Positions 1 through 64,000 of a DNA stretch of 64,000 nt are shown piece after piece. Every line of letters starts with the position of its first letter. Positions within the stretch are counted from its first letter, which is position 1. This stretch comes from Caulobacteraceae bacterium (lineage in GTDB: Bacteria > Pseudomonadota > Alphaproteobacteria > Caulobacterales > Caulobacteraceae). The notes under the pieces are model-generated. The model did not search any database. It worked only from the letters and a program-made list of their open reading frames with translations, and was not told the DNA's origin. The stretch covers positions 30,429-94,428 of the forward strand of contig JAIESL010000035.1 of assembly GCA_019746095.1 (NCBI GenBank), read 5' to 3'. Made by a program: the position numbers and the translations under genes.

Positions 1-906
1 GGCTGCGCGGGGATGTACCGCCCGGAGCATCGCGACGCCTGGCGGCGGATCGTCGACTTCGTTCATGCCCAGGGATCGCGGGTCGCCATCCAGCTGGCCC
101 ATGCGGGCCGCCGCGGATCAGTCGAACGGCCCTGGGGCCCCCGCGCAGATCAACCTCTCGAGGACGGCTGGCCCCTGATCGCCCCCTCCCCCGTTCCGTG
201 GACGGACAGGGACCAGACACCGCGCGAAATGAACCGGGCCGACATGGGCCGCGTGCGCGACGACTTCGTCCGGGCGACGCGCTGGGCCGACGAAGCCGGC
301 TTCGACATGGTCGAGCTGCACTGCGCTCACGGCTATCTGCTCTCGTCCTTCCTGACCCCCCTCTCCAACCACCGCACGGACGAATACGGCGGCCCGGTCG
401 GGAACCGGCTGCGTTTCCCGCTTGAGGTCTTCACCGCCATGCGCGCCGTCTGGCCGCAGGACCGGCCGATGTCCGTGCGACTGTCCGCGACCGACTGGGT
501 CGATGACGGCCTGACGCCTGAGGACTCCGTCATCATCGCCCGCGCCTTTGCGGACGCCGGCTGCGACCTGATCGATGTCTCGGCCGGATCGACCACACCC
601 GATGCCCAGCCCGTCTATGGCCGCATGTTCCAGACCCCGTTCAGCGACCGCATCCGCAACGAGGCGGGCGTGGCGACCATCGCCGTCGGCAACATCTACG
701 AGACCGACCACATAAACAGCATCCTCGCCGCCGGCCGGGCCGACCTGTGTGCCCTTGCCCGGCCTCATCTGGCCGATCCCAACTGGAGCCTGCGTGCGGC
801 CGCAGAACTGGGCTGGAGGGGGATCCGGCCGCCGGTCCAGTATCTCGCCGGCTTCGCCCAGCTGGCCCGGAACCTGGAGAGGCAGCAGCAGGCGGGGCCG
901 GTATGA
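1..906 (+). CDS. Old-yellow-enzyme-type flavin oxidoreductase domain, 5'-truncated (likely C-terminal part of an aminobenzoyl-CoA/salicylyl-CoA monooxygenase-reductase)
   Basis: The reading frame is open to the left window edge (GCAG precedes the first in-window Met), so the N-terminus is missing. The visible part is an FMN-dependent TIM barrel of the old yellow enzyme family, with the typical [22 protein letters not shown]-type block near residue 110 and a late [14 protein letters not shown] phosphate-binding end. In 2-aminobenzoyl-CoA monooxygenase/reductase and the related 'bifunctional salicylyl-CoA 5-hydroxylase', this domain follows a flavin monooxygenase domain. The ligase and other downstream genes fit that role. 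A stand-alone reductase cannot be excluded because the upstream sequence is outside the window. The stop codon overlaps the next gene (ATGA). Confidence 0.8.
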
Positions 907-1664
907 GCCTGACCGGACACCATGCCGTCGTCACCGGGGCGGGCTCGGGCATCGGCCGGGCCACCGCCGAACGCCTGGCCGAGGCTGGCTGCCAGGTCAC
1001 CCTGATCGGCCGTCACCTCGCCCGACTGGGTGAGACCGCTGACCGCATCGGCGACCTCGCCTTCCCCGCCCCCGCCGACGTCACCGACGCCGACATGCTG
1101 GCCGCCGCGATCGAGGCGGGACGCGACCGGTTCGGGCCGGTCGACATCCTCATCAACAATGCCGGGGCCGCCAGCTCGGCCCCCTTCCTCAAGACCGACG
1201 CCGACGCCTTGCGCGCCATGCTCGCGCTCAATCTCGAGGCACCGGCCGAGGCCGCCCGTCTGGTCCTGCCTGGCATGCTGACCCGCCGCCGGGGCCGCAT
1301 CGTCAATGTCGCCTCGACCGCCGGGCTCAAGGGCTATCCCTATGTCTCGGCCTATGTCGCGGCCAAGCACGGCCTCGTCGGCCTGACCCGCGCCCTCGCG
1401 CTGGAGGTCGCCAGCAAGGGTGTCACCGTCAACGCCGTCTGCCCCGGTTTCACCGACACCGATCTGGTCGCCCGGTCGATCGAAGCCATCACCGGCAAGA
1501 CCGGCCGAAGCGAGGACGAAGCCCGCGCGGCCCTGTCCGCCTCCAATCCGCAAGGGCGGCTGATTACGCCGGACGAGGTCGCCACGACCATTGTCTGGCT
1601 CTGCAGCGACGGTGCCTCGGGGGTCAACGGCGCCGCCGTCCCGGTGGCAGGCGGTGAGCTTTGA
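903..1664 (+). CDS. Short-chain dehydrogenase/reductase (SDR)
   Basis: A 253-residue classical SDR. It has the TGAGSGIG cofactor-binding motif near residue 12, the NNAG motif, and a catalytic Ser followed by YVAAK (Y-x3-K). The C-terminal CPGFTDTD stretch is usual for the family. I start it at ATG 903, which overlaps the previous stop by four bases; the track ORF starting at 747 is an artefact. SDRs are found in aerobic aminobenzoyl-CoA pathways, where they would oxidise or reduce a hydroxy/oxo-cyclohexane carboxyl-CoA intermediate. That assignment is inferred from context only. Confidence 0.88.
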
Positions 1665-2179
1665 TGCCTGCCCTCGCCGCGCTGCCCGACCGTATTCTCC
1701 CCGACAGACTGGGCGGCGCGCCCGACGGCAAACGGTCCCTGCGTCTCTGGCTGCGTCTGCTGACCTGTTCGACCCGGATCGAGCAGACGGTCGCCCAGCG
1801 GCTGCGCGACGATTTCGGCTCCACCCTGCCCCGGTTCGACATGCTGTCGGCGCTGGACCGCGCGGGTGAGGCAGGCCTGACCATGGGCGAGGCCGCCGGC
1901 ATGCTGATGGTCTCCAACGGCAACGTCACCGGCCTGGCCGCGCGGCTCAAGGCTGACGGCCTGATCGAGGCCATGGCCGGGACCGATCGGCGGGTGCAGC
2001 GCGTCCGCCTGACGCCTATCGGCCGGACCCGTTTCACCGCCATGGCCCAGGCCCATGAACGCTGGATCGAGGCGCTGTTCGCCGACCTGACCACGGACGA
2101 GGCCGACGACCTGACCCGCCTGCTGGAGCGGACCAAACGGTCGCTGCATGCGACCACTTTCGAGGAGCTGAACGGATGA
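1664..2179 (+). CDS. MarR-family transcriptional regulator
   Basis: A 171-residue winged-helix protein. The core runs from about residue 45 to 125, with a recognition-helix segment ([19 protein letters not shown]) and the wing ([15 protein letters not shown]). It lies inside the aromatic-CoA operon and shares ATGA-type overlaps with both neighbours, so it is co-transcribed with them. MarR proteins in such operons often respond to the aromatic substrate or its CoA thioester. It is therefore probably an autoregulated local repressor, although no operator is visible inside the window. The track start at 1661 is a TTG; ATG 1664 is preferred. Confidence 0.88.
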
Positions 2180-2988
2180 AGGCGCGCGACTACAAGGCGG
2201 CCCATTTCCTGTGGACGGTGGATGAACACGGCGTGGCCTTGCTCACCCTCAACCGCCCCGAGCGCAAGAACCCGCTGACCTTCGAATCCTATGCCGAAAT
2301 GCGCGACCTGTTCCGTGCCCTGGTCCACGCCGACGACTGCAAGGTCGTGATCGTCACCGGTGCCGGCGGAAACTTCTCATCGGGCGGCGACGTGCACGAG
2401 ATCATCGGCCCGCTGACCGAAATGGACATGCCGGCCCTGCTCGCCTTCACCCGGATGACCGGTGATCTGGTCAAGGCCATGCGCGGCTGTCCCCAACCGG
2501 TGATCGCCGCGCTGGACGGCGTCTGTGTCGGCGCCGGTGCCATCATGGCCATGGCCTCGGACCTCCGGATCGCGACACCGCGGACGAAGACCGCCTTCCT
2601 GTTCACCCGTGTCGGCCTGGCCGGTTGCGACATGGGTGCCTGCGCCATCCTGCCCCGCCAGATTGGTCAGGGCCGGGCCTCCGAACTGCTGTTCACCGGC
2701 CGCGTCATGACCGCCGACGAGGGTGAGCGCTGGGGCTTCCATAACCGTCTGGTCGAGGGTGAGGCCCTGATGGAGACGGCGCTGGAGCTGGCGCGTTCCC
2801 TGGCCCGGGGCCCGACCTTCGCCCACGGCATCACCAAGAACCAGCTCAACGTCGAATGGGACATGAGCCTGGACGCCGCCATCGAGTCCGAGGCCCAGGC
2901 CCAGGCCATCTGCATGAAGACGAATGACTTCCGCCGCGCCTATGAGGCCTTCGCGGCCAAGCGCGAGCCGGTGTTCGAGGGGAACTGA
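2176..2988 (+). CDS. Enoyl-CoA hydratase/isomerase family protein
   Basis: A 270-residue crotonase-fold protein. It has the oxyanion-hole segment [14 protein letters not shown] near residue 60 and a second [19 protein letters not shown] block near 115. It starts with ATG overlapping the MarR stop and is followed two bases later by the acyl-CoA dehydrogenase. In this operon it probably hydrates or hydrolyses a ring-derived enoyl-CoA after reductive dearomatisation. The exact substrate cannot be read from sequence. Confidence 0.88.
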
Positions 2989-2990
2989 CC

Positions 2991-4157
2991 ATGGCGGACC
3001 GCACCTTTCTGGACTGGCCCTTCTTCGACGACCGCCACCGCGCCTTCGCCGCCGATCTGGAAGCCTGGGCGGACCGGACCGATGCGGTGAAACTGCACGG
3101 CGATCACGACCTGGACGGCGACTGCCGCACCATCCTCAAGTCGCTGGCCGAGGGTGGCTGGCTCCGCAATGCCGTGCCCGATGCGGCCGGCAAACTCGAC
3201 GTCCGCACCCTGTGCCTGACCCGGGAGACGCTCGCCCGTCGTTCCGGCCTCGCTGACTTCGTCTTCGCGATGCAGGGTCTGGGCTCCGGCCCCATCAGCC
3301 TGTTCGGCACCGACGCCCAGAAGGCCCGCTGGCTTCCGGGCGTGGCCGCGGGCGAGACCATCGCCGCCTTCGCCCTGTCCGAGCCCGATGCCGGTTCGGA
3401 CGTCGCCGCCCTGTCGACCAACGCGCGCCGGGACGGCAACCATTGGGTGCTGGACGGCACCAAGACCTTCATCTCCAACGGCGGCCTCGCCGACCGCTAT
3501 ACGGTCTTCGCCCGCACCGGCGAGGGGACGGGTGCCAAGGGCCTGAGCGCCTTCGTTGTCGATGCGGACACGCCCGGCTTCGGGATCGTCGAACGCATCC
3601 CCCTGATGGCCCCGCACCCGTTGGCCACCATCCGGTTCACCGACTGCCGCATCGACGCTGACCGCATCCTCGGCGCGCCCGGCGAGGGCTTCCGCATCGC
3701 CATGGCCACCCTGGACGTGTTCCGCTCGACCGTGGCCGCCGCCGCGCTCGGTTTTTCGCGCCGCGCCCTCGACGAGGCTGCGGCCCGCACCACCGCCCGC
3801 CGCCTGTTCGGGGCACCGATGAGCGACCTGCAACTGGTCCAGGCCTCGATCGCCGACATGGCCCTGAAGATCGATGCTTCTGCCCTGCTGATCTACCGCG
3901 CCGCCTGGCTGAAGGATCAGGGCGCGCCGCGGGTCACCCGCGAGGCCGCCATGGCCAAACTCTTCGCCACCGACGAGGCCCAGGCTGTCATCGACGCGGC
4001 GGTCCAGCTGTTCGGCGGCCTCGGCGTCGTCGCCGGCCATCCGGTCGAGCGGCTGTATCGCGAGATCCGTGCCCTGCGCATCTATGAAGGGGCCTCCGAG
4101 GTGCAGAAGATCGTCATCGCCCGCCAGGTTCTGGCCGGGATCGGTGGAGGTGCCTGA
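2991..4157 (+). CDS. Acyl-CoA dehydrogenase family protein
   Basis: A 388-residue FAD-dependent acyl-CoA dehydrogenase. Visible family marks are [13 protein letters not shown] (FAD/CoA contact), the [13 protein letters not shown] strand, the C-terminal [20 protein letters not shown] and the [16 protein letters not shown] end. YEGASEV carries the usual base-region glutamate. It sits between the enoyl-CoA hydratase and the CoA ligase with almost no spacing, so it is part of the same operon. It probably oxidises a saturated cyclohexane- or open-chain acyl-CoA formed later in the pathway. Confidence 0.92.
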
Positions 4158-5761
4158 TGGGGACCAGCGCCCATCTCGACCGGTTCGTTCTCGACCATCT
4201 GCCGGCGGCGGACCAGCAGCCCGACCTTGTTTTCGACCTGCCCGAACTGGCCTATCCCGCCCGTCTGAATGCCGCCGTTGAACTGCTGCGTCGGGCGATC
4301 TCCGCTGCGGGCCCCGACGGCCGGGCCCTGATTGATCACGACCACGAATTCTCCTGGTCCCGCGTGGATGCGATCTCCGGCCGGATGGCGCGGGTGCTGG
4401 TCGAGGAGATGGGGCTGGTGCCGGGAAACCGGGTGCTGCTGCATGGCCCGAATTCCGCCTGGACCGTCATGGCCTGGTTCGCGATCCTGAAGGCCGGCGG
4501 CGTTGTCGTGGCCACCATGCCCATGCTGCGCGCGGCGGAACTGTCGACCGTGATCGAAAAGGGCCGGATCAGCCACGCGCTGGTCTATCAGACCTTTGCG
4601 GACGTCGTGGCCGAGGCGCGGGCGTCGGCACCTTCGCTGACCCGGATGATGGACTCCGCCGCCCTGCAGAAAGCCGCCCAGGCCCTGCCGCCAGGTTTCC
4701 GCTTCGACCCGGTCGAAACCGCCGCCGACGACCCGGCCCTGATCGCCTTCACCTCGGGCACCACCGGCAAGCCCAAGGGCTGCGTCCATTTCCATCGCGA
4801 CATCCTTGCCATGGCTGACACCTTCGGCCGCCATGTCGTCGGCCTGACCCGGGTCGATGTCGTCGTCGGCACCCCGCCCATCGCCTTCACCTTCGGGCTC
4901 GGCGGACTGGTGGTCTTCCCTGCGGCCGCGGGCGCCGCCACCGCCTTCGCACCGCGCCCCGGGTTCGACGCCCTGGCGGAGACCATCGAGCGTTGCCGCG
5001 CCACTACCCTGCTCACAGCCCCGACCGGCTATCGAGCCCTGCTGAAGCTGACCGCCGCGCACAACCTCTCGAGCCTGCGCACCTGCATTTCGGCGGGTGA
5101 GGCCCTGCCGGCCGCCACCTCGGACGCCTGGCATGACGCCACCGGCGTGCGCATCATCGACGGCATCGGCTCGACCGAGATGACCCACATCTTCATCTCG
5201 GCCTCGGGCGATGACATCCGTCCGGGTGCCACCGGCAAGGCCGTACCGGGCTATGAGGCCCGTATCATTGACGCACACGGCCGTACCCTGCCGGCCGGCG
5301 AGACCGGACGGCTTGCGGTTCGCGGCCCGACCGGCTGCCGCTATCTCGATGACGACCGACAGGCCGTCTATGTCCAGAACGGCTGGAACCTGACCGGCGA
5401 CGTCTATCGCCTCGATGAGGACGGCTATTTCTGGTTCGTGGCCCGCTCCGACGACATGATCGTCTCGTCCGGCTACAACATCGGCGCGCCCGAGGTCGAA
5501 AACGCCCTGCTGCGCCACTCCGCCGTCACCGAAGCCGCCGTGATCGGTGTTCCGGATTCCGAACGCGGCCAGATAGTGAAGGCGTTCGTCGTCCTCGGCG
5601 ACGGCCATCACGCCTCGGATGAACTGAGAACCGCGCTCCAGGAGCATGTGAAGCAGGTCATCGCCCCCTACAAATATCCCCGCGCCCTCGATTTCGTGGA
5701 CGCCCTGCCCAAGACACAGACCGGCAAGCTGCAGCGCTTCCGGCTCAAGGCGGATGCATGA
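4157..5761 (+). CDS. Aromatic acid-CoA ligase (benzoate/2-aminobenzoate-CoA ligase family)
   Basis: A 534-residue ANL-superfamily adenylate-forming enzyme. The P-loop-like core motif TSGTTGKPKG is near residue 200, followed by GIGSTEM, the TGD hinge aspartate region (NLTGDVYRLDEDGYFWFVARSDD) and a C-terminal TGKLQRFRL lysine. The N-terminal LPELAYPARLNAAVELL segment is typical of benzoate and 2-aminobenzoate ligases rather than acetate or fatty acid ligases. It would activate the aromatic acid for the monooxygenase/reductase. Anthranilate is the best guess from the gene set; salicylate is the main alternative. It overlaps the neighbours on both sides. Confidence 0.85.
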   Translation: MGTSAHLDRFVLDHLPAADQQPDLVFDLPELAYPARLNAAVELLRRAISAAGPDGRALIDHDHEFSWSRVDAISGRMARVLVEEMGLVPGNRVLLHGPNSAWTVMAWFAILKAGGVVVATMPMLRAAELSTVIEKGRISHALVYQTFADVVAEARASAPSLTRMMDSAALQKAAQALPPGFRFDPVETAADDPALIAFTSGTTGKPKGCVHFHRDILAMADTFGRHVVGLTRVDVVVGTPPIAFTFGLGGLVVFPAAAGAATAFAPRPGFDALAETIERCRATTLLTAPTGYRALLKLTAAHNLSSLRTCISAGEALPAATSDAWHDATGVRIIDGIGSTEMTHIFISASGDDIRPGATGKAVPGYEARIIDAHGRTLPAGETGRLAVRGPTGCRYLDDDRQAVYVQNGWNLTGDVYRLDEDGYFWFVARSDDMIVSSGYNIGAPEVENALLRHSAVTEAAVIGVPDSERGQIVKAFVVLGDGHHASDELRTALQEHVKQVIAPYKYPRALDFVDALPKTQTGKLQRFRLKADA

Positions 5762-6180
5762 ACCCCCAGATCTTCACCACCGAACGTCTCGTGCGCTTCG
5801 CCGACTGCGATGCAGCCGGGATCGTCTTCTTCCCGCGCTATTTCGAGATGCTGAATGGTGTGGTCGAGGACTGGTTCGCCGGTCCGCTTCAGGCCTCGTT
5901 CCGCGAAATGCACGTCAACCGCCAGGTCAGCGTTCCGACGGCGGCCGTCGAGGCTCGCTTCATCGCTCCGTCGCGGCTGGAAGACGAACTGACCTTCGCC
6001 CTCACGGTCACCAAACTGGGCCGCTCATCCTGCAGTCTCCGCCACCGGATCAGCGCCGATGGATCCCTGCGTTTCGAGGCGAGCCAGACCTTCGTCTACG
6101 TCGGCCGGTCACTTAAGCCCGAGCCCTGGCCCGAAGATCTGCGCGCCCGCATGGCAGACTATCTGGAGACAGCCGAATGA
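5758..6180 (+). CDS. Acyl-CoA thioesterase, 4HBT family
   Basis: A 140-residue single hot-dog protein. It carries the 4-hydroxybenzoyl-CoA thioesterase signature FADCDAAGIVFFPRYFEML near residues 15-33, in which the catalytic Asp precedes GIVFFPRY. ATG 5758 overlaps the ligase stop. Within this operon it may release an aromatic or dead-end CoA thioester and so relieve CoA trapping, or it may free a hydroxylated aromatic acid. Confidence 0.85.
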   Translation: MNPQIFTTERLVRFADCDAAGIVFFPRYFEMLNGVVEDWFAGPLQASFREMHVNRQVSVPTAAVEARFIAPSRLEDELTFALTVTKLGRSSCSLRHRISADGSLRFEASQTFVYVGRSLKPEPWPEDLRARMADYLETAE

Positions 6181-6572
6181 ACCGCGTCCTGCTGCCCGAG
6201 GGCTGGCCGCGCCCGAAGGGCTATTCCAACGGCGTCGAGGCCGCCGGCCGCATGGTCTTCGTCGCTGGCCAGATCGGCTGGACGCCCGAAGGGGCCTTTG
6301 TAGAGAAGGGGTTCGCCGGCCAGTTCCGCCAGACCATCGAGAATACGCTCGCGGTCCTCGCGGAGGCCGGGGCCGGACCGGAACACATCGTCCGCATGAC
6401 CTGGTATGTCGTCGACAAGCGCGAATACCTGGCCAGCCTGCTCGACATCGGGGCCGCTTGGCGCGCGCTGATCGGCCCCCACTATCCGGCCATGGCCGTG
6501 GTCGAGGTCAAGGGGCTGATCGAGGACGCCGCCCGGATCGAGATCGAGACGACCGCCGTCATTCCCGCATGA
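6177..6572 (+). CDS. RidA-family (YjgF/YER057c/UK114) enamine/imine hydrolase
   Basis: A 131-residue RidA-fold protein, with GYSNGVEAAGRMVFVAGQIGW at the N-terminus and RIEIETTAVIPA at the C-terminus, containing the conserved Arg of the active pocket. It is the last gene of the overlapping operon. RidA proteins hydrolyse reactive enamines and imines to ketones and ammonia. Reductive dearomatisation of 2-aminobenzoyl-CoA is known to give a 2-amino-oxocyclohexene carboxyl-CoA, which is an enamine. A pathway-specific RidA therefore makes chemical sense; this is an inference. Confidence 0.88.
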   Translation: MNRVLLPEGWPRPKGYSNGVEAAGRMVFVAGQIGWTPEGAFVEKGFAGQFRQTIENTLAVLAEAGAGPEHIVRMTWYVVDKREYLASLLDIGAAWRALIGPHYPAMAVVEVKGLIEDAARIEIETTAVIPA

Positions 6573-6610
6573 GGCTTGGCACCGTGCGATTCCGGGGCCA
6601 CAGCTAGACC

Positions 6611-7516
6611 ATGCGGCTTCACGACGACGTCCTTGGCTCACTCGAGGCCGAGGCCCTGCAGATTTTCCGGGAGGTGGTCGCCGAGTGCGAGCGGCCCGTG
6701 CTGCTGTTCTCGGCCGGCAAGGACTCGGCTGTCCTGTTGCACCTCGCGCGCAAGGCCTTCTTCCCGGCCGTGCCGCCGTTTCCCCTGCTTCACGTCGATA
6801 CGATGTGGAAATTCCGGGAAATGTACGCCTTTCGAGACCAGGCCGCCGAGACCGCGGGCATGACCTTGCGGGTTCACCGCAACCCGGAGGCCGTGGCCGA
6901 GGGCATCAACCCTTTCGACCACGGTGCCAGTGTCCATACGGATATCTGGAAGACGCAGGGCCTGAAGCAGGCGCTCGACGCCGGACGGTTCGACGCGGCC
7001 TTCGGCGGCGCGCGCCGCGACGAGGAGAAAAGCCGCGCCAAGGAGCGGATCGTCTCGGTCCGCACCGCCGCCCACGGATGGGACCCGAAGCGCCAGCGCC
7101 CCGAGCTCTGGAACCTCTACAACACCCGCCTTCACGACGGAGAGTCGGTGCGGGTCTTCCCCCTGTCGAACTGGATAGAGCTGGATATCTGGCGCTACAT
7201 CCAGCGTGAGAATATCGCCCTGCCCTCCCTCTATTTCGCCGCTGACCGGCCCGTGATCGAGCGTGACGGTGCCCTGCTGATGCTCGACGACGACCGTATG
7301 CCCCTTCGCGCCGGAGAGGCCGCACGGATGCGTCGCGTCCGCTTCCGCACACTCGGCTGCTGGCCCCTGACCGCGGCCGTCGAAAGCGATGCCGCGACCC
7401 TGGACGCTGTGGTGCGCGAGGTCCGTGAGGCGTCCATGTCCGAGCGTCAGGGTCGGACCATTGACCACGACCCCTCCGCCTCGATGGAGCAGAAGAAGCG
7501 CGAGGGTTATTTCTGA
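6611..7516 (+). CDS. cysD: Sulfate adenylyltransferase subunit 2 (CysD)
   Basis: A 301-residue ATP sulfurylase small subunit. It shows the PP-loop [17 protein letters not shown] near residue 36, [28 protein letters not shown] and the usual C-terminal [11 protein letters not shown]. With the CysN GTPase it converts sulfate and ATP into adenosine 5'-phosphosulfate. It starts 38 bases after ridA and its stop overlaps cysNC by one base (TGATG), so the two are translationally coupled. Downstream reductases (cysH, cysI) are not in the window. Confidence 0.97.
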
Positions 7517-9366
7517 TGACCTCGCTCCCCGATACCGGCCCCCGCCAGATCGTGCGCCTGATCACCTGCGGCTCGGTTGATGACGGCAAGTCGACCCTGA
7601 TCGGCCGCCTGCTGTATGACGCCGGAGCCATCCCGTCCGACCAGCTCGCGGCCCTGCCGTATCTGGACGGCGCGCCAGACCTGTCCTTTCTCGTCGATGG
7701 CCTCGCCGCCGAGCGCGAGCAGGGCATCACCATCGACGTCGCCTACCGCTTCTTCGACATCGGCGAGCGCCGCTTCATCCTCGCCGACACCCCTGGGCAC
7801 GAGCAGTACACGCGCAACATGGTCACCGCCGCCTCGACGGCAGACCTCGCCATCGTTCTGGTCGATGCCCGCAAGGGCGTCCTGACCCAGACACGCCGGC
7901 ACAGCCGGCTGCTGGCCCTGCTGGGGGTCCGCCGGGTCGTGCTGGCGGTCAACAAGATGGATCTGGTGGACGGAGCGCAGGACCGCTTTGACGCCATCGT
8001 CGCTGACTACCGCGACTTCGCCGACCAGATCGGCCTGACCGACATCACCCCTGTCCCGACCTGTGCGCGAACCGGAGAGAACGTCTCGGCCCCGGGTGCC
8101 CTGACGCCCTGGTATTCGGGGCCCGGCCTGATGGCACACCTCCGCACCGTCACACTGCCGGAGACGACATCCGGTTCATTGCGCATGACGGTGCAGGGCG
8201 TCAGCCGACCGAACGCAGACTTCCGTGGCGTTTCGGGCAGGATCGTCGCAGGTCAGGCCCGGCCCGGGAACCCTGTCCGCATTCTGCCCTCGGGTGTCAG
8301 CGCGGCGATCGACCGTATCGTCACCCTGGACGGCGATCTGGACGAGGCTCGGACCGGCCAGTCTGTGACCCTGACCTTGACCCCGGACGTGGACGTCTCG
8401 CGCGGCGACCTGATCGCAGCCGCCGGAGACCCGCCCGAAGTCGCCGATCAGTTCGAGGCCCATCTGGTCTGGATGTCCGACCGCCCGCTGCTGCCCGGCC
8501 GCTCCTACTGGCTCAAACTGGGCGCGACGACGGTGCCGGCCCGGATCAGCGACCTGCGGCATAAGGTCAATGTCGATACCGGCGAGCGGCTGGCCGCACC
8601 GACCCTGGGGCTGAACGATATCGGCCTGTGCACCCTGGCGCTGGATGCGCCGATCGCCTTCGAACCCTATGCCGCCAATCGCGATCTGGGCGGCTTCATC
8701 CTGATCGACCGGATGACCAATGAGACCGCCGGGGCGGGAATGATCCGCTTTGCCCTGCGACGCTCCGCCAATGTGCGGCCGCAGGCACTCACGGTCAGCC
8801 GCGCCGACCGGGCCGGACTCAAGCGGCAGGCACCGCTGGTGCTGTGGTTCACGGGCCTGTCCGGCGCGGGCAAGTCGACCATCGCCAACCGCGTCGAGCA
8901 ACGGCTGTTCTCCGAGGGCCTGCATTCGGTGCTGCTGGACGGCGACAACGTACGTCACGGTCTCAACCGCGACCTCGGCTTCACCGATGCCGACCGGGTC
9001 GAAAACGTCCGCCGGGTGGCCGAGGTGGCGCGGCTGATGACCGACGCAGGCCTGATCGTCCTGGTGTCCTTTATCTCGCCCTTCCGTGAAGAGCGGCAGA
9101 TGGCCCGTGAGTTGATGGAGCCCGGCGAGTTCGTCGAGATCTTTGTCGACGTTCCGCTGGCCGTGGCCGAGGCGCGTGACGTCAAGGGCCTCTATGCCAA
9201 GGCCCGGGCCGGTCAGCTGAGCCATTTCACCGGCATCGACAGCCCCTATGAAGCCCCCGCTGCGCCCGAACTGAGGATCGATGCCGCCGCCTGTTCCGCG
9301 GATGAGGCGGCCGAGCGGATCATGGCCTTCGTCCACGCGGCCCAGACGGCCCGACGCACAGGCTGA
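7516..9366 (+). CDS. cysNC: Bifunctional sulfate adenylyltransferase subunit 1 / APS kinase (CysN-CysC fusion)
   Basis: A 616-residue fusion. Residues from about 12 to 420 are the CysN GTPase, with [15 protein letters not shown] (P-loop), [12 protein letters not shown] (G3) and NKMD (G4). From about residue 435 on is APS kinase, with a second P-loop [29 protein letters not shown] and [11 protein letters not shown]. The enzyme drives APS synthesis with GTP hydrolysis and then phosphorylates APS to PAPS. CysNC fusions are common in alphaproteobacteria. The gene ends four bases from the convergent tyrosinase gene. Confidence 0.97.
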
Positions 9367-9370
9367 GACG

Positions 9371-10690
9371 TCAGGCGGCGTATTCCGCTACCGTAAACGT
9401 CGCCTCCAGCGACAATGCCCTCGCCGGCGGCCGCTGCTCTTCCGGCCGCAGGTCCTGCGCTCTCGAAACGATCGTCATCGGCCCGGTCGTCAGCTTCGCC
9501 AGCTGGACCACCGCGCTGTCGAAGGTGAAGATGTGGGCATAGTCGCCGTGGCCGCTGTGGCCTGAGTGGTCGCCCTCCTCCGCGCTGCCGAAGTGCACGA
9601 AGGTCGGCGAAACGCCCAGATCGACCCGCCCCTTTTCCGTCAGGACGCTGGTGGCGATGGCCCGGCCGGTCAGGTTTTCGGACCGCTCATAGGCGACGAC
9701 CCCGGTCCCCTCGACCGTCACCCGACCCGGTGCCTCACGCAGCATGCGCACGACCTCGGCGGGCAGCTCCAGACGGACGGAGCCGTCGCTGGAATCGGCA
9801 TCGACACGCACGGAGACCTGGTTCGTCGAGATCGGAGCTCCACCCAGCGCACCCGGCGGCAGGGCGAAGACTCGCAGCGGATACAGGGCGTCATAGCCAT
9901 AGCCGAGGCCGCGCGTGGAGGTGATGCGCGAGGCCAGCCAGCGCCCGGTCTGCCGGCCGTCCGGGCCGGTGAACCCGGCCATGGAGACGTCCTTCCACGG
10001 TCGTGGGTAGGCACTGTCGCCGTTCTTCTGGTGCCAGGTCGCCCAGACCCGGTCGACATTGCAGTGATGCAGCCAGAAGACCGGGTCCAGCGCCGCGGTG
10101 CGGGTGCTGGACATATAGCCGCCGACCAGCATGTGGATGATGTTGTGGCCATAGGCCTCGACCCGGCCCGCGGCCCGTTCACGGCCGCAGAAGGCGTCGA
10201 AATTGTCGTCCGAAACCCGGGCCACATCGCGGCTCTGGGCGAACCGGGCCTTCTGGAAATCAAGCGTCTCGGCGGCCGGATCGCGCTGGCGCTCGAACAG
10301 GGGCGAGGTCGGGTCCAGCACCCAGGGCGGCAGGAAGCGATCCACCTGCCAGTCCCAGTAGGGCATGGCGAAAGTGGCATGGCCGGTCAGCTGGGCGATG
10401 ATCCGCTCCATATGGGCCACCTGCAGCCGGTGCCAGGGCAGGAAACGCCAGTTGCCGTGCTCGGCGCGCTGGGCATGGAGCCGGTTCTGCGCGTCCCAGG
10501 ACAGCGCGTCCGAGCGGCGCTTCATGATCCGGACGCCCTCGGCGAAGGCCATGATGTCGTCGCTGGCCGAACTCAGCGAAGAAGCCGCCTTCCGCACGCG
10601 CCGGGAGTCCTGCGCCCAGGCCTCGCCGGTCGCGAGCGCGGTCATCAGACCACCCGCCCCCGCCAGCGCACCTCGTCGGTTCAGCAACAT
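9371..10690 (-). CDS. Tat-exported tyrosinase (type 3 copper) family protein
   Basis: A 439-residue protein. The N-terminus MLLNRRGALAGAGG...AWA is a probable twin-arginine signal. The di-copper site is readable: a CuA region with H in LHAQRAEH and FLPWHRLQVAHMER, and a CuB region with YGHNIIHMLVGG (HxxxH) and DPVFWLHHCNVDRVW. A C-terminal beta-rich region follows, with a histidine-rich HSGHSGHGDYAH patch. Such enzymes oxidise monophenols or diphenols to quinones; the natural substrate is unknown. Export of a folded copper enzyme through Tat is consistent. It lies 123 bases downstream of the amidase on the same strand. Confidence 0.88.
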   Translation of the reverse strand: MLLNRRGALAGAGGLMTALATGEAWAQDSRRVRKAASSLSSASDDIMAFAEGVRIMKRRSDALSWDAQNRLHAQRAEHGNWRFLPWHRLQVAHMERIIAQLTGHATFAMPYWDWQVDRFLPPWVLDPTSPLFERQRDPAAETLDFQKARFAQSRDVARVSDDNFDAFCGRERAAGRVEAYGHNIIHMLVGGYMSSTRTAALDPVFWLHHCNVDRVWATWHQKNGDSAYPRPWKDVSMAGFTGPDGRQTGRWLASRITSTRGLGYGYDALYPLRVFALPPGALGGAPISTNQVSVRVDADSSDGSVRLELPAEVVRMLREAPGRVTVEGTGVVAYERSENLTGRAIATSVLTEKGRVDLGVSPTFVHFGSAEEGDHSGHSGHGDYAHIFTFDSAVVQLAKLTTGPMTIVSRAQDLRPEEQRPPARALSLEATFTVAEYAA

Positions 10691-10813
10691 GGATCGGCCC
10701 CCGCCTTCAGAACGCCGTTACGCTTTCAGACCCGCGGGCCCCTGTCCATCACCATCGCCCGCAGGTTGTCGTGCCTTGCCGGGTTCAGATCAGACCGAGG
10801 CCGCATCACCCGG

Positions 10814-12445
10814 TCAGGGGACCGGGGCGGCCTCCGCACCTTGCGACAGCTGTGGCGGCCGTCGCTCATGGGTCCGCTGCTCATAGGCGTGGCCCAGAGA
10901 CAGGATCCGGGCATCGTCCCATTTGCCGCCGATGAAGCTGATCCCGACCGGCATGCCCCGGTCGAAGCCCATGGGCACGGTCAGGTGCGGATAGCCGGCG
11001 ACCGCCGCCAGTGAGCTGGATGAACCCTGCGGATTGTCATTATCGTCGCGGTCATTGGTCCAGGCCCGCGAGGTCGTCGGCGCGACCAGGGCCACCACAT
11101 TGTGCGTGGACATCATCCGGTCGATCCCCTCCGGCCCCGCCGCCCGGAACGAACGCGCGCGCGCCTCGACATAGGCCGGGTCTTCCAGCCCTGACGTGGC
11201 CTCGGCGCGGATGAACAGCTCCTGGCCGAACAGCGGCGTCTCGCGCGGCTCGGCGGCGTTGAAGGCGATCAGGTCGGCCAAGGTCCGGGTCGGGACCTGC
11301 GTCGGGTCGGTCGAGGCCAGATAGGCGTTCAGATCGACCTTCAGCTCGGTCATCAGCACCTGGAAACTGGCCCCGACGGCCTGCAGGTCCGGGCCCTCGG
11401 TGATCTCGACCAGTTCGGCTCCCGCGTCGCGCATGGACTGCAAGGCCCGCTCGAACTCCGCCTGCGTCTCGGCCGAATAGTTGGCGATCAGGAACCGCAT
11501 CACCCCGATCCGGGCACCGCTCAATGACCCGGCGTCCAGCGCAGCGCGATAGTCGACCTTGCGCGCATCGGCCTCGACGGTGGCGGGGTCCATCGGGTCG
11601 GATCCGGCGATGACGCTCAGCACGATGGCCGCGTCCTCGACCGTCGTCGTGATCGGTCCGGCGGTGTCCTGCGAATGGCTGATCGGCACAATGTGGGTGC
11701 GCGAAACCAGACCCACGGTCGGCTTGAACCCGACCACCCCATTGACCGAGGCCGGGCAGACGATCGAGCCGTTGGTCTCGGTGCCGATGGCGGCCGGGGC
11801 CAGACCCATGGCGACTGCCGTCGCGCTGCCCGAGGACGAGCCGCACGGGGTCCGCGCCGGATCGTAGGGGTTCAGCGTCTGCCCACCGACAGCACTCCAG
11901 CCGCTGATGGAATTGGTCGAGCGAATGTTGGCCCATTCGGACAGATTGGCCTTGCCCAGGATAACGGCCCCGGCCTCACGCAGCCGGGTGACCAGCGGGG
12001 CGTCCCGCCCGGGGGCATTGTCGACCAGCGCCAAAGAGCCGGCGGTTGTCGGCATGTCTGCCGTCTCGATATTGTCCTTGAGCAGGATCGGCAGACCGCC
12101 AAGCGCACCGCCCGGGCTCGGCAGGGGCTGATCTCCCTGCAGGGCCGGACTGACCGCGATGACGGCGTTGAAGGGCTCCGGCCCGATCGTGTCGACGCTC
12201 CGGATCAGCACCAGCGAGCCTTCCAGCGCGCCCGTGCCCGGGTAATGCCCATCCACAATCGCCGCGACAGTCGGCGGCTGGAAAATCCGGCCGCCGTCCT
12301 CACCGGGCAGGGTCCAGCTTCCGTCGCCATTCGGTGTGGCACAGCCGCCGAGAGACAGCGCCGCCAGCGCCCCCGCAATCAGTCCTGCGCGGCGGGTGCC
12401 CGCGAACCGATCGTGCGATCGAGGAAGTCCAGATAGGTGCGCCAT
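10814..12445 (-). CDS. Amidase-signature lipoprotein
   Basis: A 543-residue amidase-signature hydrolase. The Ser-cisSer-Lys catalytic set is visible: LPILLKDNIET (Lys), CGSSSGSATAVAMG (cis-Ser block) and GTETNGSIVCPAS (nucleophile block). The N-terminus has RRAGLIAGALAALSLGGC, a lipobox, so it is probably anchored at the cell envelope. The only ATG puts the start inside the end of the upstream DPP-type peptidase, a 67-base overlap. Likely substrates are amides of amino acids or peptides, but this cannot be read from sequence. Confidence 0.88.
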   Translation of the reverse strand: MAHLSGLPRSHDRFAGTRRAGLIAGALAALSLGGCATPNGDGSWTLPGEDGGRIFQPPTVAAIVDGHYPGTGALEGSLVLIRSVDTIGPEPFNAVIAVSPALQGDQPLPSPGGALGGLPILLKDNIETADMPTTAGSLALVDNAPGRDAPLVTRLREAGAVILGKANLSEWANIRSTNSISGWSAVGGQTLNPYDPARTPCGSSSGSATAVAMGLAPAAIGTETNGSIVCPASVNGVVGFKPTVGLVSRTHIVPISHSQDTAGPITTTVEDAAIVLSVIAGSDPMDPATVEADARKVDYRAALDAGSLSGARIGVMRFLIANYSAETQAEFERALQSMRDAGAELVEITEGPDLQAVGASFQVLMTELKVDLNAYLASTDPTQVPTRTLADLIAFNAAEPRETPLFGQELFIRAEATSGLEDPAYVEARARSFRAAGPEGIDRMMSTHNVVALVAPTTSRAWTNDRDDNDNPQGSSSSLAAVAGYPHLTVPMGFDRGMPVGISFIGGKWDDARILSLGHAYEQRTHERRPPQLSQGAEAAPVP

Positions 12446-14637
12446 TGCTGCAGCTGCCTTTCGTTGCCACGCACACCGTGGCGCTGGCCGGGATAGAGCA
12501 TCATCTCGAACGGCACGCTGCGGCTCTGCAGACCGTCGATGATGCGGGTGGCGTTTTCGAAGATGACATTGTCGTCGGCCATGCCGTGAAGCAGCAGAAG
12601 CCGCCCGGTCAGCAGGTCCAGCTGGTCGAGGACGTCGGAGGCGGCATAGCCTTCGGGGTTGGCCCCGGGCGTCGACATGAAGCGTTCGGTGTAGTGGGTG
12701 TCGTAGAGGCTCCAGTCGGTGACGGGAGCCCCCGAAATGGCCGAGGTCAGGCCCATCGCCGGCTCGGTCAGCATGTGCAGGGTCATGAAACCGCCATAGC
12801 TCCAGCCCATTGCCGAGATACGATGATCCGCAACAAATGGCAGCGACCTCAGATAGTTGATAGCCAATACCTGATCTTCGATCTCAGGTTGGCCCATGCG
12901 CAGATACAGGGCCTGTTTGAAGGCTGCCGAGCGGTCGCCCTCGCCGCGGTTGTCGAGGCGGAAAACGATATAGCCGGCCTCGGTCAACAGTTGATTGGTC
13001 GCGCCCTGCCAGCTGCGGCGGACGCCACCGCCGGAGGGACCACCATAGACCTGCATGACCACCGGATACTGTTTCGAGGGGTCAAAGCCGGGCGGGGTGG
13101 TCATCTGCCAGACCAGGGTCTCGCCATGGCTTTCCAGCGTGCCGAAGGTCACCGCACCGCGGCGTGAGACATAGGGATAGATGGGATGGTCGGCATCGAG
13201 CCGGTTCTCCTCGATCCACCGCACGAAGGTCCCGTCGGCGCGATAGAGGGCCGACTGCGCCGGCGTGTTCAGGTCGGTGTAGTTGCCGACATAGGCCGTG
13301 CCCGTCCGGTTCATCGACGCGCCCCACCAGCCGCCACCCGGCGTCACCGCCACGGGCGTCACGGTCCGGCGCAGGCTGGCGCGGAACATCTGCTGTTCGA
13401 TCGGCAGCTCCGCCCCGTCACGCATCGAGGCCGTGAAGAAGACCTCGCCCGTCCGCTGGTTGACCCCGTTCAGGGTCTTGACCGGCCAGTCGCCCGAGGT
13501 GATCGCCCGGATGCGGCGGCCGTCGCGGTTGTAGAGATAGAGGTGCCGCCAGCCTGTCTCTTCCGACGACCAGATGAAGTTGCCGTTTTCCAGGGGCGTG
13601 AAATCGTCGGTCAACGGCACCCAGGCATCCGAGGTCCGCGTCAGGATCACGCGCGAGGCCCCCGTCGCCGGGTCGACGCTCAGCAGGTCCAGCGTCTTCT
13701 GGTCGCGCGACTGGCGCTGGACATAGAGGGTGCGACCGTCAGCGGACCAGTCCACCCGCGCCAGGTAGATGTCGGGGTTGGCACCCAGGTCGACCTTCGT
13801 CCGCTGGCCGGAGTCCCGGTCATGCACAAACAGTTCAACCACCGCATTGGGCCGACCGGCGCGCGGATAGCGCTGCTCGATCACACTGGCCCCGCCGCCG
13901 GTGATGTCGAGCCGCGGAATGATGTCGACCGTGCTCTCGTCAGTGCGTTGCAGGGCGATGCGACGCTCGTCGGGGCTCCACCAGTAGCCGGTGTCGCGAT
14001 TCATCTCTTCCTGGGCGATGAACTCGGCCGTGGCCCAGGTGATCAGGCCCTCGCCATCCGTCGTAACGGCCGTCTCGCGATTGCCGTTCAGGTCCAGGAC
14101 AACCAGGTCCTGATCCCGGACAAAGGAGACAAAACTGCCCCGGGGCGAGACCTTGGCATCGATCTCGTCGGCCTCGGTCTCCGTCAGGCGGCGCACCGCC
14201 CCGCCCGCGCGTTCCGCGAGGAAGATGTCACCCTCCAGCGGGGCGAGGATGTAGCGGCCCTGCTGGTCCCAGGAATATTCGACCACGCCGCGCTGGCTGA
14301 TCCGCATCCGCTCGCGCCGGGCCTTCTCGGCCTCGGACAGTTCGCCGGCGTCGGGGACCAGGGCCCGGGCGTCGATCAGCTTGAACGGCTCGCCCTCACC
14401 GGTTGGCGCGGCCCAAAGATCCAGCACGTCAACGTCGTCTTCCCGCGAGCGCAGGAAGGCCACCAGCTCTCCATCCGGAGACAGGCTGACGCCGCGCGCC
14501 ACCGGCCCGGCCAATGACGGATTGGCGAACACCCGCTCGGGCGTCAGGACCGCAGGATCCGCGGCTTGCGCCATCACGGCGGTGAACGGCGAAAGGGCCG
14601 CGAGGAACAGGGTGGAGGCGAGGAGTTTGTTGCGCAT
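12379..14637 (-). CDS. Dipeptidyl-peptidase IV-type S9 serine peptidase, secreted
   Basis: A 752-residue protein starting at ATG 14637 with a clear signal peptide (MRNKLLASTLFLAALSPF...AQA); the longer track ORF is not supported. The N-terminal half is a DPP-IV beta-propeller with the IAQEEMNRDTGYWW segment, whose paired glutamates bind the substrate N-terminus. The C-terminal alpha/beta hydrolase has GWSYGGF with the nucleophile at Ser613, a late Asp in GMADDNV and a His in GQRHGV. It would cut dipeptides from the N-terminus of peptides in the periplasm. Confidence 0.9.
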   Translation of the reverse strand: MRNKLLASTLFLAALSPFTAVMAQAADPAVLTPERVFANPSLAGPVARGVSLSPDGELVAFLRSREDDVDVLDLWAAPTGEGEPFKLIDARALVPDAGELSEAEKARRERMRISQRGVVEYSWDQQGRYILAPLEGDIFLAERAGGAVRRLTETEADEIDAKVSPRGSFVSFVRDQDLVVLDLNGNRETAVTTDGEGLITWATAEFIAQEEMNRDTGYWWSPDERRIALQRTDESTVDIIPRLDITGGGASVIEQRYPRAGRPNAVVELFVHDRDSGQRTKVDLGANPDIYLARVDWSADGRTLYVQRQSRDQKTLDLLSVDPATGASRVILTRTSDAWVPLTDDFTPLENGNFIWSSEETGWRHLYLYNRDGRRIRAITSGDWPVKTLNGVNQRTGEVFFTASMRDGAELPIEQQMFRASLRRTVTPVAVTPGGGWWGASMNRTGTAYVGNYTDLNTPAQSALYRADGTFVRWIEENRLDADHPIYPYVSRRGAVTFGTLESHGETLVWQMTTPPGFDPSKQYPVVMQVYGGPSGGGVRRSWQGATNQLLTEAGYIVFRLDNRGEGDRSAAFKQALYLRMGQPEIEDQVLAINYLRSLPFVADHRISAMGWSYGGFMTLHMLTEPAMGLTSAISGAPVTDWSLYDTHYTERFMSTPGANPEGYAASDVLDQLDLLTGRLLLLHGMADDNVIFENATRIIDGLQSRSVPFEMMLYPGQRHGVRGNERQLQQWRTYLDFLDRTIGSRAPAAQD

Positions 14638-15061
14638 GCGGCGGACGCTAGCGGTCGTTTCGGCCGGCGTCATCCCCGATTTCGCACGGCGGGTGGAGGG
14701 GGCGGGAATACACCATGGAGCCGGAAAAATCGGGCGCGATCGCTTGGGTGCCCCGGTACACCTCACCCGACCGGCCTCCGGGTCTGCATATCGTTGCCCT
14801 GCTGTGTCCCGAACCGTCAAAATTCCCTGTCCCCGTGGCCCTTTCACATAGAGGCACAGGGCTGCGTCAGCTTCGGTCGCAGGCCGGAGGGCGGCGGTCG
14901 GGCGAGGTCGGATCGGGGGGTGGGAAGACACGGTCAGGGGCGAGAAGGGATGCGATGATCAGGGGCGAGAAGACAGCATCGGGCCGGGTGGCTGCGGAAC
15001 ATTTTCGACGCGACAACCGCATCCCTTCCCCACTCGCCTCTCACCCCCTAAGAAGCGCGCA
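14638..15061. other. 424-bp divergent intergenic region with a 14-bp direct repeat
   Basis: This gap separates the divergent DPP-type peptidase and ferredoxin-NADP reductase genes and must hold both promoters. I could not recognise a clear -35/-10 pair. The only regular structure I see is the 14-mer TCAGGGGCGAGAAG at 14934-14947, repeated exactly at 14959-14972 (25-bp period), about 90-130 bases before the reductase start. Track ORFs crossing this gap have no recognisable family and look like noise. Confidence 0.5.
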
Positions 15062-15877
15062 ATGACCGACGTCGCCGCCTCTCCGCCGCCTGCGAAAGCA
15101 TCCGCCTTCCATGAGCTGGAAGTGCTGTGGGTGCGTCACTGGACCGACCAGCTGTTCAGCTTCGCCATCGCCCGGCCCGAGGACTTCCGCTTCCGCTCCG
15201 GCGAGTTCGTGATGATCGGCCTGCCCGGTACAGACGGCGGCAAGCCGGTCCTGCGCGCCTATTCCATCGCCAGCCCCGGCTGGGCCGAGGAGCTGGAGTT
15301 CCTGTCGATCAAGGTCCCCGACGGCCCCCTGACCTCGCGCCTGCAGAAGATCCAGCCCGGCGACACTGTCCTGATGGGCAAGAAGCCGACCGGCACCCTG
15401 GTGCTGGATGCCCTGACCGGGGGTGAGCGGCTGTGGCTGATCGGAACCGGCACAGGCCTGGCCCCCTGGCTCAGCGTCGCCCGCGATCCGGACACCTACA
15501 GCCGCTTCGGCCATGTCGTGGTCTGCCACACGGTCCGCCACGCGGCCGACCTGACCTATCGCGACTTCCTGACCTCCGGCATCCACGACGACCCGTTGAT
15601 CGGCGAGGAGGCCAGGGCCCAGCTGACCTACTATCCGACCGTGACCCGCGAGCCGTTCGAACACCGCGGCCGGATCACCGACCGGATCAGTTCGGGTGCC
15701 CTGTTCGACGACCTCGGCCTGCCGCACGGCTTCTCGCCGGAGCACGACAGGGTGATGCTGTGTGGCTCCATGGCCATGATCAAGGAAACCGCCGAACTGC
15801 TGGAAGGCTTCGGCATGAAGGAAGGCTCGAACGCCGAGCCGGGCGACTATGTGCTGGAGCGCGCCTTTGTCGGATAG
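15062..15877 (+). CDS. fpr: Ferredoxin--NADP(+) reductase
   Basis: A 271-residue FNR of the bacterial Fpr type. It has the FAD-binding LRAYSIASPGW motif near residue 64, the GTGTGLAPWLSVARDP pyridine-nucleotide loop near 140, MLCGSMAMIKET, and the short C-terminal YVLERAFVG tail typical of subclass I bacterial enzymes. It exchanges electrons between NADPH and ferredoxin or flavodoxin in the cytoplasm. The next gene overlaps its 3' end. Confidence 0.95.
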   Translation: MTDVAASPPPAKASAFHELEVLWVRHWTDQLFSFAIARPEDFRFRSGEFVMIGLPGTDGGKPVLRAYSIASPGWAEELEFLSIKVPDGPLTSRLQKIQPGDTVLMGKKPTGTLVLDALTGGERLWLIGTGTGLAPWLSVARDPDTYSRFGHVVVCHTVRHAADLTYRDFLTSGIHDDPLIGEEARAQLTYYPTVTREPFEHRGRITDRISSGALFDDLGLPHGFSPEHDRVMLCGSMAMIKETAELLEGFGMKEGSNAEPGDYVLERAFVG

Positions 15878-16193
15878 CGTCACGATCGATCCGCGCACCG
15901 CGCCGGAGAACTGCAGTTCCATGGTGGAGGTCCGTCAGGGCGTGGACGCCCTGGACCGCGCCCTCGTCGTGCTCCTGGCCGAGCGCCAGCGCTATATGGA
16001 CGCCGCCGCCCGCATCAAGCCGGACCGCTCGGTGGTGCATGACGACGCCCGCATCGAGGATGTGGTCGCCAAGGTGCTGGCCGCCGCCGGCCCTGCGGGC
16101 CTGTCGCCCGCCATCGCCGAGCCGGTGTGGCGCACCCTGATCGACCGTTGCATCGCGCATGAGTTCGACGCGTTCGACCGGACGCGCGGTTAG
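15867..16193 (+). CDS. Chorismate mutase type II / isochorismate-pyruvate-lyase-like protein
   Basis: A 108-residue AroQ-fold helical protein. The PENC...EVRQGVDALDRALVVLLAERQRYMDAAARIK block matches chorismate mutase/PchB-like proteins, with the active-site Arg in the first helix and K/R residues further on. Because homologues keep the PxxC segment before this helix, I chose a TTG start at 15867 with GGAG eight bases upstream. ATG 15849 and ATG 15921 are alternatives. It overlaps the FNR gene by 11 bases. Chorismate mutase activity is likely but unproven. Confidence 0.75.
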   Translation: MSDSVTIDPRTAPENCSSMVEVRQGVDALDRALVVLLAERQRYMDAAARIKPDRSVVHDDARIEDVVAKVLAAAGPAGLSPAIAEPVWRTLIDRCIAHEFDAFDRTRG

Positions 16194-16196
16194 CGT

Positions 16197-16258
16197 CTAC
16201 TCCCCGCCGTGCAGGGAGCGGGACCATCCTGAGGCGAAGGCAAAGGATGGTGGAGTGG
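16197..16258. repeat. Nested palindrome, REP-like element or bidirectional terminator
   Basis: This 62-bp stretch fills the gap between two convergent genes. Outer arms CTACTCC/GGAGTGG enclose a CTCCCCGCCGTGCAGGGAG hairpin and an inner ACCATCCT/AGGATGGT stem. The layered dyads without a T-run look more like a small dispersed REP-type element than a simple terminator. Its copy number elsewhere in the genome cannot be seen here. Confidence 0.55.
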
Positions 16259-16263
16259 GCCGG

Positions 16264-16617
16264 CTACCCCCGCAGCGACCTGAGCATCAGCGCGTGCCGG
16301 TAGGCCGCCACATCGGCCAGGGCGATTTCCAGCGCGTCACGCACCCGGTCGAGCAGCGGCGGGGCTGTGGCCTTGTCCACGGCCTCGGCCGTCTGGCAGG
16401 CCTGTGCCAGCGCCCCCGCACCGATGCCCGCCGCCGCGCCGCGGATCGTGTGCACCCCGTCGCGCCAGCCCTCCTCGCGCACATCCAGCAGCGGCGACCA
16501 CATCGCGGCCTGCTGGGCGAACAGGCCCAGCACCTCTTCCGTGATCGCGTCGTCGCCGCCGGTCATCCGTTCCAGCACGGTGAAGTCGACCGCGCCGGAC
16601 AGGTCGCGCAACGCCAT
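16264..16617 (-). CDS. Histidine phosphotransfer (Hpt) domain protein
   Basis: A 117-residue single-domain Hpt protein starting at ATG 16617. The phospho-acceptor region reads VHTIRGAAAGIGAGALAQ, with His56 followed by the K/R-G-x(5)-G pattern usual for Hpt helices. It would relay phosphate between a hybrid kinase and a response regulator. Caulobacter has a small stand-alone Hpt protein (ShpA) in the ShkA-TacA pathway; this could be a counterpart, but I cannot establish orthology. Its start overlaps the permease stop by one base (TGATG), so the two are coupled. Confidence 0.82.
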   Translation of the reverse strand: MALRDLSGAVDFTVLERMTGGDDAITEEVLGLFAQQAAMWSPLLDVREEGWRDGVHTIRGAAAGIGAGALAQACQTAEAVDKATAPPLLDRVRDALEIALADVAAYRHALMLRSLRG

Positions 16618-18068
16618 CAGCCCGCCGTCTCTTCGCCCTTGGCCAGTCGGGAGTTCCAGGCCGACCAGCCGAAATAGACGAGCAGGCCGACGGCGTTCCA
16701 GATCAGGAACCACATCTGGGTCCGGGCCGAGAGGCTGAAGAAGAAGACGATACAGCCGACGATGGTGATCCCGCCGACCAGCCACCACAGCGGGGCCTTG
16801 AACAGGCGCGGCCGGTGCGGATCGCGGATGCGCAGGACGATCAGGCAGACGCCCACCGCCGCAAAGGCCGCCAGGGTTCCGGCATTGGCCAGCGAAGCCA
16901 GTTCATCCAGCCGCATGACCCCGGCCAGTCCGGCCACCACGATGGCGGTGAAGATCGTCACCACCGCCGGCACGCCGCGCGCTGACACCTTGGCCAGACG
17001 ACGCGGCAGCAGGCCGTCACGCGCCATGCCGAGGAAGATGCGGCTCTGGCCGAACAGGAAGGCCAGCAGGACGGTCGGCAGGGCGACCACGGCCGAGACC
17101 GCGATCCACTGCGCCGCCGTGCCCTGCCCCATTTCGCGCAGGATCAGGGCCAGGGGCTCGGGGCTTTCAGCGAAGCTGGCTACCGGCCGGGCACCGATCG
17201 CAGCAGCGGCCACGACCAGATAGAGGGCCGTGCACACAACCATCGAGCCGACGATGCCGATGGCCAGGTCACGCTCGGGCCGTTTGGTCTCTTCCGCCGC
17301 CGTCGAGATGGCATCGAAGCCGTAGAAGGCGAAGAAGATGATGGCCGCCGCCGCCATGACCCCGGTCTGGACCACGGGCTGGCCGGTGATCTGCTCGGCG
17401 AACGGCAGGGCCGGCGCGCCGAAGCCATTGGGCATGAAGGGGGTGAAGTTGGCAGGGTCGAAGGCCGGCAGGGCGATGGCCACAAAGGCGATCAGGGCAA
17501 CGATCTTGATGACCACCAGGATGGCGTTCAGCGTGGCGCTCTCGCGGGTACCCAGCAGCAGCAGGCCCGTCACCACGGCGATGATGAAGACGGCCGGCAG
17601 GTTTATCAGCCCGCCCTCGACGTGCGGTCCCGCCGCCAGCATGGCCGGCAGTTCAACGCCCATCCCGGCGAGGAAGCCGACCGCATAGCCCGACCAGCCC
17701 ACGGCCACCGCCGACACCACCAGCGAGTATTCGAGGATCAGGCTCCAGCCCACGATCCAGGCGATCAGCTCGCCCAGCACGGCATAGGAATAGGTATAGG
17801 CGCTGCCTGCCGCCGGCATCATGGTCGAGAGTTCGGCATAGGCCAGGGCGGCGCAGGCGCAGACCAGTCCCGCCAGGGCGAAGCTGATCATCACCGCCGG
17901 TCCGGCCAGCCCGGCCCCGACCCCGATCAGGGTCAGGATGCCGGTGCCGACAATGGCACCGACGCCCAACGCCATCAGATGCGGCCAGCCCAGGGTCTTC
18001 TTCAGCGCCGGTCCGTCGTGCGGGGCCAGCATGGCGTCGATCGAGCGCCGGCGGTTCCAGAAGGCCAT
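16617..18068 (-). CDS. APC-family amino acid permease
   Basis: A 483-residue inner-membrane protein with about 12-13 hydrophobic spans. The first-helix signature GVGAIVGTGILTLIGVGAG lies near residue 40, and the FFAFYGFDAISTAAEETKRPERDLAIG block is typical of cationic amino acid/APC transporters. I start at ATG 18068 (MAFWNRR) because GGGAAAA just upstream is a good ribosome-binding site and would otherwise be coded inside the GTG-initiated longer form at 18086. Substrate is unknown. The gene is coupled to the downstream Hpt gene. Confidence 0.9.
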   Translation of the reverse strand: MAFWNRRRSIDAMLAPHDGPALKKTLGWPHLMALGVGAIVGTGILTLIGVGAGLAGPAVMISFALAGLVCACAALAYAELSTMMPAAGSAYTYSYAVLGELIAWIVGWSLILEYSLVVSAVAVGWSGYAVGFLAGMGVELPAMLAAGPHVEGGLINLPAVFIIAVVTGLLLLGTRESATLNAILVVIKIVALIAFVAIALPAFDPANFTPFMPNGFGAPALPFAEQITGQPVVQTGVMAAAAIIFFAFYGFDAISTAAEETKRPERDLAIGIVGSMVVCTALYLVVAAAAIGARPVASFAESPEPLALILREMGQGTAAQWIAVSAVVALPTVLLAFLFGQSRIFLGMARDGLLPRRLAKVSARGVPAVVTIFTAIVVAGLAGVMRLDELASLANAGTLAAFAAVGVCLIVLRIRDPHRPRLFKAPLWWLVGGITIVGCIVFFFSLSARTQMWFLIWNAVGLLVYFGWSAWNSRLAKGEETAG

Positions 18069-18269
18069 GGTCGTTTTCCCCGTCACCGCTCCCCGGCGGC
18101 TGATTCACAGGACCTTAGCCCGTCCTGCGACAAACCGAAACGGACCCCTGAATCTCCTTGCGCGCGAGCGGCATTGCCATTAGGTACCCGCGCTCTCTGC
18201 AACCGGTCCCGGACCGGCGCACGCGCAGATCGCACGGGCCCTGCAAGGCTCCGCGCAGACGAATGGTCA

Positions 18270-18345
<76 letters not shown>

Positions 18346-18499
18346 TCGTCCTTTTCCACACCCCGTAGAAGGTGTCCCGGCGCGAGGCGGCGCATCTGCT
18401 GGACTTCCGCCCCCCGACAATGTTCATCTCCCCCGGCCAAGGACGCGGCCGCGGAGCGCGGCGGGAGACGTCCGCACATGTCCCCGGGGATGACACATC

Positions 18500-21400
18500 A
18501 TGAAGCGCGCTTTTCTGACCACGGTCGCCTTGCTGGCGATCGCCGGCGCCGCCGCTGCCCAGACGCCTCAACCCGTCCCGCCGACCGCCGCCCCGCCCGT
18601 CCCCGGACCGGTCGAGCCGCAGGCGGCCGCCGTCGCCGCCCCGGCCGAGACGCCCAAATGGGACGTGCAGAACCCGCCCGGGCCGGCGCGCGACATCTCC
18701 ATTGATGTGACCCGCGGGACCTGGATGTCGCTGGACGTCAGCCCCGACGGCCAGACCATCGTCTTCGACATGCTGGGCGACATCTATGTCATGCCCGTCA
18801 GCGGCGGCGAGGCGCGGGCCATCGCCTCGGGCGTGGCCTGGGACATGCAGCCGAAATGGTCGCCCGACGGCCGCCACATCGCCTTCACCTCGGACCGGGC
18901 CGGCGGCGACAACATCTGGATCATGGAGGCCGACGGCTCCAACCCGACCCAGGTATCGAAAGAGAGCTTCCGCCTGCTGAACCAGCCGGAATGGTCGCCC
19001 GACGGCCAGTTCATCGTGGCGCGGAAACATTTCACCTCGTCCCGCTCGCTGGGGGCCGGCGAGCTGTGGATGTACCACCGCTCGGGCGGCAACGGCGTGC
19101 AGATGACCGAGCGCCGCACGCAGCAGAAGGACACGGGCGAGCCCGCCTTCTCGCCGGACGGCCGCTATGTCTATTTCAGCGACGACGCCACGCCGGGGGC
19201 GACCTTCGAATACTCCAAGGACGTCAACGACCAGATCTACATCATTCGCCGTCTCGACCGCCAAACCGGCGAGATCGATCCCTATATCACCGGCCCCGGC
19301 GGTTCGATCCGTCCGACGCCCTCGCCCGACGGCCGGTCGATCGCCTTCATCCGCCGCGTTCGCTACCAGTCGACCCTCTATGTCATGGACATCGAGTCCG
19401 GGCGCGAGACCGCGATCTTCTCGGGCCTCGACCGCGACCTGCAGGAAACCTGGGCCATCCACGGCGTCTATCCGGCGATCAGCTGGACCCCCGACAACCG
19501 CTCCATCGTCTTCTGGGCCGACGGCCGCATCCAGCGCGTCGAGGTCGCCAGCCAGGCGGTCGCGGACATTCCCTTCCATGTCGCCGATACACGCCGGGTG
19601 CAGGACACGGTCCGCTTCCCCGTCGAGGTCGCGCCGGACACCTTCGACGTCCGCATGATCCGCTGGGCCCGCCCCTCGCCGGACGGGACAAAGGTGGTCT
19701 TCGAGGCCCTCGGTAATCTGTGGATCCGCGACCTGCCGACCGGGACCGCGCGCCGGCTGACGCGCCAGAACGACCATTTCGAACTCTATCCCAACTGGTC
19801 CCGCGACGGCCGCTCCATCGTCTATACGACCTGGGACGACCAGGCGCTTGGCTCGGTCCGGGTGGTCCCGGTCTCGGGCGGCGTCGGCCGCGTCGTGACC
19901 CCGCGCCCCGGCCACTATGTCGAGCCGGTGTTCTCGCCGGACGGTCGCACGGTGGTCTATCGCGCCACCGGCGGCGGCTCGCTGATGTCGGCCCTGTGGA
20001 CCCGCGATCCCGGCATCTATCGTATCCCGACGGCTGGCGGAGAGCCGGTCCTTGTGACCGAAGAGGGATCGCGGCCCCAGTTCGCCGCTGAAGACGACCG
20101 CCTGTTCCTGTCCAGCCGCGAAGGGACCAGCCAGACCCTGATCTCGGTCGATCTGGACGGCAGCGACGAACGCACCCACCTGACCTCGGAATGGGCCAGT
20201 GAATTCGCCGTCTCACCCGACGGGAACTGGATCGGCTGGACCGAGCGGTTCAACGCCTATGTCGCCCCCTTCGTCATGGCGGGCCGGCCCGTCGCCATCA
20301 GCGCCGAAGGCAAGTCCCTGCCCCAGGCCCGGGTCACCCGCGACGCCGGCGAATGGCTGAGCTGGTCGGGCGACTCGCAGCGGCTGCAGTGGTCGCTGGG
20401 GCCGGAACTGTTCACCCGCGACCTGAACCAGGCCTTCACCTTCGTCGACGGCGCGCCGGACGAACTGCCCAAGCCGGACGAGGCCGGTATCAACCTCAGC
20501 TTCAGCGCCCAGGCGGACATGCCCGAAGGCCGGATGGCCCTGACGGGTGCCCGACTGATCACCATGAACGGGACCGAGGTGATCGAGAACGGCGTCGTCA
20601 TCGTCAACGGCAACCGGATCGAGGCCATCGGTCCGGCGTTCAGCACCCCGGTGCCGGCCGGCGTCCCGGTCATGGACATGGCCGGCAAGACCATCATGCC
20701 GGGCCTGATCGACGCCCACTGGCACGGCCCCATGGGGTCGGACGAGATCATCCCCGAACAGAGCTGGGTCAACTACGGCTCACTGGCCTTCGGTGTGACC
20801 ACGATCCACAACCCCTCGGCCGACACCAGCGAGATCTTCGCCCACAGCGAACTCGGCCGGACCGGCCGTGTCGTGGCACCGCGCATCTTCTCGACCGGCA
20901 CCATCCTGTACGGGGCCACCACCGCCTTCACCGCCCAGATCGACGGCCTCGACGATGCCCTGTCGACCCTGCGACGCATGCAGGCGGCCGGAGCCTGGAG
21001 CGTCAAGAGCTACAACCAGCCCCGGCGTGACCAGCGCCAGCAGGTCATAGAAGCGGCGCGCCAGCTGAATGTGATGGTGGTGCCGGAGGGCGGCTCGCTG
21101 TTCCAGCACAATATGTCGATGATCGTCGACGGCCACACCACGATCGAGCATTCGATCCCGCTGGCCCGACTGTATGACGACGTCCACCAGCTGTGGCGGC
21201 AGACCGGCGTGGCTTACAATCCGACCCTGGCGGTGGCCTTTGGCGGCAGCTACGGCGAGAACTACTGGTACCAGGAGAGCGAGGTCTGGAACCATCCGAT
21301 CCTGACCCAGTATGTCCCGCGCCGACTCCTGGACGCCCGTGCCCGCCGGCCGGTGACCCTGCCCGACAATGAGTGGAACCACATCTCTGTTGCCCGTGAG

Positions 21401-21823
21401 GCCACGCGCCTGTCCGAACAGGGGGTCGCCGTCCTCATCGGCGCCCACGGTCAGCGCGAAGGCCTGGCAGCGCACTGGGAGATGTGGATGCTGTCCCAGG
21501 GCGGCATGGCACCGCTCGATGTGATCCGGGCCGGCACCCTGAGTGGCGCGCGCGCCCTGGGCCTGGACCGGGACCTCGGCTCGCTGGAGGTCGGCAAACT
21601 GGCCGATATGGTGGTGATGGAGCAGAACCCGCTGGAGAACATCCGCAACACCACCTCGATCGCCTTCACCATCGCCAACGGCCGCGTCTACGACTCCGGC
21701 ATGAACGAGGTCGCGCCGCGCCAACGGGCCCGTGCGCCCTTCTGGTTTACCGAGGCAGGCGGCGAAGGCTGGGCTGCCGGCACGAGCGAGGCCGAGGCCG
21801 AGGCCGACGGTCACGGTCACTGA
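18500..21823 (+). CDS. Secreted beta-propeller (PD40) / amidohydrolase fusion protein
   Basis: A 1107-residue protein with signal peptide MKRAFLTTVALLAIAGAAAAQ. Residues from about 70 to 620 contain many WSPDGR/FSPDGR repeats of the TolB/PD40 beta-propeller type. The rest is an amidohydrolase. Its strand GARLITMNGTEVIENGVVIV is followed by PGLIDAHWHG (metal-binding HxH), later TIEHSIPLA and IGAHGQREG, and a LGSLEVGKLADMVVM end. The pairing is common in large periplasmic hydrolases of Caulobacterales and related groups that act on unknown peptides or cyclic amides. Confidence 0.88.
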   Translation: MKRAFLTTVALLAIAGAAAAQTPQPVPPTAAPPVPGPVEPQAAAVAAPAETPKWDVQNPPGPARDISIDVTRGTWMSLDVSPDGQTIVFDMLGDIYVMPVSGGEARAIASGVAWDMQPKWSPDGRHIAFTSDRAGGDNIWIMEADGSNPTQVSKESFRLLNQPEWSPDGQFIVARKHFTSSRSLGAGELWMYHRSGGNGVQMTERRTQQKDTGEPAFSPDGRYVYFSDDATPGATFEYSKDVNDQIYIIRRLDRQTGEIDPYITGPGGSIRPTPSPDGRSIAFIRRVRYQSTLYVMDIESGRETAIFSGLDRDLQETWAIHGVYPAISWTPDNRSIVFWADGRIQRVEVASQAVADIPFHVADTRRVQDTVRFPVEVAPDTFDVRMIRWARPSPDGTKVVFEALGNLWIRDLPTGTARRLTRQNDHFELYPNWSRDGRSIVYTTWDDQALGSVRVVPVSGGVGRVVTPRPGHYVEPVFSPDGRTVVYRATGGGSLMSALWTRDPGIYRIPTAGGEPVLVTEEGSRPQFAAEDDRLFLSSREGTSQTLISVDLDGSDERTHLTSEWASEFAVSPDGNWIGWTERFNAYVAPFVMAGRPVAISAEGKSLPQARVTRDAGEWLSWSGDSQRLQWSLGPELFTRDLNQAFTFVDGAPDELPKPDEAGINLSFSAQADMPEGRMALTGARLITMNGTEVIENGVVIVNGNRIEAIGPAFSTPVPAGVPVMDMAGKTIMPGLIDAHWHGPMGSDEIIPEQSWVNYGSLAFGVTTIHNPSADTSEIFAHSELGRTGRVVAPRIFSTGTILYGATTAFTAQIDGLDDALSTLRRMQAAGAWSVKSYNQPRRDQRQQVIEAARQLNVMVVPEGGSLFQHNMSMIVDGHTTIEHSIPLARLYDDVHQLWRQTGVAYNPTLAVAFGGSYGENYWYQESEVWNHPILTQYVPRRLLDARARRPVTLPDNEWNHISVAREATRLSEQGVAVLIGAHGQREGLAAHWEMWMLSQGGMAPLDVIRAGTLSGARALGLDRDLGSLEVGKLADMVVMEQNPLENIRNTTSIAFTIANGRVYDSGMNEVAPRQRARAPFWFTEAGGEGWAAGTSEAEAEADGHGH

Positions 21824-21844
21824 CGAACAGGGAATGACAGGTCA

Positions 21845-21868
21845 GGCGGGGCCGTTCGCGGTCCCGCC
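21845..21868. terminator. Stem-loop between convergent genes (10-bp stem, UUCG loop)
   Basis: GGCGGGGCCG-TTCG-CGGTCCCGCC folds into a ten-base-pair stem, with one G-U pair on one strand, closed by a stable C(UUCG)G tetraloop. It lies exactly in the 53-bp gap between the convergent amidohydrolase and Anbu genes and could end transcription from both sides. There is no strong T-run. Confidence 0.65.
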
Positions 21869-21876
21869 GCTGTCGC

Positions 21877-22641
21877 TCAGCCTTCGAGTAGCGAGGGTCC
21901 GGGACGCTTCATCCACGGCGGCTCTGGCATCGACCGGCGGGCGGCGGCCTGGGCCTGTGTCCAGCGCAGGTGCAGGTCGGCGAAATAGGAATCGTCCTCC
22001 TCGATCCGCCGCTGGTCGCCGCTGAAATAGTCCCGGCGCAGGGTCAGGACATCGAACGGTGCGCCCACACCGACGTTCGAACGCATCGTGGTCGAGAAAG
22101 AGATCAGCCCCAGTTTCACAGCCTCGGCCAGCGGCGTGTCGAAGGCCAGGCCGCTCTCGAGTATGGGCTTGCCGTATTTCAGCTCACCGATCTGGAGATA
22201 GGGCGTGTCGCGCCCGCATTCGATGAAATTGCCCTGGCTGTAGATCAGGTACAGGGCCATCTGCCCGCCGTTGATCTGGCCGCCCAGCAGCATCGAGGCC
22301 GAGGTGTTCAGACTGTCCGCCTCCAGCGCCGGCGCGATCGACAGCCGAACACTGCGCAGGGCGTGACCCAGTATCTGGGCGCAGCGGAACAGGGTTGGTG
22401 CCGTCTCCAGCGTCTCGGCCGGCTCCCCGACGTTCAGATGGACCCCTTCCCGCGCCATGGCCAGGGCCGTCTGGGTGACGGAGAGATTGCCTGCGGTGCA
22501 GATGCCCAGCACCCGATCGCCCGGGCGATCGACGACATGGAGCTTGCGATAGGTCGAGATACTGTCGACGCCCGCATTGGTCCGCGTGTCGGCGATCATC
22601 GCCAACCCGTCGTCAACCAGCATGCCCACGCAATAGGTCAT
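21877..22641 (-). CDS. Anbu / bacterial proteasome homologue (proteasome-type Ntn hydrolase)
   Basis: A 254-residue protein starting at ATG 22641. The N-terminus MTYCVGMLVDDGLAMIADTR with later NAGVD is the hallmark of Anbu proteins. After removal of Met the threonine becomes the N-terminal nucleophile, with the Asp and Lys (STYRKLHVV) partner positions of the proteasome beta fold. The ORF-track Met at 22758 would block this maturation and is rejected. Anbu forms ring or spiral assemblies in other bacteria, but its substrates are unclear. It is the last gene of a four-gene set with transglutaminase, alpha-E and ATP-grasp proteins. Confidence 0.92.
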   Translation of the reverse strand: MTYCVGMLVDDGLAMIADTRTNAGVDSISTYRKLHVVDRPGDRVLGICTAGNLSVTQTALAMAREGVHLNVGEPAETLETAPTLFRCAQILGHALRSVRLSIAPALEADSLNTSASMLLGGQINGGQMALYLIYSQGNFIECGRDTPYLQIGELKYGKPILESGLAFDTPLAEAVKLGLISFSTTMRSNVGVGAPFDVLTLRRDYFSGDQRRIEEDDSYFADLHLRWTQAQAAARRSMPEPPWMKRPGPSLLEG

Positions 22642-22714
22642 GCGGCGCGCACTCCCCACCGCCCGTCCGTCATGAGGCTCACGGTAACAGATTCCCGCGA
22701 CAGGTAACCCACGC

Positions 22715-23542
22715 TCATGCCTGTTGCTGGCCCTGTTGCATGTCGGCGTCGCGCACATTCAGCCGCACGGCCAGCCGCTCTCCGCCGCCGCCGTAGCTGG
22801 CCCCGCGCACCGGGGCCGCGCCGCGATAGTCCAACCCCGCCGCGACGCGCACATAACGGTCGGTGGCGCAGATGCCGTTGGCGGGATCGAAGCCGACCCA
22901 GCCGAGGTCCGGGACCCAGGCCTCGGCCCAGGCATGGGCCGCTTCCTGGTCGTCCTTGCCGTCACGGCGCAGCAGATGACCCGAGACATAGCGGGCCGGC
23001 ACCCCCATCTGGCGGGCGCAGGCGATGAAGACATGGGCGTGGTCCTGACAGACACCCCGGCCAAGGGCCAGAACCTCAGCCGCCGTATGGGTGGGGGTGG
23101 TCACCCCGACCTCAAAGGCCACTGAACCATGGATACCGGCCATCAGCCGGTGCAATCGCTCGAGGGGCGGATGGGCCGAGAACTCCGAGGCGAAGACCCC
23201 GATCAGCTTGTCACGCCGGGTCAGGGCGGTGTCGCGCAGAAAGACCAGGGGTGACAGCGTCTCCTGCCCTGCGGGAACGACCCCCGCCGTATCCGTGGTC
23301 ACCACCTCGCCCGAGACCCGGACCGTCAGGCTCTGGGTCGGCTGTTCGGTGTAGAGGGTGTGGACGATGTTGCCGAAGGCGTCCTCGGACTGGCGCAGGC
23401 GCGCGTCGACATCGGTCTCCACCCGCCAGTTGCGGACCTGCTGGGCCTCGGACGAGCGCGGTGTCAGCCGCAGGGTCTGGATGATGAAACGGGCCGCCCG
23501 GTCGTAGGCATAGGTGGTCGCGTGGTCGATCCTGATACGCAC
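22715..23542 (-). CDS. Transglutaminase-like cysteine peptidase family protein
   Basis: A 275-residue protein with an N-terminal beta domain (MRIRIDHATTYAYDRAARFIIQTLRLTPR), typical of bacterial transglutaminase-like proteins. The papain-like core follows, with LGRGVCQDHAHVFIACAR (catalytic Cys) near residue 165, AAHAWAEAWVPDLGWVGFDP (His and Asp), and NGICATDRYVRVAAG. No signal peptide is visible, so it is cytoplasmic. It lies 73 bases upstream of the Anbu gene and three bases after the alpha-E gene. It could cut or form isopeptide bonds with the ATP-grasp product; that is an inference. Confidence 0.92.
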   Translation of the reverse strand: MRIRIDHATTYAYDRAARFIIQTLRLTPRSSEAQQVRNWRVETDVDARLRQSEDAFGNIVHTLYTEQPTQSLTVRVSGEVVTTDTAGVVPAGQETLSPLVFLRDTALTRRDKLIGVFASEFSAHPPLERLHRLMAGIHGSVAFEVGVTTPTHTAAEVLALGRGVCQDHAHVFIACARQMGVPARYVSGHLLRRDGKDDQEAAHAWAEAWVPDLGWVGFDPANGICATDRYVRVAAGLDYRGAAPVRGASYGGGGERLAVRLNVRDADMQQGQQQA

Positions 23543-23545
23543 GGG

Positions 23546-24478
23546 TCAGCTCAGATACTGGTCATGGATGGCCTGACCCAAGCGGCCGTTCTCGGCGAGG
23601 AAGGCCTGGATGTATTCGTGCAGGCCCGACTGGAAGATGTCGTCCATGCGGGAGTTGTCGAACGCCCGCATCCGTTCCGCCGCCAGCCGCTGAGCCGGGC
23701 CGCGGCGACCGTAGTCGTGGGCCAGTCGCTCGAGGTAGCGCACGATCGAGGCCTGGCAACTGGCCAGGGACCGCGGCATCTGCCGGTTCAGCACCAGCAG
23801 ATCGGCGACCAGCCAGGGCTTGACGCTGTCGCGATAGACCCAGCGATAGGCGGTCAGGGCCGAGACCTCGCGCAGCAGGGTGGTCCACTGGAAATAGTCC
23901 AGCTGGCCCCCGACGCGTTCGCCCTCGGGCAGCAGCAGATGGTATTTCACGTCCAGCAGCCGCGCCGTGTTGTCGGCCCGTTCGATGGCCGCACCCAGCC
24001 GCAGGAAATAATAGCCGTCGTTGCGCAGCATGGTCCGCGAGGTCGCGCCCTCGACCGACAGGGTGACGGTCTTCACCCATTCGAGGAAGCGGGCGAACTC
24101 ATCGCGCCGGGTCGGCTGGCCCTGCTCCTCCAGCCCGTTCCAGGCCCCGTTGATCGCCTCCCACAGTTCGACCGTCAGGGCCGTGCGCACCGAGCGGGCA
24201 TTGGTCCGGGCCCGGGTGATGCAGGCGGTGATCGATGAGGCATTGTTCGGCGCGAAGGCCAGATACTCACGCACCGACTTCTCGGTCGGCGACCGGCCCA
24301 GGGCCCTGGGTGCACCGGCCGAGGCCAGGGCACTGGCCCAGACCGTCTCGGCATCGCCGTCGCCGCGCGTCGGGATGGCGGCGAGACGGAGCGTGGCCTC
24401 GAGGATTCGCGCCAGGAAGTCCGCCCGCTCGATATAGCGGCCGGTCCAGTACAGGCTGTCTGCAGTTCTCGAAAGCAT
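23546..24478 (-). CDS. Alpha-E domain protein (DUF403)
   Basis: A 310-residue, almost all-helical protein. It begins MLSRTADSLYWTGRYIERADFLARILEATLRL, the conserved start of the alpha-E family, and has RTMLRNDGYYFLRLGAAIERADNTARLLDVKYH in the middle. Conserved Arg/Glu positions (YIERAD, AIERADNTAR) are typical. Function is not known. The family is nearly always coded next to circularly permuted ATP-grasp and transglutaminase genes and is predicted to take part in peptide-bond chemistry. Its ATG overlaps the ATP-grasp stop by one base. Confidence 0.92.
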   Translation of the reverse strand: MLSRTADSLYWTGRYIERADFLARILEATLRLAAIPTRGDGDAETVWASALASAGAPRALGRSPTEKSVREYLAFAPNNASSITACITRARTNARSVRTALTVELWEAINGAWNGLEEQGQPTRRDEFARFLEWVKTVTLSVEGATSRTMLRNDGYYFLRLGAAIERADNTARLLDVKYHLLLPEGERVGGQLDYFQWTTLLREVSALTAYRWVYRDSVKPWLVADLLVLNRQMPRSLASCQASIVRYLERLAHDYGRRGPAQRLAAERMRAFDNSRMDDIFQSGLHEYIQAFLAENGRLGQAIHDQYLS

Positions 24479-25890
24479 CAGACGTCCAGCACCCAGGTGT
24501 CCTTGGTCCCGCCGCCCTGGCTGGAGTTGACCACCAGCGAGCCGGGCTTCAGCGCCACCCGCGTCAGGCCGCCGGGTGCCACCTTGACCCCGTCCGGGCT
24601 CGACAGGACGAACGGTCGCAGATCCACGTGGCGACCGTGCAGCTCGCCCTTGTCCAGCGTCGGGGCGGTCGACAGGTCCAGGGTCGGCTGGGCGATGAAG
24701 TCATCGGGGTCGTTGATCAGCTTCTTCCGGAAGGCCTCGATCTCGGCCCTGGTCGCGGCCGGTCCCACCAGCATGCCGTAGCCGCCCGAGCCGCCGACCT
24801 CCTTGACCACCAGCTGGTCCAGTTTCGACAGCACCTCCTTCAGCGCCTCCGGCTCGCGGCAGCGCCAGGTCGGGACATTCTTCAGAATCGGCTCCTCGCC
24901 GGTGAAGAAGCGGATGATTTCGGGCATGTAGGTATAGACGGCCTTGTCGTCGGCCACCCCGGTGCCGACGGCATTGGCCAGGGTCACCGTCCCCGCCTGA
25001 TAGGCCGTCATCAGGCCGGGCACACCGAGGCTGGAGTCCGGCCGGAAGGTCAGGGGGTCGAGGAAGTCGTCATCGATCCGGCGATAGATGACATCGACCT
25101 GCTGACGGCCCTGGGTCGTGCGCATGAAGACCTTGCCGTCGTCGACGAACAGGTCGCGCCCCTCGACCAGATCGACGCCCAGTTTGTCGGCCAGGAAGGA
25201 GTGTTCGTAATAGGCCGAGTTGAACGGCCCCGGTGTCAGAACGACGATGGTCGGATCACTGCCCGCCGCCTCGGGTGCCGACCCGCGCAGGCTGGCCAGC
25301 AGCATGTCGGTATAGGTCTCGACCGGACGCACCGGATAGTCGGCGAACAGGTCGGGGAACAACCGCATCATCATCTCGCGGTTCTCCAGCATGTAGGAGA
25401 CCCCGGACGGCGTGCGGCAATTGTCCTCGAGCACGTAGAAACCATCCTCGCCGGTCCGAACGAGATCGACACCGGCGATATGCACCCAGACCCCGCGCGG
25501 CGGACGCCGCCCCTGCATCTCGGGCACATAGTGGGGGTTGGTCAGGATCAGCTCGGCCGGCACGACCCCGGCCTTCAGACACTCCTGCGCGCCATAGACG
25601 TCGGCGAGGAACAGGTTGATCGCCCGGACCCTCTGGGTCAGCCCGGCCTCCAGCCCGGCCCATTCGGCCGCGCCGATGATGCGCGGCACGACATCGAACG
25701 GGATCAGCCGCTCGCTGGACTCGGCATCGCCATAGACGGCGAAGGTGATGCCCATGCGGCGGAAGAACAGCTCCGCCTGGCGCGAGCGCGCCTGCAGGAG
25801 TCCATCCGGGGCATCGGCCAGCCAGCGCGCGAGTCCGCGATAGCTTTCGCGGACTCCCCCGCCGTCACCGGACATCTCGTCGAAGGCCAT
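24478..25890 (-). CDS. Circularly permuted type-2 ATP-grasp protein
   Basis: A 470-residue protein of the circularly permuted ATP-grasp (DUF404/407-like) family. It has RVRAINLFLADVYG near residue 90, YVLEDNCRTPSGVSYMLENR near 175, LDQLVVKEVGGSGGYGMLVGP near 385, and ends LVVNSSQGGGTKDTWVLDV. It is probably an ATP-dependent carboxylate-amine ligase making a short peptide or peptide tag. It is the first gene of the leftward Anbu operon. Two hairpins lie just upstream of its start. Confidence 0.92.
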   Translation of the reverse strand: MAFDEMSGDGGGVRESYRGLARWLADAPDGLLQARSRQAELFFRRMGITFAVYGDAESSERLIPFDVVPRIIGAAEWAGLEAGLTQRVRAINLFLADVYGAQECLKAGVVPAELILTNPHYVPEMQGRRPPRGVWVHIAGVDLVRTGEDGFYVLEDNCRTPSGVSYMLENREMMMRLFPDLFADYPVRPVETYTDMLLASLRGSAPEAAGSDPTIVVLTPGPFNSAYYEHSFLADKLGVDLVEGRDLFVDDGKVFMRTTQGRQQVDVIYRRIDDDFLDPLTFRPDSSLGVPGLMTAYQAGTVTLANAVGTGVADDKAVYTYMPEIIRFFTGEEPILKNVPTWRCREPEALKEVLSKLDQLVVKEVGGSGGYGMLVGPAATRAEIEAFRKKLINDPDDFIAQPTLDLSTAPTLDKGELHGRHVDLRPFVLSSPDGVKVAPGGLTRVALKPGSLVVNSSQGGGTKDTWVLDV

Positions 25891-25898
25891 GCCGCTCC

Positions 25899-25960
25899 CG
25901 CTGCAACGTTCGTGCAGCGTGGCCCGACAAACGGCGCTGGCGCAACAGGAATGTTGCGCC
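25899..25960. promoter_or_regulatory. Two adjacent hairpins between the lipoprotein gene and the ATP-grasp gene
   Basis: CGCTGC-AACGTTCGT-GCAGCG (25899-25919) and GGCGCAAC-AGGAAT-GTTGCGCC (25939-25960) are two clean inverted repeats in the 87-base gap. On the minus strand the second could terminate the lipoprotein transcript, since a TTT follows a few bases later. The first would then lie in the leader of the ATP-grasp operon. No protein motif or known riboswitch is recognised. Confidence 0.5.
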
Positions 25961-25977
25961 GCCGCAAAGGATCAGTG

Positions 25978-26355
25978 TCAGCGCGACTGGACCGTGGTGA
26001 CCCGTCCGGGCGTGACCGTCACCTTGGTATAGCCCTCGGTCCAGGTGTTCTGGCTCAGGACCTCGCCCGCGCCCACGTCCCAGCAGCCGGCGGAGAGGGT
26101 GAAGGTATAGCTGCCGCCCGGCGGGATACTGTAGCCGGACGGCAGACGGTTCAGGCCGTAGGTCAGGGCGTTGCAGTCCGACACCACCACCACATCGATC
26201 GAATTGGTCCGCGAGACATTGCGAATCTGCAGGCCGCCCGTGGGCTCGCCCGGCCGGATCAGCTCGCCGCCGGTGATCAGCGAGGCGCAGCCGCCGAGGC
26301 CGCCGGCCAGGCCGATGATGGTCGCCGCAGCCGCGGCGCGAACAAGCGTTTTCAT
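25978..26355 (-). CDS. Small hypothetical lipoprotein
   Basis: A 125-residue protein with signal MKTLVRAAAAATIIGLAGGLGGC, ending in a GLGGC lipobox. The mature part is beta-rich with two cysteines (SDCNAL, SAGCWDV) that could form a disulfide. It contains an IPPGGSYTFTLSAGC segment, like small extracellular beta-sandwich proteins. I do not recognise a named family. It lies between the Anbu operon and a peptidase gene on the same strand, with hairpins at its 3' side suggesting separate transcription. Confidence 0.75.
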   Translation of the reverse strand: MKTLVRAAAAATIIGLAGGLGGCASLITGGELIRPGEPTGGLQIRNVSRTNSIDVVVVSDCNALTYGLNRLPSGYSIPPGGSYTFTLSAGCWDVGAGEVLSQNTWTEGYTKVTVTPGRVTTVQSR

Positions 26356-26433
26356 GGAATCTCCCTCCGGTTCCGCGCGCAGATCACCACGCGCGGGGCC
26401 GGTCAGGGCCTGTCGATTCCTGACGAACGCCGG

Positions 26434-28890
26434 TCAGGGAGCGGGGGTCGGCACCGCTCGCGGCCCGGCATTCTTGAGATACCGGTCCAGCCAGCGGGCC
26501 ATCTCCCACTGGGTGTGGCCGACCGATTCCCGCGCCCGGTAGCCGTGCGCCTCGAGCGGCAGGACGACGTACCGGACATTGGCCCCGTTGCCCTTCAGGG
26601 CCGCATAGAAGCGCTCGGACTGGATCGGGAAGGTGCCGGAGTTGTCGTCAGCCTCACCGTGGATCAGCAGGATCGGCTCATTGACCCGGTTGGCGAAGGT
26701 GAAGGGCGACATTTCCGTATAGGTGTCCCCGGCCTCCCAGTAGGTGCGCTGCTCGGCCTGGAAGCCGAACGGGGTCAGGGTGCGGTTATAGGCACCCGAG
26801 CGGGCGATGCCGGTACGGAACAGGTCGGTGTGGGCCAGCAGGTTGGCCGTCATGAAGGCCCCGTAGCTGTGCCCGCCGACGGCGATCCGGTCGCGGTCGG
26901 CCACGCCCATCTCGACCACCGCATTCACCGCCGCCTCGGCACTGGCGGTCAGTTGCTGGATATAGGTGTCATTGGGCTCGGCCCCGTTGACGCCGACGAT
27001 GGGCATGGAGGGATCGTCCAGCACGGCATAGCCCTGGGTCAGCAGGAACAGATGGCTGATGCCGCCCGGCCGGGTGAAACGGTTGGCGGTGTCGACCACC
27101 TGCCCGGCCACGGCGGCGTCGGTGAACTCGGCCGGATAGGCCCACATCACCAGAGGCAGCGGCCCGTCGCGGTCCTTGTCATAGCCGGCGGGCAGATAGA
27201 GCGTGCCCGACAGCTGCACCCCGTCGGCGCGGGTGTAGCTGATCAGCTGTTTCGTCACCCCCGCCATCTGCGGGGCCGGATCCGGGAAGCTGGTGAGCGG
27301 TGTCGCATCAGCGTCCAGATCACGGACAAAGAGGTTCGGCGGGTCGTTGCGGGTCTCCCGCCGCGTCACCATCCGGCGACCGTCCTTGTCGAGGATGCCG
27401 ACGACGCTCTCATAGACCCCCTCTGCCGAGGTCCAGATCCGTTCGGTCGCGCCGGTGGTCAGGTCCAGGGTCGACAGGAAGGGATACTCCCCCGCCCGCG
27501 TCGCCCCCGCCCCGGTCATAAGCACCCGCGATCCGTCGGCAGTGAACCGCATGACCGGGAAGCCGCTGGCATTGGGTTCGGTCACCGGAGTGCCGGGGTC
27601 GTTGTAGCGGTCCTGATAGTTCCGCTCCAGCAGGACACTCTCCTGTCCGGGGCTGGAGGGATCGACCAGATAGCGGGTCTCGCGCCGGCTGTTGAACTGT
27701 CGGCTGACGACCAGCGCCGTATCGGCATCGCCCCAGACCACGCCGGCGTAGCGGTCCTTCAGATCGATCAGCGGCGACGGCGCGGCGTCAAACGGTGCCT
27801 CGAGCGTATAGACCCGGTCACGCACCTCGGCCGGGGTGCGCGGATCGCCACCGTCCTGGGCCTCGACCCAGACCAGGGTCGAGGGCGCGTCGGCCCGCCA
27901 CTGGGCCGAGCGCGGGCCCGGTGCCACGGCATCAAACGGGGTCGGGATGTTGTCGCGCAGCGGCAGGTCGGCGACCCGGTGCACCACCACACCCTCCAGG
28001 TCCGTCACCAGCACCTCGGCGGGAAACAGCGCAGCCGGTACGACATAGCTGTAGGGCCGCTTCACCCGGGTCTGCAGGACATAGCGCCCGTCGGGCGAAA
28101 CGCCTGCGCCCAGATAGACCGCCGGAGCCCCGAGGGTCCGCGCCCGCCCCTCCAGCGGAACCACGGTCAGTTGCGAGGTGAAATAGTGTTCGAACAGGGC
28201 CTCGTCGCCGGCGTTGGACAGCAGGTCCTGATAGGTCCGGGCGGGGGCCGTGCGGCCCATGCTTTCCTCAACGATCGGCCCCTCGGGCGGACGGCTCATG
28301 TCCGGCGCAGGGCCACGTCCCGCCGGTGTCATCCGGACCAGCAGACCCGAGCTGTCAGGCAGCCAGTCGAAGGCACCGCCGCCCGCGGCATTGACCCGGG
28401 CGTCGGTCAGCTTGCGCGCGGTGCCGGTGGCCACATCCACGACCCAGAGCTCCAGACCGGTCGGCGCATCCATCAGCAGGGCCACCGAGCGGCCGTCCGG
28501 CGACCAGCCGGGCGAGAGGAAGCGGGAATCGGCCGGCAGGCTCACCGCAAGCGCGGGTCCGCCCGCGACGGGCTGGAAGCTGAGGCCGGTCAGCCAGGTC
28601 ACCCGACTGTTGGCCTGGCCATTGTTGCGCGGATTGATCCGGTATCCGGCCAGCCGCAGCATGGGCTCGGCCATTTCCGCGATCGGCGGCAGATTGGCGC
28701 GGTCGAACAGGGCCAGCGTCGTCCGGTCGGGCGACAGGCTGGGCGTCGGGGTCGGCCTGGTGTCGAGAATTTCGGCGATCGGGGCCGGGGGCTGCTGATA
28801 GGTCCGGCCTTCCTGCGCCAGCACGGGACCGGCCAGGGCGGCCAGCAGCACAAAGGCGGGCAGGGCCCGGCCGAGCAGACGATGACGCAT
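26434..28890 (-). CDS. S9 prolyl-oligopeptidase family peptidase (glutamyl-peptidase-like), secreted
   Basis: An 818-residue protein with a signal peptide (MRHRLLGRALPAFVLLAALAGPVLAQ). A beta-propeller half contains SPDGR-type repeats. The C-terminal hydrolase has GGHSYGAFMTANLL with the nucleophile at Ser675, GEADDNSG (Asp) and LEAHGYRARES (His). The late helix TQWEMARWLDRYLKN and the overall layout resemble the S9D glutamyl endopeptidase group known from chloroplasts and bacteria. It would degrade peptides in the periplasm. Confidence 0.88.
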   Translation of the reverse strand: MRHRLLGRALPAFVLLAALAGPVLAQEGRTYQQPPAPIAEILDTRPTPTPSLSPDRTTLALFDRANLPPIAEMAEPMLRLAGYRINPRNNGQANSRVTWLTGLSFQPVAGGPALAVSLPADSRFLSPGWSPDGRSVALLMDAPTGLELWVVDVATGTARKLTDARVNAAGGGAFDWLPDSSGLLVRMTPAGRGPAPDMSRPPEGPIVEESMGRTAPARTYQDLLSNAGDEALFEHYFTSQLTVVPLEGRARTLGAPAVYLGAGVSPDGRYVLQTRVKRPYSYVVPAALFPAEVLVTDLEGVVVHRVADLPLRDNIPTPFDAVAPGPRSAQWRADAPSTLVWVEAQDGGDPRTPAEVRDRVYTLEAPFDAAPSPLIDLKDRYAGVVWGDADTALVVSRQFNSRRETRYLVDPSSPGQESVLLERNYQDRYNDPGTPVTEPNASGFPVMRFTADGSRVLMTGAGATRAGEYPFLSTLDLTTGATERIWTSAEGVYESVVGILDKDGRRMVTRRETRNDPPNLFVRDLDADATPLTSFPDPAPQMAGVTKQLISYTRADGVQLSGTLYLPAGYDKDRDGPLPLVMWAYPAEFTDAAVAGQVVDTANRFTRPGGISHLFLLTQGYAVLDDPSMPIVGVNGAEPNDTYIQQLTASAEAAVNAVVEMGVADRDRIAVGGHSYGAFMTANLLAHTDLFRTGIARSGAYNRTLTPFGFQAEQRTYWEAGDTYTEMSPFTFANRVNEPILLIHGEADDNSGTFPIQSERFYAALKGNGANVRYVVLPLEAHGYRARESVGHTQWEMARWLDRYLKNAGPRAVPTPAP

Positions 28891-28955
28891 GATAAACTCC
28901 CCAAACCACCGGCCCGGATGGGCTGCGGCACGCTAGGGGCCGGTTGTGGCTCCGG

Positions 28956-29453
28956 TCAAGGCGCGGGCGGTGCCGGTTCCTGGCTCGGGAACCGCATTTC
29001 GCGCGCCGCCATCCAGGCCTCGCGTACACCCTGTCGCGGCATGTCGACCCCGAACACGGCCAGTTGTCCGACCCAGACCTCAGACATCTGCTGGACCGTG
29101 CCCTGCAGCCAGGACGGGGCCTGCTGCCGCGACCAGTTCAGCGGCGAGACGGCGTTGAACACCAGCAGGAAGAGCGCGCTGACGAGGATCGTGCGGCTGG
29201 TCCAGCGGCGGTCCCGGGCCGCAAGGCCTTCGTCGTCGAGCGGCGGGGACGGCGGAAAGGCGAACCGCCCCAGGGCCGCCAGCCGGTTCTCGCGGGTCGG
29301 CAGGTCGTGGGCGTCGGCGCTCTGGTTCCAGTCGCTCAAGGGATCGCCCGGCCCGGAGGTCAGGCCGTCATCCAGCGGCGGAAAGGGCGACTCCTGCCGG
29401 TAGACCGGAAACGGCTCCAGCGGGATTTCGTGTCGATCGCGCTCGTCGGTCAT
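28956..29453 (-). CDS. Hypothetical single-span membrane protein of the O-acylation cluster
   Basis: A 165-residue protein. The first 85 residues are acidic, proline-rich and probably cytoplasmic. One hydrophobic span (TILVSALFLLVFNAV) follows near residue 90, and then a short region with conserved-looking tryptophans (LNWSRQQAPSWLQGTV, EVWVGQLAVFGVD). I do not recognise the family. It begins 15 bases after the MBOAT stop on the same strand, so it is probably a partner of the acyltransferase. Confidence 0.7.
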   Translation of the reverse strand: MTDERDRHEIPLEPFPVYRQESPFPPLDDGLTSGPGDPLSDWNQSADAHDLPTRENRLAALGRFAFPPSPPLDDEGLAARDRRWTSRTILVSALFLLVFNAVSPLNWSRQQAPSWLQGTVQQMSEVWVGQLAVFGVDMPRQGVREAWMAAREMRFPSQEPAPPAP

Positions 29454-29468
29454 CGTCGCTTCAACGCC

Positions 29469-30869
29469 TCAGAACTGGAAATAGATGAAGGGGGCCACGC
29501 CTTCCGGACGGACGGCCTCGACCAGCAGTATGGCCGCCCCGATCAGCAGGCCGAGGGTCAGCGAGGGGGCCGCCTTCATCCGCTCGGCCACGCCCTCGAT
29601 GGCGCGCGGCGGCAGCCAGTGCATGGCAAGACCACCGACGATCAGGGTCAGCAGCAGGGGCGTCAGCATCGTCACCGGTCCGACCCGGCCGAGCCCCTCC
29701 AGCATGGCCATGGCCAGTTCGAAATTCTCGGCGCGGAACAGGATCCAGCCGAGGCAGACGATGTGGAAGGTCACCAGTACCCCGATCACGGTCGGCACCA
29801 CCTTGCGGTCGCCGAAGGCTGCCCGACCCAGTCGCTCGATGACCTGCACCCCGCCGTGCAGGGCACCCCAGGCCAGGAAGGTCCAGGCCGCCCCGTGCCA
29901 CAGGCCGCCCAGTACCATGGTGATGAAGACGTTGACGCAGGACGCGAACAGCCCCTTTCGCCCGCCGCCCAGCGGCACATAGAGGTAGTCCCGCAGCCAG
30001 CTCGACAGGCTGATATGCCAGCGCCGCCAGAAGCTCTGCATGGACGAAGCCCGGTAAGGCTGGTCGAAATTCCGCGGGAAGGAATAGCCCAGCAGGGCCG
30101 CCAGCCCGATGGCCATGTCTGAATAGGCCGAGAAGTCGCAGTAGATCTGGACCGCATAGCCATAGACCGCCGCGGCGATGTCGACGGCCCCGTAGGCGGT
30201 GGGGTCAAAGAAGACCGGATCGACCAGGTTCACCGAGAGTTCGGACGCGATCACCGTCTTCTTGAACAGGCCCCAGACGATCAGCAGCAGGCCGTGGGTC
30301 GCCATGGCCCGCGACAGCCGCGGGGCCTGGTCGAACTGCGGCAGCAGGTCCGAGGCCCGCACGATGGGCCCCGCCACCAGATGCGGGAAGAAGCTCATCA
30401 GCAGCATGACGTCGAGCAGGCTCTTCGCCGGGGGCGTCTTGCCGCGATGGACGTCCACGACATAGCTGATGCCCTGGAAGGTGAAGAAGGATATCCCGAC
30501 CGGCAGGACGATCTGCAGCAGGGGCAGGTCCCGTTCCCAGCCGAACCGCATCAGCAGGTCGCCGGCCTGTTCGATGAAGAAGCCGTAGTATTTGAAGAAG
30601 CCGAGGATCAGCAGATTGGCGGCGACGCCGAGGCCGACCAGCCAAGCCTTCTTCACCCCCGGTTGCCGCGCGATCAGCGCCCCGACCGCCCAGTTCAGCA
30701 CCGCCGAGGCGATCAGCAGGGCGACGAAACGCCAGTCCCACTGGGCAAAGAAGAACCAGCTGGCCAGCAGCAGGAACACCTTGCGCCGCCCGTTCTCGCG
30801 GTCCAGCGACCAGGCTGTGAAATAGACGAAAAGGAAGAAGACGCCGAAGGCGAGAGTTGGAAACAGCAT
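29469..30869 (-). CDS. MBOAT-family O-acyltransferase (AlgI/PatA-like)
   Basis: A 466-residue multi-span membrane protein. It shows FFTFQGISYVVDVHRG, FFPHLVAGPIVRASDLLPQ, CDFSAYSDMAIG, FWRRWHISLSSWLRDYLYVPLGG and GGLWHGAAWTF, in which the invariant MBOAT histidine lies. These are the marks of AlgI/PatA transporters that move acetyl groups across the inner membrane onto a polysaccharide or peptidoglycan. It starts one base before the stop of the upstream SGNH gene's region and is clearly co-transcribed with it. Confidence 0.93.
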   Translation of the reverse strand: MLFPTLAFGVFFLFVYFTAWSLDRENGRRKVFLLLASWFFFAQWDWRFVALLIASAVLNWAVGALIARQPGVKKAWLVGLGVAANLLILGFFKYYGFFIEQAGDLLMRFGWERDLPLLQIVLPVGISFFTFQGISYVVDVHRGKTPPAKSLLDVMLLMSFFPHLVAGPIVRASDLLPQFDQAPRLSRAMATHGLLLIVWGLFKKTVIASELSVNLVDPVFFDPTAYGAVDIAAAVYGYAVQIYCDFSAYSDMAIGLAALLGYSFPRNFDQPYRASSMQSFWRRWHISLSSWLRDYLYVPLGGGRKGLFASCVNVFITMVLGGLWHGAAWTFLAWGALHGGVQVIERLGRAAFGDRKVVPTVIGVLVTFHIVCLGWILFRAENFELAMAMLEGLGRVGPVTMLTPLLLTLIVGGLAMHWLPPRAIEGVAERMKAAPSLTLGLLIGAAILLVEAVRPEGVAPFIYFQF

Positions 30870-32117
30870 TTATTCCCCTCCCCCGCGCCGCGCTGACCAG
30901 GCCGCATAGGCCGTCATCAGGTCGGCATGCAGAACCCCGCCGATCCAGTCGGCACCGGCGGAACTGAAATGCACCCGGTCGCGCAACATGAAGGGTTCGT
31001 CCCTTGTCGCCAGTCGATCCGCTGAACAGTCGCCGCCCATCCGCCCGTGCCAGTCCCAGAACGCCACACCCATGTCGGCGGCGACCCGCCGTTGCACGTC
31101 CCGCACCACCGCCAGCGAAGGCGGCGGGCTGCGACGGCCATCGGCACTGCAGCCGTCGGACACCCCGCTGCGAAGCGCGTCGGGCGCGCCGAGCAGCATC
31201 AGCGAGGCCCCCGGTGCCAGTCGCCGCAGGCGCACGATCTGTCCTCGCAGCAGGGCCTCATAGGCCCGGGGGTCCAGTCCGTCGTCGAACCCTTCATTGG
31301 TGCCGAAGGCCAGTATGATCAGCGCCGGTCGCCAGGCGTTCAGCTCGCGCGCCACCACGGACTGGTCGCGTCCGGCCAGGTCCTTCAGGGTCGCACCGAC
31401 CACGCCCAGGTTGGACAGCTCGACACCGGCCGGGGTGTTGGTCAGACGGACTGCGTGGAGGGAGAGGGAGTTGTCGAGCGCCCGCAGCGCGACCTGGCCG
31501 TGCGCCCGCTCGGGCCGCAGGGACAGGCAGCGGCCCTCCTCGAACGCCACGGTCCAGATCTCGTCACCGGCGACGACCTCAAGCCGTCCAGGCCCCGCGC
31601 CGCAAAGCTCGATCCGCAACAGGGCCCGCGAGGTTGCATCCCGGCGGAGGGTCAGCGTACTTCCGGGCCGGACGGTGATCGCCTGTACCCCGGTCAGCCC
31701 GACCCCCACCCGGACATAGCCCGTATTGCCGACCAGCGGCGCGAGCGTGGTGGTCCAGCCGCTGGCCGCCACCTCGACCTGCCTGGGCGCATAGCCGTCA
31801 TAGGGGATGCCGGGCGGCAGGACGCCGCGTCCACCGTCGCCGAACCGCGCCTGCAACGCCGTCCTCAACCGGCCGGTAATGCGGTCGCCCGCCGTGTGGC
31901 TGTCGCCGATCTGGAGGATGTGCACGGGCGCGCGACCCCGCCCGGCTTCCACCTGCGCCAGGGCCTCGAACACTCCGGACAGGGCCTCGGGCTGGCACAG
32001 GCCGTCGGGACAGGCTGTGACTCCAGGCGTGGGTACGTCAGCCGGTCCATAGGGCGTCTGGGCGGCCGCGCTGGACGCCAGAGCAGCCGCGACGAGGGCC
32101 CCGGCGAACCGCTTCAT
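30870..32117 (-). CDS. Exported SGNH/GDSL hydrolase (O-acetyl esterase or transferase-like)
   Basis: A 415-residue protein with signal peptide MKRFAGALVAAALASSAAAQ. Block I is LQIGDSHTAGDRITG (catalytic Ser). Block III reads AFGTNEGFDDG, and the Asp-His pair is DRVHFSSAG. A roughly 150-residue beta-rich insert between blocks I and III looks like the carbohydrate-binding insert of Ape1-type peptidoglycan O-acetyl esterases, which also carry GDSHTAGD. Next to an MBOAT gene it probably removes or places O-acyl groups on an envelope polymer. Confidence 0.85.
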   Translation of the reverse strand: MKRFAGALVAAALASSAAAQTPYGPADVPTPGVTACPDGLCQPEALSGVFEALAQVEAGRGRAPVHILQIGDSHTAGDRITGRLRTALQARFGDGGRGVLPPGIPYDGYAPRQVEVAASGWTTTLAPLVGNTGYVRVGVGLTGVQAITVRPGSTLTLRRDATSRALLRIELCGAGPGRLEVVAGDEIWTVAFEEGRCLSLRPERAHGQVALRALDNSLSLHAVRLTNTPAGVELSNLGVVGATLKDLAGRDQSVVARELNAWRPALIILAFGTNEGFDDGLDPRAYEALLRGQIVRLRRLAPGASLMLLGAPDALRSGVSDGCSADGRRSPPPSLAVVRDVQRRVAADMGVAFWDWHGRMGGDCSADRLATRDEPFMLRDRVHFSSAGADWIGGVLHADLMTAYAAWSARRGGGE

Positions 32118-32119
32118 GC

Positions 32120-33052
32120 TCAGGCGGCGGGCGCTGCGGGCGGCGGGGTGACCGGACGCGCCGCCTGCGGGCGATCCAGTCCGGCGTCACGCTTCAGCCG
32201 CGCCGCGACCGGCGCGCTCATGCGCAGATAGCCAGCCATCGACATGTGAATTCCATCGCCGGCGCGCATCAGGACCCGGCGTCCGCCGTCGGTCGGCAGA
32301 TAGGCCTCATAGCCGCCATCGGCATTGGAGGTCAGGCCCTCGGTCCCGATATAGGGCACGCCAAGCGCCCGCATCCGGGCCTCGACCACGCCGTTGATCA
32401 GCATCATCTTGTCGTCGAAGCTGTCGCGCTTCATCCGCGGCAGGCCGACCCAATAGACCGCGACATCCCGGCTGCGGAGCAGGGCGACCAGATCGTCGAT
32501 CCGCTTGGCATAGGCCGCCTTCCAGCCCTCGGTGCCGAACATGTGGACGACGCTGCCTGTATCAATGCCCTGGGCGTCATTGGTGCCGAACAGCATGACC
32601 GCGACATCGACGGGCTGCTCGTCGAGCTGGGCCTGGGTCCTGGCCTGGATGTTCACATAGTCGTAGCGGCTCAAACCGGTCGAGACCTGCGAGAATTTGA
32701 GCACCGTGAGGTTCGGCTGGTCCTGCAGGTCGCGGTACAGGCCCGCGTACAGGCCGTCGGCCATGGAGTCCCCGAACACGCCGATCCGCAAGGGACCCCG
32801 CGCCAGCCGCTCGTTCAGCGGGGTCAGGCGGGTGATCGCCGGAGCGGGTGTGGCCACGGGGGCAACGGGAGCCGGCGCGGCTGCCGGTGCGGGCGGCGCG
32901 GACGCCGCGGCCTTGTCACCGAGCATGAGGGTCGGATGGCGCAGCCACGCACGACCGTCCGGCGTCAGCGCCAGTCCGGCCAGAACGCCGATCACGAAGA
33001 CCGCCGTCAAAGCGTTGATGCCAGCGCGCAAAACGTCCCCCGACTGAACCAC
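32120..33052 (-). CDS. Membrane-anchored SGNH hydrolase (DUF459-like)
   Basis: A 310-residue protein. An N-terminal membrane span (ALTAVFVIGVLAGLALT) is followed by an alanine/proline linker and then an SGNH domain: RIGVFGDSMADGLYAGLY (Ser), LFGTNDAQGID (Asn) and AGDGIHMSMAGYLRM (Asp-His). The C-terminus is again proline-rich. It is the first gene of the leftward O-acylation operon, two bases from the next. It probably acts in the periplasm as the acceptor-side transferase or as an esterase. Confidence 0.85.
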   Translation of the reverse strand: MVQSGDVLRAGINALTAVFVIGVLAGLALTPDGRAWLRHPTLMLGDKAAASAPPAPAAAPAPVAPVATPAPAITRLTPLNERLARGPLRIGVFGDSMADGLYAGLYRDLQDQPNLTVLKFSQVSTGLSRYDYVNIQARTQAQLDEQPVDVAVMLFGTNDAQGIDTGSVVHMFGTEGWKAAYAKRIDDLVALLRSRDVAVYWVGLPRMKRDSFDDKMMLINGVVEARMRALGVPYIGTEGLTSNADGGYEAYLPTDGGRRVLMRAGDGIHMSMAGYLRMSAPVAARLKRDAGLDRPQAARPVTPPPAAPAA

Positions 33053-33135
33053 GTCCAGTCCGACCTTTTACCCTATCCCCCTGATCTGGCCACCACGTGC
33101 CCGCGTCGCGGGAAGATAAAGGTTAACCGGGAGGG

Positions 33136-33549
33136 TCAGCCGAACCGGCGTTCGGCCCAACGCGCGCTGAGATATCCGCCCAGCGCCGAGACGCTCGTCA
33201 GGGTCGTGCCCCAGGCCAGGTCGATCAGGGTGAGGTGCAGCGACCAGACCTTCAGCGTCGCCTGGTTGGTCAGATCATAGGTGGCGTAGGCCACAAACCC
33301 CAGCACAGCCCCGTTGATGACCGCCCGCTGCCAGGCCCCCTTGCGCAGGGCCGGGGCGATGGCGAGGAAGACCGTTCCGAAGATGGAGATGAGATAGAAG
33401 GCGACCGCCGCCTGCATGTCCGGCTTTTCGGCCAGGATCGGCCCGAGCACCGGCCTGTAGAGCCGGTCGAGCATATTGCTCAGCCAGACCGCGTCGATGG
33501 CCGCGAAAGTCACGCCGGCACCCAGATAGGCGAAGATGTATTTGATCAT
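33136..33549 (-). CDS. DUF2177 family membrane protein
   Basis: A 137-residue protein with four predicted membrane spans. It begins MIKYIFAYLGAGVTFAAIDAVWL and includes the conserved-looking GFVAYATYDLTNQATLKVW segment of DUF2177. Function is unknown. It lies 12 bases downstream of the CFA-type methyltransferase on the same strand. Such genes recur beside CFA synthase, DUF1365 and FAD oxidoreductase genes in many proteobacteria, which suggests a role in modifying membrane lipids. Confidence 0.85.
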   Translation of the reverse strand: MIKYIFAYLGAGVTFAAIDAVWLSNMLDRLYRPVLGPILAEKPDMQAAVAFYLISIFGTVFLAIAPALRKGAWQRAVINGAVLGFVAYATYDLTNQATLKVWSLHLTLIDLAWGTTLTSVSALGGYLSARWAERRFG

Positions 33550-33561
33550 GGCTTCAGATCC

Positions 33562-34593
33562 TCAAGCCGGCTTCAGCAGATAGTGGGTGACCGCCCATGT
33601 ATTGCCGCCATCGTTGCCGAACAGGCCGGCCGTGGCCAGATAGAACCGCCGCCAGCGCCGGCGCCAAAGGGTCGCATCGGCCCCATAGGTCTGGCGCATC
33701 AGCTCCATCACCCGGTCGGCATTGGCGTCCATATTGGCCAGCCAGTGGTCGGCGGTGCGCTGGTAGTTGACCCCGTTCCAGGTCCATTCGCGCTCGACCC
33801 GGAAAAGGTCCGGGAACTGCCGCATCAGGCCGCGGCTGGGCATGACCCCACCGGTGAAGAAATGCTGGGCGATGAAGTCGCCGCTGTCGGTGTGGTCGAA
33901 GCGATAGGGCGCGTCGCGATGGGTGAAGATGTGGATGAACATCCGCCCGTCCGGCTTCAACCAGCCATGGGCCCGGGTCAGCAGGGCGCGCCAGTTGGAC
34001 ATATGCTCGAACATCTCGACCGAGACGATCCGGTCGAACCCGCCGTCCCCCTCCGGTTTGAAGTCGTTCATGTCGCAGGTGATGACCTTCAGATTGGTCA
34101 GCCCCCGCGCCCGGGCCTGGGCCTCGATGTGGCCGCGCTGGCCGTGGCTGTTGGAGACAGCCGTGATCGTCGAATTCGGATAGCGCTCGGCCATCCACAG
34201 GCTCAGCGAGCCCCAGCCGCAGCCCAGTTCCAGCACCCGCTGTCCATCCGCCAGCCCGGCATGGGCGCAGGTGTCAGCCAGCGCCGCTTCCTCGGCCTCG
34301 TTCAGCGTGGTGTCGGCGGCCGGGTAGAGGCAGCAGGAATATTTCAGCCGCGCACCGAGGCAGATCTCGAAAAATTCGGGCGGCAGTTCATAGTGCTGGG
34401 CATTGGCCGCCGCCGTATGTTCGGCGATGGCGCGCTGGGCCATGTCGCGGGCGAAGACCGCCTCGTCATGCGGACCCTCGCGATCCAGACGCCGCCGGGC
34501 CTCACTGACCAGGCTGTCGATCGCCGGCCGGGTGATGAAATCGGGGAACGGCGCATCCTGCAACCGGCGGATGGCGACATTGGCAAACGACAT
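33562..34593 (-). CDS. Cyclopropane-fatty-acyl-phospholipid synthase family SAM methyltransferase
   Basis: A 343-residue protein starting at ATG 34593 (MSFANVAI), with AGGAGCG as ribosome-binding site; the track start at 34626 lies inside the promoter. The SAM site is VLELGCGWGSLSLWMAERYP near residue 140, followed by ITCDMNDF and the SVEMFEHM block typical of CFA-type enzymes. It would methylate an unsaturated acyl chain of a membrane phospholipid, giving a cyclopropane or a methyl-branched or furan-precursor fatty acid. The product is not decided by sequence. Confidence 0.88.
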   Translation of the reverse strand: MSFANVAIRRLQDAPFPDFITRPAIDSLVSEARRRLDREGPHDEAVFARDMAQRAIAEHTAAANAQHYELPPEFFEICLGARLKYSCCLYPAADTTLNEAEEAALADTCAHAGLADGQRVLELGCGWGSLSLWMAERYPNSTITAVSNSHGQRGHIEAQARARGLTNLKVITCDMNDFKPEGDGGFDRIVSVEMFEHMSNWRALLTRAHGWLKPDGRMFIHIFTHRDAPYRFDHTDSGDFIAQHFFTGGVMPSRGLMRQFPDLFRVEREWTWNGVNYQRTADHWLANMDANADRVMELMRQTYGADATLWRRRWRRFYLATAGLFGNDGGNTWAVTHYLLKPA

Positions 34594-34623
34594 GGGCGCT
34601 CCTGACAGGCCGGGACTATCGTA

Positions 34624-34685
34624 CAACTACGCCCCGACGTAGCATCCGGATGACGGCATCCGCATCACCTCACCGGACGTAGTTG
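34624..34685. promoter_or_regulatory. Mirrored divergent promoter pair with shared two-block motif
   Basis: The two divergent genes are preceded by the same bipartite sequence reading outward. Rightward it is GGCATCCGCAT (34655-34665) with CGTAGTTG at 34678-34685. Leftward it is GTCATCCGGAT (34654-34644) with CGTAGTTG at 34631-34624. CATCCG and CGTAGTTG are separated by exactly 15 bases in both directions, and the CGTAGTTG block lies 33 and 38 bases before the two start codons, each with a GGAG/AGGAG site between. This layout fits a -35/-10 pair used by one alternative (ECF-like) sigma factor. Confidence 0.7.
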
Positions 34686-34710
34686 ATCAAAATCTTCAGT
34701 TGGAGTCGGT

Positions 34711-36075
34711 ATGCCCCCTCACCTCGTCGCCGAGACGCCCGCCCCATCGACCGGTCGACGCATCGCCGTGGTCGGCTCGGGTATATCGGGCCTGTCTTGC
34801 GCCTGGTTGCTGTCGCAGGCCCATGACGTGACCCTGTTCGAGGCCGACGACCGGCTGGGCGGCCACTCCAATACGGTGGATGCGCCCTCGCCGACCGAAC
34901 CGGTGGCCGTCGACACAGGCTTCATCGTCTACAATGAGACCAACTATCCCAATCTGACCGCCCTGTTCGCGCATCTGAATGTGCCGACCAAGCCGGCCAT
35001 GATGTCCTTCGCCGTCTCGATGGATGACGGCGGCTTCGAATACTGCAGCCAGGGGCTCGGGGCCCTCTTTGCCCAGAAGCGCAACTACGCCAGCCCGAAA
35101 TTCTGGCGGATGATCGGCGACCTGCTGCGGTTCCAGAAGCAGGCCCCGCGCGATCTGGCGGAACTGGAGCGCACGGGCGAGACGCTGGACGCCTATCTGG
35201 TCCGGGGCGGCTACGGCACCCTGTTCCGGGACGCTCACCTGCTGCCCCAGGCGGCGGCCATCTGGTCCTGCACCATGGGGCAGATGGCGGACTATCCGGC
35301 GGCCTCCTTCGTCCGGTTCTACATGAACCACAACCTGCTGAAGCTGGATCTGAGGCCGACCTGGCGCACGGTGGACGGCGGCAGCCGCGCCTATGTGACC
35401 CGGCTGGTTGAGGCGTTTCGGGGCAGGATTGTCGCCCGGGCCGGCGTGGTCGGCGTATTGCGCGGCCTCGACGGTGCCGCCTTGCGGTTCGAGGACGGAC
35501 GGCTGGAACGGTTCGACGCCGTGGTGCTGGCCACCCATTCGGACCAGGCCCTGGCGCTTCTCGAGGCCCCGTCGACGGACGACCGCCGCCTGCTGGGTGC
35601 CATCGGCTACCGGCCCAACCAGGTCATCCTGCATCGCGACGTCTCGCTGATGCCGAAGCGGCGCAAGGCCTGGGCCGCCTGGACCCATCTCGGCTATTCG
35701 GCCCGCGCGGGCGAAGGCGGCGTCACCTACTGGATGAACGAACTCCAGTCCCTGCCCGGGCCGCCGCTGTTCGTCAGCCTGAACCCGGCCAAGGCACCCG
35801 ACCCGGCGCTGGTGATCAGCGAGTGGGACTATGAGCACCCGGTGTTCGACGCCGCAGCCGTCGCCGCCCAGTCCGAGCTCTGGTCGCTGCAGGGCCGCCG
35901 CAATGTCTGGTTCGCCGGTGCCTGGTTCGGCTCGGGCTTCCACGAGGACGGCCTGCAGGCCGGCCTGGCCGTTGCCGAACAGCTGGGCGGCGTCCGCCGT
36001 CCCTGGTCGGTAGAGAACGAGAGCGGCCGGATCCAGTTGGGCGTGCCGGCGCCGTCGCTGGCGCAGGTGGCGTGA
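34711..36075 (+). CDS. FAD-dependent amine-oxidase-like oxidoreductase
   Basis: A 454-residue flavoprotein. It has the dinucleotide-binding start [19 protein letters not shown] near residue 13 and [15 protein letters not shown] right after. YFMNH-type contacts follow in the middle, and [25 protein letters not shown], the C-terminal FAD contact, lies near residue 410. It belongs to the group of NAD/FAD-binding proteins coded with DUF1365 and CFA-type genes. It probably oxidises or desaturates a lipid acyl chain; no substrate can be named. The stop overlaps the next start. Confidence 0.88.
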
Positions 36076-36923
36076 CCTCGGCCGACGCAGATTCGCCGTC
36101 CGCCACAGCGTCTGCGCTCTATGTCGGCGACGTGATCCACCAGCGCAGCCGGACCTTCGCCCACCGTCTGCGTTACCGCCTGTGGATGCTGCTCCTGGAT
36201 CTCGACGAGGTCGGGACGGTCCAATCCCGCCTGCGTCTGCTGTCCCGCGGGCGGTTCGGGCTGCTGAGCTTCCGCCCGGCCGACCATGGTGACCGATCGG
36301 GCCGACCCCTGCGGGCCCAGGTCGAGGCGCATCTGGCCGGGGCCGGTATCGATATCGGCGGCGGACCGATCCGGCTGCTGACCATGCCGCGCATCCTCGG
36401 CCACGGCTTCAATCCGATCAGCGTCTTCTTCTGTCACCACGCCGACGGCACCCTCGCCGCCCTGCTCTATGAGGTCACCAACACCTTCCATGAGCGCCAC
36501 AGCTATCTGGTCGCCCTGCCGTCTCCAGCCCCGGAGGGGGAGACCGACCAGGCCAGGCCGCGTCCAGAGGGCGGTACGGAGCCCGTCCGCCAGACCGTGG
36601 AGAAGACCTTCTTCGTCTCCCCCTTCATGGACATGGACCTGACCTATGACTTCACGGTCCGCCCACCCGGTGAGGCGGTCTCGGTGATCGTCGCCGTGCG
36701 ACGCGGCGACACGCCCGTCCTGACCGCCTCCTTCTCGGGGCGGCGGCGTGAGCTGAACGACGCCCAGTTGCTCCGCGCCTTTTTGACCCATCCCCTGCTG
36801 ACCTGGAAGGTGACCTTCGGGATCCACTGGGAGGCGCTGAAGATGATGTTCAAGGGCGCGCATTACCGCCACCGCGGCAGCCCGCCGAAAGCAGCGGTCA
36901 CGGTCGGCTCTGCCCGCCCCTGA
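36072..36923 (+). CDS. DUF1365 family protein
   Basis: A 283-residue protein beginning at GTG 36072, overlapping the previous stop (GTGA). It shows the family's [26 protein letters not shown] start, [26 protein letters not shown] near residue 120, and [18 protein letters not shown] near 180. Function is unknown. Genes of this family are commonly paired with the upstream flavoprotein and CFA-type methyltransferases, so a role in lipid modification is likely. A terminator follows. Confidence 0.88.
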
Positions 36924-36938
36924 AGCCCGGACGCCTTG

Positions 36939-36965
36939 CCGGCCGCCCATTCCGGCGGTGTTTTT
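36939..36965 (+). terminator. Rho-independent terminator after DUF1365
   Basis: CCGCC-CATTCC-GGCGG followed by TGTTTTT (36943-36965) gives a short GC stem with a T-run, 16-42 bases after the DUF1365 stop. It separates the lipid operon from the CoA-transferase genes. Confidence 0.65.
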
Positions 36966-37065
36966 CGCGGCCCGCCTTGCCCGTGTCGCATCACCACGGT
37001 ACGGACGGACAAGCACCGCCAATATTCATCAGGTGGTGAAATCTGTGGAAGCCCAAGGAGTGTCC

Positions 37066-37770
37066 ATGCGGAAGATCTTCCCCGACGCGGCGTCCGCCCT
37101 CGAGGGCCTGACCTTCGACGGCATGACCGTTATGTCCGGCGGCTTCGGCCTGTGCGGAATACCGGAACACCTGATCGCGGCCCTGCGCGACAGTGGTACC
37201 AAGGGTCTGACGGTCATCTCCAACAATGCCGGCGTCGACGGCTTCGGCCTCGGCCAGCTGCTGGAAACCCGCCAGATCGCCAAAATGATCTCGTCCTATG
37301 TCGGCGAGAACAAGGAGTTCGAGCGCCAGTACCTGGCCGGCGAGCTCCAGCTCGAGTTCAACCCCCAGGGCACCCTGGCCGAGCGCATCCGCGCGGGCGG
37401 CGCGGGCATCCCGGCCTTCTTCACCGCCACCGGCGTCGGCACCCTGGTCGCCGAAGGCAAGGAAGTCCGCAATTTCAACGGCCGCGACTATGTCATGGAG
37501 ACCGGCCTCGTCGCCGACCTGTCAATCGTCAAGGCCTGGAAGGCCGACGGCCGCGGCAATCTCCAGTTCCGCAAGACCGCCCGCAACTTCAACCCCATGA
37601 TGGCCACGGCCGGCAAGGTCACCGTCGTCGAGGTCGAGCACATCGTCCCGACCGGCTCGATGGACCCCGACCAGATCCACACCCCGGGCATCTATGTCGA
37701 CCGCATCATCCTGACCGTGCCCGAGAAGCGCATCGAACAACGCACCGTCCGTGCCCGGGAGACCGCATAA
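37066..37770 (+). CDS. scoA: 3-oxoacid CoA-transferase subunit A
   Basis: A 234-residue CoA-transferase alpha subunit. It starts at ATG 37066 with AAGGAG upstream; the longer track ORF is not supported. Family marks are [57 protein letters not shown] and [17 protein letters not shown]. With subunit B it moves CoA from succinyl-CoA to acetoacetate or a related 3-oxoacid. Together with the thiolase at 55251 it allows use of ketone bodies. Its stop overlaps the next start. Confidence 0.93.
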
Positions 37771-38420
37771 TGGCCCGCACCCGCGAACAACTGGCCGCCC
37801 GCGCCGCGCACGAGCTGCAGGACGGCTTCTACGTCAACCTCGGCATCGGCATCCCGACCCTGGTGGCGAACTACATCCCACACGGGATGGAGGTCACCCT
37901 CCAGTCCGAGAACGGCATGCTCGGCATGGGCCCCTTCCCCTATGAGGACGAGGTCGACGCCGACCTGATCAACGCCGGCAAACAGACCATCACCGAGATC
38001 GCCGAGAGCAGCTATTTCAGCTCCTCGGACAGTTTCGCCATGATCCGCGGCGGCCACATCAACCTGTCCATCCTCGGGGCCATGGAAGTGGCCGAGAACG
38101 GCGACATCGCCAACTGGATGATCCCCGGCAAGCTGGTGAAGGGCATGGGCGGGGCCATGGACCTGGTCGCCGGCGTCAAGCGCGTGGTCGTGGTCATGGA
38201 TCACGCCAACAAGCACGGCCAGTCCAAGGTGCTGAAATCCTGCACCCTACCCCTGACCGGCACGGGCGTGGTCAGCCGCATCATCACTGACCTGTGCGTC
38301 TTCGACGTCAAGCCGGACGGCTCGGGTCTGGAGCTGATCGAACTGGCCGAGGGCGTCACCCTCGAAGAGGTCGCCGGCAAGACCGAGGCGACCTACACGA
38401 TCGCACCCGGCCTGGCCTGA
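37770..38420 (+). CDS. scoB: 3-oxoacid CoA-transferase subunit B
   Basis: A 216-residue beta subunit. It shows [33 protein letters not shown] containing the catalytic Glu of the SENG motif, [27 protein letters not shown], and [20 protein letters not shown]. It forms the active heteromer with the upstream subunit; TAATG coupling joins the two genes. Confidence 0.95.
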
Positions 38421-38427
38421 TGCGACC

Positions 38428-39606
38428 TCAGGCGCTCGCGTACAGGGTCGCGAGCGCCGCCAGGGCCTGCTCCGCCTCGGCGCGGTCCGGCGTCTCGTCC
38501 TCGACGCCGTAGCCGACCATCTGGCTTGCGCCATTGGCCTGGACGACGATGCCGTCGTGACGCGGCACCATGCTGATCGCCCGGAAATTCAGGGCATAGG
38601 TCAGTTCGGGCTGCGGCGTCAGCCAGGCGATCTGCCCCCGGACCGGGACGATGCTCCCGTCCCCGAACAGGGCCCGGGCCCCATAGCCCGTGCAATTGAC
38701 CACCACCGGTTCAGCGAGGCTCGCCAGCTCCGATGGATGGTGGAACGTTCGCTGCACGATCCGGCCACCCTCCATCAGGAAGGCCTCGGTCAGCTGCCGC
38801 GCATACTCCGCCACATTGAAGATCATCTGTGGCACCACCCGCGCGGACGCCACCGGGAAGGGATGCTCGCCCATCCCCAGCAGGCGCGAATGGGGCACCA
38901 GATCCGCCAGCCGGTCAGCATAGTGGGCGAACCCGATACGGCCCGGCGTCGGTGCCGGCCCCACCGCGCCGTTCCCGCCCCGTTTGGCCGCGAGATTGTA
39001 CTGGTCGATGAACCGCACCGGATCGCCGTCGAGGCCGACGAAGGCATGGTGATCGACCCAGGACCGGCGCGCCATCGCCTCCCATCGCGCAGGGAAGTCC
39101 GAGGTCACGGCAGCGTCCGCCGCGATGCGCGAGTCCGGCGACCAGACGCCCGTGGCCCGGGCAGACCGGGTATAGGGGGTGCGCTCGGCCGCATGGATGG
39201 TGACCCGCGCCCCGGCCCTGAGGATCTGCAGCGCCGCAGTCAGGCCCAGGGCACCGCAGCCGATCACGGCAACATCCGCCTGTCCTCCCGCCAGCGCCAG
39301 ATCGCGCGCCATCGCCGCCGATCCCCAGGAAAGGGACCAGCCCGACCCGCCGTGGCCGTAGTTGTGAACCACCCGTTTGTCGCCGACCGCCTCCACCTCA
39401 ACCCGCGGGCCCTGCGCGCGGAAGGGCCGGGTGCAGACGGTGATGCGGCTCAGCCGACCCGGATCGGTCAGCAGCGGCGCGAAAACCTGACGCTGGAAGA
39501 CCGGACGCGCCGATGTGATCAGGGTTGCGGGCGCTGAAACGCAGCCTGCCAGCCCTGCCGAACCCAGGCCGGCGAGGACCATCCGACGGTGCAACTGAAC
39601 GTCCAA
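38428..39606 (-). CDS. Exported D-amino-acid-oxidase-like flavoprotein with circularly permuted domain order
   Basis: A 392-residue protein. A twin-arginine-like HRRMVLAG (Arg7-Arg8) and a lipobox LAGC (Cys22) suggest export and lipid anchoring. Residues 58-105 (RPFRAQGPRVEVE, then VVHNYGHGGSGWSLSWG) correspond to the C-terminal end of normal D-amino-acid oxidases. The FAD-binding start VAVIGCGALGLTAALQ, normally at residue 1-20, comes only at about 112. VVNCTGYGARALFG and VRGQIAWL then appear near the end, and the protein stops where a normal enzyme would continue into the FRP/HNYGHGG end. The likely activity is oxidation of a D-amino acid or similar amine. Both halves lie in one open frame. 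Confidence 0.85.
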   Translation of the reverse strand: MDVQLHRRMVLAGLGSAGLAGCVSAPATLITSARPVFQRQVFAPLLTDPGRLSRITVCTRPFRAQGPRVEVEAVGDKRVVHNYGHGGSGWSLSWGSAAMARDLALAGGQADVAVIGCGALGLTAALQILRAGARVTIHAAERTPYTRSARATGVWSPDSRIAADAAVTSDFPARWEAMARRSWVDHHAFVGLDGDPVRFIDQYNLAAKRGGNGAVGPAPTPGRIGFAHYADRLADLVPHSRLLGMGEHPFPVASARVVPQMIFNVAEYARQLTEAFLMEGGRIVQRTFHHPSELASLAEPVVVNCTGYGARALFGDGSIVPVRGQIAWLTPQPELTYALNFRAISMVPRHDGIVVQANGASQMVGYGVEDETPDRAEAEQALAALATLYASA

Positions 39607-39782
39607 CAGGGATCCCTCGCGACAGTCGGCCCAGGCGGCCTAACATCCGCTGCCGGACCCGGCAATGCGAGGCCGGCCAAACCCCGTCGTACAACCGGGA
39701 CAACCTGTACCGTTGCCGCCGGGCCAAAGTCGTAGTCATACTCTTTCACCGGTCGCAGAACCGGAGGGGTGGAGTGAGAGTG

Positions 39783-40628
39783 ATGGCTGACGGGGCCTAC
39801 CGCTGGCTGGGAAATGTGCCAGCGCCTGACGCGGCGCGGGTCGCCGAGATCGATGCCGCCTGGGACGATGCGCAGGTCGAGGCCTTCGCCGAGCCCGCGC
39901 GGCTTGCTGCCGTCGAACGCATCGAACGCGCCCTGGCCGCCGCCCGGACCGGCGATCTGAGCGAGGCCTCGGCCCAGCTGACCCACGCCCGCTCGGTGCT
40001 CGAGGGCCTGGACCCCAACGCCCTGGAGCCCCGCCGCGGGCTCGGCGGCCTGTTCGACAGCCGGGGTGGACGGCTGAAGCGTTTCCGAGAAACCTGGGGG
40101 CGCGCCGCCGCCGGACTGACCGAGACCGCGAAGGAGCTGTCAGGAAGGGTCGAGGGGGCCGGTCAGCGCTCCGGTGCGCTCGACACCGCCTGGACGGAAA
40201 TCCGCGACGCCATGGTCGATCTCGATGCCCACCTCGCCGCCGCCGCCGGTCGCCAGGCCGGCCATACGCCGACCGAGGGCGATGCGCCGCATCCGCTGGC
40301 CGCGCGCCGGGCCACGCTGGAGAACTGCCGCGCCGCCACCCTGCAATCCCTGCCGCTGATCCGGAGTGCCCAGAATGCGGACGCCCGGGCCGCCGAGGCC
40401 CTGAAGGCCTGCACCGACGGCCTCGCCTCATGGCGCGAGGACTGGAAGGACGCGCTCGGCCTGAACGCCAAAAGGCCGAAGACGGTCCGCCCCGACCGCG
40501 AACGGATGGGCAAGGTACGCGCGGACCTCCAGGCCCGGATCGACCGGGCCCTGGCCGAACTGACCGCGTCCCGCAGCCGCCGCGCCGAGGTTGAGGCCCG
40601 GATGGCGGACCTTCGCCGGCCGCTCTGA
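39783..40628 (+). CDS. Hypothetical helical protein, weakly TelA-like
   Basis: A 281-residue protein starting at ATG 39783 with GGAGTGAGAG upstream. It is rich in Ala, Arg and Glu and probably mostly coiled-coil helix. The LGGLFDSRGGRLKRFRETW segment near residue 90 faintly resembles the start of toxic-anion-resistance (TelA) proteins, which are longer. No catalytic motif, signal or membrane span is visible. It is convergent with the MCE operon, with adjacent stop codons and no gap. Confidence 0.65.
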   Translation: MADGAYRWLGNVPAPDAARVAEIDAAWDDAQVEAFAEPARLAAVERIERALAAARTGDLSEASAQLTHARSVLEGLDPNALEPRRGLGGLFDSRGGRLKRFRETWGRAAAGLTETAKELSGRVEGAGQRSGALDTAWTEIRDAMVDLDAHLAAAAGRQAGHTPTEGDAPHPLAARRATLENCRAATLQSLPLIRSAQNADARAAEALKACTDGLASWREDWKDALGLNAKRPKTVRPDRERMGKVRADLQARIDRALAELTASRSRRAEVEARMADLRRPL

Positions 40629-41246
40629 TCAGCCCGCGCTGGCGTCGGTCCAGGCGACGATCTGCGCATTGAGGTCGCGGGTCGCCTGGTCGTAGGCCTC
40701 GACGATGGCGGACACCCGGTTGGCCGTCGCCGGCTGCTCGACGGTGAACACCCGCTCCGCAGCCACCGTCCGCTCCGGCAGGGCCAGCAGGCGCGCGCGC
40801 GCCGTGACCACTACGGTCGGGGCCGTACCCGGCGCATCGTAGCGGGCCTCAAACGTGCGGACGTCGATGTCGAGCGACCGCTCGCCCCGGGTCAGTTCGC
40901 GCGGACCGATGAGCCGGACCCGCGTCGCCTGGCCTGCGAAGGCGTTCTCGATACTCTCCATATACAGGTCCGACGCCGGCGAGACCCAGCGGGCTCCGGC
41001 GATGTAGGCGGTCTCGGTGCCTGTGACGCCGAGCAGCCGGTCGCCCTCGACCGCCGCCGGAAACTCGACCCGACGCAGGGTCACCTGCACGGGACTGGCT
41101 CCGACCGACGCGGCGGAGGACGACGCTGCGGGGCCGCCGAAGCGATAGGTCTGCACCGGCTCCGGCGTCGCCAGTAGGGCGCAGGCCGACAGGGCCATGG
41201 CTGTCAGTGTGAGTGCGATCGGGCGGATCAGCGAAAAGCGGTTCAC
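40629..41246 (-). CDS. ABC-type transport auxiliary lipoprotein (DUF330/PqiC-like)
   Basis: A 205-residue lipoprotein with signal MNRFSLIRPIALTLTAMALSAC ending in the lipobox LSAC. The mature part is the mixed alpha/beta fold seen in MCE-associated lipoproteins (VQTYRFGGP, VQVTLRRVEFPAAVEGDRLLG, SIENAFAGQATRVRLIG). It is the last gene of the MCE operon and probably sits on the inner leaflet of the outer membrane as a partner of the MCE protein. ATG overlaps the MCE gene by four bases. Confidence 0.88.
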   Translation of the reverse strand: MNRFSLIRPIALTLTAMALSACALLATPEPVQTYRFGGPAASSSAASVGASPVQVTLRRVEFPAAVEGDRLLGVTGTETAYIAGARWVSPASDLYMESIENAFAGQATRVRLIGPRELTRGERSLDIDVRTFEARYDAPGTAPTVVVTARARLLALPERTVAAERVFTVEQPATANRVSAIVEAYDQATRDLNAQIVAWTDASAG

Positions 41247-42181
41247 GGCTGGACCTCCATTTCCTTGGTCGGCGGACGAGCGATGAAGTCACGCGGGCTG
41301 GCGCGAACCTCGTCGATCAGTCCCTCCAGCGACCGGGTCGCATCCTCCAGCCCCTGGATCGACTGTTGCAGCTGCGGCATGCCGGTCGTGGCGAACTCGT
41401 TGAGCGGCCCCTCGACGTTGGTCGCGGTGCGGTTGATCGAGGCCACCGCCGACCGCGCCTCCTCGGCTGCGGCATTGATATTGGCCACGGCCTCACGACC
41501 GTCGCCCTCGATCACGCCACGGGTGCTGACGGCGAGGGCCTCGAACTCGGCGACGGCCGAATTGGCCTTGGTCAGCGCCTGTTCAAGCTGTTCTAGCATG
41601 CCCTTGCGGGCTTCCAGTTCGGTGGTCAGGGCCTCGACGTTCTTCAGGCTGGTGGAGAAGGAGCGGACATTGTCGTCCGAGAGCACCCGGTTGATCCGGT
41701 TCAGCGCATCGACGGTCTGGGCCAGCACCGTGCCGGAACCACTCAACAGCTCGGCGATGGGCGAGGGCTGGCTCTGGATCACAGGGACCACATTGTCCGG
41801 ATACTGTTCTTTCAGGATCGCGCTCTGCGGGTTGCCGGCGGTGATCTGGATATAGTTCAGGCCGGTGATGCCCTGCGGCTCGAGCTGGGCCCGGGAGGTA
41901 ACGCGGACCGGCGTGGTCGCATCCACACGGATGCGGGCGATGACCTGATCGCCCTTCTGCGGGTCAAGATTCAGGTCGGTGACCTCTCCGACACGGATGC
42001 CGTTGAAATGCACCTCGCCCCCTTCGGACAGGCCGCGCACGGGGCCGTAGAAGACGATGTCATAGACATCGTAGTCATTGTTGAACTGCAGACGGGCCAG
42101 CCAGATGGCGAACACCGCCAGCGCCGCCATCAGGGCGATGGAGGCGATGCCGACGGCGGCGTAGTGGGCGTCTCTTTCCAT
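41243..42181 (-). CDS. MCE/MlaD-family substrate-binding membrane protein
   Basis: A 312-residue protein with one N-terminal membrane span (IALMAALAVFAIWLARLQF). An MCE domain follows, from about residue 40 to 115, with VRGLSEGGEVHFNGIRVGEVTDLNLDP. The remainder is a long helical coiled-coil ending in RPPTKEMEVQP. It would form the periplasmic ring that carries lipid between membranes. It lies 12 bases after the ATPase gene. Confidence 0.92.
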   Translation of the reverse strand: MERDAHYAAVGIASIALMAALAVFAIWLARLQFNNDYDVYDIVFYGPVRGLSEGGEVHFNGIRVGEVTDLNLDPQKGDQVIARIRVDATTPVRVTSRAQLEPQGITGLNYIQITAGNPQSAILKEQYPDNVVPVIQSQPSPIAELLSGSGTVLAQTVDALNRINRVLSDDNVRSFSTSLKNVEALTTELEARKGMLEQLEQALTKANSAVAEFEALAVSTRGVIEGDGREAVANINAAAEEARSAVASINRTATNVEGPLNEFATTGMPQLQQSIQGLEDATRSLEGLIDEVRASPRDFIARPPTKEMEVQP

Positions 42182-42193
42182 TCTCGGCTCTCC

Positions 42194-42979
42194 TTAAGCC
42201 GCCTTGACCGCGGCGCGACCGCGCGGACCAAGGAAGTATTCTCTTATCCAGGGATGCTCTGAATGCTCGAGGTCCTGAACCGTGGCCTTGGCGACGATGC
42301 GTTTGTCCGCAACCACTGCAACCTTGTCGGTGATGGCGTACAGGCTGTCGAGGTCGTGGGTGATCATGAAGACGCTCAGGCCCAGGTCGTCAGCCAGCCG
42401 ACGGATGAGTTCGTCAAACGCCCCGGCCGCGATCGGGTCCAGCCCGGCCGTCGGCTCGTCAAGGAAAAGCAGCTCGGGATCCAGGGCCAGGGCCCGGGCG
42501 AGACCGACCCGTTTGCGCATGCCGCCGGACAGTTCGGCCGGCTTGAGATGATGCGACTCCGGCTTCAGCCCCACCATGGCGATCTTCATCTCCGCCAGTT
42601 CGCGGATCACATCCTTGGGAAGGCGGGTGTGTTCCACCAGCGGCGAGGCCACGTTTTCGATGACGGTCAGGGCCGAGAACAGGGCCCCCTGCTGGAACAG
42701 GATGCCCGTCCGGCGCTCGATGTCGGCCTCCTCCTCTGCCGTCATGGTCGCGCGATCGTAGCCGAGGACCTTGACCGATCCGCCCTCCGGCTCCTTGAGG
42801 CCGATGATCGAGTTGAGCAGGACGGTCTTGCCCGATCCCGAGCCGCCGACCACGCCGAGCACCTCACCGCGCTCAAGCTCCAGATCGAGGTTTTCGTGGA
42901 TCACCCGCTCGCCGAACTGACTCAGCAGGCCGCGCACCTCGATCAACAGCTCGGGGGCTCTTCCCGGAACGGCGGTCAC
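42194..42979 (-). CDS. ABC transporter ATP-binding protein, MlaF type
   Basis: A 261-residue ATPase. Walker A is GGSGSGKTVLLNSI near residue 46, the ABC signature is LSGGMRKRVGLARAL near 150, and Walker B is LLFLDEPTAGLDP, followed by the ITHDLDS switch. LFQQGALFSALTVIENVA is typical of lipid-transport (Mla/Mce) ATPases. It powers the permease coded by the overlapping upstream gene. Confidence 0.94.
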   Translation of the reverse strand: MTAVPGRAPELLIEVRGLLSQFGERVIHENLDLELERGEVLGVVGGSGSGKTVLLNSIIGLKEPEGGSVKVLGYDRATMTAEEEADIERRTGILFQQGALFSALTVIENVASPLVEHTRLPKDVIRELAEMKIAMVGLKPESHHLKPAELSGGMRKRVGLARALALDPELLFLDEPTAGLDPIAAGAFDELIRRLADDLGLSVFMITHDLDSLYAITDKVAVVADKRIVAKATVQDLEHSEHPWIREYFLGPRGRAAVKAA

Positions 42980-44091
42980 CAGTTCAGCTCCAGGAAGATC
43001 ATGGCGAAGACCGCATCGAGGAAGATGATGGCGAAGATGGCCTGGACCACGGCGGCCGTCACCCGCCGCCCGAGACTCTCGACATCCCCCGCCACGGCCA
43101 TGCCCTGGCGGCAGCCGATGGCGGCCACCACCACTGCGAACACCGGAGCCTTGATCAGCCCCACCCAGAGATGGGTAATCATGTCCGAATCCTCGGTGAT
43201 GCGCTGGAGGAAGAAGGAGGGCCCGTAGTCCAGCTCACTCCAGGTCACCAGCATGCCGCCGAACAGGCCGGAGACCATGCCGATGAAGGTCAGCAGCGGA
43301 AGCATGACCAGCATGGCGGCGAGTCTGGGGATCACCAGGGCCTGGAAGGGGTTTACCCCCATCACCTGCATGGCGTCGACTTCCTGGTTCATTCGCATCG
43401 AGCCGATCTCGGCCGCAAACGACGAGGACGAGCGACCGGCGAGCAGAACGGATGTGATGACCACGGCGAACTCCCGGAGCACCGACACGGCGACCAGCTG
43501 GACCGTGAAGACCCCGGCGCCGAACTGGGTCAGCAGATTGGCTCCCAGAAAGGCGATGACCGCGCCGATGAAGAAGTTGGTGACGGCGACGATGGGCAGG
43601 GCATCGAGTCCTGACCTCTCGGCCTGGCTGAACCAGGCCGGCCAGCGAATGCCGCGGGGGTGGCGCAGGGCGGCACCGACCGCGACGATCAGCCGGCCGA
43701 GGAAGGCCATGGACAGGGTCGCCTCGGCCGCGATGTCGTCCATCCCGCGACCGACCTTGGCGAAGGCGCGCACCCAGCCCGGGGTCTGGCGCGGCGGAAC
43801 CGCGCTCTCGCGTTCCAGCTTCTCCACCATGGCATAAAGGCGACCGGCCTCGGGCCGCTGGGCCCAGGCCGTCGGTGGCAGGATGCAGTTGGACGCCAGG
43901 ACGATGGCGAGGGCACCCGCCGTATCGAACCGCCCCAGATCGGTCAGATCGACCGCATCTAGGCATCGGTCGTGCAGGGCCTCGTCCAGCCGGCGCGAGA
44001 TGCGGCCCAGCTCGGTCGCGGTCCAGTCGCCGGTCAGGCGCAGGGTCAACCCCGATCCACCGTCCTCAAGCTGGAAATCCGCTGCGGCCAT
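42976..44091 (-). CDS. MlaE-family permease with N-terminal STAS domain
   Basis: A 371-residue protein starting at ATG 44091. Residues 1-95 are a STAS domain (LRLTGDWTATELGRISRRLDEAL, DLTDLGRFDTAGALAIVLA), equivalent to MlaB. From about 140 to 371 is the MlaE permease, with several spans and the AEIGSMRMNQEVDAMQVMGVNPFQ block that is characteristic of the family. The fusion places MlaB and MlaE functions in one chain. It is the first gene of the leftward lipid transport operon. Confidence 0.92.
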   Translation of the reverse strand: MAAADFQLEDGGSGLTLRLTGDWTATELGRISRRLDEALHDRCLDAVDLTDLGRFDTAGALAIVLASNCILPPTAWAQRPEAGRLYAMVEKLERESAVPPRQTPGWVRAFAKVGRGMDDIAAEATLSMAFLGRLIVAVGAALRHPRGIRWPAWFSQAERSGLDALPIVAVTNFFIGAVIAFLGANLLTQFGAGVFTVQLVAVSVLREFAVVITSVLLAGRSSSSFAAEIGSMRMNQEVDAMQVMGVNPFQALVIPRLAAMLVMLPLLTFIGMVSGLFGGMLVTWSELDYGPSFFLQRITEDSDMITHLWVGLIKAPVFAVVVAAIGCRQGMAVAGDVESLGRRVTAAVVQAIFAIIFLDAVFAMIFLELNW

Positions 44092-44250
44092 ACACCTACC
44101 TAGATCGCCCTGTCCGATTTGCCTACGCCGGCCGAACGGCAAAGCTGGGGCAGAGCTCAGAACGCGGTCCGCCCGTATTCGTTCGGCCACGGTTTCCGGA
44201 CTCTACGGATCAAGGCCGGGTCCGGACGCGCCTGCCGTCCGCAATGCCCG

Positions 44251-45180
44251 TCAACTCAGATAGTTGAGCAGGGAAACCTGACGCAGCTGGCTGATCACCT
44301 GGGCCGAGGCCTGGATCGCGACCTGGGACAGTTCAAGGTCGGTGATCGCCTCGGCCAGATCGGCGTCGGTGCGACCGGAGACCAGCTCGTCCAGGGCACC
44401 CTTCTGGGCTTCATGACCGGTGGTGATGCTATCGACCTGTCTGGCCAGCGAGCCGGTCTTGGCGATCTTGTCGACGACCGCCGTGCTGGCCTGTTCGAGG
44501 CGGGTCAGCTGGGCGGACAGAAACGTCTTCTGCGACTCGTTCAGTCGCCCGGTCAGCGGACCGGACCCGGGCGTGCTGTGGTAGTTCTGGATATCGCGCA
44601 GGATGGTCAGGATCTCGGTGCCCAGCTCATCGGCGAGAAATCCCGTCTCCAGCGTCGTGCCTTCGGCGACCCGGCTGGCTGTCTTGAGCGTGTCGTTCCT
44701 GAACAGCGAGGCCACGCTGGGGGCTGCCAGAAGCTCGTTCAGATTGGCCGCCTCGACGGGCGCCGTCGAGGTTGAGGCACCGGCGAACAGATAGCCGCCC
44801 TGATGCCGGATGTTCAGCCCGCCGCGGACCGACTGGAACTGCCCCTCGAGCTCGAGCATCAGCGAGCCGGTGAAGTCCGTCGAAATGGCCCCGCCGAGGG
44901 CGGTCCGGACACCGTTGATGGCATCGTTGATCTGGTTCATGGCCAGATCCTGCGTGGTCAGCCGCGCGCTGACGGCGGCACCGGTATCGATGAAGCCCTG
45001 GATACGGCTCTGCGACCCCTTGAGAGCCGTCAGCGTCTCGGCCTGACGGCCGAAGCCGGTCAGGTCAGTGGCGTTCTTCTGGGTCGAGACCCGTTCCTGG
45101 GCATCGGCCGCCCGCGTCTGGGCCCGCATCAGATCCAGCAGGGCCGACTGGTAGTTGCCGAAGGTAGCGACGCGGGTCAT
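44251..45180 (-). CDS. flgL: Flagellar hook-associated protein FlgL (HAP3)
   Basis: A 309-residue flagellin-like protein. The N-terminal helix MTRVATFGNYQSALLDLMRAQTRAADAQERVSTQK and the C-terminal helix LAEAITDLELSQVAIQASAQVISQLRQVSLLNYL are the paired coiled-coil ends of FlgL/flagellin. The central domain contains GGYLFAGASTSTAPV. It joins the hook to the filament. The start overlaps the flgK stop (TGATG-type), so flgK-flgL form one operon driven by the sigma-54 promoter at 47440. Confidence 0.92.
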   Translation of the reverse strand: MTRVATFGNYQSALLDLMRAQTRAADAQERVSTQKNATDLTGFGRQAETLTALKGSQSRIQGFIDTGAAVSARLTTQDLAMNQINDAINGVRTALGGAISTDFTGSLMLELEGQFQSVRGGLNIRHQGGYLFAGASTSTAPVEAANLNELLAAPSVASLFRNDTLKTASRVAEGTTLETGFLADELGTEILTILRDIQNYHSTPGSGPLTGRLNESQKTFLSAQLTRLEQASTAVVDKIAKTGSLARQVDSITTGHEAQKGALDELVSGRTDADLAEAITDLELSQVAIQASAQVISQLRQVSLLNYLS

Positions 45181-47294
45181 CAGACCATCCCCATCAGCGT
45201 GTCGTACATGTCCTTGGCCGCCTGGACGAGGCGGGCGGAGGCGTTGAAGGCCTGCTGATAGGTGGTCATCAGCACCAGTTCTTCATCCAGATTGACGCCT
45301 TCCTGTGCCGTCTGACGGGCCCCGGCCTCGGTGTAGAGGGCCTGGGCCGTCTCTTTCCGGTTGCGGGCCGCAGCGGCCTTGCCGCCGATCTCGCCGGACA
45401 GTTCCGCCGCATAGCGCGAAACCGAGAGAGACCCGCCCGACGACCCGCCTGCAGCCTGGAAATTCGCGACCCGCTCGCCCGCATCGGCCAGGGCCAGTGC
45501 GCCCCGCCCGTCACCGGTGCTGAGAGCCTGGGTGCCCACGGCGGCCGAAAGGTTCAACTGTGCAAGCGCCAGCCGGGAGGGGCTCTGACGGATGTCTGCG
45601 CGCATGGCGAAGCCATCGGCGCGGGAGGCGCGGGTACCAGTCCCGATGCCGAACAGCTCGGTCACGGAGACGCCCGACGGCACCTGGGTGGTACGGTCTT
45701 CCAGAACGCTCAGTGTCGGCGCAGGATTGCCGTAGCCGGTAAACGAGAGCGTGCCGTCGGCGGCCAGGGCGAAGGCACCGAACCGGCCGACCCCGGTCGC
45801 GGGGTCGTTGAGGGCAGAAACCAGGTCTCCAACCGTTCCCCCTGCCGGGACCGCGACCTGCAAATCCCTCAGGCGCGAGCCGGCCTCACCGGTGAACCGC
45901 AGCGTCAGGGTTTCGCCCGCCGTGAAGCCATGCGGCGAGGCAGCCGTCAGCCCGTTGTCGTAAAAGCCGAGCTGGTCGCTGGAGATCAGGTCGTTGAGGC
46001 CGAAATAGTGCGAGAAGCCGCGACCGGCCTTGTTCGAGGGGGAGGTGGCGTCATCCGCCACGGCGACCCCGTTCGTCCCGGTCGCCGTGATGCTCAGCCG
46101 GCCATCCGCAAAGCTGGCCGTCGCCGCACCGCCGAGCTGGGCGTTCAGCACACTCAGGAAATTCGCCGGCGTCGCCGCCGCGCCGTTGACCGTGATGCTC
46201 GCGCCCGAGAAGACAATGTCCGCCCGGGTCTGGATGACCCCCGCAGCATTGGTCACGGCCACCGTGGACCGGCCCGAGAAGCCGGCGATGGCGCTCTCGA
46301 ATGTCTGGCCGACATTGCGGCCGACCAGGCTGGTCGGAGCCGGGACCGAACTGTTGGCGTTGTGGGCCCGGTTCAGTTGGTCGGCGACGTGGGCCACCAG
46401 CTCAGCCAGCCGCTCGGCGGTCGCGGGCGCTTCCGTGTCGCGCAGCTCGACCAGGCCCTTGATCTCGCCGGAGGTGATGCTGTCCAGCAGAGAACGTCGC
46501 TGCCCGCCGGGTTCAGTGACCCAGATTTCGTTGAATGCGGTTTCGCCGGTGATGGTACCGGCGCTGCTGTAGCCGAGCGTGGCCGCGCCTTGTCCGGCCA
46601 GCAGGGCGCCGGTGCCGGTCCGGATGGAGACGCCCCCGACGGGCCGGACAGCAACACGGATGTCCACCAGCTCGGCCAGCTGGCCGACCAGGGACGCCTG
46701 GGCCGTCTCCGCGCCCGAGGCATCCCCGCCGATCGCCGTGGCGCGGGCGATCTCCAGATTCAGGCCTTCAATCTGCTGCAGCAGGCCGTTGGTACGTTCG
46801 ACGGCGCTCTGGATACGACTGTCGGCGTCCTCGCGGACCGCCTGGATCTGTTTGGCGATCCGGCTGGCCTCGTCGAACAGGGCCTGGGTCCGGAACAGGG
46901 CCTCCTGCCGGCGCGGCGAGGAGGTCGGGTCCTCGGCGCTGGCCGCGAAGGCGGAGAAGACGGAATCGACCTTGGAGAAGAAGCCGCTATCGCCGCCCGG
47001 GTCGCCGAACAGCGACTGGATCCGGTCATACAGTTCATGGCGCGCGCCCAGGCGGGCGGCCTCGGCCCCCGCATTCAGGCTGGCCGCCTGCAGAAACCGG
47101 TCTGTGGCCAGGCGAATGCGCGCGACCTCCACACCGGAGCCGACGCCCTGGCTGGACAGGGTCCGCTGCTCCGCGATCTTGCGGACATAGCCGGGCGTGT
47201 TGACGTTGGAGACGTTGTCCGAGACCACCCGCAACTGGGTCTGGGCGGTCGCGAGCCCCGAGCTCGCCGTGTTCATGATGGCGTTCAGCGACAT
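45180..47294 (-). CDS. flgK: Flagellar hook-associated protein FlgK (HAP1)
   Basis: A 704-residue protein. The N-terminal MSLNAIMNTASSGLATAQTQLRVVSDNVSNVNTPGYVRK is the flagellar rod/hook start with its NVSNVNTPGY motif. The C-terminal VNLDEELVLMTTYQQAFNASARLVQAAKDMYDTLMGMV is the matching end helix. It forms the first hook-filament junction layer. It is the first gene of the leftward operon, with a leader of roughly 130 bases from its sigma-54 promoter. Confidence 0.95.
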   Translation of the reverse strand: MSLNAIMNTASSGLATAQTQLRVVSDNVSNVNTPGYVRKIAEQRTLSSQGVGSGVEVARIRLATDRFLQAASLNAGAEAARLGARHELYDRIQSLFGDPGGDSGFFSKVDSVFSAFAASAEDPTSSPRRQEALFRTQALFDEASRIAKQIQAVREDADSRIQSAVERTNGLLQQIEGLNLEIARATAIGGDASGAETAQASLVGQLAELVDIRVAVRPVGGVSIRTGTGALLAGQGAATLGYSSAGTITGETAFNEIWVTEPGGQRRSLLDSITSGEIKGLVELRDTEAPATAERLAELVAHVADQLNRAHNANSSVPAPTSLVGRNVGQTFESAIAGFSGRSTVAVTNAAGVIQTRADIVFSGASITVNGAAATPANFLSVLNAQLGGAATASFADGRLSITATGTNGVAVADDATSPSNKAGRGFSHYFGLNDLISSDQLGFYDNGLTAASPHGFTAGETLTLRFTGEAGSRLRDLQVAVPAGGTVGDLVSALNDPATGVGRFGAFALAADGTLSFTGYGNPAPTLSVLEDRTTQVPSGVSVTELFGIGTGTRASRADGFAMRADIRQSPSRLALAQLNLSAAVGTQALSTGDGRGALALADAGERVANFQAAGGSSGGSLSVSRYAAELSGEIGGKAAAARNRKETAQALYTEAGARQTAQEGVNLDEELVLMTTYQQAFNASARLVQAAKDMYDTLMGMV

Positions 47295-47439
47295 CCCGCG
47301 GCCTCCGACCCGACGCCACCCGGCAAGCCCTGCCAGTCGACGTGCGGTTTTTGCCCGGCGTCGCGCTGAGGCGATCCGGCCAAGTTACTGAAATTACGCG
47401 CTGTTGCGTTTCGCGCCTGGGTCATGAGCCGCAAGGGGC

Positions 47440-47454
47440 GCAAACACCGGGCCA
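47440..47454 (-). promoter_or_regulatory. Sigma-54 promoter of flgK-flgL
   Basis: On the minus strand the sequence reads TGGCCCGGTGTTTGC, which matches the sigma-54 -24/-12 pattern (GG-N10-GC) and the Caulobacter flagellar form TGGCCCG-N4-TTGC. Transcription would start near 47428, about 130 bases before flgK. The rest of the flgK-fliK gap contains several CGGCAAG-like sequences that could be activator sites (weak). Confidence 0.8.
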
Positions 47455-47601
47455 CCCGGCACGGGCCCCACCGACCGGGCAGGGACGCTGGGCAATAAAC
47501 GTCTTCACGCGGCAAGTTTCGACTGAGCCATCGCGGCGACCCATCCGCCGGACGAGCTATTTTCTCATTCATATTCAGTGGATTGACGAGAGCGCACCGT
47601 C

Positions 47602-47616
47602 TGGCCCGCGACTTGC
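47602..47616 (+). promoter_or_regulatory. Sigma-54 promoter of fliK-flgD-flgE
   Basis: TGGCCCGCGACTTGC has the GG-N10-GC spacing of a sigma-54 promoter. A start site near 47628 would leave a leader of about 60 bases before ATG 47691. This decides against the track start at 47583, which lies upstream of the promoter. An AT-rich patch around 47558-47586 could bend the DNA between this and the divergent promoter. Confidence 0.78.
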
Positions 47617-47690
47617 GCCACGGGTTCCGAATGTCCGGCGCAGCAGGCGCCCTCGTCCCCTCTCGCTTCGGCGAACCGCCTCTCGGGATC

Positions 47691-49112
47691 ATGTCCGCCC
47701 TCAACCTGTTGTCCGTCATCGCGCCGGCCGTCCCGACCCTCTCCCGGGGTTCGGCGGGCGAGGCCGCGTCCGGATTCCAGAGCCTGCTGGAGGCCCAGAG
47801 CCTGCCGGCAGCCCAGGGCGCGACGACGGCCGGCTCTGGCGAGGATGCCCTCGCCTCCGGCACCAGGCCCGGACCCGCCGAGACCCCGGCACCGGAAGAA
47901 GCGAAGACCACGGACGCCACAGCCATCGGCTTCCTCGTCGCCCCGACGCCGCCCCTCACCCCCCTGGTCCTTCCTGCGGCCGATGGATCGGCAGCTGCGG
48001 CAGAAGCCAAGGCACCCGCGACCGGCTCCGGCGGCGGCGAAACCGATCCCGCCACCCTTCCGCCTGCCACGCTTTCGCCCCCTGCGCCTTCGGCCGAAGG
48101 CGGCGAGACGCCCGACACCCCGCCGACCATGCCATTGGCACCCGTCGACAAGGCTCTCGGTGCCAAGACCAATGACCCACAGATACAGCCCGCTGTTTCG
48201 GACTTCGGAGATGTCCCCGCTCGCCTGAGTGACCTCCGGTCTGATCGTCCCGAGACTGCGGGCCGGACCGCCACCCAGGTCGAGGCCGAGGTCGTCGAGG
48301 CCCAGACGCGGGCCGCGGCCACGCCGGCTCCGACCCCGCCGTCCGCGCCGGCCACGGCCGCGCCGCCGGTGCCGCTTCGCCCCCTGGCCGAGCGCACCTC
48401 CCGTCCTGTGGAGACCCCGGTCGCCCGGACGGGAGAAACCTCCGCCATGGCTGAACCGGCCAAGGCCGCCAAACCCGGCGCGACACCGGCCGTTGTCCCC
48501 GCCGACCAGCCTGCAAAGCCCGCAGAGCTGCTGGTCGCAGCCGTCACGCGCGACACCGCAAACGGCGGCACCTCCGAAGACGCCGTGTCCGAGCCGGTGC
48601 CGGGCGGCGAAACCGCCACCGCCCAGACCCAGGCCCCGGCCATCGCGCGTGAGACCACGGTGTCCCAGTTGTCGCGGGCCACCGTCGAGGCCACGGCCCA
48701 GATCGCCGCCCAGATCCTGCGCAGGCTGGAAGGCCGGTCGACCCGTTTCGAAATGGCCCTGACGCCGGATGAGCTCGGACGGGTCGACGTCAAGCTGGAC
48801 ATCGACTCCGAGGGCCGGCTGAACGCCCGTCTGGCCTTCGACAACCCGGCCGCCGCCACCGATCTGAGAGGTCGGGCCGACGAGCTGCGTCGCCAGCTCG
48901 AGGACGCCGGCTTCCACCTGGCCGAGGACGCCTTCGAATTCGCCGACCGCGACAGCGGCTCCAGCGCCTTCGACCGGGGTCAGGATGCGCGCGACGGATC
49001 GGCCCGCGCCTTCGCAGCCGCCTCGCGCATCAACACTGAAATCGATCTCGCCCAGCCGCCACGCTGGCTGTCGCTCTCTCTCACGCCTTCGGGCCTGGAC
49101 ATGAAGGTCTGA
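47691..49112 (+). CDS. fliK: Flagellar hook-length control protein FliK
   Basis: A 473-residue protein starting MSALNLLSVIAPAVPTLS. The long middle part is Pro/Ala/Thr-rich and low-complexity, as expected for the molecular ruler. The C-terminal domain from about residue 330 is the conserved Flg_hook domain, with RSTRFEMALTPDELGRVDVKLDI and LRRQLEDAGFHLAEDAFEF. FliK sets hook length and switches export specificity. It is the first gene of the rightward hook operon; ATG 47631 is an alternative start. Confidence 0.88.
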   Translation: MSALNLLSVIAPAVPTLSRGSAGEAASGFQSLLEAQSLPAAQGATTAGSGEDALASGTRPGPAETPAPEEAKTTDATAIGFLVAPTPPLTPLVLPAADGSAAAAEAKAPATGSGGGETDPATLPPATLSPPAPSAEGGETPDTPPTMPLAPVDKALGAKTNDPQIQPAVSDFGDVPARLSDLRSDRPETAGRTATQVEAEVVEAQTRAAATPAPTPPSAPATAAPPVPLRPLAERTSRPVETPVARTGETSAMAEPAKAAKPGATPAVVPADQPAKPAELLVAAVTRDTANGGTSEDAVSEPVPGGETATAQTQAPAIARETTVSQLSRATVEATAQIAAQILRRLEGRSTRFEMALTPDELGRVDVKLDIDSEGRLNARLAFDNPAAATDLRGRADELRRQLEDAGFHLAEDAFEFADRDSGSSAFDRGQDARDGSARAFAAASRINTEIDLAQPPRWLSLSLTPSGLDMKV

Positions 49113-49116
49113 ACCG

Positions 49117-49878
49117 ATGGTCGATTCCATCACCAGCACGACCAGTAACGCCAGCAGCCGGATCGGTGCCGGCTCGACCATGCTGGCCTCGAATTTCGAG
49201 ACCTTCCTGTCCCTGCTGACCTCGCAGCTGAAGAACCAGGACCCGCTGTCGCCGGTCGATTCCAACCAGTTCACGGCCCAGCTGACCCAGATGGCCGGGG
49301 TCGAGCAGCAGCTCCTGACGAATGACCTGCTCAAGGGACTGCTGGCAGCCCAGGGCGGCGGCGGACTGGCCGGTGCGGCGACCTATATCGGCAAGGAAGC
49401 CACCGCCGCCTGGTCGGCGACCAAATTCACCGACGGCGAGGCGACCTGGAGCTACGAACTGGCCTCCACCGCCGCCTCGGCGACGCTGCAGGTGCTCGAC
49501 GGCTCGGGCAAGGTGGTCTGGTCGGGCGACGCGCCGGCGAAGGGCACCGGCGTCCATGACTTCACCTGGGACGGCAAGGCCACCAGCGGGAACGACGGAC
49601 AGGACGGCCAGGTCTATTCACTGCGGGTCGTGGCCAAGGACGCCGCCGGCGGTGCCATCGACGCCCAGGTGCTGACCCGTGGCCGGATCACCGGCGTCGA
49701 GATGTACAACGGCGAGCCCTATCTGACGATCGGCAACTCCATCCTGCCGCTCTCGACCGTGATCGCACTGGAAGAGGCGCGAGCCGCCACCACGCCGCCG
49801 CCCGCCAATGACGATGCCGAGGCCGGCCTGCTCGCCTCCTTCGCCTCAAACCTCAACCCATTGAAACTGTTCTCGTAA
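49117..49878 (+). CDS. flgD: Flagellar hook assembly scaffold FlgD
   Basis: A 253-residue protein. The N-terminal segment NFETFLSLLTSQLKNQDPLSPVDSNQFTAQLTQMAGVEQQL is diagnostic for FlgD. It is followed by a FLIG/tudor-like region (GKVVWSGDAPAKGTGVHDFTWDG) and a short C-terminal part. It caps the growing hook. It follows fliK by four bases and precedes flgE by 13. Confidence 0.94.
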   Translation: MVDSITSTTSNASSRIGAGSTMLASNFETFLSLLTSQLKNQDPLSPVDSNQFTAQLTQMAGVEQQLLTNDLLKGLLAAQGGGGLAGAATYIGKEATAAWSATKFTDGEATWSYELASTAASATLQVLDGSGKVVWSGDAPAKGTGVHDFTWDGKATSGNDGQDGQVYSLRVVAKDAAGGAIDAQVLTRGRITGVEMYNGEPYLTIGNSILPLSTVIALEEARAATTPPPANDDAEAGLLASFASNLNPLKLFS

Positions 49879-49891
49879 GGAGCTTGCCGCC

Positions 49892-51346
49892 ATGAGCATC
49901 AACAGCGCACTTCTGGCCGGTGTGTCCGGCCTGACCGCCAACTCCGCCGCCCTCGCCGCGATCTCCCAGAACATCGCGAACGTGAACACCATCGGCTACA
50001 AGCGCACCGCCGGCGAGTTCCAGACCGTCATCAACAGCCAGGCCCAGGGCGTGGGTTATTCCGCGGGCGGGGTCCTGGCCACGGCCCGCCACTACACCAG
50101 CCAGAACGGCCAGCTCCAGCGCACGACCTCGAACACGGACCTCGGCATTGCCGGTCAGGGCTTCTTCGTGGTCACCGAGCGGCCCGAGAACCTGCAGGTC
50201 ACCGACAGCCGCCTGTTCACGCGCGCCGGTGCCTTCAGCGTCGACAACCTCGGCTATCTGAAGAACACCTCCGGTCTCTATCTCCAGGGCTGGCCCGTGG
50301 ACGCCGCAGGCAATATCGCCACCGACCCGTCCGACCTGAACCGCCTGCGCACCATCAACGTCGGCTCGGTCGGCGGGACTGCGGAAGCCACCACCCGCAT
50401 CCAGCTGAACGCCAACATCAAGTCCAGCCAGCTGATTTCGGCCGAAGCCACCGACGCCGCAGCCGTCCCGCCCGGTGCCAATGCCTACAGCCCCGCCACC
50501 AACTCCATGGCCATGTGGAACGCCGAGACGGGCGCAGGCGTGAAGCCCGATTTCGAGCTGACCATCCCGGTCTCGGACTCCAAGGGCGGCCAGCGCACGA
50601 TCGCCATTTCCTTCCTGAAGAGCACCGTGCCGAACCAGTGGCACGCAGAGATCCGCGCCATCCCGGCCTCGGATGTCGTCACCGGTGCCGGCCTGGCGAA
50701 TGGCCAGATCCGGAGCGGTCTGGTCGCCTTTACCCAGGACGGTCGCCTCGACGCCGATGCCATGGCGGCCCTCGGTGCCAACGCCCTGTTCCCGGACGTT
50801 ACGACCGCCGCCATCAACTTCGGCTCCTCCAGTGCCGGTGCACCGGGGGCGGGTGCGGTGACCTGGGCACCCGGGCTCGGCATCGACAGCCAGGAACTGT
50901 CCTTTGACCTGACGGCGGCCACCGGCGGCCTGACCCAGTATGACAGCGGCTCGGTCGTCCAGGCCGTCCTGACCAACGGCACCGCCTTCGGCAACCTGTC
51001 GGAGGTCAAGATCGACGACAGCGGCTTCGTGACCGCGATCTTCGACAACGGGGTCACGCGCCAGATCGCCCAGATCGCCCTCGCCACCTTCCCCAGCCCG
51101 GACAGCCTGACCCAGACCTCGGGCAACGCCTACCGCGTCAGCCAGGGCTCGGGCACCTATAACCTCAAGGCCGCCGGCTCGGGCGGGGCGGGGCAGATCG
51201 GGGCCTCGCAGCTGGAAGCCTCGACCGTCGACCTGTCGGCCGAGTTCACGGGCCTGATCACCACACAACGCGCCTATTCGGCCTCGTCCAAGATCATCAC
51301 CACCGCAGACGAAATGCTCGCTGAACTGATCAGCATCAAACGTTGA
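49892..51346 (+). CDS. flgE: Flagellar hook protein FlgE
   Basis: A 484-residue protein. The N-terminal NSALLAGVSGLTANSAALAAISQNIANVNTIGYKR has the flagellar rod/hook motif. GIAGQGFFVVTE and LFTRAGAFSVDNLGYL lie near residue 90-130, and the end helix is ASTVDLSAEFTGLITTQRAYSASSKIITTADEMLAELISIKR. It builds the hook. It is the last gene of fliK-flgD-flgE; AAGGAG lies just upstream of the start. Confidence 0.95.
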   Translation: MSINSALLAGVSGLTANSAALAAISQNIANVNTIGYKRTAGEFQTVINSQAQGVGYSAGGVLATARHYTSQNGQLQRTTSNTDLGIAGQGFFVVTERPENLQVTDSRLFTRAGAFSVDNLGYLKNTSGLYLQGWPVDAAGNIATDPSDLNRLRTINVGSVGGTAEATTRIQLNANIKSSQLISAEATDAAAVPPGANAYSPATNSMAMWNAETGAGVKPDFELTIPVSDSKGGQRTIAISFLKSTVPNQWHAEIRAIPASDVVTGAGLANGQIRSGLVAFTQDGRLDADAMAALGANALFPDVTTAAINFGSSSAGAPGAGAVTWAPGLGIDSQELSFDLTAATGGLTQYDSGSVVQAVLTNGTAFGNLSEVKIDDSGFVTAIFDNGVTRQIAQIALATFPSPDSLTQTSGNAYRVSQGSGTYNLKAAGSGGAGQIGASQLEASTVDLSAEFTGLITTQRAYSASSKIITTADEMLAELISIKR

Positions 51347-51375
51347 TCACCGAGTAACAGGCCGTAAACCTCAAT

Positions 51376-51455
51376 GAATCCTTTGTTGAATATTGAGACC
51401 GTGGGCGGATGGCATTTTAGCCTTTCCTTCACCACGACGCTTAAACGGCCCTTAG
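51376..51455 (+). promoter_or_regulatory. sciP upstream region with CcrM (GANTC) site and CtrA-like box
   Basis: GAATC at 51376-51380 is a GANTC methylation site, and TTAA-ACGGCCC-TTAG at 51441-51455 is a one-mismatch CtrA half-site pair (TTAA-N7-TTAA). Both lie in the 148-bp gap before sciP, 40-120 bases from its start. In Caulobacter, sciP is known to be controlled by CtrA. The motifs fit that circuit. Confidence 0.6.
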
Positions 51456-51494
51456 CCGCAGACCGCTACTGTCCAATCGTAGTGGTGGTGGTCA

Positions 51495-51797
51495 ATGAGG
51501 CATAAGCCCATGTTGCAAGAGCGACGCCTGAATAATCAGGGCGAACAATACGTGGTCGGGCCGACAGGGATTCCCTTGACGCTGCATGACCTCCCGCCGG
51601 CCAATACGGACCGTTGGGTTATCCGCCGCAAGGCGGAGGTTGTGGCCGCCGTGCGCGGCGGACTGATCAGTCTGGAAGATGCGCTCTCGCGTTATCGTCT
51701 GACGGCCGAGGAGTTTCTTGCCTGGCAGAAGGCGATCGACAAATGGGGCATGCAGGGTCTGCGTACGACGCGGATCCAGCACTACGGCCGACCGTAA
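51495..51797 (+). CDS. sciP: SciP/DUF1153 small CtrA inhibitory regulator
   Basis: A 100-residue helix-turn-helix protein. The core [46 protein letters not shown] and the end [13 protein letters not shown] are those of SciP. In Caulobacter it binds CtrA and blocks its activation of target promoters in the late cell cycle. Its position after a CtrA-like box fits. The ATG at 51495 or at 51510 (MLQERR) could be the start; neither has a strong ribosome-binding site. Confidence 0.93.
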
Positions 51798-51819
51798 GGC
51801 GACCGTTCCAAAGAGATCG

Positions 51820-51851
51820 CGGCCGCTCCCGGTGACGGGGGCGGCCGTTTT
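51820..51851 (+). terminator. Rho-independent terminator after sciP
   Basis: CGGCCGCTCCCG-GTGA-CGGGGGCGGCCG forms a 12-base-pair stem with one G-U pair and a GTGA loop, followed by TTTTCGTTT. It lies 22 bases after the sciP stop and ends that transcript before mnmA. Confidence 0.85.
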
Positions 51852-51903
51852 CGTTTGCGGACCGGCCTCGAATTCGCGCCGCTTTCGCACTACATGGCCC
51901 GCC

Positions 51904-53115
51904 ATGACCTTAGCTGAGGACATCTGCCCGGTTCCGACCATCGCTCCCATGTCGTCTCTGGCCGACATGGATGCGGCGATCGAGTCCGCGCGCGCGGCCG
52001 TCGGCCTGCCGGTCGGGTCGCGCGTGGTCGCGGCCATGTCTGGCGGGGTGGACTCCACCGTGGTCGCGGCCCTGCTGCACAAGGCGGGTTATGACGTCGT
52101 CGGCGTGACGCTGCAGCTCTATGATCATGGTGCGGCCCTGAAGAAGAAGGGGGCCTGCTGCGCCGGTCAGGACATCCATGACGCGCGGCTCGCGGCGGAA
52201 ATGCTGGGCATCCCCCACTATGTCCTCGACTATGAGAGCCGCTTCCGCGACGCGGTGATCGACCAGTTCGCCGACTCCTATCTGGCCGGCCAGACCCCGG
52301 TGCCCTGCATCCGCTGCAACCAGACGGTCAAGTTCCGCGACCTTCTGGACGTCGCCCGCGATCTCGGGGCCGAGGCCATGGCCACCGGCCACTATGTGCG
52401 TCGGTCGGTCGTCGATGGCCGCGCCCAGATGCGCAAGGCGATCGATCATTCGCGCGACCAGTCCTATTTCCTGTTCGCCACCACCCCGCAGCAACTCGAC
52501 TATCTGCGCTTTCCTCTGGCCGATCTGGAAAAGCCGCAGGTGCGGGGCGTGGCCGCCGAACTGGGCCTGCGCATCGCCGCCAAGCCCGACAGCCAGGACA
52601 TCTGCTTCGTACCAAACGGCGACTACCGCACCCTGATCGACAAGCTGCGGCCGCAGGGTCGGGAAGCCGGCGAGATCGTGCACATGGACGGCCGGGTGCT
52701 GGGCGGCCACGCGGGCATCACCGACTACACCATCGGCCAGCGCCGCGGCCTGAACGTGGCCGTGGGCGAGCCCCTGTTCGTGACCCGGCTCGATCCGGTG
52801 AAACGCCATGTCATCGTTGGCCCGCGTGAAGCCCTGCTGACCGCCGCCCTGACGCTGGACGAGACCAACTGGCTGGGCGACGAAGCCTCGGTCGAGGCGG
52901 CGGCGGATGCCGGGGTCCCGGTACTGGCCCGCGTCCGCTCGACCCGTCCGCCCTCCCCCGCCCGCCTGTCCATGGTCGACGGCAGCGTCGCTGTGACCTT
53001 CGCCTCGGGCGAGGAAGGCGTGGCCCCCGGCCAGGCCTGCGCCCTCTATGACCCGGTCGATCCGGACCGGCTCCTGGGCGGCGGTTTCATCAAGACGACG
53101 ACGGCCGTTGTCTGA
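51904..53115 (+). CDS. mnmA: tRNA-specific 2-thiouridylase MnmA
   Basis: A 403-residue enzyme starting at ATG 51904; the track start at 51718 reads through sciP's end. The PP-loop [21 protein letters not shown] lies near residue 45, [11 protein letters not shown] (first catalytic Cys) near 140, and [14 protein letters not shown] (second Cys) near 230. The C-terminal beta-barrel region includes [18 protein letters not shown]. It places 2-thiouridine at position 34 of tRNA-Lys, -Glu and -Gln. It is slightly long at the N-terminus; MSSLAD downstream is another possible start. Confidence 0.95.
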
Positions 53116-53674
53116 CGGGGTCGGGAACGCGCTCGCCGCGCGGACCGGCCTGCCGCCCGCATTCCGCTATCTGCTGGACGACTTCCCGCGCGACCGCTGG
53201 AATGCGGCGCTCGACGAGACCGCCGCCTTCTGGCTGCAGATGCACGCCGGTTTCCGTGGTCACCAGACCCATATGGCCGACCTGGTCGGGCAGTGGCGGG
53301 CGAACGGCGACCTGACCGGGTTCCACCGCCAAATGATCCCCGTGCTGCAGTCCTTCCTGCAACACCTCGACGGCCACCACCGCGTTGAGAGCGGTCATTA
53401 TTTTCCGATGATGCGAACGATCGAGCCGGGGATCGGCGCGGGCATCGACCTGCTGGACCGCGACCATGACGCGATGCACCAGACCCTGGAGGTCCTGTTC
53501 CAGGGCGGCCTGGCCTTTCATCAGGCCGTGGCCGGCAAGGCCCCGGACGCCGCTGACCGGGCGGCGCGTCTGTCCGACCTGATCGAGTCCGGTGCCCGCC
53601 CGCTCCTGCGGCATCTGGAGGATGAGGAGGACATCGTCATCCCCCTTATCCAGCTGCGCGGCCTGCGCGGCTAG
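53108..53674 (+). CDS. Hemerythrin HHE-domain protein
   Basis: A 188-residue four-helix protein. The iron-binding pattern is visible: [27 protein letters not shown] (HxxxE-type), [13 protein letters not shown] (HDxxH) and [15 protein letters not shown] (HxxxE/D). A TTG start at 53108 overlapping the mnmA stop by eight bases is preferred; the track start at 53048 is inside mnmA in another frame. It probably binds oxygen, nitric oxide or iron in the cytoplasm. Its stop shares a CTAG with the convergent thioesterase gene. Confidence 0.82.
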
Positions 53675-54510
53675 CCGCGGGTCGGCATCAGCTTCCGGCG
53701 CTGACGCACCAGGGCCAGGGGGCGTCCGTCCGGCGCATGGGCCACACCATCCTCCACCGCCCACCCGCCGCCGACGTCGCGGCTGGTGAAATGGAAATAG
53801 GCCCAGCCCTCCGGCGACGTATCGGGTGTCAGTTCGGTCAGCAGATCGGCCCGGAGATCGACACTGGCCGAGACATTCGGAGGGGCCGGGAAGACCGTGA
53901 AATAGGTGGGGTAGAGTCCGTCCAGCAGGAACAGCAGCCGGGCCTCGTCCAGCGGATCGCCATCGATGGTGCGCATCCAGCAGCCCAGCTCCGGCGTCCG
54001 GCCCGCATTCGCACCGAACAACCGCGGGCCATCGACGAAACGGTTCTCGATGTGGTGGGTGAACCAGGGTCCGAACATCGGGTCCAGCGGCATCGGGTCG
54101 AGATCCGCGACCGGCGTCGGCGAGGCCGTCAGCGGGGTCAGCACCGGCCCTGCGACGTCGCGGCCATAGGTTCCGAGCGCCTGGATCGCAGGCCGGTCGG
54201 CCTGTCCGCCGGTGACCGAAGCATAGGCGACGTTGCGCCCCCCCCGGTTCATCGTCGGCGTGAAGACCGCCTCCTCAAACCGCGCGGCGGCCAGGTACTG
54301 GACGGTCAGGGACTGCAGCGGTGTCTCGATGCCCAGGCCCTGTCGCATGGCCCCGGCAGCCAGGGCTGCCATCAGACCGCCGAACGGCGCGCCGCGCGCT
54401 TGCGGAGCCGACTGCGGAGCATTGGAAAAGCCGCCGGTCAGCCGGGCGGTCAGGCCGCCGGCACCGTCTTCGGTCAGGGTCAGGGCCTCGGCCAGGGTCT
54501 GCTGGGTCAT
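53671..54510 (-). CDS. Acyl-CoA thioesterase family protein (double hot-dog)
   Basis: A 279-residue protein of TesB-like length. It has an N-terminal hot-dog half with FGGLMAALAAGAMRQGLGIETPLQSLTVQYLAAAR and a C-terminal half containing DEARLLFLLDGLYPTYF and GWAYFHFTSRDVGGGWAVEDGVAHAPDGRPLALVRQRRKL. It probably hydrolyses medium or long acyl-CoA. It is monocistronic, divergent from the HxlR gene. Confidence 0.85.
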   Translation of the reverse strand: MTQQTLAEALTLTEDGAGGLTARLTGGFSNAPQSAPQARGAPFGGLMAALAAGAMRQGLGIETPLQSLTVQYLAAARFEEAVFTPTMNRGGRNVAYASVTGGQADRPAIQALGTYGRDVAGPVLTPLTASPTPVADLDPMPLDPMFGPWFTHHIENRFVDGPRLFGANAGRTPELGCWMRTIDGDPLDEARLLFLLDGLYPTYFTVFPAPPNVSASVDLRADLLTELTPDTSPEGWAYFHFTSRDVGGGWAVEDGVAHAPDGRPLALVRQRRKLMPTRG

Positions 54511-54620
54511 CCGGTATCGCTATCGTTCGGCAAGGGCAGGCGGAAGACGGAAATCATCCACTCCGGGTCAAGGGACCGGATACGCCGCAGCGTGTCCGTA
54601 TCCAAACAGGACTGACCTAG

Positions 54621-54630
54621 TCCGTACGGA
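54621..54630. promoter_or_regulatory. Perfect 10-bp palindrome upstream of the HxlR gene
   Basis: TCCGTACGGA lies 48 bases before the HxlR start, in the gap between the divergent thioesterase and HxlR genes. It is a plausible operator for a dimeric winged-helix regulator, but its short length makes chance occurrence possible. Confidence 0.4.
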
Positions 54631-54677
54631 TTGGCAACCCTCTTGCAAAACGGGTGACGCAGGGTCACTTTCGCAGG

Positions 54678-55181
54678 ATGGGACGCACCGCAGACTATTC
54701 ACGACAGAGCTGTTCGATCGCCGCCACGCTCGAGGTCATCGGCGATCCGTGGACCCTGCTGGTCATTCGCGACGCCTTCAACGGCGTCAGCCGCTTCGAA
54801 CAGTGGCAGGAGCGGCTGGGCGTCGCCCGCAATGTGCTCGCGGCCCGGCTGAAGAGTCTGGTCCAGCATGGCGTTCTGGAGCCCCGGCTCTATTCCGAAC
54901 GTCCGCCCCGCAACGAATACATCCTGACCGCCAAGGGCAAGGACCTCTACGGCGTCCTGGTCACCCTCCACGGCTGGGGGGCCAAACACGTCTATGGCAA
55001 TGCCGATTCCGGCGTCTCAATGATCCACAAGGATTGCGGCCACGATCTGGCCCCGCGCATCGCCTGCGGCCACTGCAATGAGATCGTCAAGCCGCGCGAC
55101 ATCCTGCTGACCCGAGCCGAGAACCGTCCGACCGTCGGCGAGATGATGCCCCGGGAACGGACCGACGAAGAGGCCGCCTGA
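54678..55181 (+). CDS. HxlR-family winged-helix transcriptional regulator
   Basis: A 167-residue protein starting at ATG 54678 (MGRTADYS); GTG 54654 is an alternative. The HxlR signature CSIAATLEVIGDPWTLLVIRDAFNG begins near residue 11, followed by FEQWQERLGVARNVLAARLKSLVQHGVL. An extra C-terminal part has HKDCGHDLAPRIACGHCNEIV, whose Cys/His spacing looks like a small zinc or redox site. It may control itself, the divergent thioesterase, or the thiolase downstream. Confidence 0.88.
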   Translation: MGRTADYSRQSCSIAATLEVIGDPWTLLVIRDAFNGVSRFEQWQERLGVARNVLAARLKSLVQHGVLEPRLYSERPPRNEYILTAKGKDLYGVLVTLHGWGAKHVYGNADSGVSMIHKDCGHDLAPRIACGHCNEIVKPRDILLTRAENRPTVGEMMPRERTDEEAA

Positions 55182-55250
55182 GCCTCTTGCCTTTCCGCAC
55201 GCCCCGGCCCATCCAGCCGCGCAAATCTTCCTCCCGAGGGTAGCCTTCCC

Positions 55251-56432
55251 ATGTCCGATCCCGTCGTCATCGTCTCCTTCGCCCGCACACCCATGGGCGG
55301 CTTCCAGGGGTCCCTGTCCGGCGTCAAGGCGACCGAGCTGGGCGCGACGGCGGTGCGGGCCGCGGTCGAGCGCGCCGGCGTCGATCCGGCAAAGGTCGAG
55401 CAGATCTATATGGGCTGCGTCCTGCCGGCCGGCCTGGGCCAGGCACCCGCGCGCCAGGCGGCCATCGGTGCCGGCCTCGGCCTGCATGTCGAGGCGACCA
55501 CGCTGAACAAGATGTGCGGCTCGGGCCTGCAGGCGGTGATGATGGCCTCCGACAGCCTCGCCGCCGGCAGCGCCGACATCATCGTGGCGGGCGGCATGGA
55601 GTCGATGTCGGGCGCGCCCTATCTGATGACCAAACACCGCGGCGGGGCCCGGATCGGCCACGATGTCATCTCTGACAGCATGTACCTGGACGGGCTGGAG
55701 GACGCCTACACCCCCGGCAAGCTGATGGGGGCCTTCGCCGAGGACTCGGCCCGCACCTATCAGTTCACCCGCGAGGCCCAGGACGAATATGCACTGGAGA
55801 GCCTGAGCCGGGCGCTGGAGGCCATCGCCTCAGGGGCCTTCAAGGCCGAGATCACCCCGGTCGAGGTCACGGGCCGCAAGGGCGTGGTCACGATCACCGA
55901 GGACGAACAGCCCGGCAAGGCCATGCCGGAGAAGATCCCGACCCTGAAGCCCGCCTTCGCGAAGGACGGCACCATCACCGCCGCCAATGCCAGCTCGATC
56001 TCGGACGGCGCGGCCGCCCTGGTCATGACCCGCGAGAGCGTGGCGAAAGCACTCGGCCTGCCGGTCGTCGCCCGCATCGTCAGCCATGCTGCCCACGCCC
56101 ATGAGCCGGGCCTTTTCACCACCGCCCCCGTCCCCGCCATGCAAAAGGCCCTGAACAAGGCCGGCTGGTCGGTCGACGACGTCGACCTGTGGGAGATCAA
56201 CGAGGCCTTCGCCGTCGTCGCCATGATCGCCATGCGCGACCTCGGCATCGACCGGGCGAAGCTGAACGTCAACGGCGGTGCCACGGCCTTGGGCCATCCC
56301 ATCGGAGCCTCGGGCGCCCGCGTCCTGACCACCCTGCTGGCGGCGCTTCAGGCCCGCGGCGGCAAGAAGGGCGTGGCCAGCCTGTGCATCGGCGGCGGCG
56401 AGGCCGTGGCCGTGGCGGTCGAGCTGGTCTGA
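55251..56432 (+). CDS. Acetyl-CoA C-acetyltransferase (thiolase)
   Basis: A 393-residue thiolase. The acyl-accepting Cys is in LNKMCGSGLQAVMMA near residue 88. NEAFAVVAMIA and VNGGATALGHPIGASGARVL carry the catalytic His, and LCIGGGEAVAVAVELV replaces the usual CIGGGQG end. It condenses or cleaves acetoacetyl-CoA. It may work with the CoA-transferase at 37066-38420 for ketone-body use. A GAGGGTAGCC-type sequence precedes the start. Confidence 0.94.
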   Translation: MSDPVVIVSFARTPMGGFQGSLSGVKATELGATAVRAAVERAGVDPAKVEQIYMGCVLPAGLGQAPARQAAIGAGLGLHVEATTLNKMCGSGLQAVMMASDSLAAGSADIIVAGGMESMSGAPYLMTKHRGGARIGHDVISDSMYLDGLEDAYTPGKLMGAFAEDSARTYQFTREAQDEYALESLSRALEAIASGAFKAEITPVEVTGRKGVVTITEDEQPGKAMPEKIPTLKPAFAKDGTITAANASSISDGAAALVMTRESVAKALGLPVVARIVSHAAHAHEPGLFTTAPVPAMQKALNKAGWSVDDVDLWEINEAFAVVAMIAMRDLGIDRAKLNVNGGATALGHPIGASGARVLTTLLAALQARGGKKGVASLCIGGGEAVAVAVELV

Positions 56433-56493
56433 CCCCGCTCCGTCTTGGCTGTGGGCGGACGATTGCTCTAGCCTCGTCGGCAGGAGCCCGCCC

Positions 56494-57465
56494 ATGACCG
56501 TGAACCGCCGCACTGCCCTGGGCCTGGCCGCCATGGCAACAGTCCCCGTCCGGGGCCTTGGGCCACAGGTCGCTCCGCCCGATCCGGCCGAGGTCATCCG
56601 CCTGTGGCCCGGCGCGGCGCCCGGTGGCGAGCGGGTCACGGTCACGCCACAGGTGACCGAGCGATCAAACAATCCCGCTTTCCACGACCGGTTCGCCCGC
56701 TACACCACCGACCCCATCCTGACCGTGTTGCGGCCCGACCGGCCGAACGGGGCGTCGCTGCTGCTCATTCCCGGCGGCGGCTACAGATGGGCCGTGGTCG
56801 ACAAGGAAGGTCTGGATTGCGCCCGGGTCTTCGCCGCAGCCGGCGTGACCTGTTTCGTGCTGCGCTATCGCCTGCCCGGAGACGGCTGGGCCGCCGGACC
56901 GGATGCGCCCCTGCAGGACGCCCAGCGCGCCCTGCGGCTGGTGCGTGCCCAGGCCACCGCCCGGGGTCTGGACCCCGCTCGGGTCGCCGTCCTCGGAGCC
57001 TCGGCAGGCGGCCATCTGGCCGGGATGCTGACCGCGCGTGCCGACATCACCTATGCGGCGGTGGACGAGGCCGACGCCGTGTCTCACCGGCCCGACCTGT
57101 CCATCCTGCTCTACCCCGTGGCGACCATGGCCGACCCCCATGTCCATGCGGGATCGCGACGGGAACTGCTGGGCGAGGCCCCGACGCCGGAAGCGATCGC
57201 CCGCTATTCGCTGGAACGGATGAGCTGGACCGGCAGCGCTCCGACCTTCCTGCTGCACGCCATGGACGACGCATCCGTGCCCGTCGAGAACAGCCTGGAA
57301 CTGCTGTCCGCCCTGCGCGCTGCGGCCGTGCCGTGCGAGGCGCATCTGTTCCAGGAGGGCGGCCACGGTTTCGGTATCCGGCTGATTGCGGGCAGACCCG
57401 CTGCCGCCTGGCCCCAACTGGCTCTCACCTGGGCCGCCCGGCACGGCTGGATTACACAGACTTAA
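56494..57465 (+). CDS. Tat-exported alpha/beta hydrolase (acetyl-xylan-esterase/BD-FAE-like)
   Basis: A 323-residue protein. The N-terminus MTVNRRTALGLAAMATV is a twin-arginine signal. The hydrolase core has LLLIPGGGYRWAVVDKEG (HGG-like oxyanion motif) and AVLGASAGGHLAGML (nucleophile), then LHAMDDASVPVENS (Asp) and EGGHGFGIR (His). This order resembles the esterases that remove acetyl groups from plant polysaccharides. The substrate is not proven. Confidence 0.88.
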   Translation: MTVNRRTALGLAAMATVPVRGLGPQVAPPDPAEVIRLWPGAAPGGERVTVTPQVTERSNNPAFHDRFARYTTDPILTVLRPDRPNGASLLLIPGGGYRWAVVDKEGLDCARVFAAAGVTCFVLRYRLPGDGWAAGPDAPLQDAQRALRLVRAQATARGLDPARVAVLGASAGGHLAGMLTARADITYAAVDEADAVSHRPDLSILLYPVATMADPHVHAGSRRELLGEAPTPEAIARYSLERMSWTGSAPTFLLHAMDDASVPVENSLELLSALRAAAVPCEAHLFQEGGHGFGIRLIAGRPAAAWPQLALTWAARHGWITQT

Positions 57466-57538
57466 TCTTCGCCGCCTTGTTACACTGTACGGGGGGACTA
57501 AGGTCCGCCCCGGCTTTCAGATGGGGACTGTGTTTCGA

Positions 57539-59944
57539 ATGCGTATCGGTATGTTGCTGGCGTCCGTCGCCGGTGTGTCCCTGATGGCCACGGCCGCCCT
57601 GGCGCAGCAGAGCGTCGGCCCGGTCGACCAGTCGCGCGGCACCTTCGAGGACAAATTCCGCCAGTTCGAGGGGGAGGACTGGCCGACCCCGACCGACTAC
57701 CGCAACGCCTCGGGTGCCCCCGGCCACCGCTACTGGCAGCAGGAGGTCGACTATGACATCGACGTCAGCCTGAACGAGGCCACCCGCACCCTGACCGGCC
57801 GCGAGGCGGTGACCTATACCAATAATTCGCCGGACGCCCTCGGCTACCTCTGGCTTCTGCTGGACCAGCAGAACTATCGCCGCGACTCCCTGGCCGAGCG
57901 CAGCCGGACCTACACGGCCTCGGACACGGTCAGCGTCAACGAGATCCTGCGGGTGCAGCGCATGCAGGGTTGGGAGGGCGGCTTCAACGACCTGAAGGTG
58001 ACCGGCCCGGACGGCCGCGACCTGCCCTTCACCATTGTCGACTCCATGATGCGGGTCGAACTGCCGCGCCCGCTGGCGACCGGCGAGAGCTTCGCCTTCA
58101 CCATCGACTTCAGCCTGCCCCTGCCCGAGACCAGTGTGGTCGGCGGCCGCAGCGGCTATGAGTGTTTCACCAAGCCCGGCGAGGACGGCAACTGCCTGTT
58201 CCTGGCCGCCCAGTGGTTCCCGCGCCTGGCCGTCTATTCGGACTATGAGGGCTGGCATAACGCCCAGTTCCTCGGCTCCGGCGAGTTCACCCTGGAATTC
58301 GGCGACTATGACGTCTCCATCACCGCGCCCGCCGATCATACGGTGGCGGCGACGGGGGAGCTCCAGAACACCGACATCCTCAGCACCGAACAGCGGGCGC
58401 GACTGGCCGAGGCCCGCACGGCCGAGGCCCCGGTCTATATCGTGACCCCCGCCGAGGCCGCCGCCGCCGAAGCCCGCCCGGCCCGCTCCGGCACCCGCAC
58501 CTGGAATTTCAGCGCCGACAACGTCCGTGACTTCGGCTGGGCCTCGAGCCGCAAATTCATCTGGGACGCCATGGGCGTTGACCAGGAGAGCGCCGAACAC
58601 CCCGTGGTCATGGCCATGTCCTTCTATCCGAAGGAGGCCCGGCCGCTGTGGGACACCTATTCGACGCGGTCGATCGCCCACACCATCGACGTCTACAACC
58701 AGTTCGCCTTCACCTATCCCTATCCGACGGCCCAGTCGGTCAACGGCCCGGTCGGCGGGATGGAATATCCGATGATCACCTTCAACGGGCCGCGCCCGGT
58801 GCGGGGCGACGACGGCCGCCTGACCTATACCGAACGCGCCAAGAACGGCCTGATCGGCGTGGTCATCCATGAGGTCGGGCACATCTATTTCCCGATGGTC
58901 GTCAACTCGGACGAGCGCCAGTGGACCTGGATGGATGAGGGGCTGAACAGCTTCCTGCAGTTCCAGGCCGAAAAGCTGTGGGATGCCGACTTCCCCGCCC
59001 GCGGCGAGCCGTCCAGCATCATCGAATACATGATCAGCCAGGACCAGGTGCCGATCATGACCCAGTCGGACTCCCTGCTTCAGTTCGGCAACAACGCCTA
59101 TGCCAAGCCGGCGACGGCCCTGGTGATCCTGCGGGAGACCATTCTCGGCCGCGAACTGTTCGACCGGGCCTTCCGCGAATACGCCCAGCGCTGGGCCTTC
59201 AAACGCCCGACCCCCTATGACTTCTTCCGCACCATGGAGGAGAGCTCGGGCGTCGATCTCGACTGGTTCTGGCGCGGCTGGTTCTATTCCACCGACCACG
59301 TCGACATCTCGCTGGAAAGCGTCACCGCCGCGACGCTGGAGTCCGCTGATCCCGAGGCCCGCAACCGCGCCGCCCGCGAGCGGTTCGAACAGGAGCCGGT
59401 CTCGCGCACGGTCGAGAACAACCGCGGCATCGAGACCGTGGTCGAGCGCGACCCCGCGACCCGGGACTTCTACAACGAGACCGACCGCTTCACGACCACG
59501 GCCCAGCAGCGCCGCGACGCCGTAAGCGCCGCCCGTCGCGCCGATGCCGACCGCCGTGCGGCGCAAGGGTTCGACGACAACATCTACCGCTTCACCTTCA
59601 AGAACGTCGGTGGCCTGGTCATGCCGGTGATCCTGAAGCTGACCTACAGCGACGGCTCGGACGAGACGATCCGGATCCCCGCCGAGGTCTGGCGGCGCAA
59701 CAGCCAGCAGGTGATCTGGCAGCATGTCTCGTCCAAAACCCTGGTCTCGGCCGAGGTCGACCCCCTGCGCGAGACCGCCGATGCCAACCGCGCCAACAAC
59801 CTGTTCCCGCGCCAGATCGACGAGCGGACCCTGCGCCTGGCTCCGCCGCCGCCGCCCGGCGAGAACCGGATGCGGGACTCGGACGTCGAGGTCAGCCCGG
59901 ATTCGACCGCGACCCGGGTGCGCCGCCCGGCGGCCGCCCAGTGA
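57539..59944 (+). CDS. M1-family metallopeptidase, secreted
   Basis: An 801-residue aminopeptidase starting at ATG 57539 with signal MRIGMLLASVAGVSLMATAALAQ and GGGGAC upstream. The substrate-anchor block GPVGGMEYPMITF replaces GAMEN. The zinc site is HEVGHIYFP (His444, Glu445, His448) with WMDEGLNSFLQ 19 residues later (third ligand Glu467). An extended C-terminal region rich in charged residues ends in PPPPPGENRMRDSD. It would trim peptides in the periplasm. The next gene starts on its stop codon. Confidence 0.92.
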   Translation: MRIGMLLASVAGVSLMATAALAQQSVGPVDQSRGTFEDKFRQFEGEDWPTPTDYRNASGAPGHRYWQQEVDYDIDVSLNEATRTLTGREAVTYTNNSPDALGYLWLLLDQQNYRRDSLAERSRTYTASDTVSVNEILRVQRMQGWEGGFNDLKVTGPDGRDLPFTIVDSMMRVELPRPLATGESFAFTIDFSLPLPETSVVGGRSGYECFTKPGEDGNCLFLAAQWFPRLAVYSDYEGWHNAQFLGSGEFTLEFGDYDVSITAPADHTVAATGELQNTDILSTEQRARLAEARTAEAPVYIVTPAEAAAAEARPARSGTRTWNFSADNVRDFGWASSRKFIWDAMGVDQESAEHPVVMAMSFYPKEARPLWDTYSTRSIAHTIDVYNQFAFTYPYPTAQSVNGPVGGMEYPMITFNGPRPVRGDDGRLTYTERAKNGLIGVVIHEVGHIYFPMVVNSDERQWTWMDEGLNSFLQFQAEKLWDADFPARGEPSSIIEYMISQDQVPIMTQSDSLLQFGNNAYAKPATALVILRETILGRELFDRAFREYAQRWAFKRPTPYDFFRTMEESSGVDLDWFWRGWFYSTDHVDISLESVTAATLESADPEARNRAARERFEQEPVSRTVENNRGIETVVERDPATRDFYNETDRFTTTAQQRRDAVSAARRADADRRAAQGFDDNIYRFTFKNVGGLVMPVILKLTYSDGSDETIRIPAEVWRRNSQQVIWQHVSSKTLVSAEVDPLRETADANRANNLFPRQIDERTLRLAPPPPPGENRMRDSDVEVSPDSTATRVRRPAAAQ

Positions 59945-60441
59945 TGCGGCGGGCGCTGCTCACGGCGGCCCTGATCGCCGCCCTCGCGACGCCGGTTCTG
60001 GCCCATCGCGGCCACGCCGGCCTGACCGTGGTGGAGATCGATCCCGCCTCCGGCGTGGTCAGTGTGGTGCACCGCTTCTCTGCCCACGATGTAGAGCCGG
60101 CCCTGGTCTCCATCGCCCCCGAGGCCCAGCCGAGCCTGGACGACCCGCGCGCCCTGGCGGAGCTTGAAACCCATCTGCGCCAGAGGTTCCGGCTCGACAT
60201 CGACGGGGCCGCCATTCCGGTGACCCATGCGAGCACCGATCTGGCGGGCGACAATGTCCGGGTCGATTTCGTCGGCGAGACGAGCGACCGCAGCATCTCG
60301 GCCGTGACCATCGATCTCGACTTCTTTCCGGGCGTCCACGACGACCAGGAGCAGCAGGTCAATGTGCGGATCAACGGCGTGACCCGCACCGTGATCTTCC
60401 GCCCTGGATCGCCGGCCCAGACCGTGACCTTCGGCGGCTAG
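59944..60441 (+). CDS. Small secreted protein, DUF6702-like
   Basis: A 165-residue protein with signal MRRALLTAALIAALATPVLAH and a mature beta-rich domain. HRGHAGLTVVEIDPASGVVSVVHRFSAHDVEPAL near the N-terminus is typical of small proteins coded after M1 peptidases. No catalytic site is visible. Translational coupling to the M1 gene suggests an accessory or periplasmic partner. The stop lies in a CTAG shared with the convergent XRE gene. Confidence 0.75.
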   Translation: MRRALLTAALIAALATPVLAHRGHAGLTVVEIDPASGVVSVVHRFSAHDVEPALVSIAPEAQPSLDDPRALAELETHLRQRFRLDIDGAAIPVTHASTDLAGDNVRVDFVGETSDRSISAVTIDLDFFPGVHDDQEQQVNVRINGVTRTVIFRPGSPAQTVTFGG

Positions 60442-60674
60442 TCTTCGTCGACGACGGCGAGGTCCGCCGGGTCGAAATCATAGTCCAGCAGATCCCCCGG
60501 CCTGCAGTCCAGCGCCGCACACAGCTTCGCCAGCGTGCGGAAGCGGATTCCCTTCACCTTGCCCGAGCGGAACAGCGACAGCTGGGTCTCGCTCAACCCG
60601 ACCTCGGCGGCGAGGTCGCGGGCCTTCAGCCCCTTTTTGACGATAAGCTGGTCGAGGGTGACACGGATCGGCAT
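60438..60674 (-). CDS. Small XRE-type helix-turn-helix regulator (YozG-like)
   Basis: A 78-residue protein starting at ATG 60674 (MPIRVTLDQLI). The longer track ORF at 60866 lies in the DUF2975 gene. The helix-turn-helix is KGLKARDLAAEVGLSETQLSLFRSGKVKGIRFRTLAKLCAALDCRPGDLLDY, the short Cro/CI form. Such genes are typically coupled to DUF2975 membrane proteins; here the ATG overlaps the DUF2975 stop by one base. It probably represses its own operon and perhaps the divergent ABC transporter. Confidence 0.88.
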   Translation of the reverse strand: MPIRVTLDQLIVKKGLKARDLAAEVGLSETQLSLFRSGKVKGIRFRTLAKLCAALDCRPGDLLDYDFDPADLAVVDED

Positions 60675-61192
60675 CAGATCATCTCGTCCAGTTCGGCCTG
60701 GACCCGGCCCGCCTGGTCCGCCACCCGGCCCAGCAGGAACAGGGCGGCACCGATCATGCCCAGGGTCATGCCGGGCACGTCGAAATGCAGATATCCGCCC
60801 GTGCTCAGGCCGACGAAACGCAGGACATTGGTGACCACAAAGACGCTCAGGACGCCGCCGATCCACAGGGCCAGACCCACACGGCGGAGAGCGTCGGCGA
60901 GGATCGGCTGGATCAGCCGCCCCCTGGCCAGCTGCCCCATGGCCTGACCAATCGACCAGACCCCGAACAGATAGCAGGCGGCGGGCAGGCCCATGAGCAT
61001 CATCCGGTAGAAGGTCTGCGGATGACCGGGCTCACCCCGGCTCCAGAGCACGAGCGGGGAGATCACATGGATCAGTGCGATCAGGGCACCCACGCTGACG
61101 ACCATGAAGACGGCCAGCCAGCGGAACTGGGCGCAGCGCCGGCGAAAGCGATCGATGTCGGTCTGGCTCACAGCTCGGGCTCCAGTGTCCAA
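60674..61192 (-). CDS. DUF2975 family membrane protein
   Basis: A 172-residue protein with four hydrophobic spans (AVFMVVSVGALIALIHVI, MMLMGLPAACYLFGVW, LALWIGGVLSVFVVTNVL, GMTLGMIGAALFLLGRV). SIGQAMGQLARGRLIQPILADALRRVG is the conserved DUF2975 loop. Function is unknown; it is nearly always coded with a small XRE regulator as here. Confidence 0.85.
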   Translation of the reverse strand: MDTGARAVSQTDIDRFRRRCAQFRWLAVFMVVSVGALIALIHVISPLVLWSRGEPGHPQTFYRMMLMGLPAACYLFGVWSIGQAMGQLARGRLIQPILADALRRVGLALWIGGVLSVFVVTNVLRFVGLSTGGYLHFDVPGMTLGMIGAALFLLGRVADQAGRVQAELDEMI

Positions 61193-61204
61193 TGCCTGTC
61201 TTTT

Positions 61205-61256
61205 CTTTAATCTTGACTTAAAGACGCGCCGTTTGCAACTTTATGTCTGACTTAAA
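61205..61256. promoter_or_regulatory. Divergent control region: CTTTAA-N7-TTAAAG palindrome and TGACTTAAA repeats
   Basis: CTTTAA-TCTTGAC-TTAAAG (61205-61223) is a perfect inverted repeat with a seven-base spacer, and its core TTAA-N7-TTAA equals a CtrA-like site. The nonamer TGACTTAAA occurs at 61214-61222 and again at 61248-61256. The 79-bp gap separates DUF2975-XRE from the ABC genes. It could be the operator of the small XRE regulator, a CtrA site, or both. Confidence 0.55.
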
Positions 61257-61271
61257 CGATCAAGAGTACCG

Positions 61272-62222
61272 ATGATGCCGGACGCCATCGAGACACAGGC
61301 CCTGACCCGGCGTTTCAAACGCCATCTGGCCGTCGACGCCGTATCGCTGACGGTGCCGGACAAGGCTGTCTATGGCTTCCTCGGCCGCAACGGGGCGGGC
61401 AAGACCACGACGTTGAAAATGCTGCTGGGCCTGATCCGGCCGAGCGCCGGAACGGCCCGCATCTGCGGCATCGACGTGGTCCGCAACCGTCTGGAGGCCG
61501 CCCGTCAGGTCGGGGCATTGCTGGAGGCGCACGGCTTCTACGGCAATCTGTCCGGGGCCGAGAACCTCGACCTGACCCGGGCCCTGACCGGCCTGCCCCG
61601 AACCGAGATCGACCGGGTGCTGGAGGTGGTCGAGATGACCGAACATGCCCGCCGCCGGGTCTCGGACTATTCCCTCGGCATGCGCCAGCGGCTGGGGCTG
61701 GCCCGCGCCATGCTGGGGGCGCCGCCGGTGCTGATCCTCGACGAGCCCACAAACGGGCTGGACCCGGACGGCATCGCCGACATGCGCCGCTTCCTCGGCG
61801 AGCTGCCGGCCCGGACCGGGGCGACCGTGCTGCTGTCCAGCCACCTGCTCGGCGAGATCGAACAGACCGCGACCCATGTCGGGATCGTCCACCAGGGCCG
61901 GCTGGTCCTGGAGGGAGATCTGGCCCGGCTGAAGGCCGAGCTGGCCCCGGAGATCGCGGTCGAGACCGATGACCCTGCGCGCGCGGCCGCCCTCGCCTCG
62001 GCCCATGGCTTCGCCGTCACCCATACACCCGACCGGATCATCGCCGGCCTCAAGCCCGGCGAGGACGCCCGCGCCGCCTCGGCCGCCCTGAACCGGGCCC
62101 TGCTCGCAGCCGACATCGCCGTGTTCGCAATCGGACCGCGGGCGCGAACCCTGGAGGGCATCTATCGCCAGGTGTCCGCCCCCTCCCCTTCGCAACCCCT
62201 CCTGCAGCCGGAGCTGGTCTGA
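61272..62222 (+). CDS. ABC transporter ATP-binding protein (BcrA/lantibiotic-immunity type)
   Basis: A 316-residue ATPase. Walker A is GFLGRNGAGKTTTLKMLLG near residue 37, the signature is DYSLGMRQRLGLARAM, and Walker B is VLILDEPTNGLDPDG followed by LSSHLLGEIEQTATH. The domain order and extra C-terminal part (about residues 225-316) fit the ABC-2/bacitracin-resistance group. It pairs with the membrane gene that overlaps its stop. Confidence 0.92.
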   Translation: MMPDAIETQALTRRFKRHLAVDAVSLTVPDKAVYGFLGRNGAGKTTTLKMLLGLIRPSAGTARICGIDVVRNRLEAARQVGALLEAHGFYGNLSGAENLDLTRALTGLPRTEIDRVLEVVEMTEHARRRVSDYSLGMRQRLGLARAMLGAPPVLILDEPTNGLDPDGIADMRRFLGELPARTGATVLLSSHLLGEIEQTATHVGIVHQGRLVLEGDLARLKAELAPEIAVETDDPARAAALASAHGFAVTHTPDRIIAGLKPGEDARAASAALNRALLAADIAVFAIGPRARTLEGIYRQVSAPSPSQPLLQPELV

Positions 62223-62962
62223 TGTCCGCCACCCCCTTCTTCGCTCCCCTCGCCGTCGAGGCCCGCAAGCTGAACCGCTCCCTGGCAGCCCTGCTCGCCG
62301 TCGCCGCGCCCGCCCTGATCGCGATCTTCCTCTTCTTCATGATCCTGCGCGCCAAACAGGCCTCACCCTGGGACATGTGGATGATGAACGCCGCAGCCGT
62401 CTGGGCCTTCTTCATGATGCCGATGAGCGTCACCGCCCTCGCCGCCCTGATGGCCCATATGGAGCATGGGCCGCGGAGCTGGGATCACCTCCGCGCCCTG
62501 CCCGTGCCGCGCTGGCACCTTTACGCGGCCAAGGCCGTCTGCGCCCTGATCGTGGTGGCCCTGATGAGTGTGGCCGTGGTGGCCTTCAGCTGGGCCGGCG
62601 CCAGCCTGGCCGGCATGATCAGGCCCGAGATGGCCCCCACCGGCGTATTCGACCTCGCCCACTACGCCAGGCTGATGGCGACCATGTTCCTCGCCGGCCT
62701 GCTCCTGATCGCGATCCAGCTCTGGACGGCCCTGCGCTTCGCCAGCTTCGTGCCCGGTCTGGTCCTGGGCATCGCCGGAACCTTTTTCGCGGTCGTTGCC
62801 ACCTCGGCCAAACAGGGCGTCTTCCTGCCCTGGCAGATGCCGGTCAACATGCTGGCAGCAGAGCCCTGGCGGGTGAATACGGCCCTCGGACTCGGCTGCG
62901 GGCTGGGCCTTGTTGCCCTGGTCCTGATGACCCTCCATCTGTCGCGACGCGAGGTGCTGTGA
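62222..62962 (+). CDS. ABC-2-type transporter permease (lantibiotic-immunity MutE/MutG-like)
   Basis: A 246-residue membrane protein with six hydrophobic spans. It includes FFAPLAVEARKLNRSLAALLAV at the N-terminus and HMEHGPRSWDHLRALPVPRWHLYAAKAVCALIVVALM, which is typical of the permease in lantibiotic/bacitracin ABC transporters. Its probable role is export of, or protection against, a membrane-active peptide. Translationally coupled to the ATPase gene. Confidence 0.88.
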   Translation: MSATPFFAPLAVEARKLNRSLAALLAVAAPALIAIFLFFMILRAKQASPWDMWMMNAAAVWAFFMMPMSVTALAALMAHMEHGPRSWDHLRALPVPRWHLYAAKAVCALIVVALMSVAVVAFSWAGASLAGMIRPEMAPTGVFDLAHYARLMATMFLAGLLLIAIQLWTALRFASFVPGLVLGIAGTFFAVVATSAKQGVFLPWQMPVNMLAAEPWRVNTALGLGCGLGLVALVLMTLHLSRREVL

Positions 62963-63041
62963 CGATCCATTCCGCCGCTTGGGGCGGGCCAGCGACGCCG
63001 GACCCGTGGTAGGCAGGTCCATGGACGTTCGGAGCACCCCC

Positions 63042-63476
63042 ATGCGTGAAGACGGCGCGGCCCCTGCCATCGCCAAAAGCTGCGGCGATTGCGGCCTGTG
63101 CTGCAAGCTCATGGGGGTGACCGCCCTCGACAAGCCGGCCGCCAGATGGTGCCGGCATTTCAGCAAATCGGCGGGCTGCGCCATCTATGAGGACCGGCCC
63201 GATGACTGCCGCGTCTTCAACTGTCTCTGGCTGCTGACCGAGGCACTGGACGAAAGCTGGAAGCCCACAACGGCCGGCTTTGTCCTGCACAGCGAAATGG
63301 GCGGGGCGCGGCTGGTGGTCGAATGCGACCCCGCACGACCGCACGACTGGCGACGCGAGCCCTATCAGGCGACGCTGCGCCGCTGGGCCGACGCCGCCGG
63401 CCAGGAAGTGCTGGTCTTCGCCGGCACCCGCGGGGTGCGGCTGGGCGATCCGGACACGCCGGTGCGCCGGATCTGA
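63042..63476 (+). CDS. Cysteine-cluster (YkgJ/YcgN-like) protein
   Basis: A 144-residue protein starting at ATG 63042 with GGAG seven bases upstream; the track start at 62979 and ATG 63021 are less likely. The N-terminal SCGDCGLCCKLMGV and following WCRHF, GCAIYEDRPDDCRVFNC give eight cysteines in the YkgJ zinc/iron-cluster pattern. Function is unknown. Confidence 0.82.
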   Translation: MREDGAAPAIAKSCGDCGLCCKLMGVTALDKPAARWCRHFSKSAGCAIYEDRPDDCRVFNCLWLLTEALDESWKPTTAGFVLHSEMGGARLVVECDPARPHDWRREPYQATLRRWADAAGQEVLVFAGTRGVRLGDPDTPVRRI

Positions 63477-63483
63477 AGACGCC

Positions 63484-64000
63484 CTAGCGGACGTCCACGG
63501 ACTGGGCGATCTCTTCCGCCATGGCGCGATCAGCACCGTCCAGGCTCATGGTCCAGACGTGGACTTCGGTGGGCGCGGTCGGCCGCTGGAACAGATGTTC
63601 GACGGCATGCCGCTCCCCGTCCTCGGTCGAGACAATGGAGGCGCGCCCCCCGGCCTCGACCATCTGGCCACTGTAGATCGGGAACTGCGACGCTGGTCCG
63701 GCATAGACCATGACGAAGGACTGGTCTCCGCGCCGGATCGTATAGACCCGGAAGTCGGGACCCGGACGGCCCGTCACGATCTCGAAACCGGGCGGCAGGT
63801 CGGCAGTGAACGGCAGGGCCGCGCGCGCGGCGCTGTCCAGGACGGTGACGCTGGGCGGCGCAGGCGGCGGTGGGACGGCGACCGGCGCAACGGCCGGAGC
63901 CACAGCCGGGGCGGGTTCGATCCGGGGCGCGACGGCGGCAGGCGGTGGCGTGACCGGTGCGGCACGCGGCTGGGGGGCCGGGACCACCGGGGCCGGCGCC
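63484..64000 (-). CDS. Proline/alanine-rich protein, 5' end beyond window
   Basis: The frame stays open to the right window edge, so the N-terminus is missing; the track start at 63987 is a GTG within the gene. The visible part begins with a Pro/Ala/Val-rich linker (PAPAVAPAVAPVAVPPPPAP). It then has a 115-residue alpha/beta region (GFEIVTGRPGPDFRVYTIRRGDQSFVMVYAG, EHLFQRPTAPTEVHVWTMSLDG). I do not recognise a family. A lipoprotein or exported protein with a linker is plausible. Confidence 0.75.
   Translation of the reverse strand, partial: APAPVVPAPQPRAAPVTPPPAAVAPRIEPAPAVAPAVAPVAVPPPPAPPSVTVLDSAARAALPFTADLPPGFEIVTGRPGPDFRVYTIRRGDQSFVMVYAGPASQFPIYSGQMVEAGGRASIVSTEDGERHAVEHLFQRPTAPTEVHVWTMSLDGADRAMAEEIAQSVDVR

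Follow-up and report, generated by a model that had tools for sequence, protein, structure and literature searches.

A circularly permuted D-amino-acid oxidase fold in a widespread family of bacterial flavoproteins with Tat-type lipoprotein signals

In monomeric sarcosine oxidase (MSOX), FAD is carried by Cys315 through an 8alpha-S-cysteinyl bond. The D-amino-acid oxidases (DAAO, EC 1.4.3.3) and D-aspartate oxidases (DASPO, EC 1.4.3.1) of PF01266 have their FAD strand first and their RPxR and HNYGHGG blocks last. The substrate carboxylate is bound by Arg283 in human DAAO and by Arg278 in human DASPO (PMC8260693). Two-domain flavoenzymes rarely undergo circular permutation in nature. Here, we describe a permutation that is old, fixed, and widespread, in proteins currently annotated as "FAD-dependent oxidoreductase" or left unannotated.

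The gene in question lies in a 64,000-nucleotide stretch of DNA from a Caulobacteraceae bacterium (the window). Its product shares with DAAO and DASPO all of the blocks, including GxGxxG, the RPxR block with the carboxylate-binding Arg, and HNYGHGG, as well as the predicted fold, but it differs from them in having a permuted block order, a Tat-lipoprotein signal, no GGT motif, a residue other than Tyr at the Tyr228/Tyr223 position, and Cys in place of Gly two residues before the Arg. It has a Cys in the same alignment column as the MSOX family and belongs to the same fold superfamily, but the MSOX enzymes are not permuted, have other active-site residues, and are only remotely similar. TIGR01377 (monomeric sarcosine oxidase) did not appear in the protein's list of the 25 best NCBIfam families and had no match in the genome at E ≤ 1e-60. 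ThiO (TIGR02352) has the DAO fold and a GLRP motif with Arg, but the protein scores 31 bits against that family's cut-off of 250.8, and ThiO is not permuted and has Gly at the position of C58. DadA (NF001933/NF009074) is likewise an FAD enzyme, one that feeds the respiratory chain, but the scores of 16.9 and 18.4 bits fall below cut-offs of 383–494, and DadA is not permuted; no DadA above cut-off was found in the genome.

The gene is a single intact frame of 392 codons on the minus strand, with a TTG start at 39606 and a stop at 38428, and it is present in single copy in a 3.05-Mb Brevundimonas-like genome. Pfam DAO matches the protein in two stretches from residue 111 on (E = 9e-25). The features of the gene are as follows.

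38428..39606, minus strand: whole gene of the permuted DAAO-fold flavoprotein, 392 amino acids, TTG start (Pfam DAO, AlphaFold)
39613..39618, minus strand: Shine-Dalgarno-like GAGGGA, 7–12 nucleotides 5' of the TTG start (putative, from the sequence)
39541..39606, minus strand: Tat-type lipoprotein signal, residues 1–22, with RR at 7–8 and lipobox LAGC ending at C22 (low pLDDT, as expected)
39289..39483, minus strand: block that is C-terminal in canonical DAAO, residues 42–106 (PDB search, re-ordered sequence, profile alignments)
39433..39435, minus strand: C58, a conserved Cys that aligns with the Cys to which FAD is covalently bound in the MSOX family
39427..39429, minus strand: R60, the substrate-carboxylate Arg, equivalent to Arg283 of human DAAO and Arg278 of human DASPO, invariant
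39322..39366, minus strand: HNYGHGGSGWSLSWG, residues 81–95 (PDB search, family alignment)
38431..39288, minus strand: FAD-binding and substrate domains in canonical order, residues 107–392 (Pfam, profiles, AlphaFold, Foldseek)
39241..39273, minus strand: VAVIGCGALGL, residues 112–122, first beta strand and GxGxxG of the FAD-binding fold, internal here

In the window, the gene is flanked by a convergent pair of CoA-transferase subunit genes (Pfam CoA_trans) and a divergent TelA-like gene, whose Pfam TelA score is below cut-off, and it is outside any obvious operon. An ordinary lipid-transport operon lies at 40629–42979 on the minus strand, with an ABC_trans_aux lipoprotein (Pfam match) followed by open reading frames that, by eye, resemble an Mla-type substrate-binding protein and an ABC ATPase.

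An earlier note, made from the letters of this DNA, had claimed a clean circular permutation without truncation and had placed the motifs accordingly. In the 392-residue frame, these positions are correct: RPFRAQGPRVEVE is found at residues 60–72, MVPRHDGIVVQANG at residues 346–359, and GxGxxG at residues 116–121, where it is present as in DAAO but internal rather than N-terminal. The block order of DAAO is therefore reversed, and the new C terminus of the protein falls just before the point where the FRP block normally comes next. The single sequence had DAAOs and D-aspartate oxidases as its best relatives in the PDB, and these matched as two pieces in swapped order (residues 322–371 of the DAAO 7ct4 with query residues 54–103, and 140–249 with 234–336). 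When the PDB was searched with a profile of 67 relatives (A2), model positions 106–337 aligned with 21–253 of 7ct4 and positions 50–108 with 319–377 (E = 4e-29). The sequence was put in canonical order by moving residues 39–106 behind residue 392, and its best PDB match, again 7ct4, was then one continuous stretch (129–349). The re-ordered family profile matched a profile of six canonical bacterial DAAOs end to end over 309 columns (hhalign, E = 9.3e-55).

The junction between the two pieces is crossed in one aligned piece by 79 of the 80 relatives from the named genome collection and by 124 of all 130 relatives fetched, the remainder being fragments, a split or masked copy, and one canonical control. 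Block order was scored by alignment spans; the signal peptide of some copies itself reads GxGxxG. Codon-position-3 GC is uniform along the gene (0.86 for codons 36–106 and 0.85 for codons 107–392). The relatives with the same order and the uniform codon-position GC rule out an assembly error, frameshift, or chimera; the earlier note had named an assembly error or frameshift joining two genes among the findings that would undo its proposal. An ordinary DAAO with a spurious N-terminal extension is ruled out as well, because the FRP/HNYGHGG block occurs once, on the N-terminal side only. From these results, we conclude that the product of 38428–39606 has a DAAO fold that is cleanly circularly permuted.

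Structure prediction and a search for relatives had been suggested as further checks, and both agree with the permutation. The AlphaFold model, which was built from the A2 alignment of 67 relatives, is confident over both pieces (mean pLDDT 91.6, pTM 0.86); prediction is poor only for the first 40 residues and a few at the C terminus. In this model, helix 93–105 enters the first FAD strand (111–115) via a 5-residue link. The closest solved structures found by Foldseek were DAAO and DASPO, with ∼300 columns matched, and opine dehydrogenase was also among the structural matches. The TM-scores of 0.5–0.6 against DAAO come from a sequential search and show the match of the larger piece only, which is what a search that is not permutation-aware would give for a permuted chain.

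As for relatives, the permuted form is no one-off: it constitutes an old bacterial family with a wide distribution. At E ≤ 1e-20, relatives were present in 30 of the 101 genomes sampled from the same genus and in 14 of the 385 sampled from the class. When one genome per species was scanned, the pattern matches listed included at least 572 confirmed relatives, from which 80 were kept, covering Alpha-, Beta-, and Gammaproteobacteria, Acidobacteriota, and Verrucomicrobiota. By tblastn, permuted proteins were also identified on rhizobial plasmids and in Nonomuraea. When a canonical Streptomyces DAAO was used as the query against a sample of 190 alphaproteobacterial genomes, the only matches were permuted proteins with Gly at the C58 position, and no canonical DAAO was found in that sample. 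The family is apparently undescribed hitherto: our literature searches, whose coverage took in few subscription journals, found no report on circular permutation together with DAAO or FAD-dependent oxidoreductases and none linking DAAO with Tat in this sense, and we claim no priority.

The N-terminal segment HRRMVLAGLGSAGLAGC has a twin Arg before a hydrophobic stretch and a lipobox Cys, as in Tat-exported lipoproteins, and TatC is encoded in the genome. With signal peptides judged by motif and not by a trained predictor, RR and a hydrophobic stretch were present in 77 of the 80 relatives and a lipobox in 52; the three relatives without an RR signal are masked, truncated by the end of a contig, or atypical. 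The earlier note had considered RR and LAGC unusual for this family. Both motifs are present, as it had said, and the Tat-type lipoprotein signal is conserved, but a signal together with the permutation is the rule in a large family rather than an exception. The Tat-like signal suggests that the protein is exported.

A tree was built from 42 re-ordered sequences, 35 permuted and 7 canonical. A branch with support of 100/99 separated the two groups, so a single permutation suffices to explain the permuted proteins. The branch of proteins with Cys at position 58 (the Cys branch) had support of 100/100. The rhizobial and Nonomuraea proteins (L045, L046, and L047) have the same permutation and are on the same side of the tree, where they branch first, but they have no Tat-like or other signal peptide and keep both the Gly and the Tyr. 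Their position indicates that permutation most simply predates export, and permutation probably came before export in this family; loss of the signal in the rhizobial and Nonomuraea branch would be an alternative, although not the simplest.

Analysis of the active site showed that R60 and HxYGHGG are invariant in 67 of 67 relatives. Two residues before R60, C58 is Cys in 66 of the 67; the sole exception (L124), from an Opitutales metagenome-assembled genome, carries Gly here and lies deepest in the Cys branch. When the proteins were aligned jointly with canonical DAAO, ThiO, and MSOX-family proteins, the last being relatives of solved sarcosine oxidases, all four MAFFT modes placed C58 in a column that is Cys in the MSOX family and Gly in DAAO and ThiO, and a profile alignment also placed it in the MSOX-family Cys column, with the alignment bridging ∼20% identity. 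This placement predicts a covalent FAD in the Cys branch, probably attached to C58. The Tyr that contacts the substrate carboxylate (Tyr228 of DAAO, Tyr223 of DASPO) is M346 in this protein and Val, Met, Ile, Ala, or Phe across the branch, so the substrate may differ from that of DAAO. Its equivalent is retained only in the permuted branch with Gly, and the GGT motif is lost in the Cys branch. The loss of this Tyr and the gain of the Cys make "D-amino-acid oxidase" unsafe as a name for the activity. The reading of the protein as a permuted DAAO fold with a Tat-type lipoprotein signal is upheld, but, given the block order and the lost Tyr, naming it a D-amino-acid oxidase is not warranted.

The neighborhoods of relatives were analyzed for partner genes, and no family-wide conserved partner was found. 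In Kozakia, the gene annotated 5 bases downstream of the permuted gene is a cytochrome c, and a small cytochrome c is encoded directly downstream in two Komagataeibacter and two Acetobacter (Acetobacteraceae, like Kozakia) and in one alphaproteobacterial metagenome-assembled genome. These downstream cytochromes c are homologous (39–67% identical to each other), and the pairing is mostly within one clade. In Bryobacterales F-183 (Acidobacteriota), a Rieske protein and a cytochrome b–cytochrome c fusion are encoded downstream. The gene in the window has no cytochrome partner beside it, and the link to cytochromes comes from other organisms. Partners of this kind argue for a dehydrogenase rather than an H2O2-forming oxidase in some lineages; at least where cytochrome partners occur, the enzyme may be a periplasmic dehydrogenase that delivers electrons to the respiratory chain.

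Beta-lactamase-fold hydrolases, prolyl oligopeptidases, TonB receptors, an amino-acid permease, and a PRK09061-family amidohydrolase were found beside some copies. Hydrolases of the beta-lactamase/D-aminopeptidase fold, the amidohydrolase, and the permease would fit use of amino acids or peptides, although unevenly, and the set as a whole is too uneven to name a substrate. A CysK/MFS neighborhood in Erythrobacteraceae was rejected as a partner, as it reflects housekeeping synteny of close relatives. One locus (L107:3517-8487) contains a permuted DAO, a cytochrome c, a PRK09061-family amidohydrolase, and a tannase/feruloyl-esterase family protein, and is a candidate catabolic operon.

The reading that we favor, and judge to be rather likely, is that of an exported, lipid-anchored enzyme with a permuted DAAO fold that binds an amino-carboxylic acid through R60, probably holds FAD on C58, and has a cytochrome or O2 as its acceptor. 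The protein would fold with FAD in the cytoplasm and then be exported by Tat, and the lipid on its N-terminal Cys would anchor it at the periplasmic face of a membrane. The 5-residue link would join the canonical N and C termini, and the new N terminus would provide a flexible tether of ∼40 residues. The substrate, of which R60 would hold the carboxylate, would be a small amino-carboxylic acid; the most likely candidates are D- and N-substituted amino acids. A hydride would pass from the substrate to FAD, which would probably be linked to C58 by a thioether as in MSOX, and electrons would leave for a c-type cytochrome or the respiratory chain, in at least some lineages, or for O2. We infer, from sequence, a periplasmic and probably covalently flavinylated amino-acid dehydrogenase or oxidase. 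The protein probably acts as a flavoenzyme of the DAAO superfamily, most likely oxidizing a small amino acid in the periplasm; peptidoglycan-derived D-amino acids would be plausible substrates. The narrower proposal, a family of periplasmic, lipid-anchored, permuted DAAO-fold dehydrogenases that use Cys-linked FAD to pass electrons from amino acids to c-type cytochromes, is a tentative one.

The absence of the Tyr228 equivalent and the GGT motif from the Cys branch, the Cys at the sarcosine-oxidase position, and the opine dehydrogenase match could also be read as signs of an exported enzyme (oxidase or dehydrogenase) that acts on a different amine or on an N-substituted amino acid (sarcosine, an opine, or a proline-like compound), with D-amino acids as poor substrates. 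We consider this possible but doubtful, as R60, RPxR...RxE, and HNYGHGG are of the DAAO type and not of the sarcosine-oxidase type, and the re-ordered profile matches the bacterial DAAOs at E = 9e-55 compared with E = 9e-5 for the sarcosine-oxidase family. It is unlikely that the protein is a true periplasmic D-amino-acid oxidase, with non-covalent FAD, O2 as acceptor, and H2O2 released in the envelope, that would scavenge peptidoglycan-derived or environmental D-amino acids or make peroxide as a signal or antimicrobial. The conserved R60 and HNYGHGG of DAAO, the nearest structures (DAAO and DASPO), the lack of an adjoining c-type cytochrome gene in the window and in most relatives, and a genome without DadA above cut-off are all consistent with such an oxidase, whereas the loss of the second substrate residue (Tyr), the near-invariant Cys in place of Gly close to the catalytic Arg, and the cytochrome partners in several genera argue against it. 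A misjoining of two genes, or of a canonical gene, by assembly or frameshift is exceedingly improbable, since we found no point in its support and the same order in one frame in 79 of 80 independent genomes, the uniform codon-position GC, and the confident AlphaFold model across both pieces all contradict it.

If enzymes of this family are active on D-amino acids, then D-amino-acid oxidation would be placed in the envelope of many Alphaproteobacteria, and a new enzyme class would be available for biosensors and biocatalysis. If the Cys-linked dehydrogenase proposal is true, covalent flavin would have arisen once more in the DAO superfamily, after permutation and export. The permuted proteins form a series: cytosolic proteins that retain both Gly and Tyr, exported ones that retain both, exported ones that lack Tyr, and exported ones that have Cys. 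With this series, it becomes testable in which order permutation, export, and perhaps covalent attachment of flavin arose.

A third permuted branch (L042, L043, and L030) is predicted to be exported and keeps the Gly, the Tyr, and the GGT motif; its sequences are apparently intermediate between the cytosolic permuted forms and the Cys branch. In addition, the released proteome of Asaia bogorensis lists a "D-amino acid oxidase," A0A060QKK3 (PMC12502724), which may be a member of the exported permuted family. The rhizobial genes for cytosolic permuted DAO-like proteins (L045:2357-6684, L047:2470-6696, and L046) lie between genes for a berberine-bridge-type FAD enzyme and a ThDP enzyme, in a conserved, uncharacterized three-gene operon that is found on plasmids, some of them conjugative, and partly in Mesorhizobium. 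In Mesorhizobium onobrychidis (L044:3917-4980), the annotation of the permuted gene gives two overlapping FAD-dependent oxidoreductases, and this copy is probably frameshifted or split.
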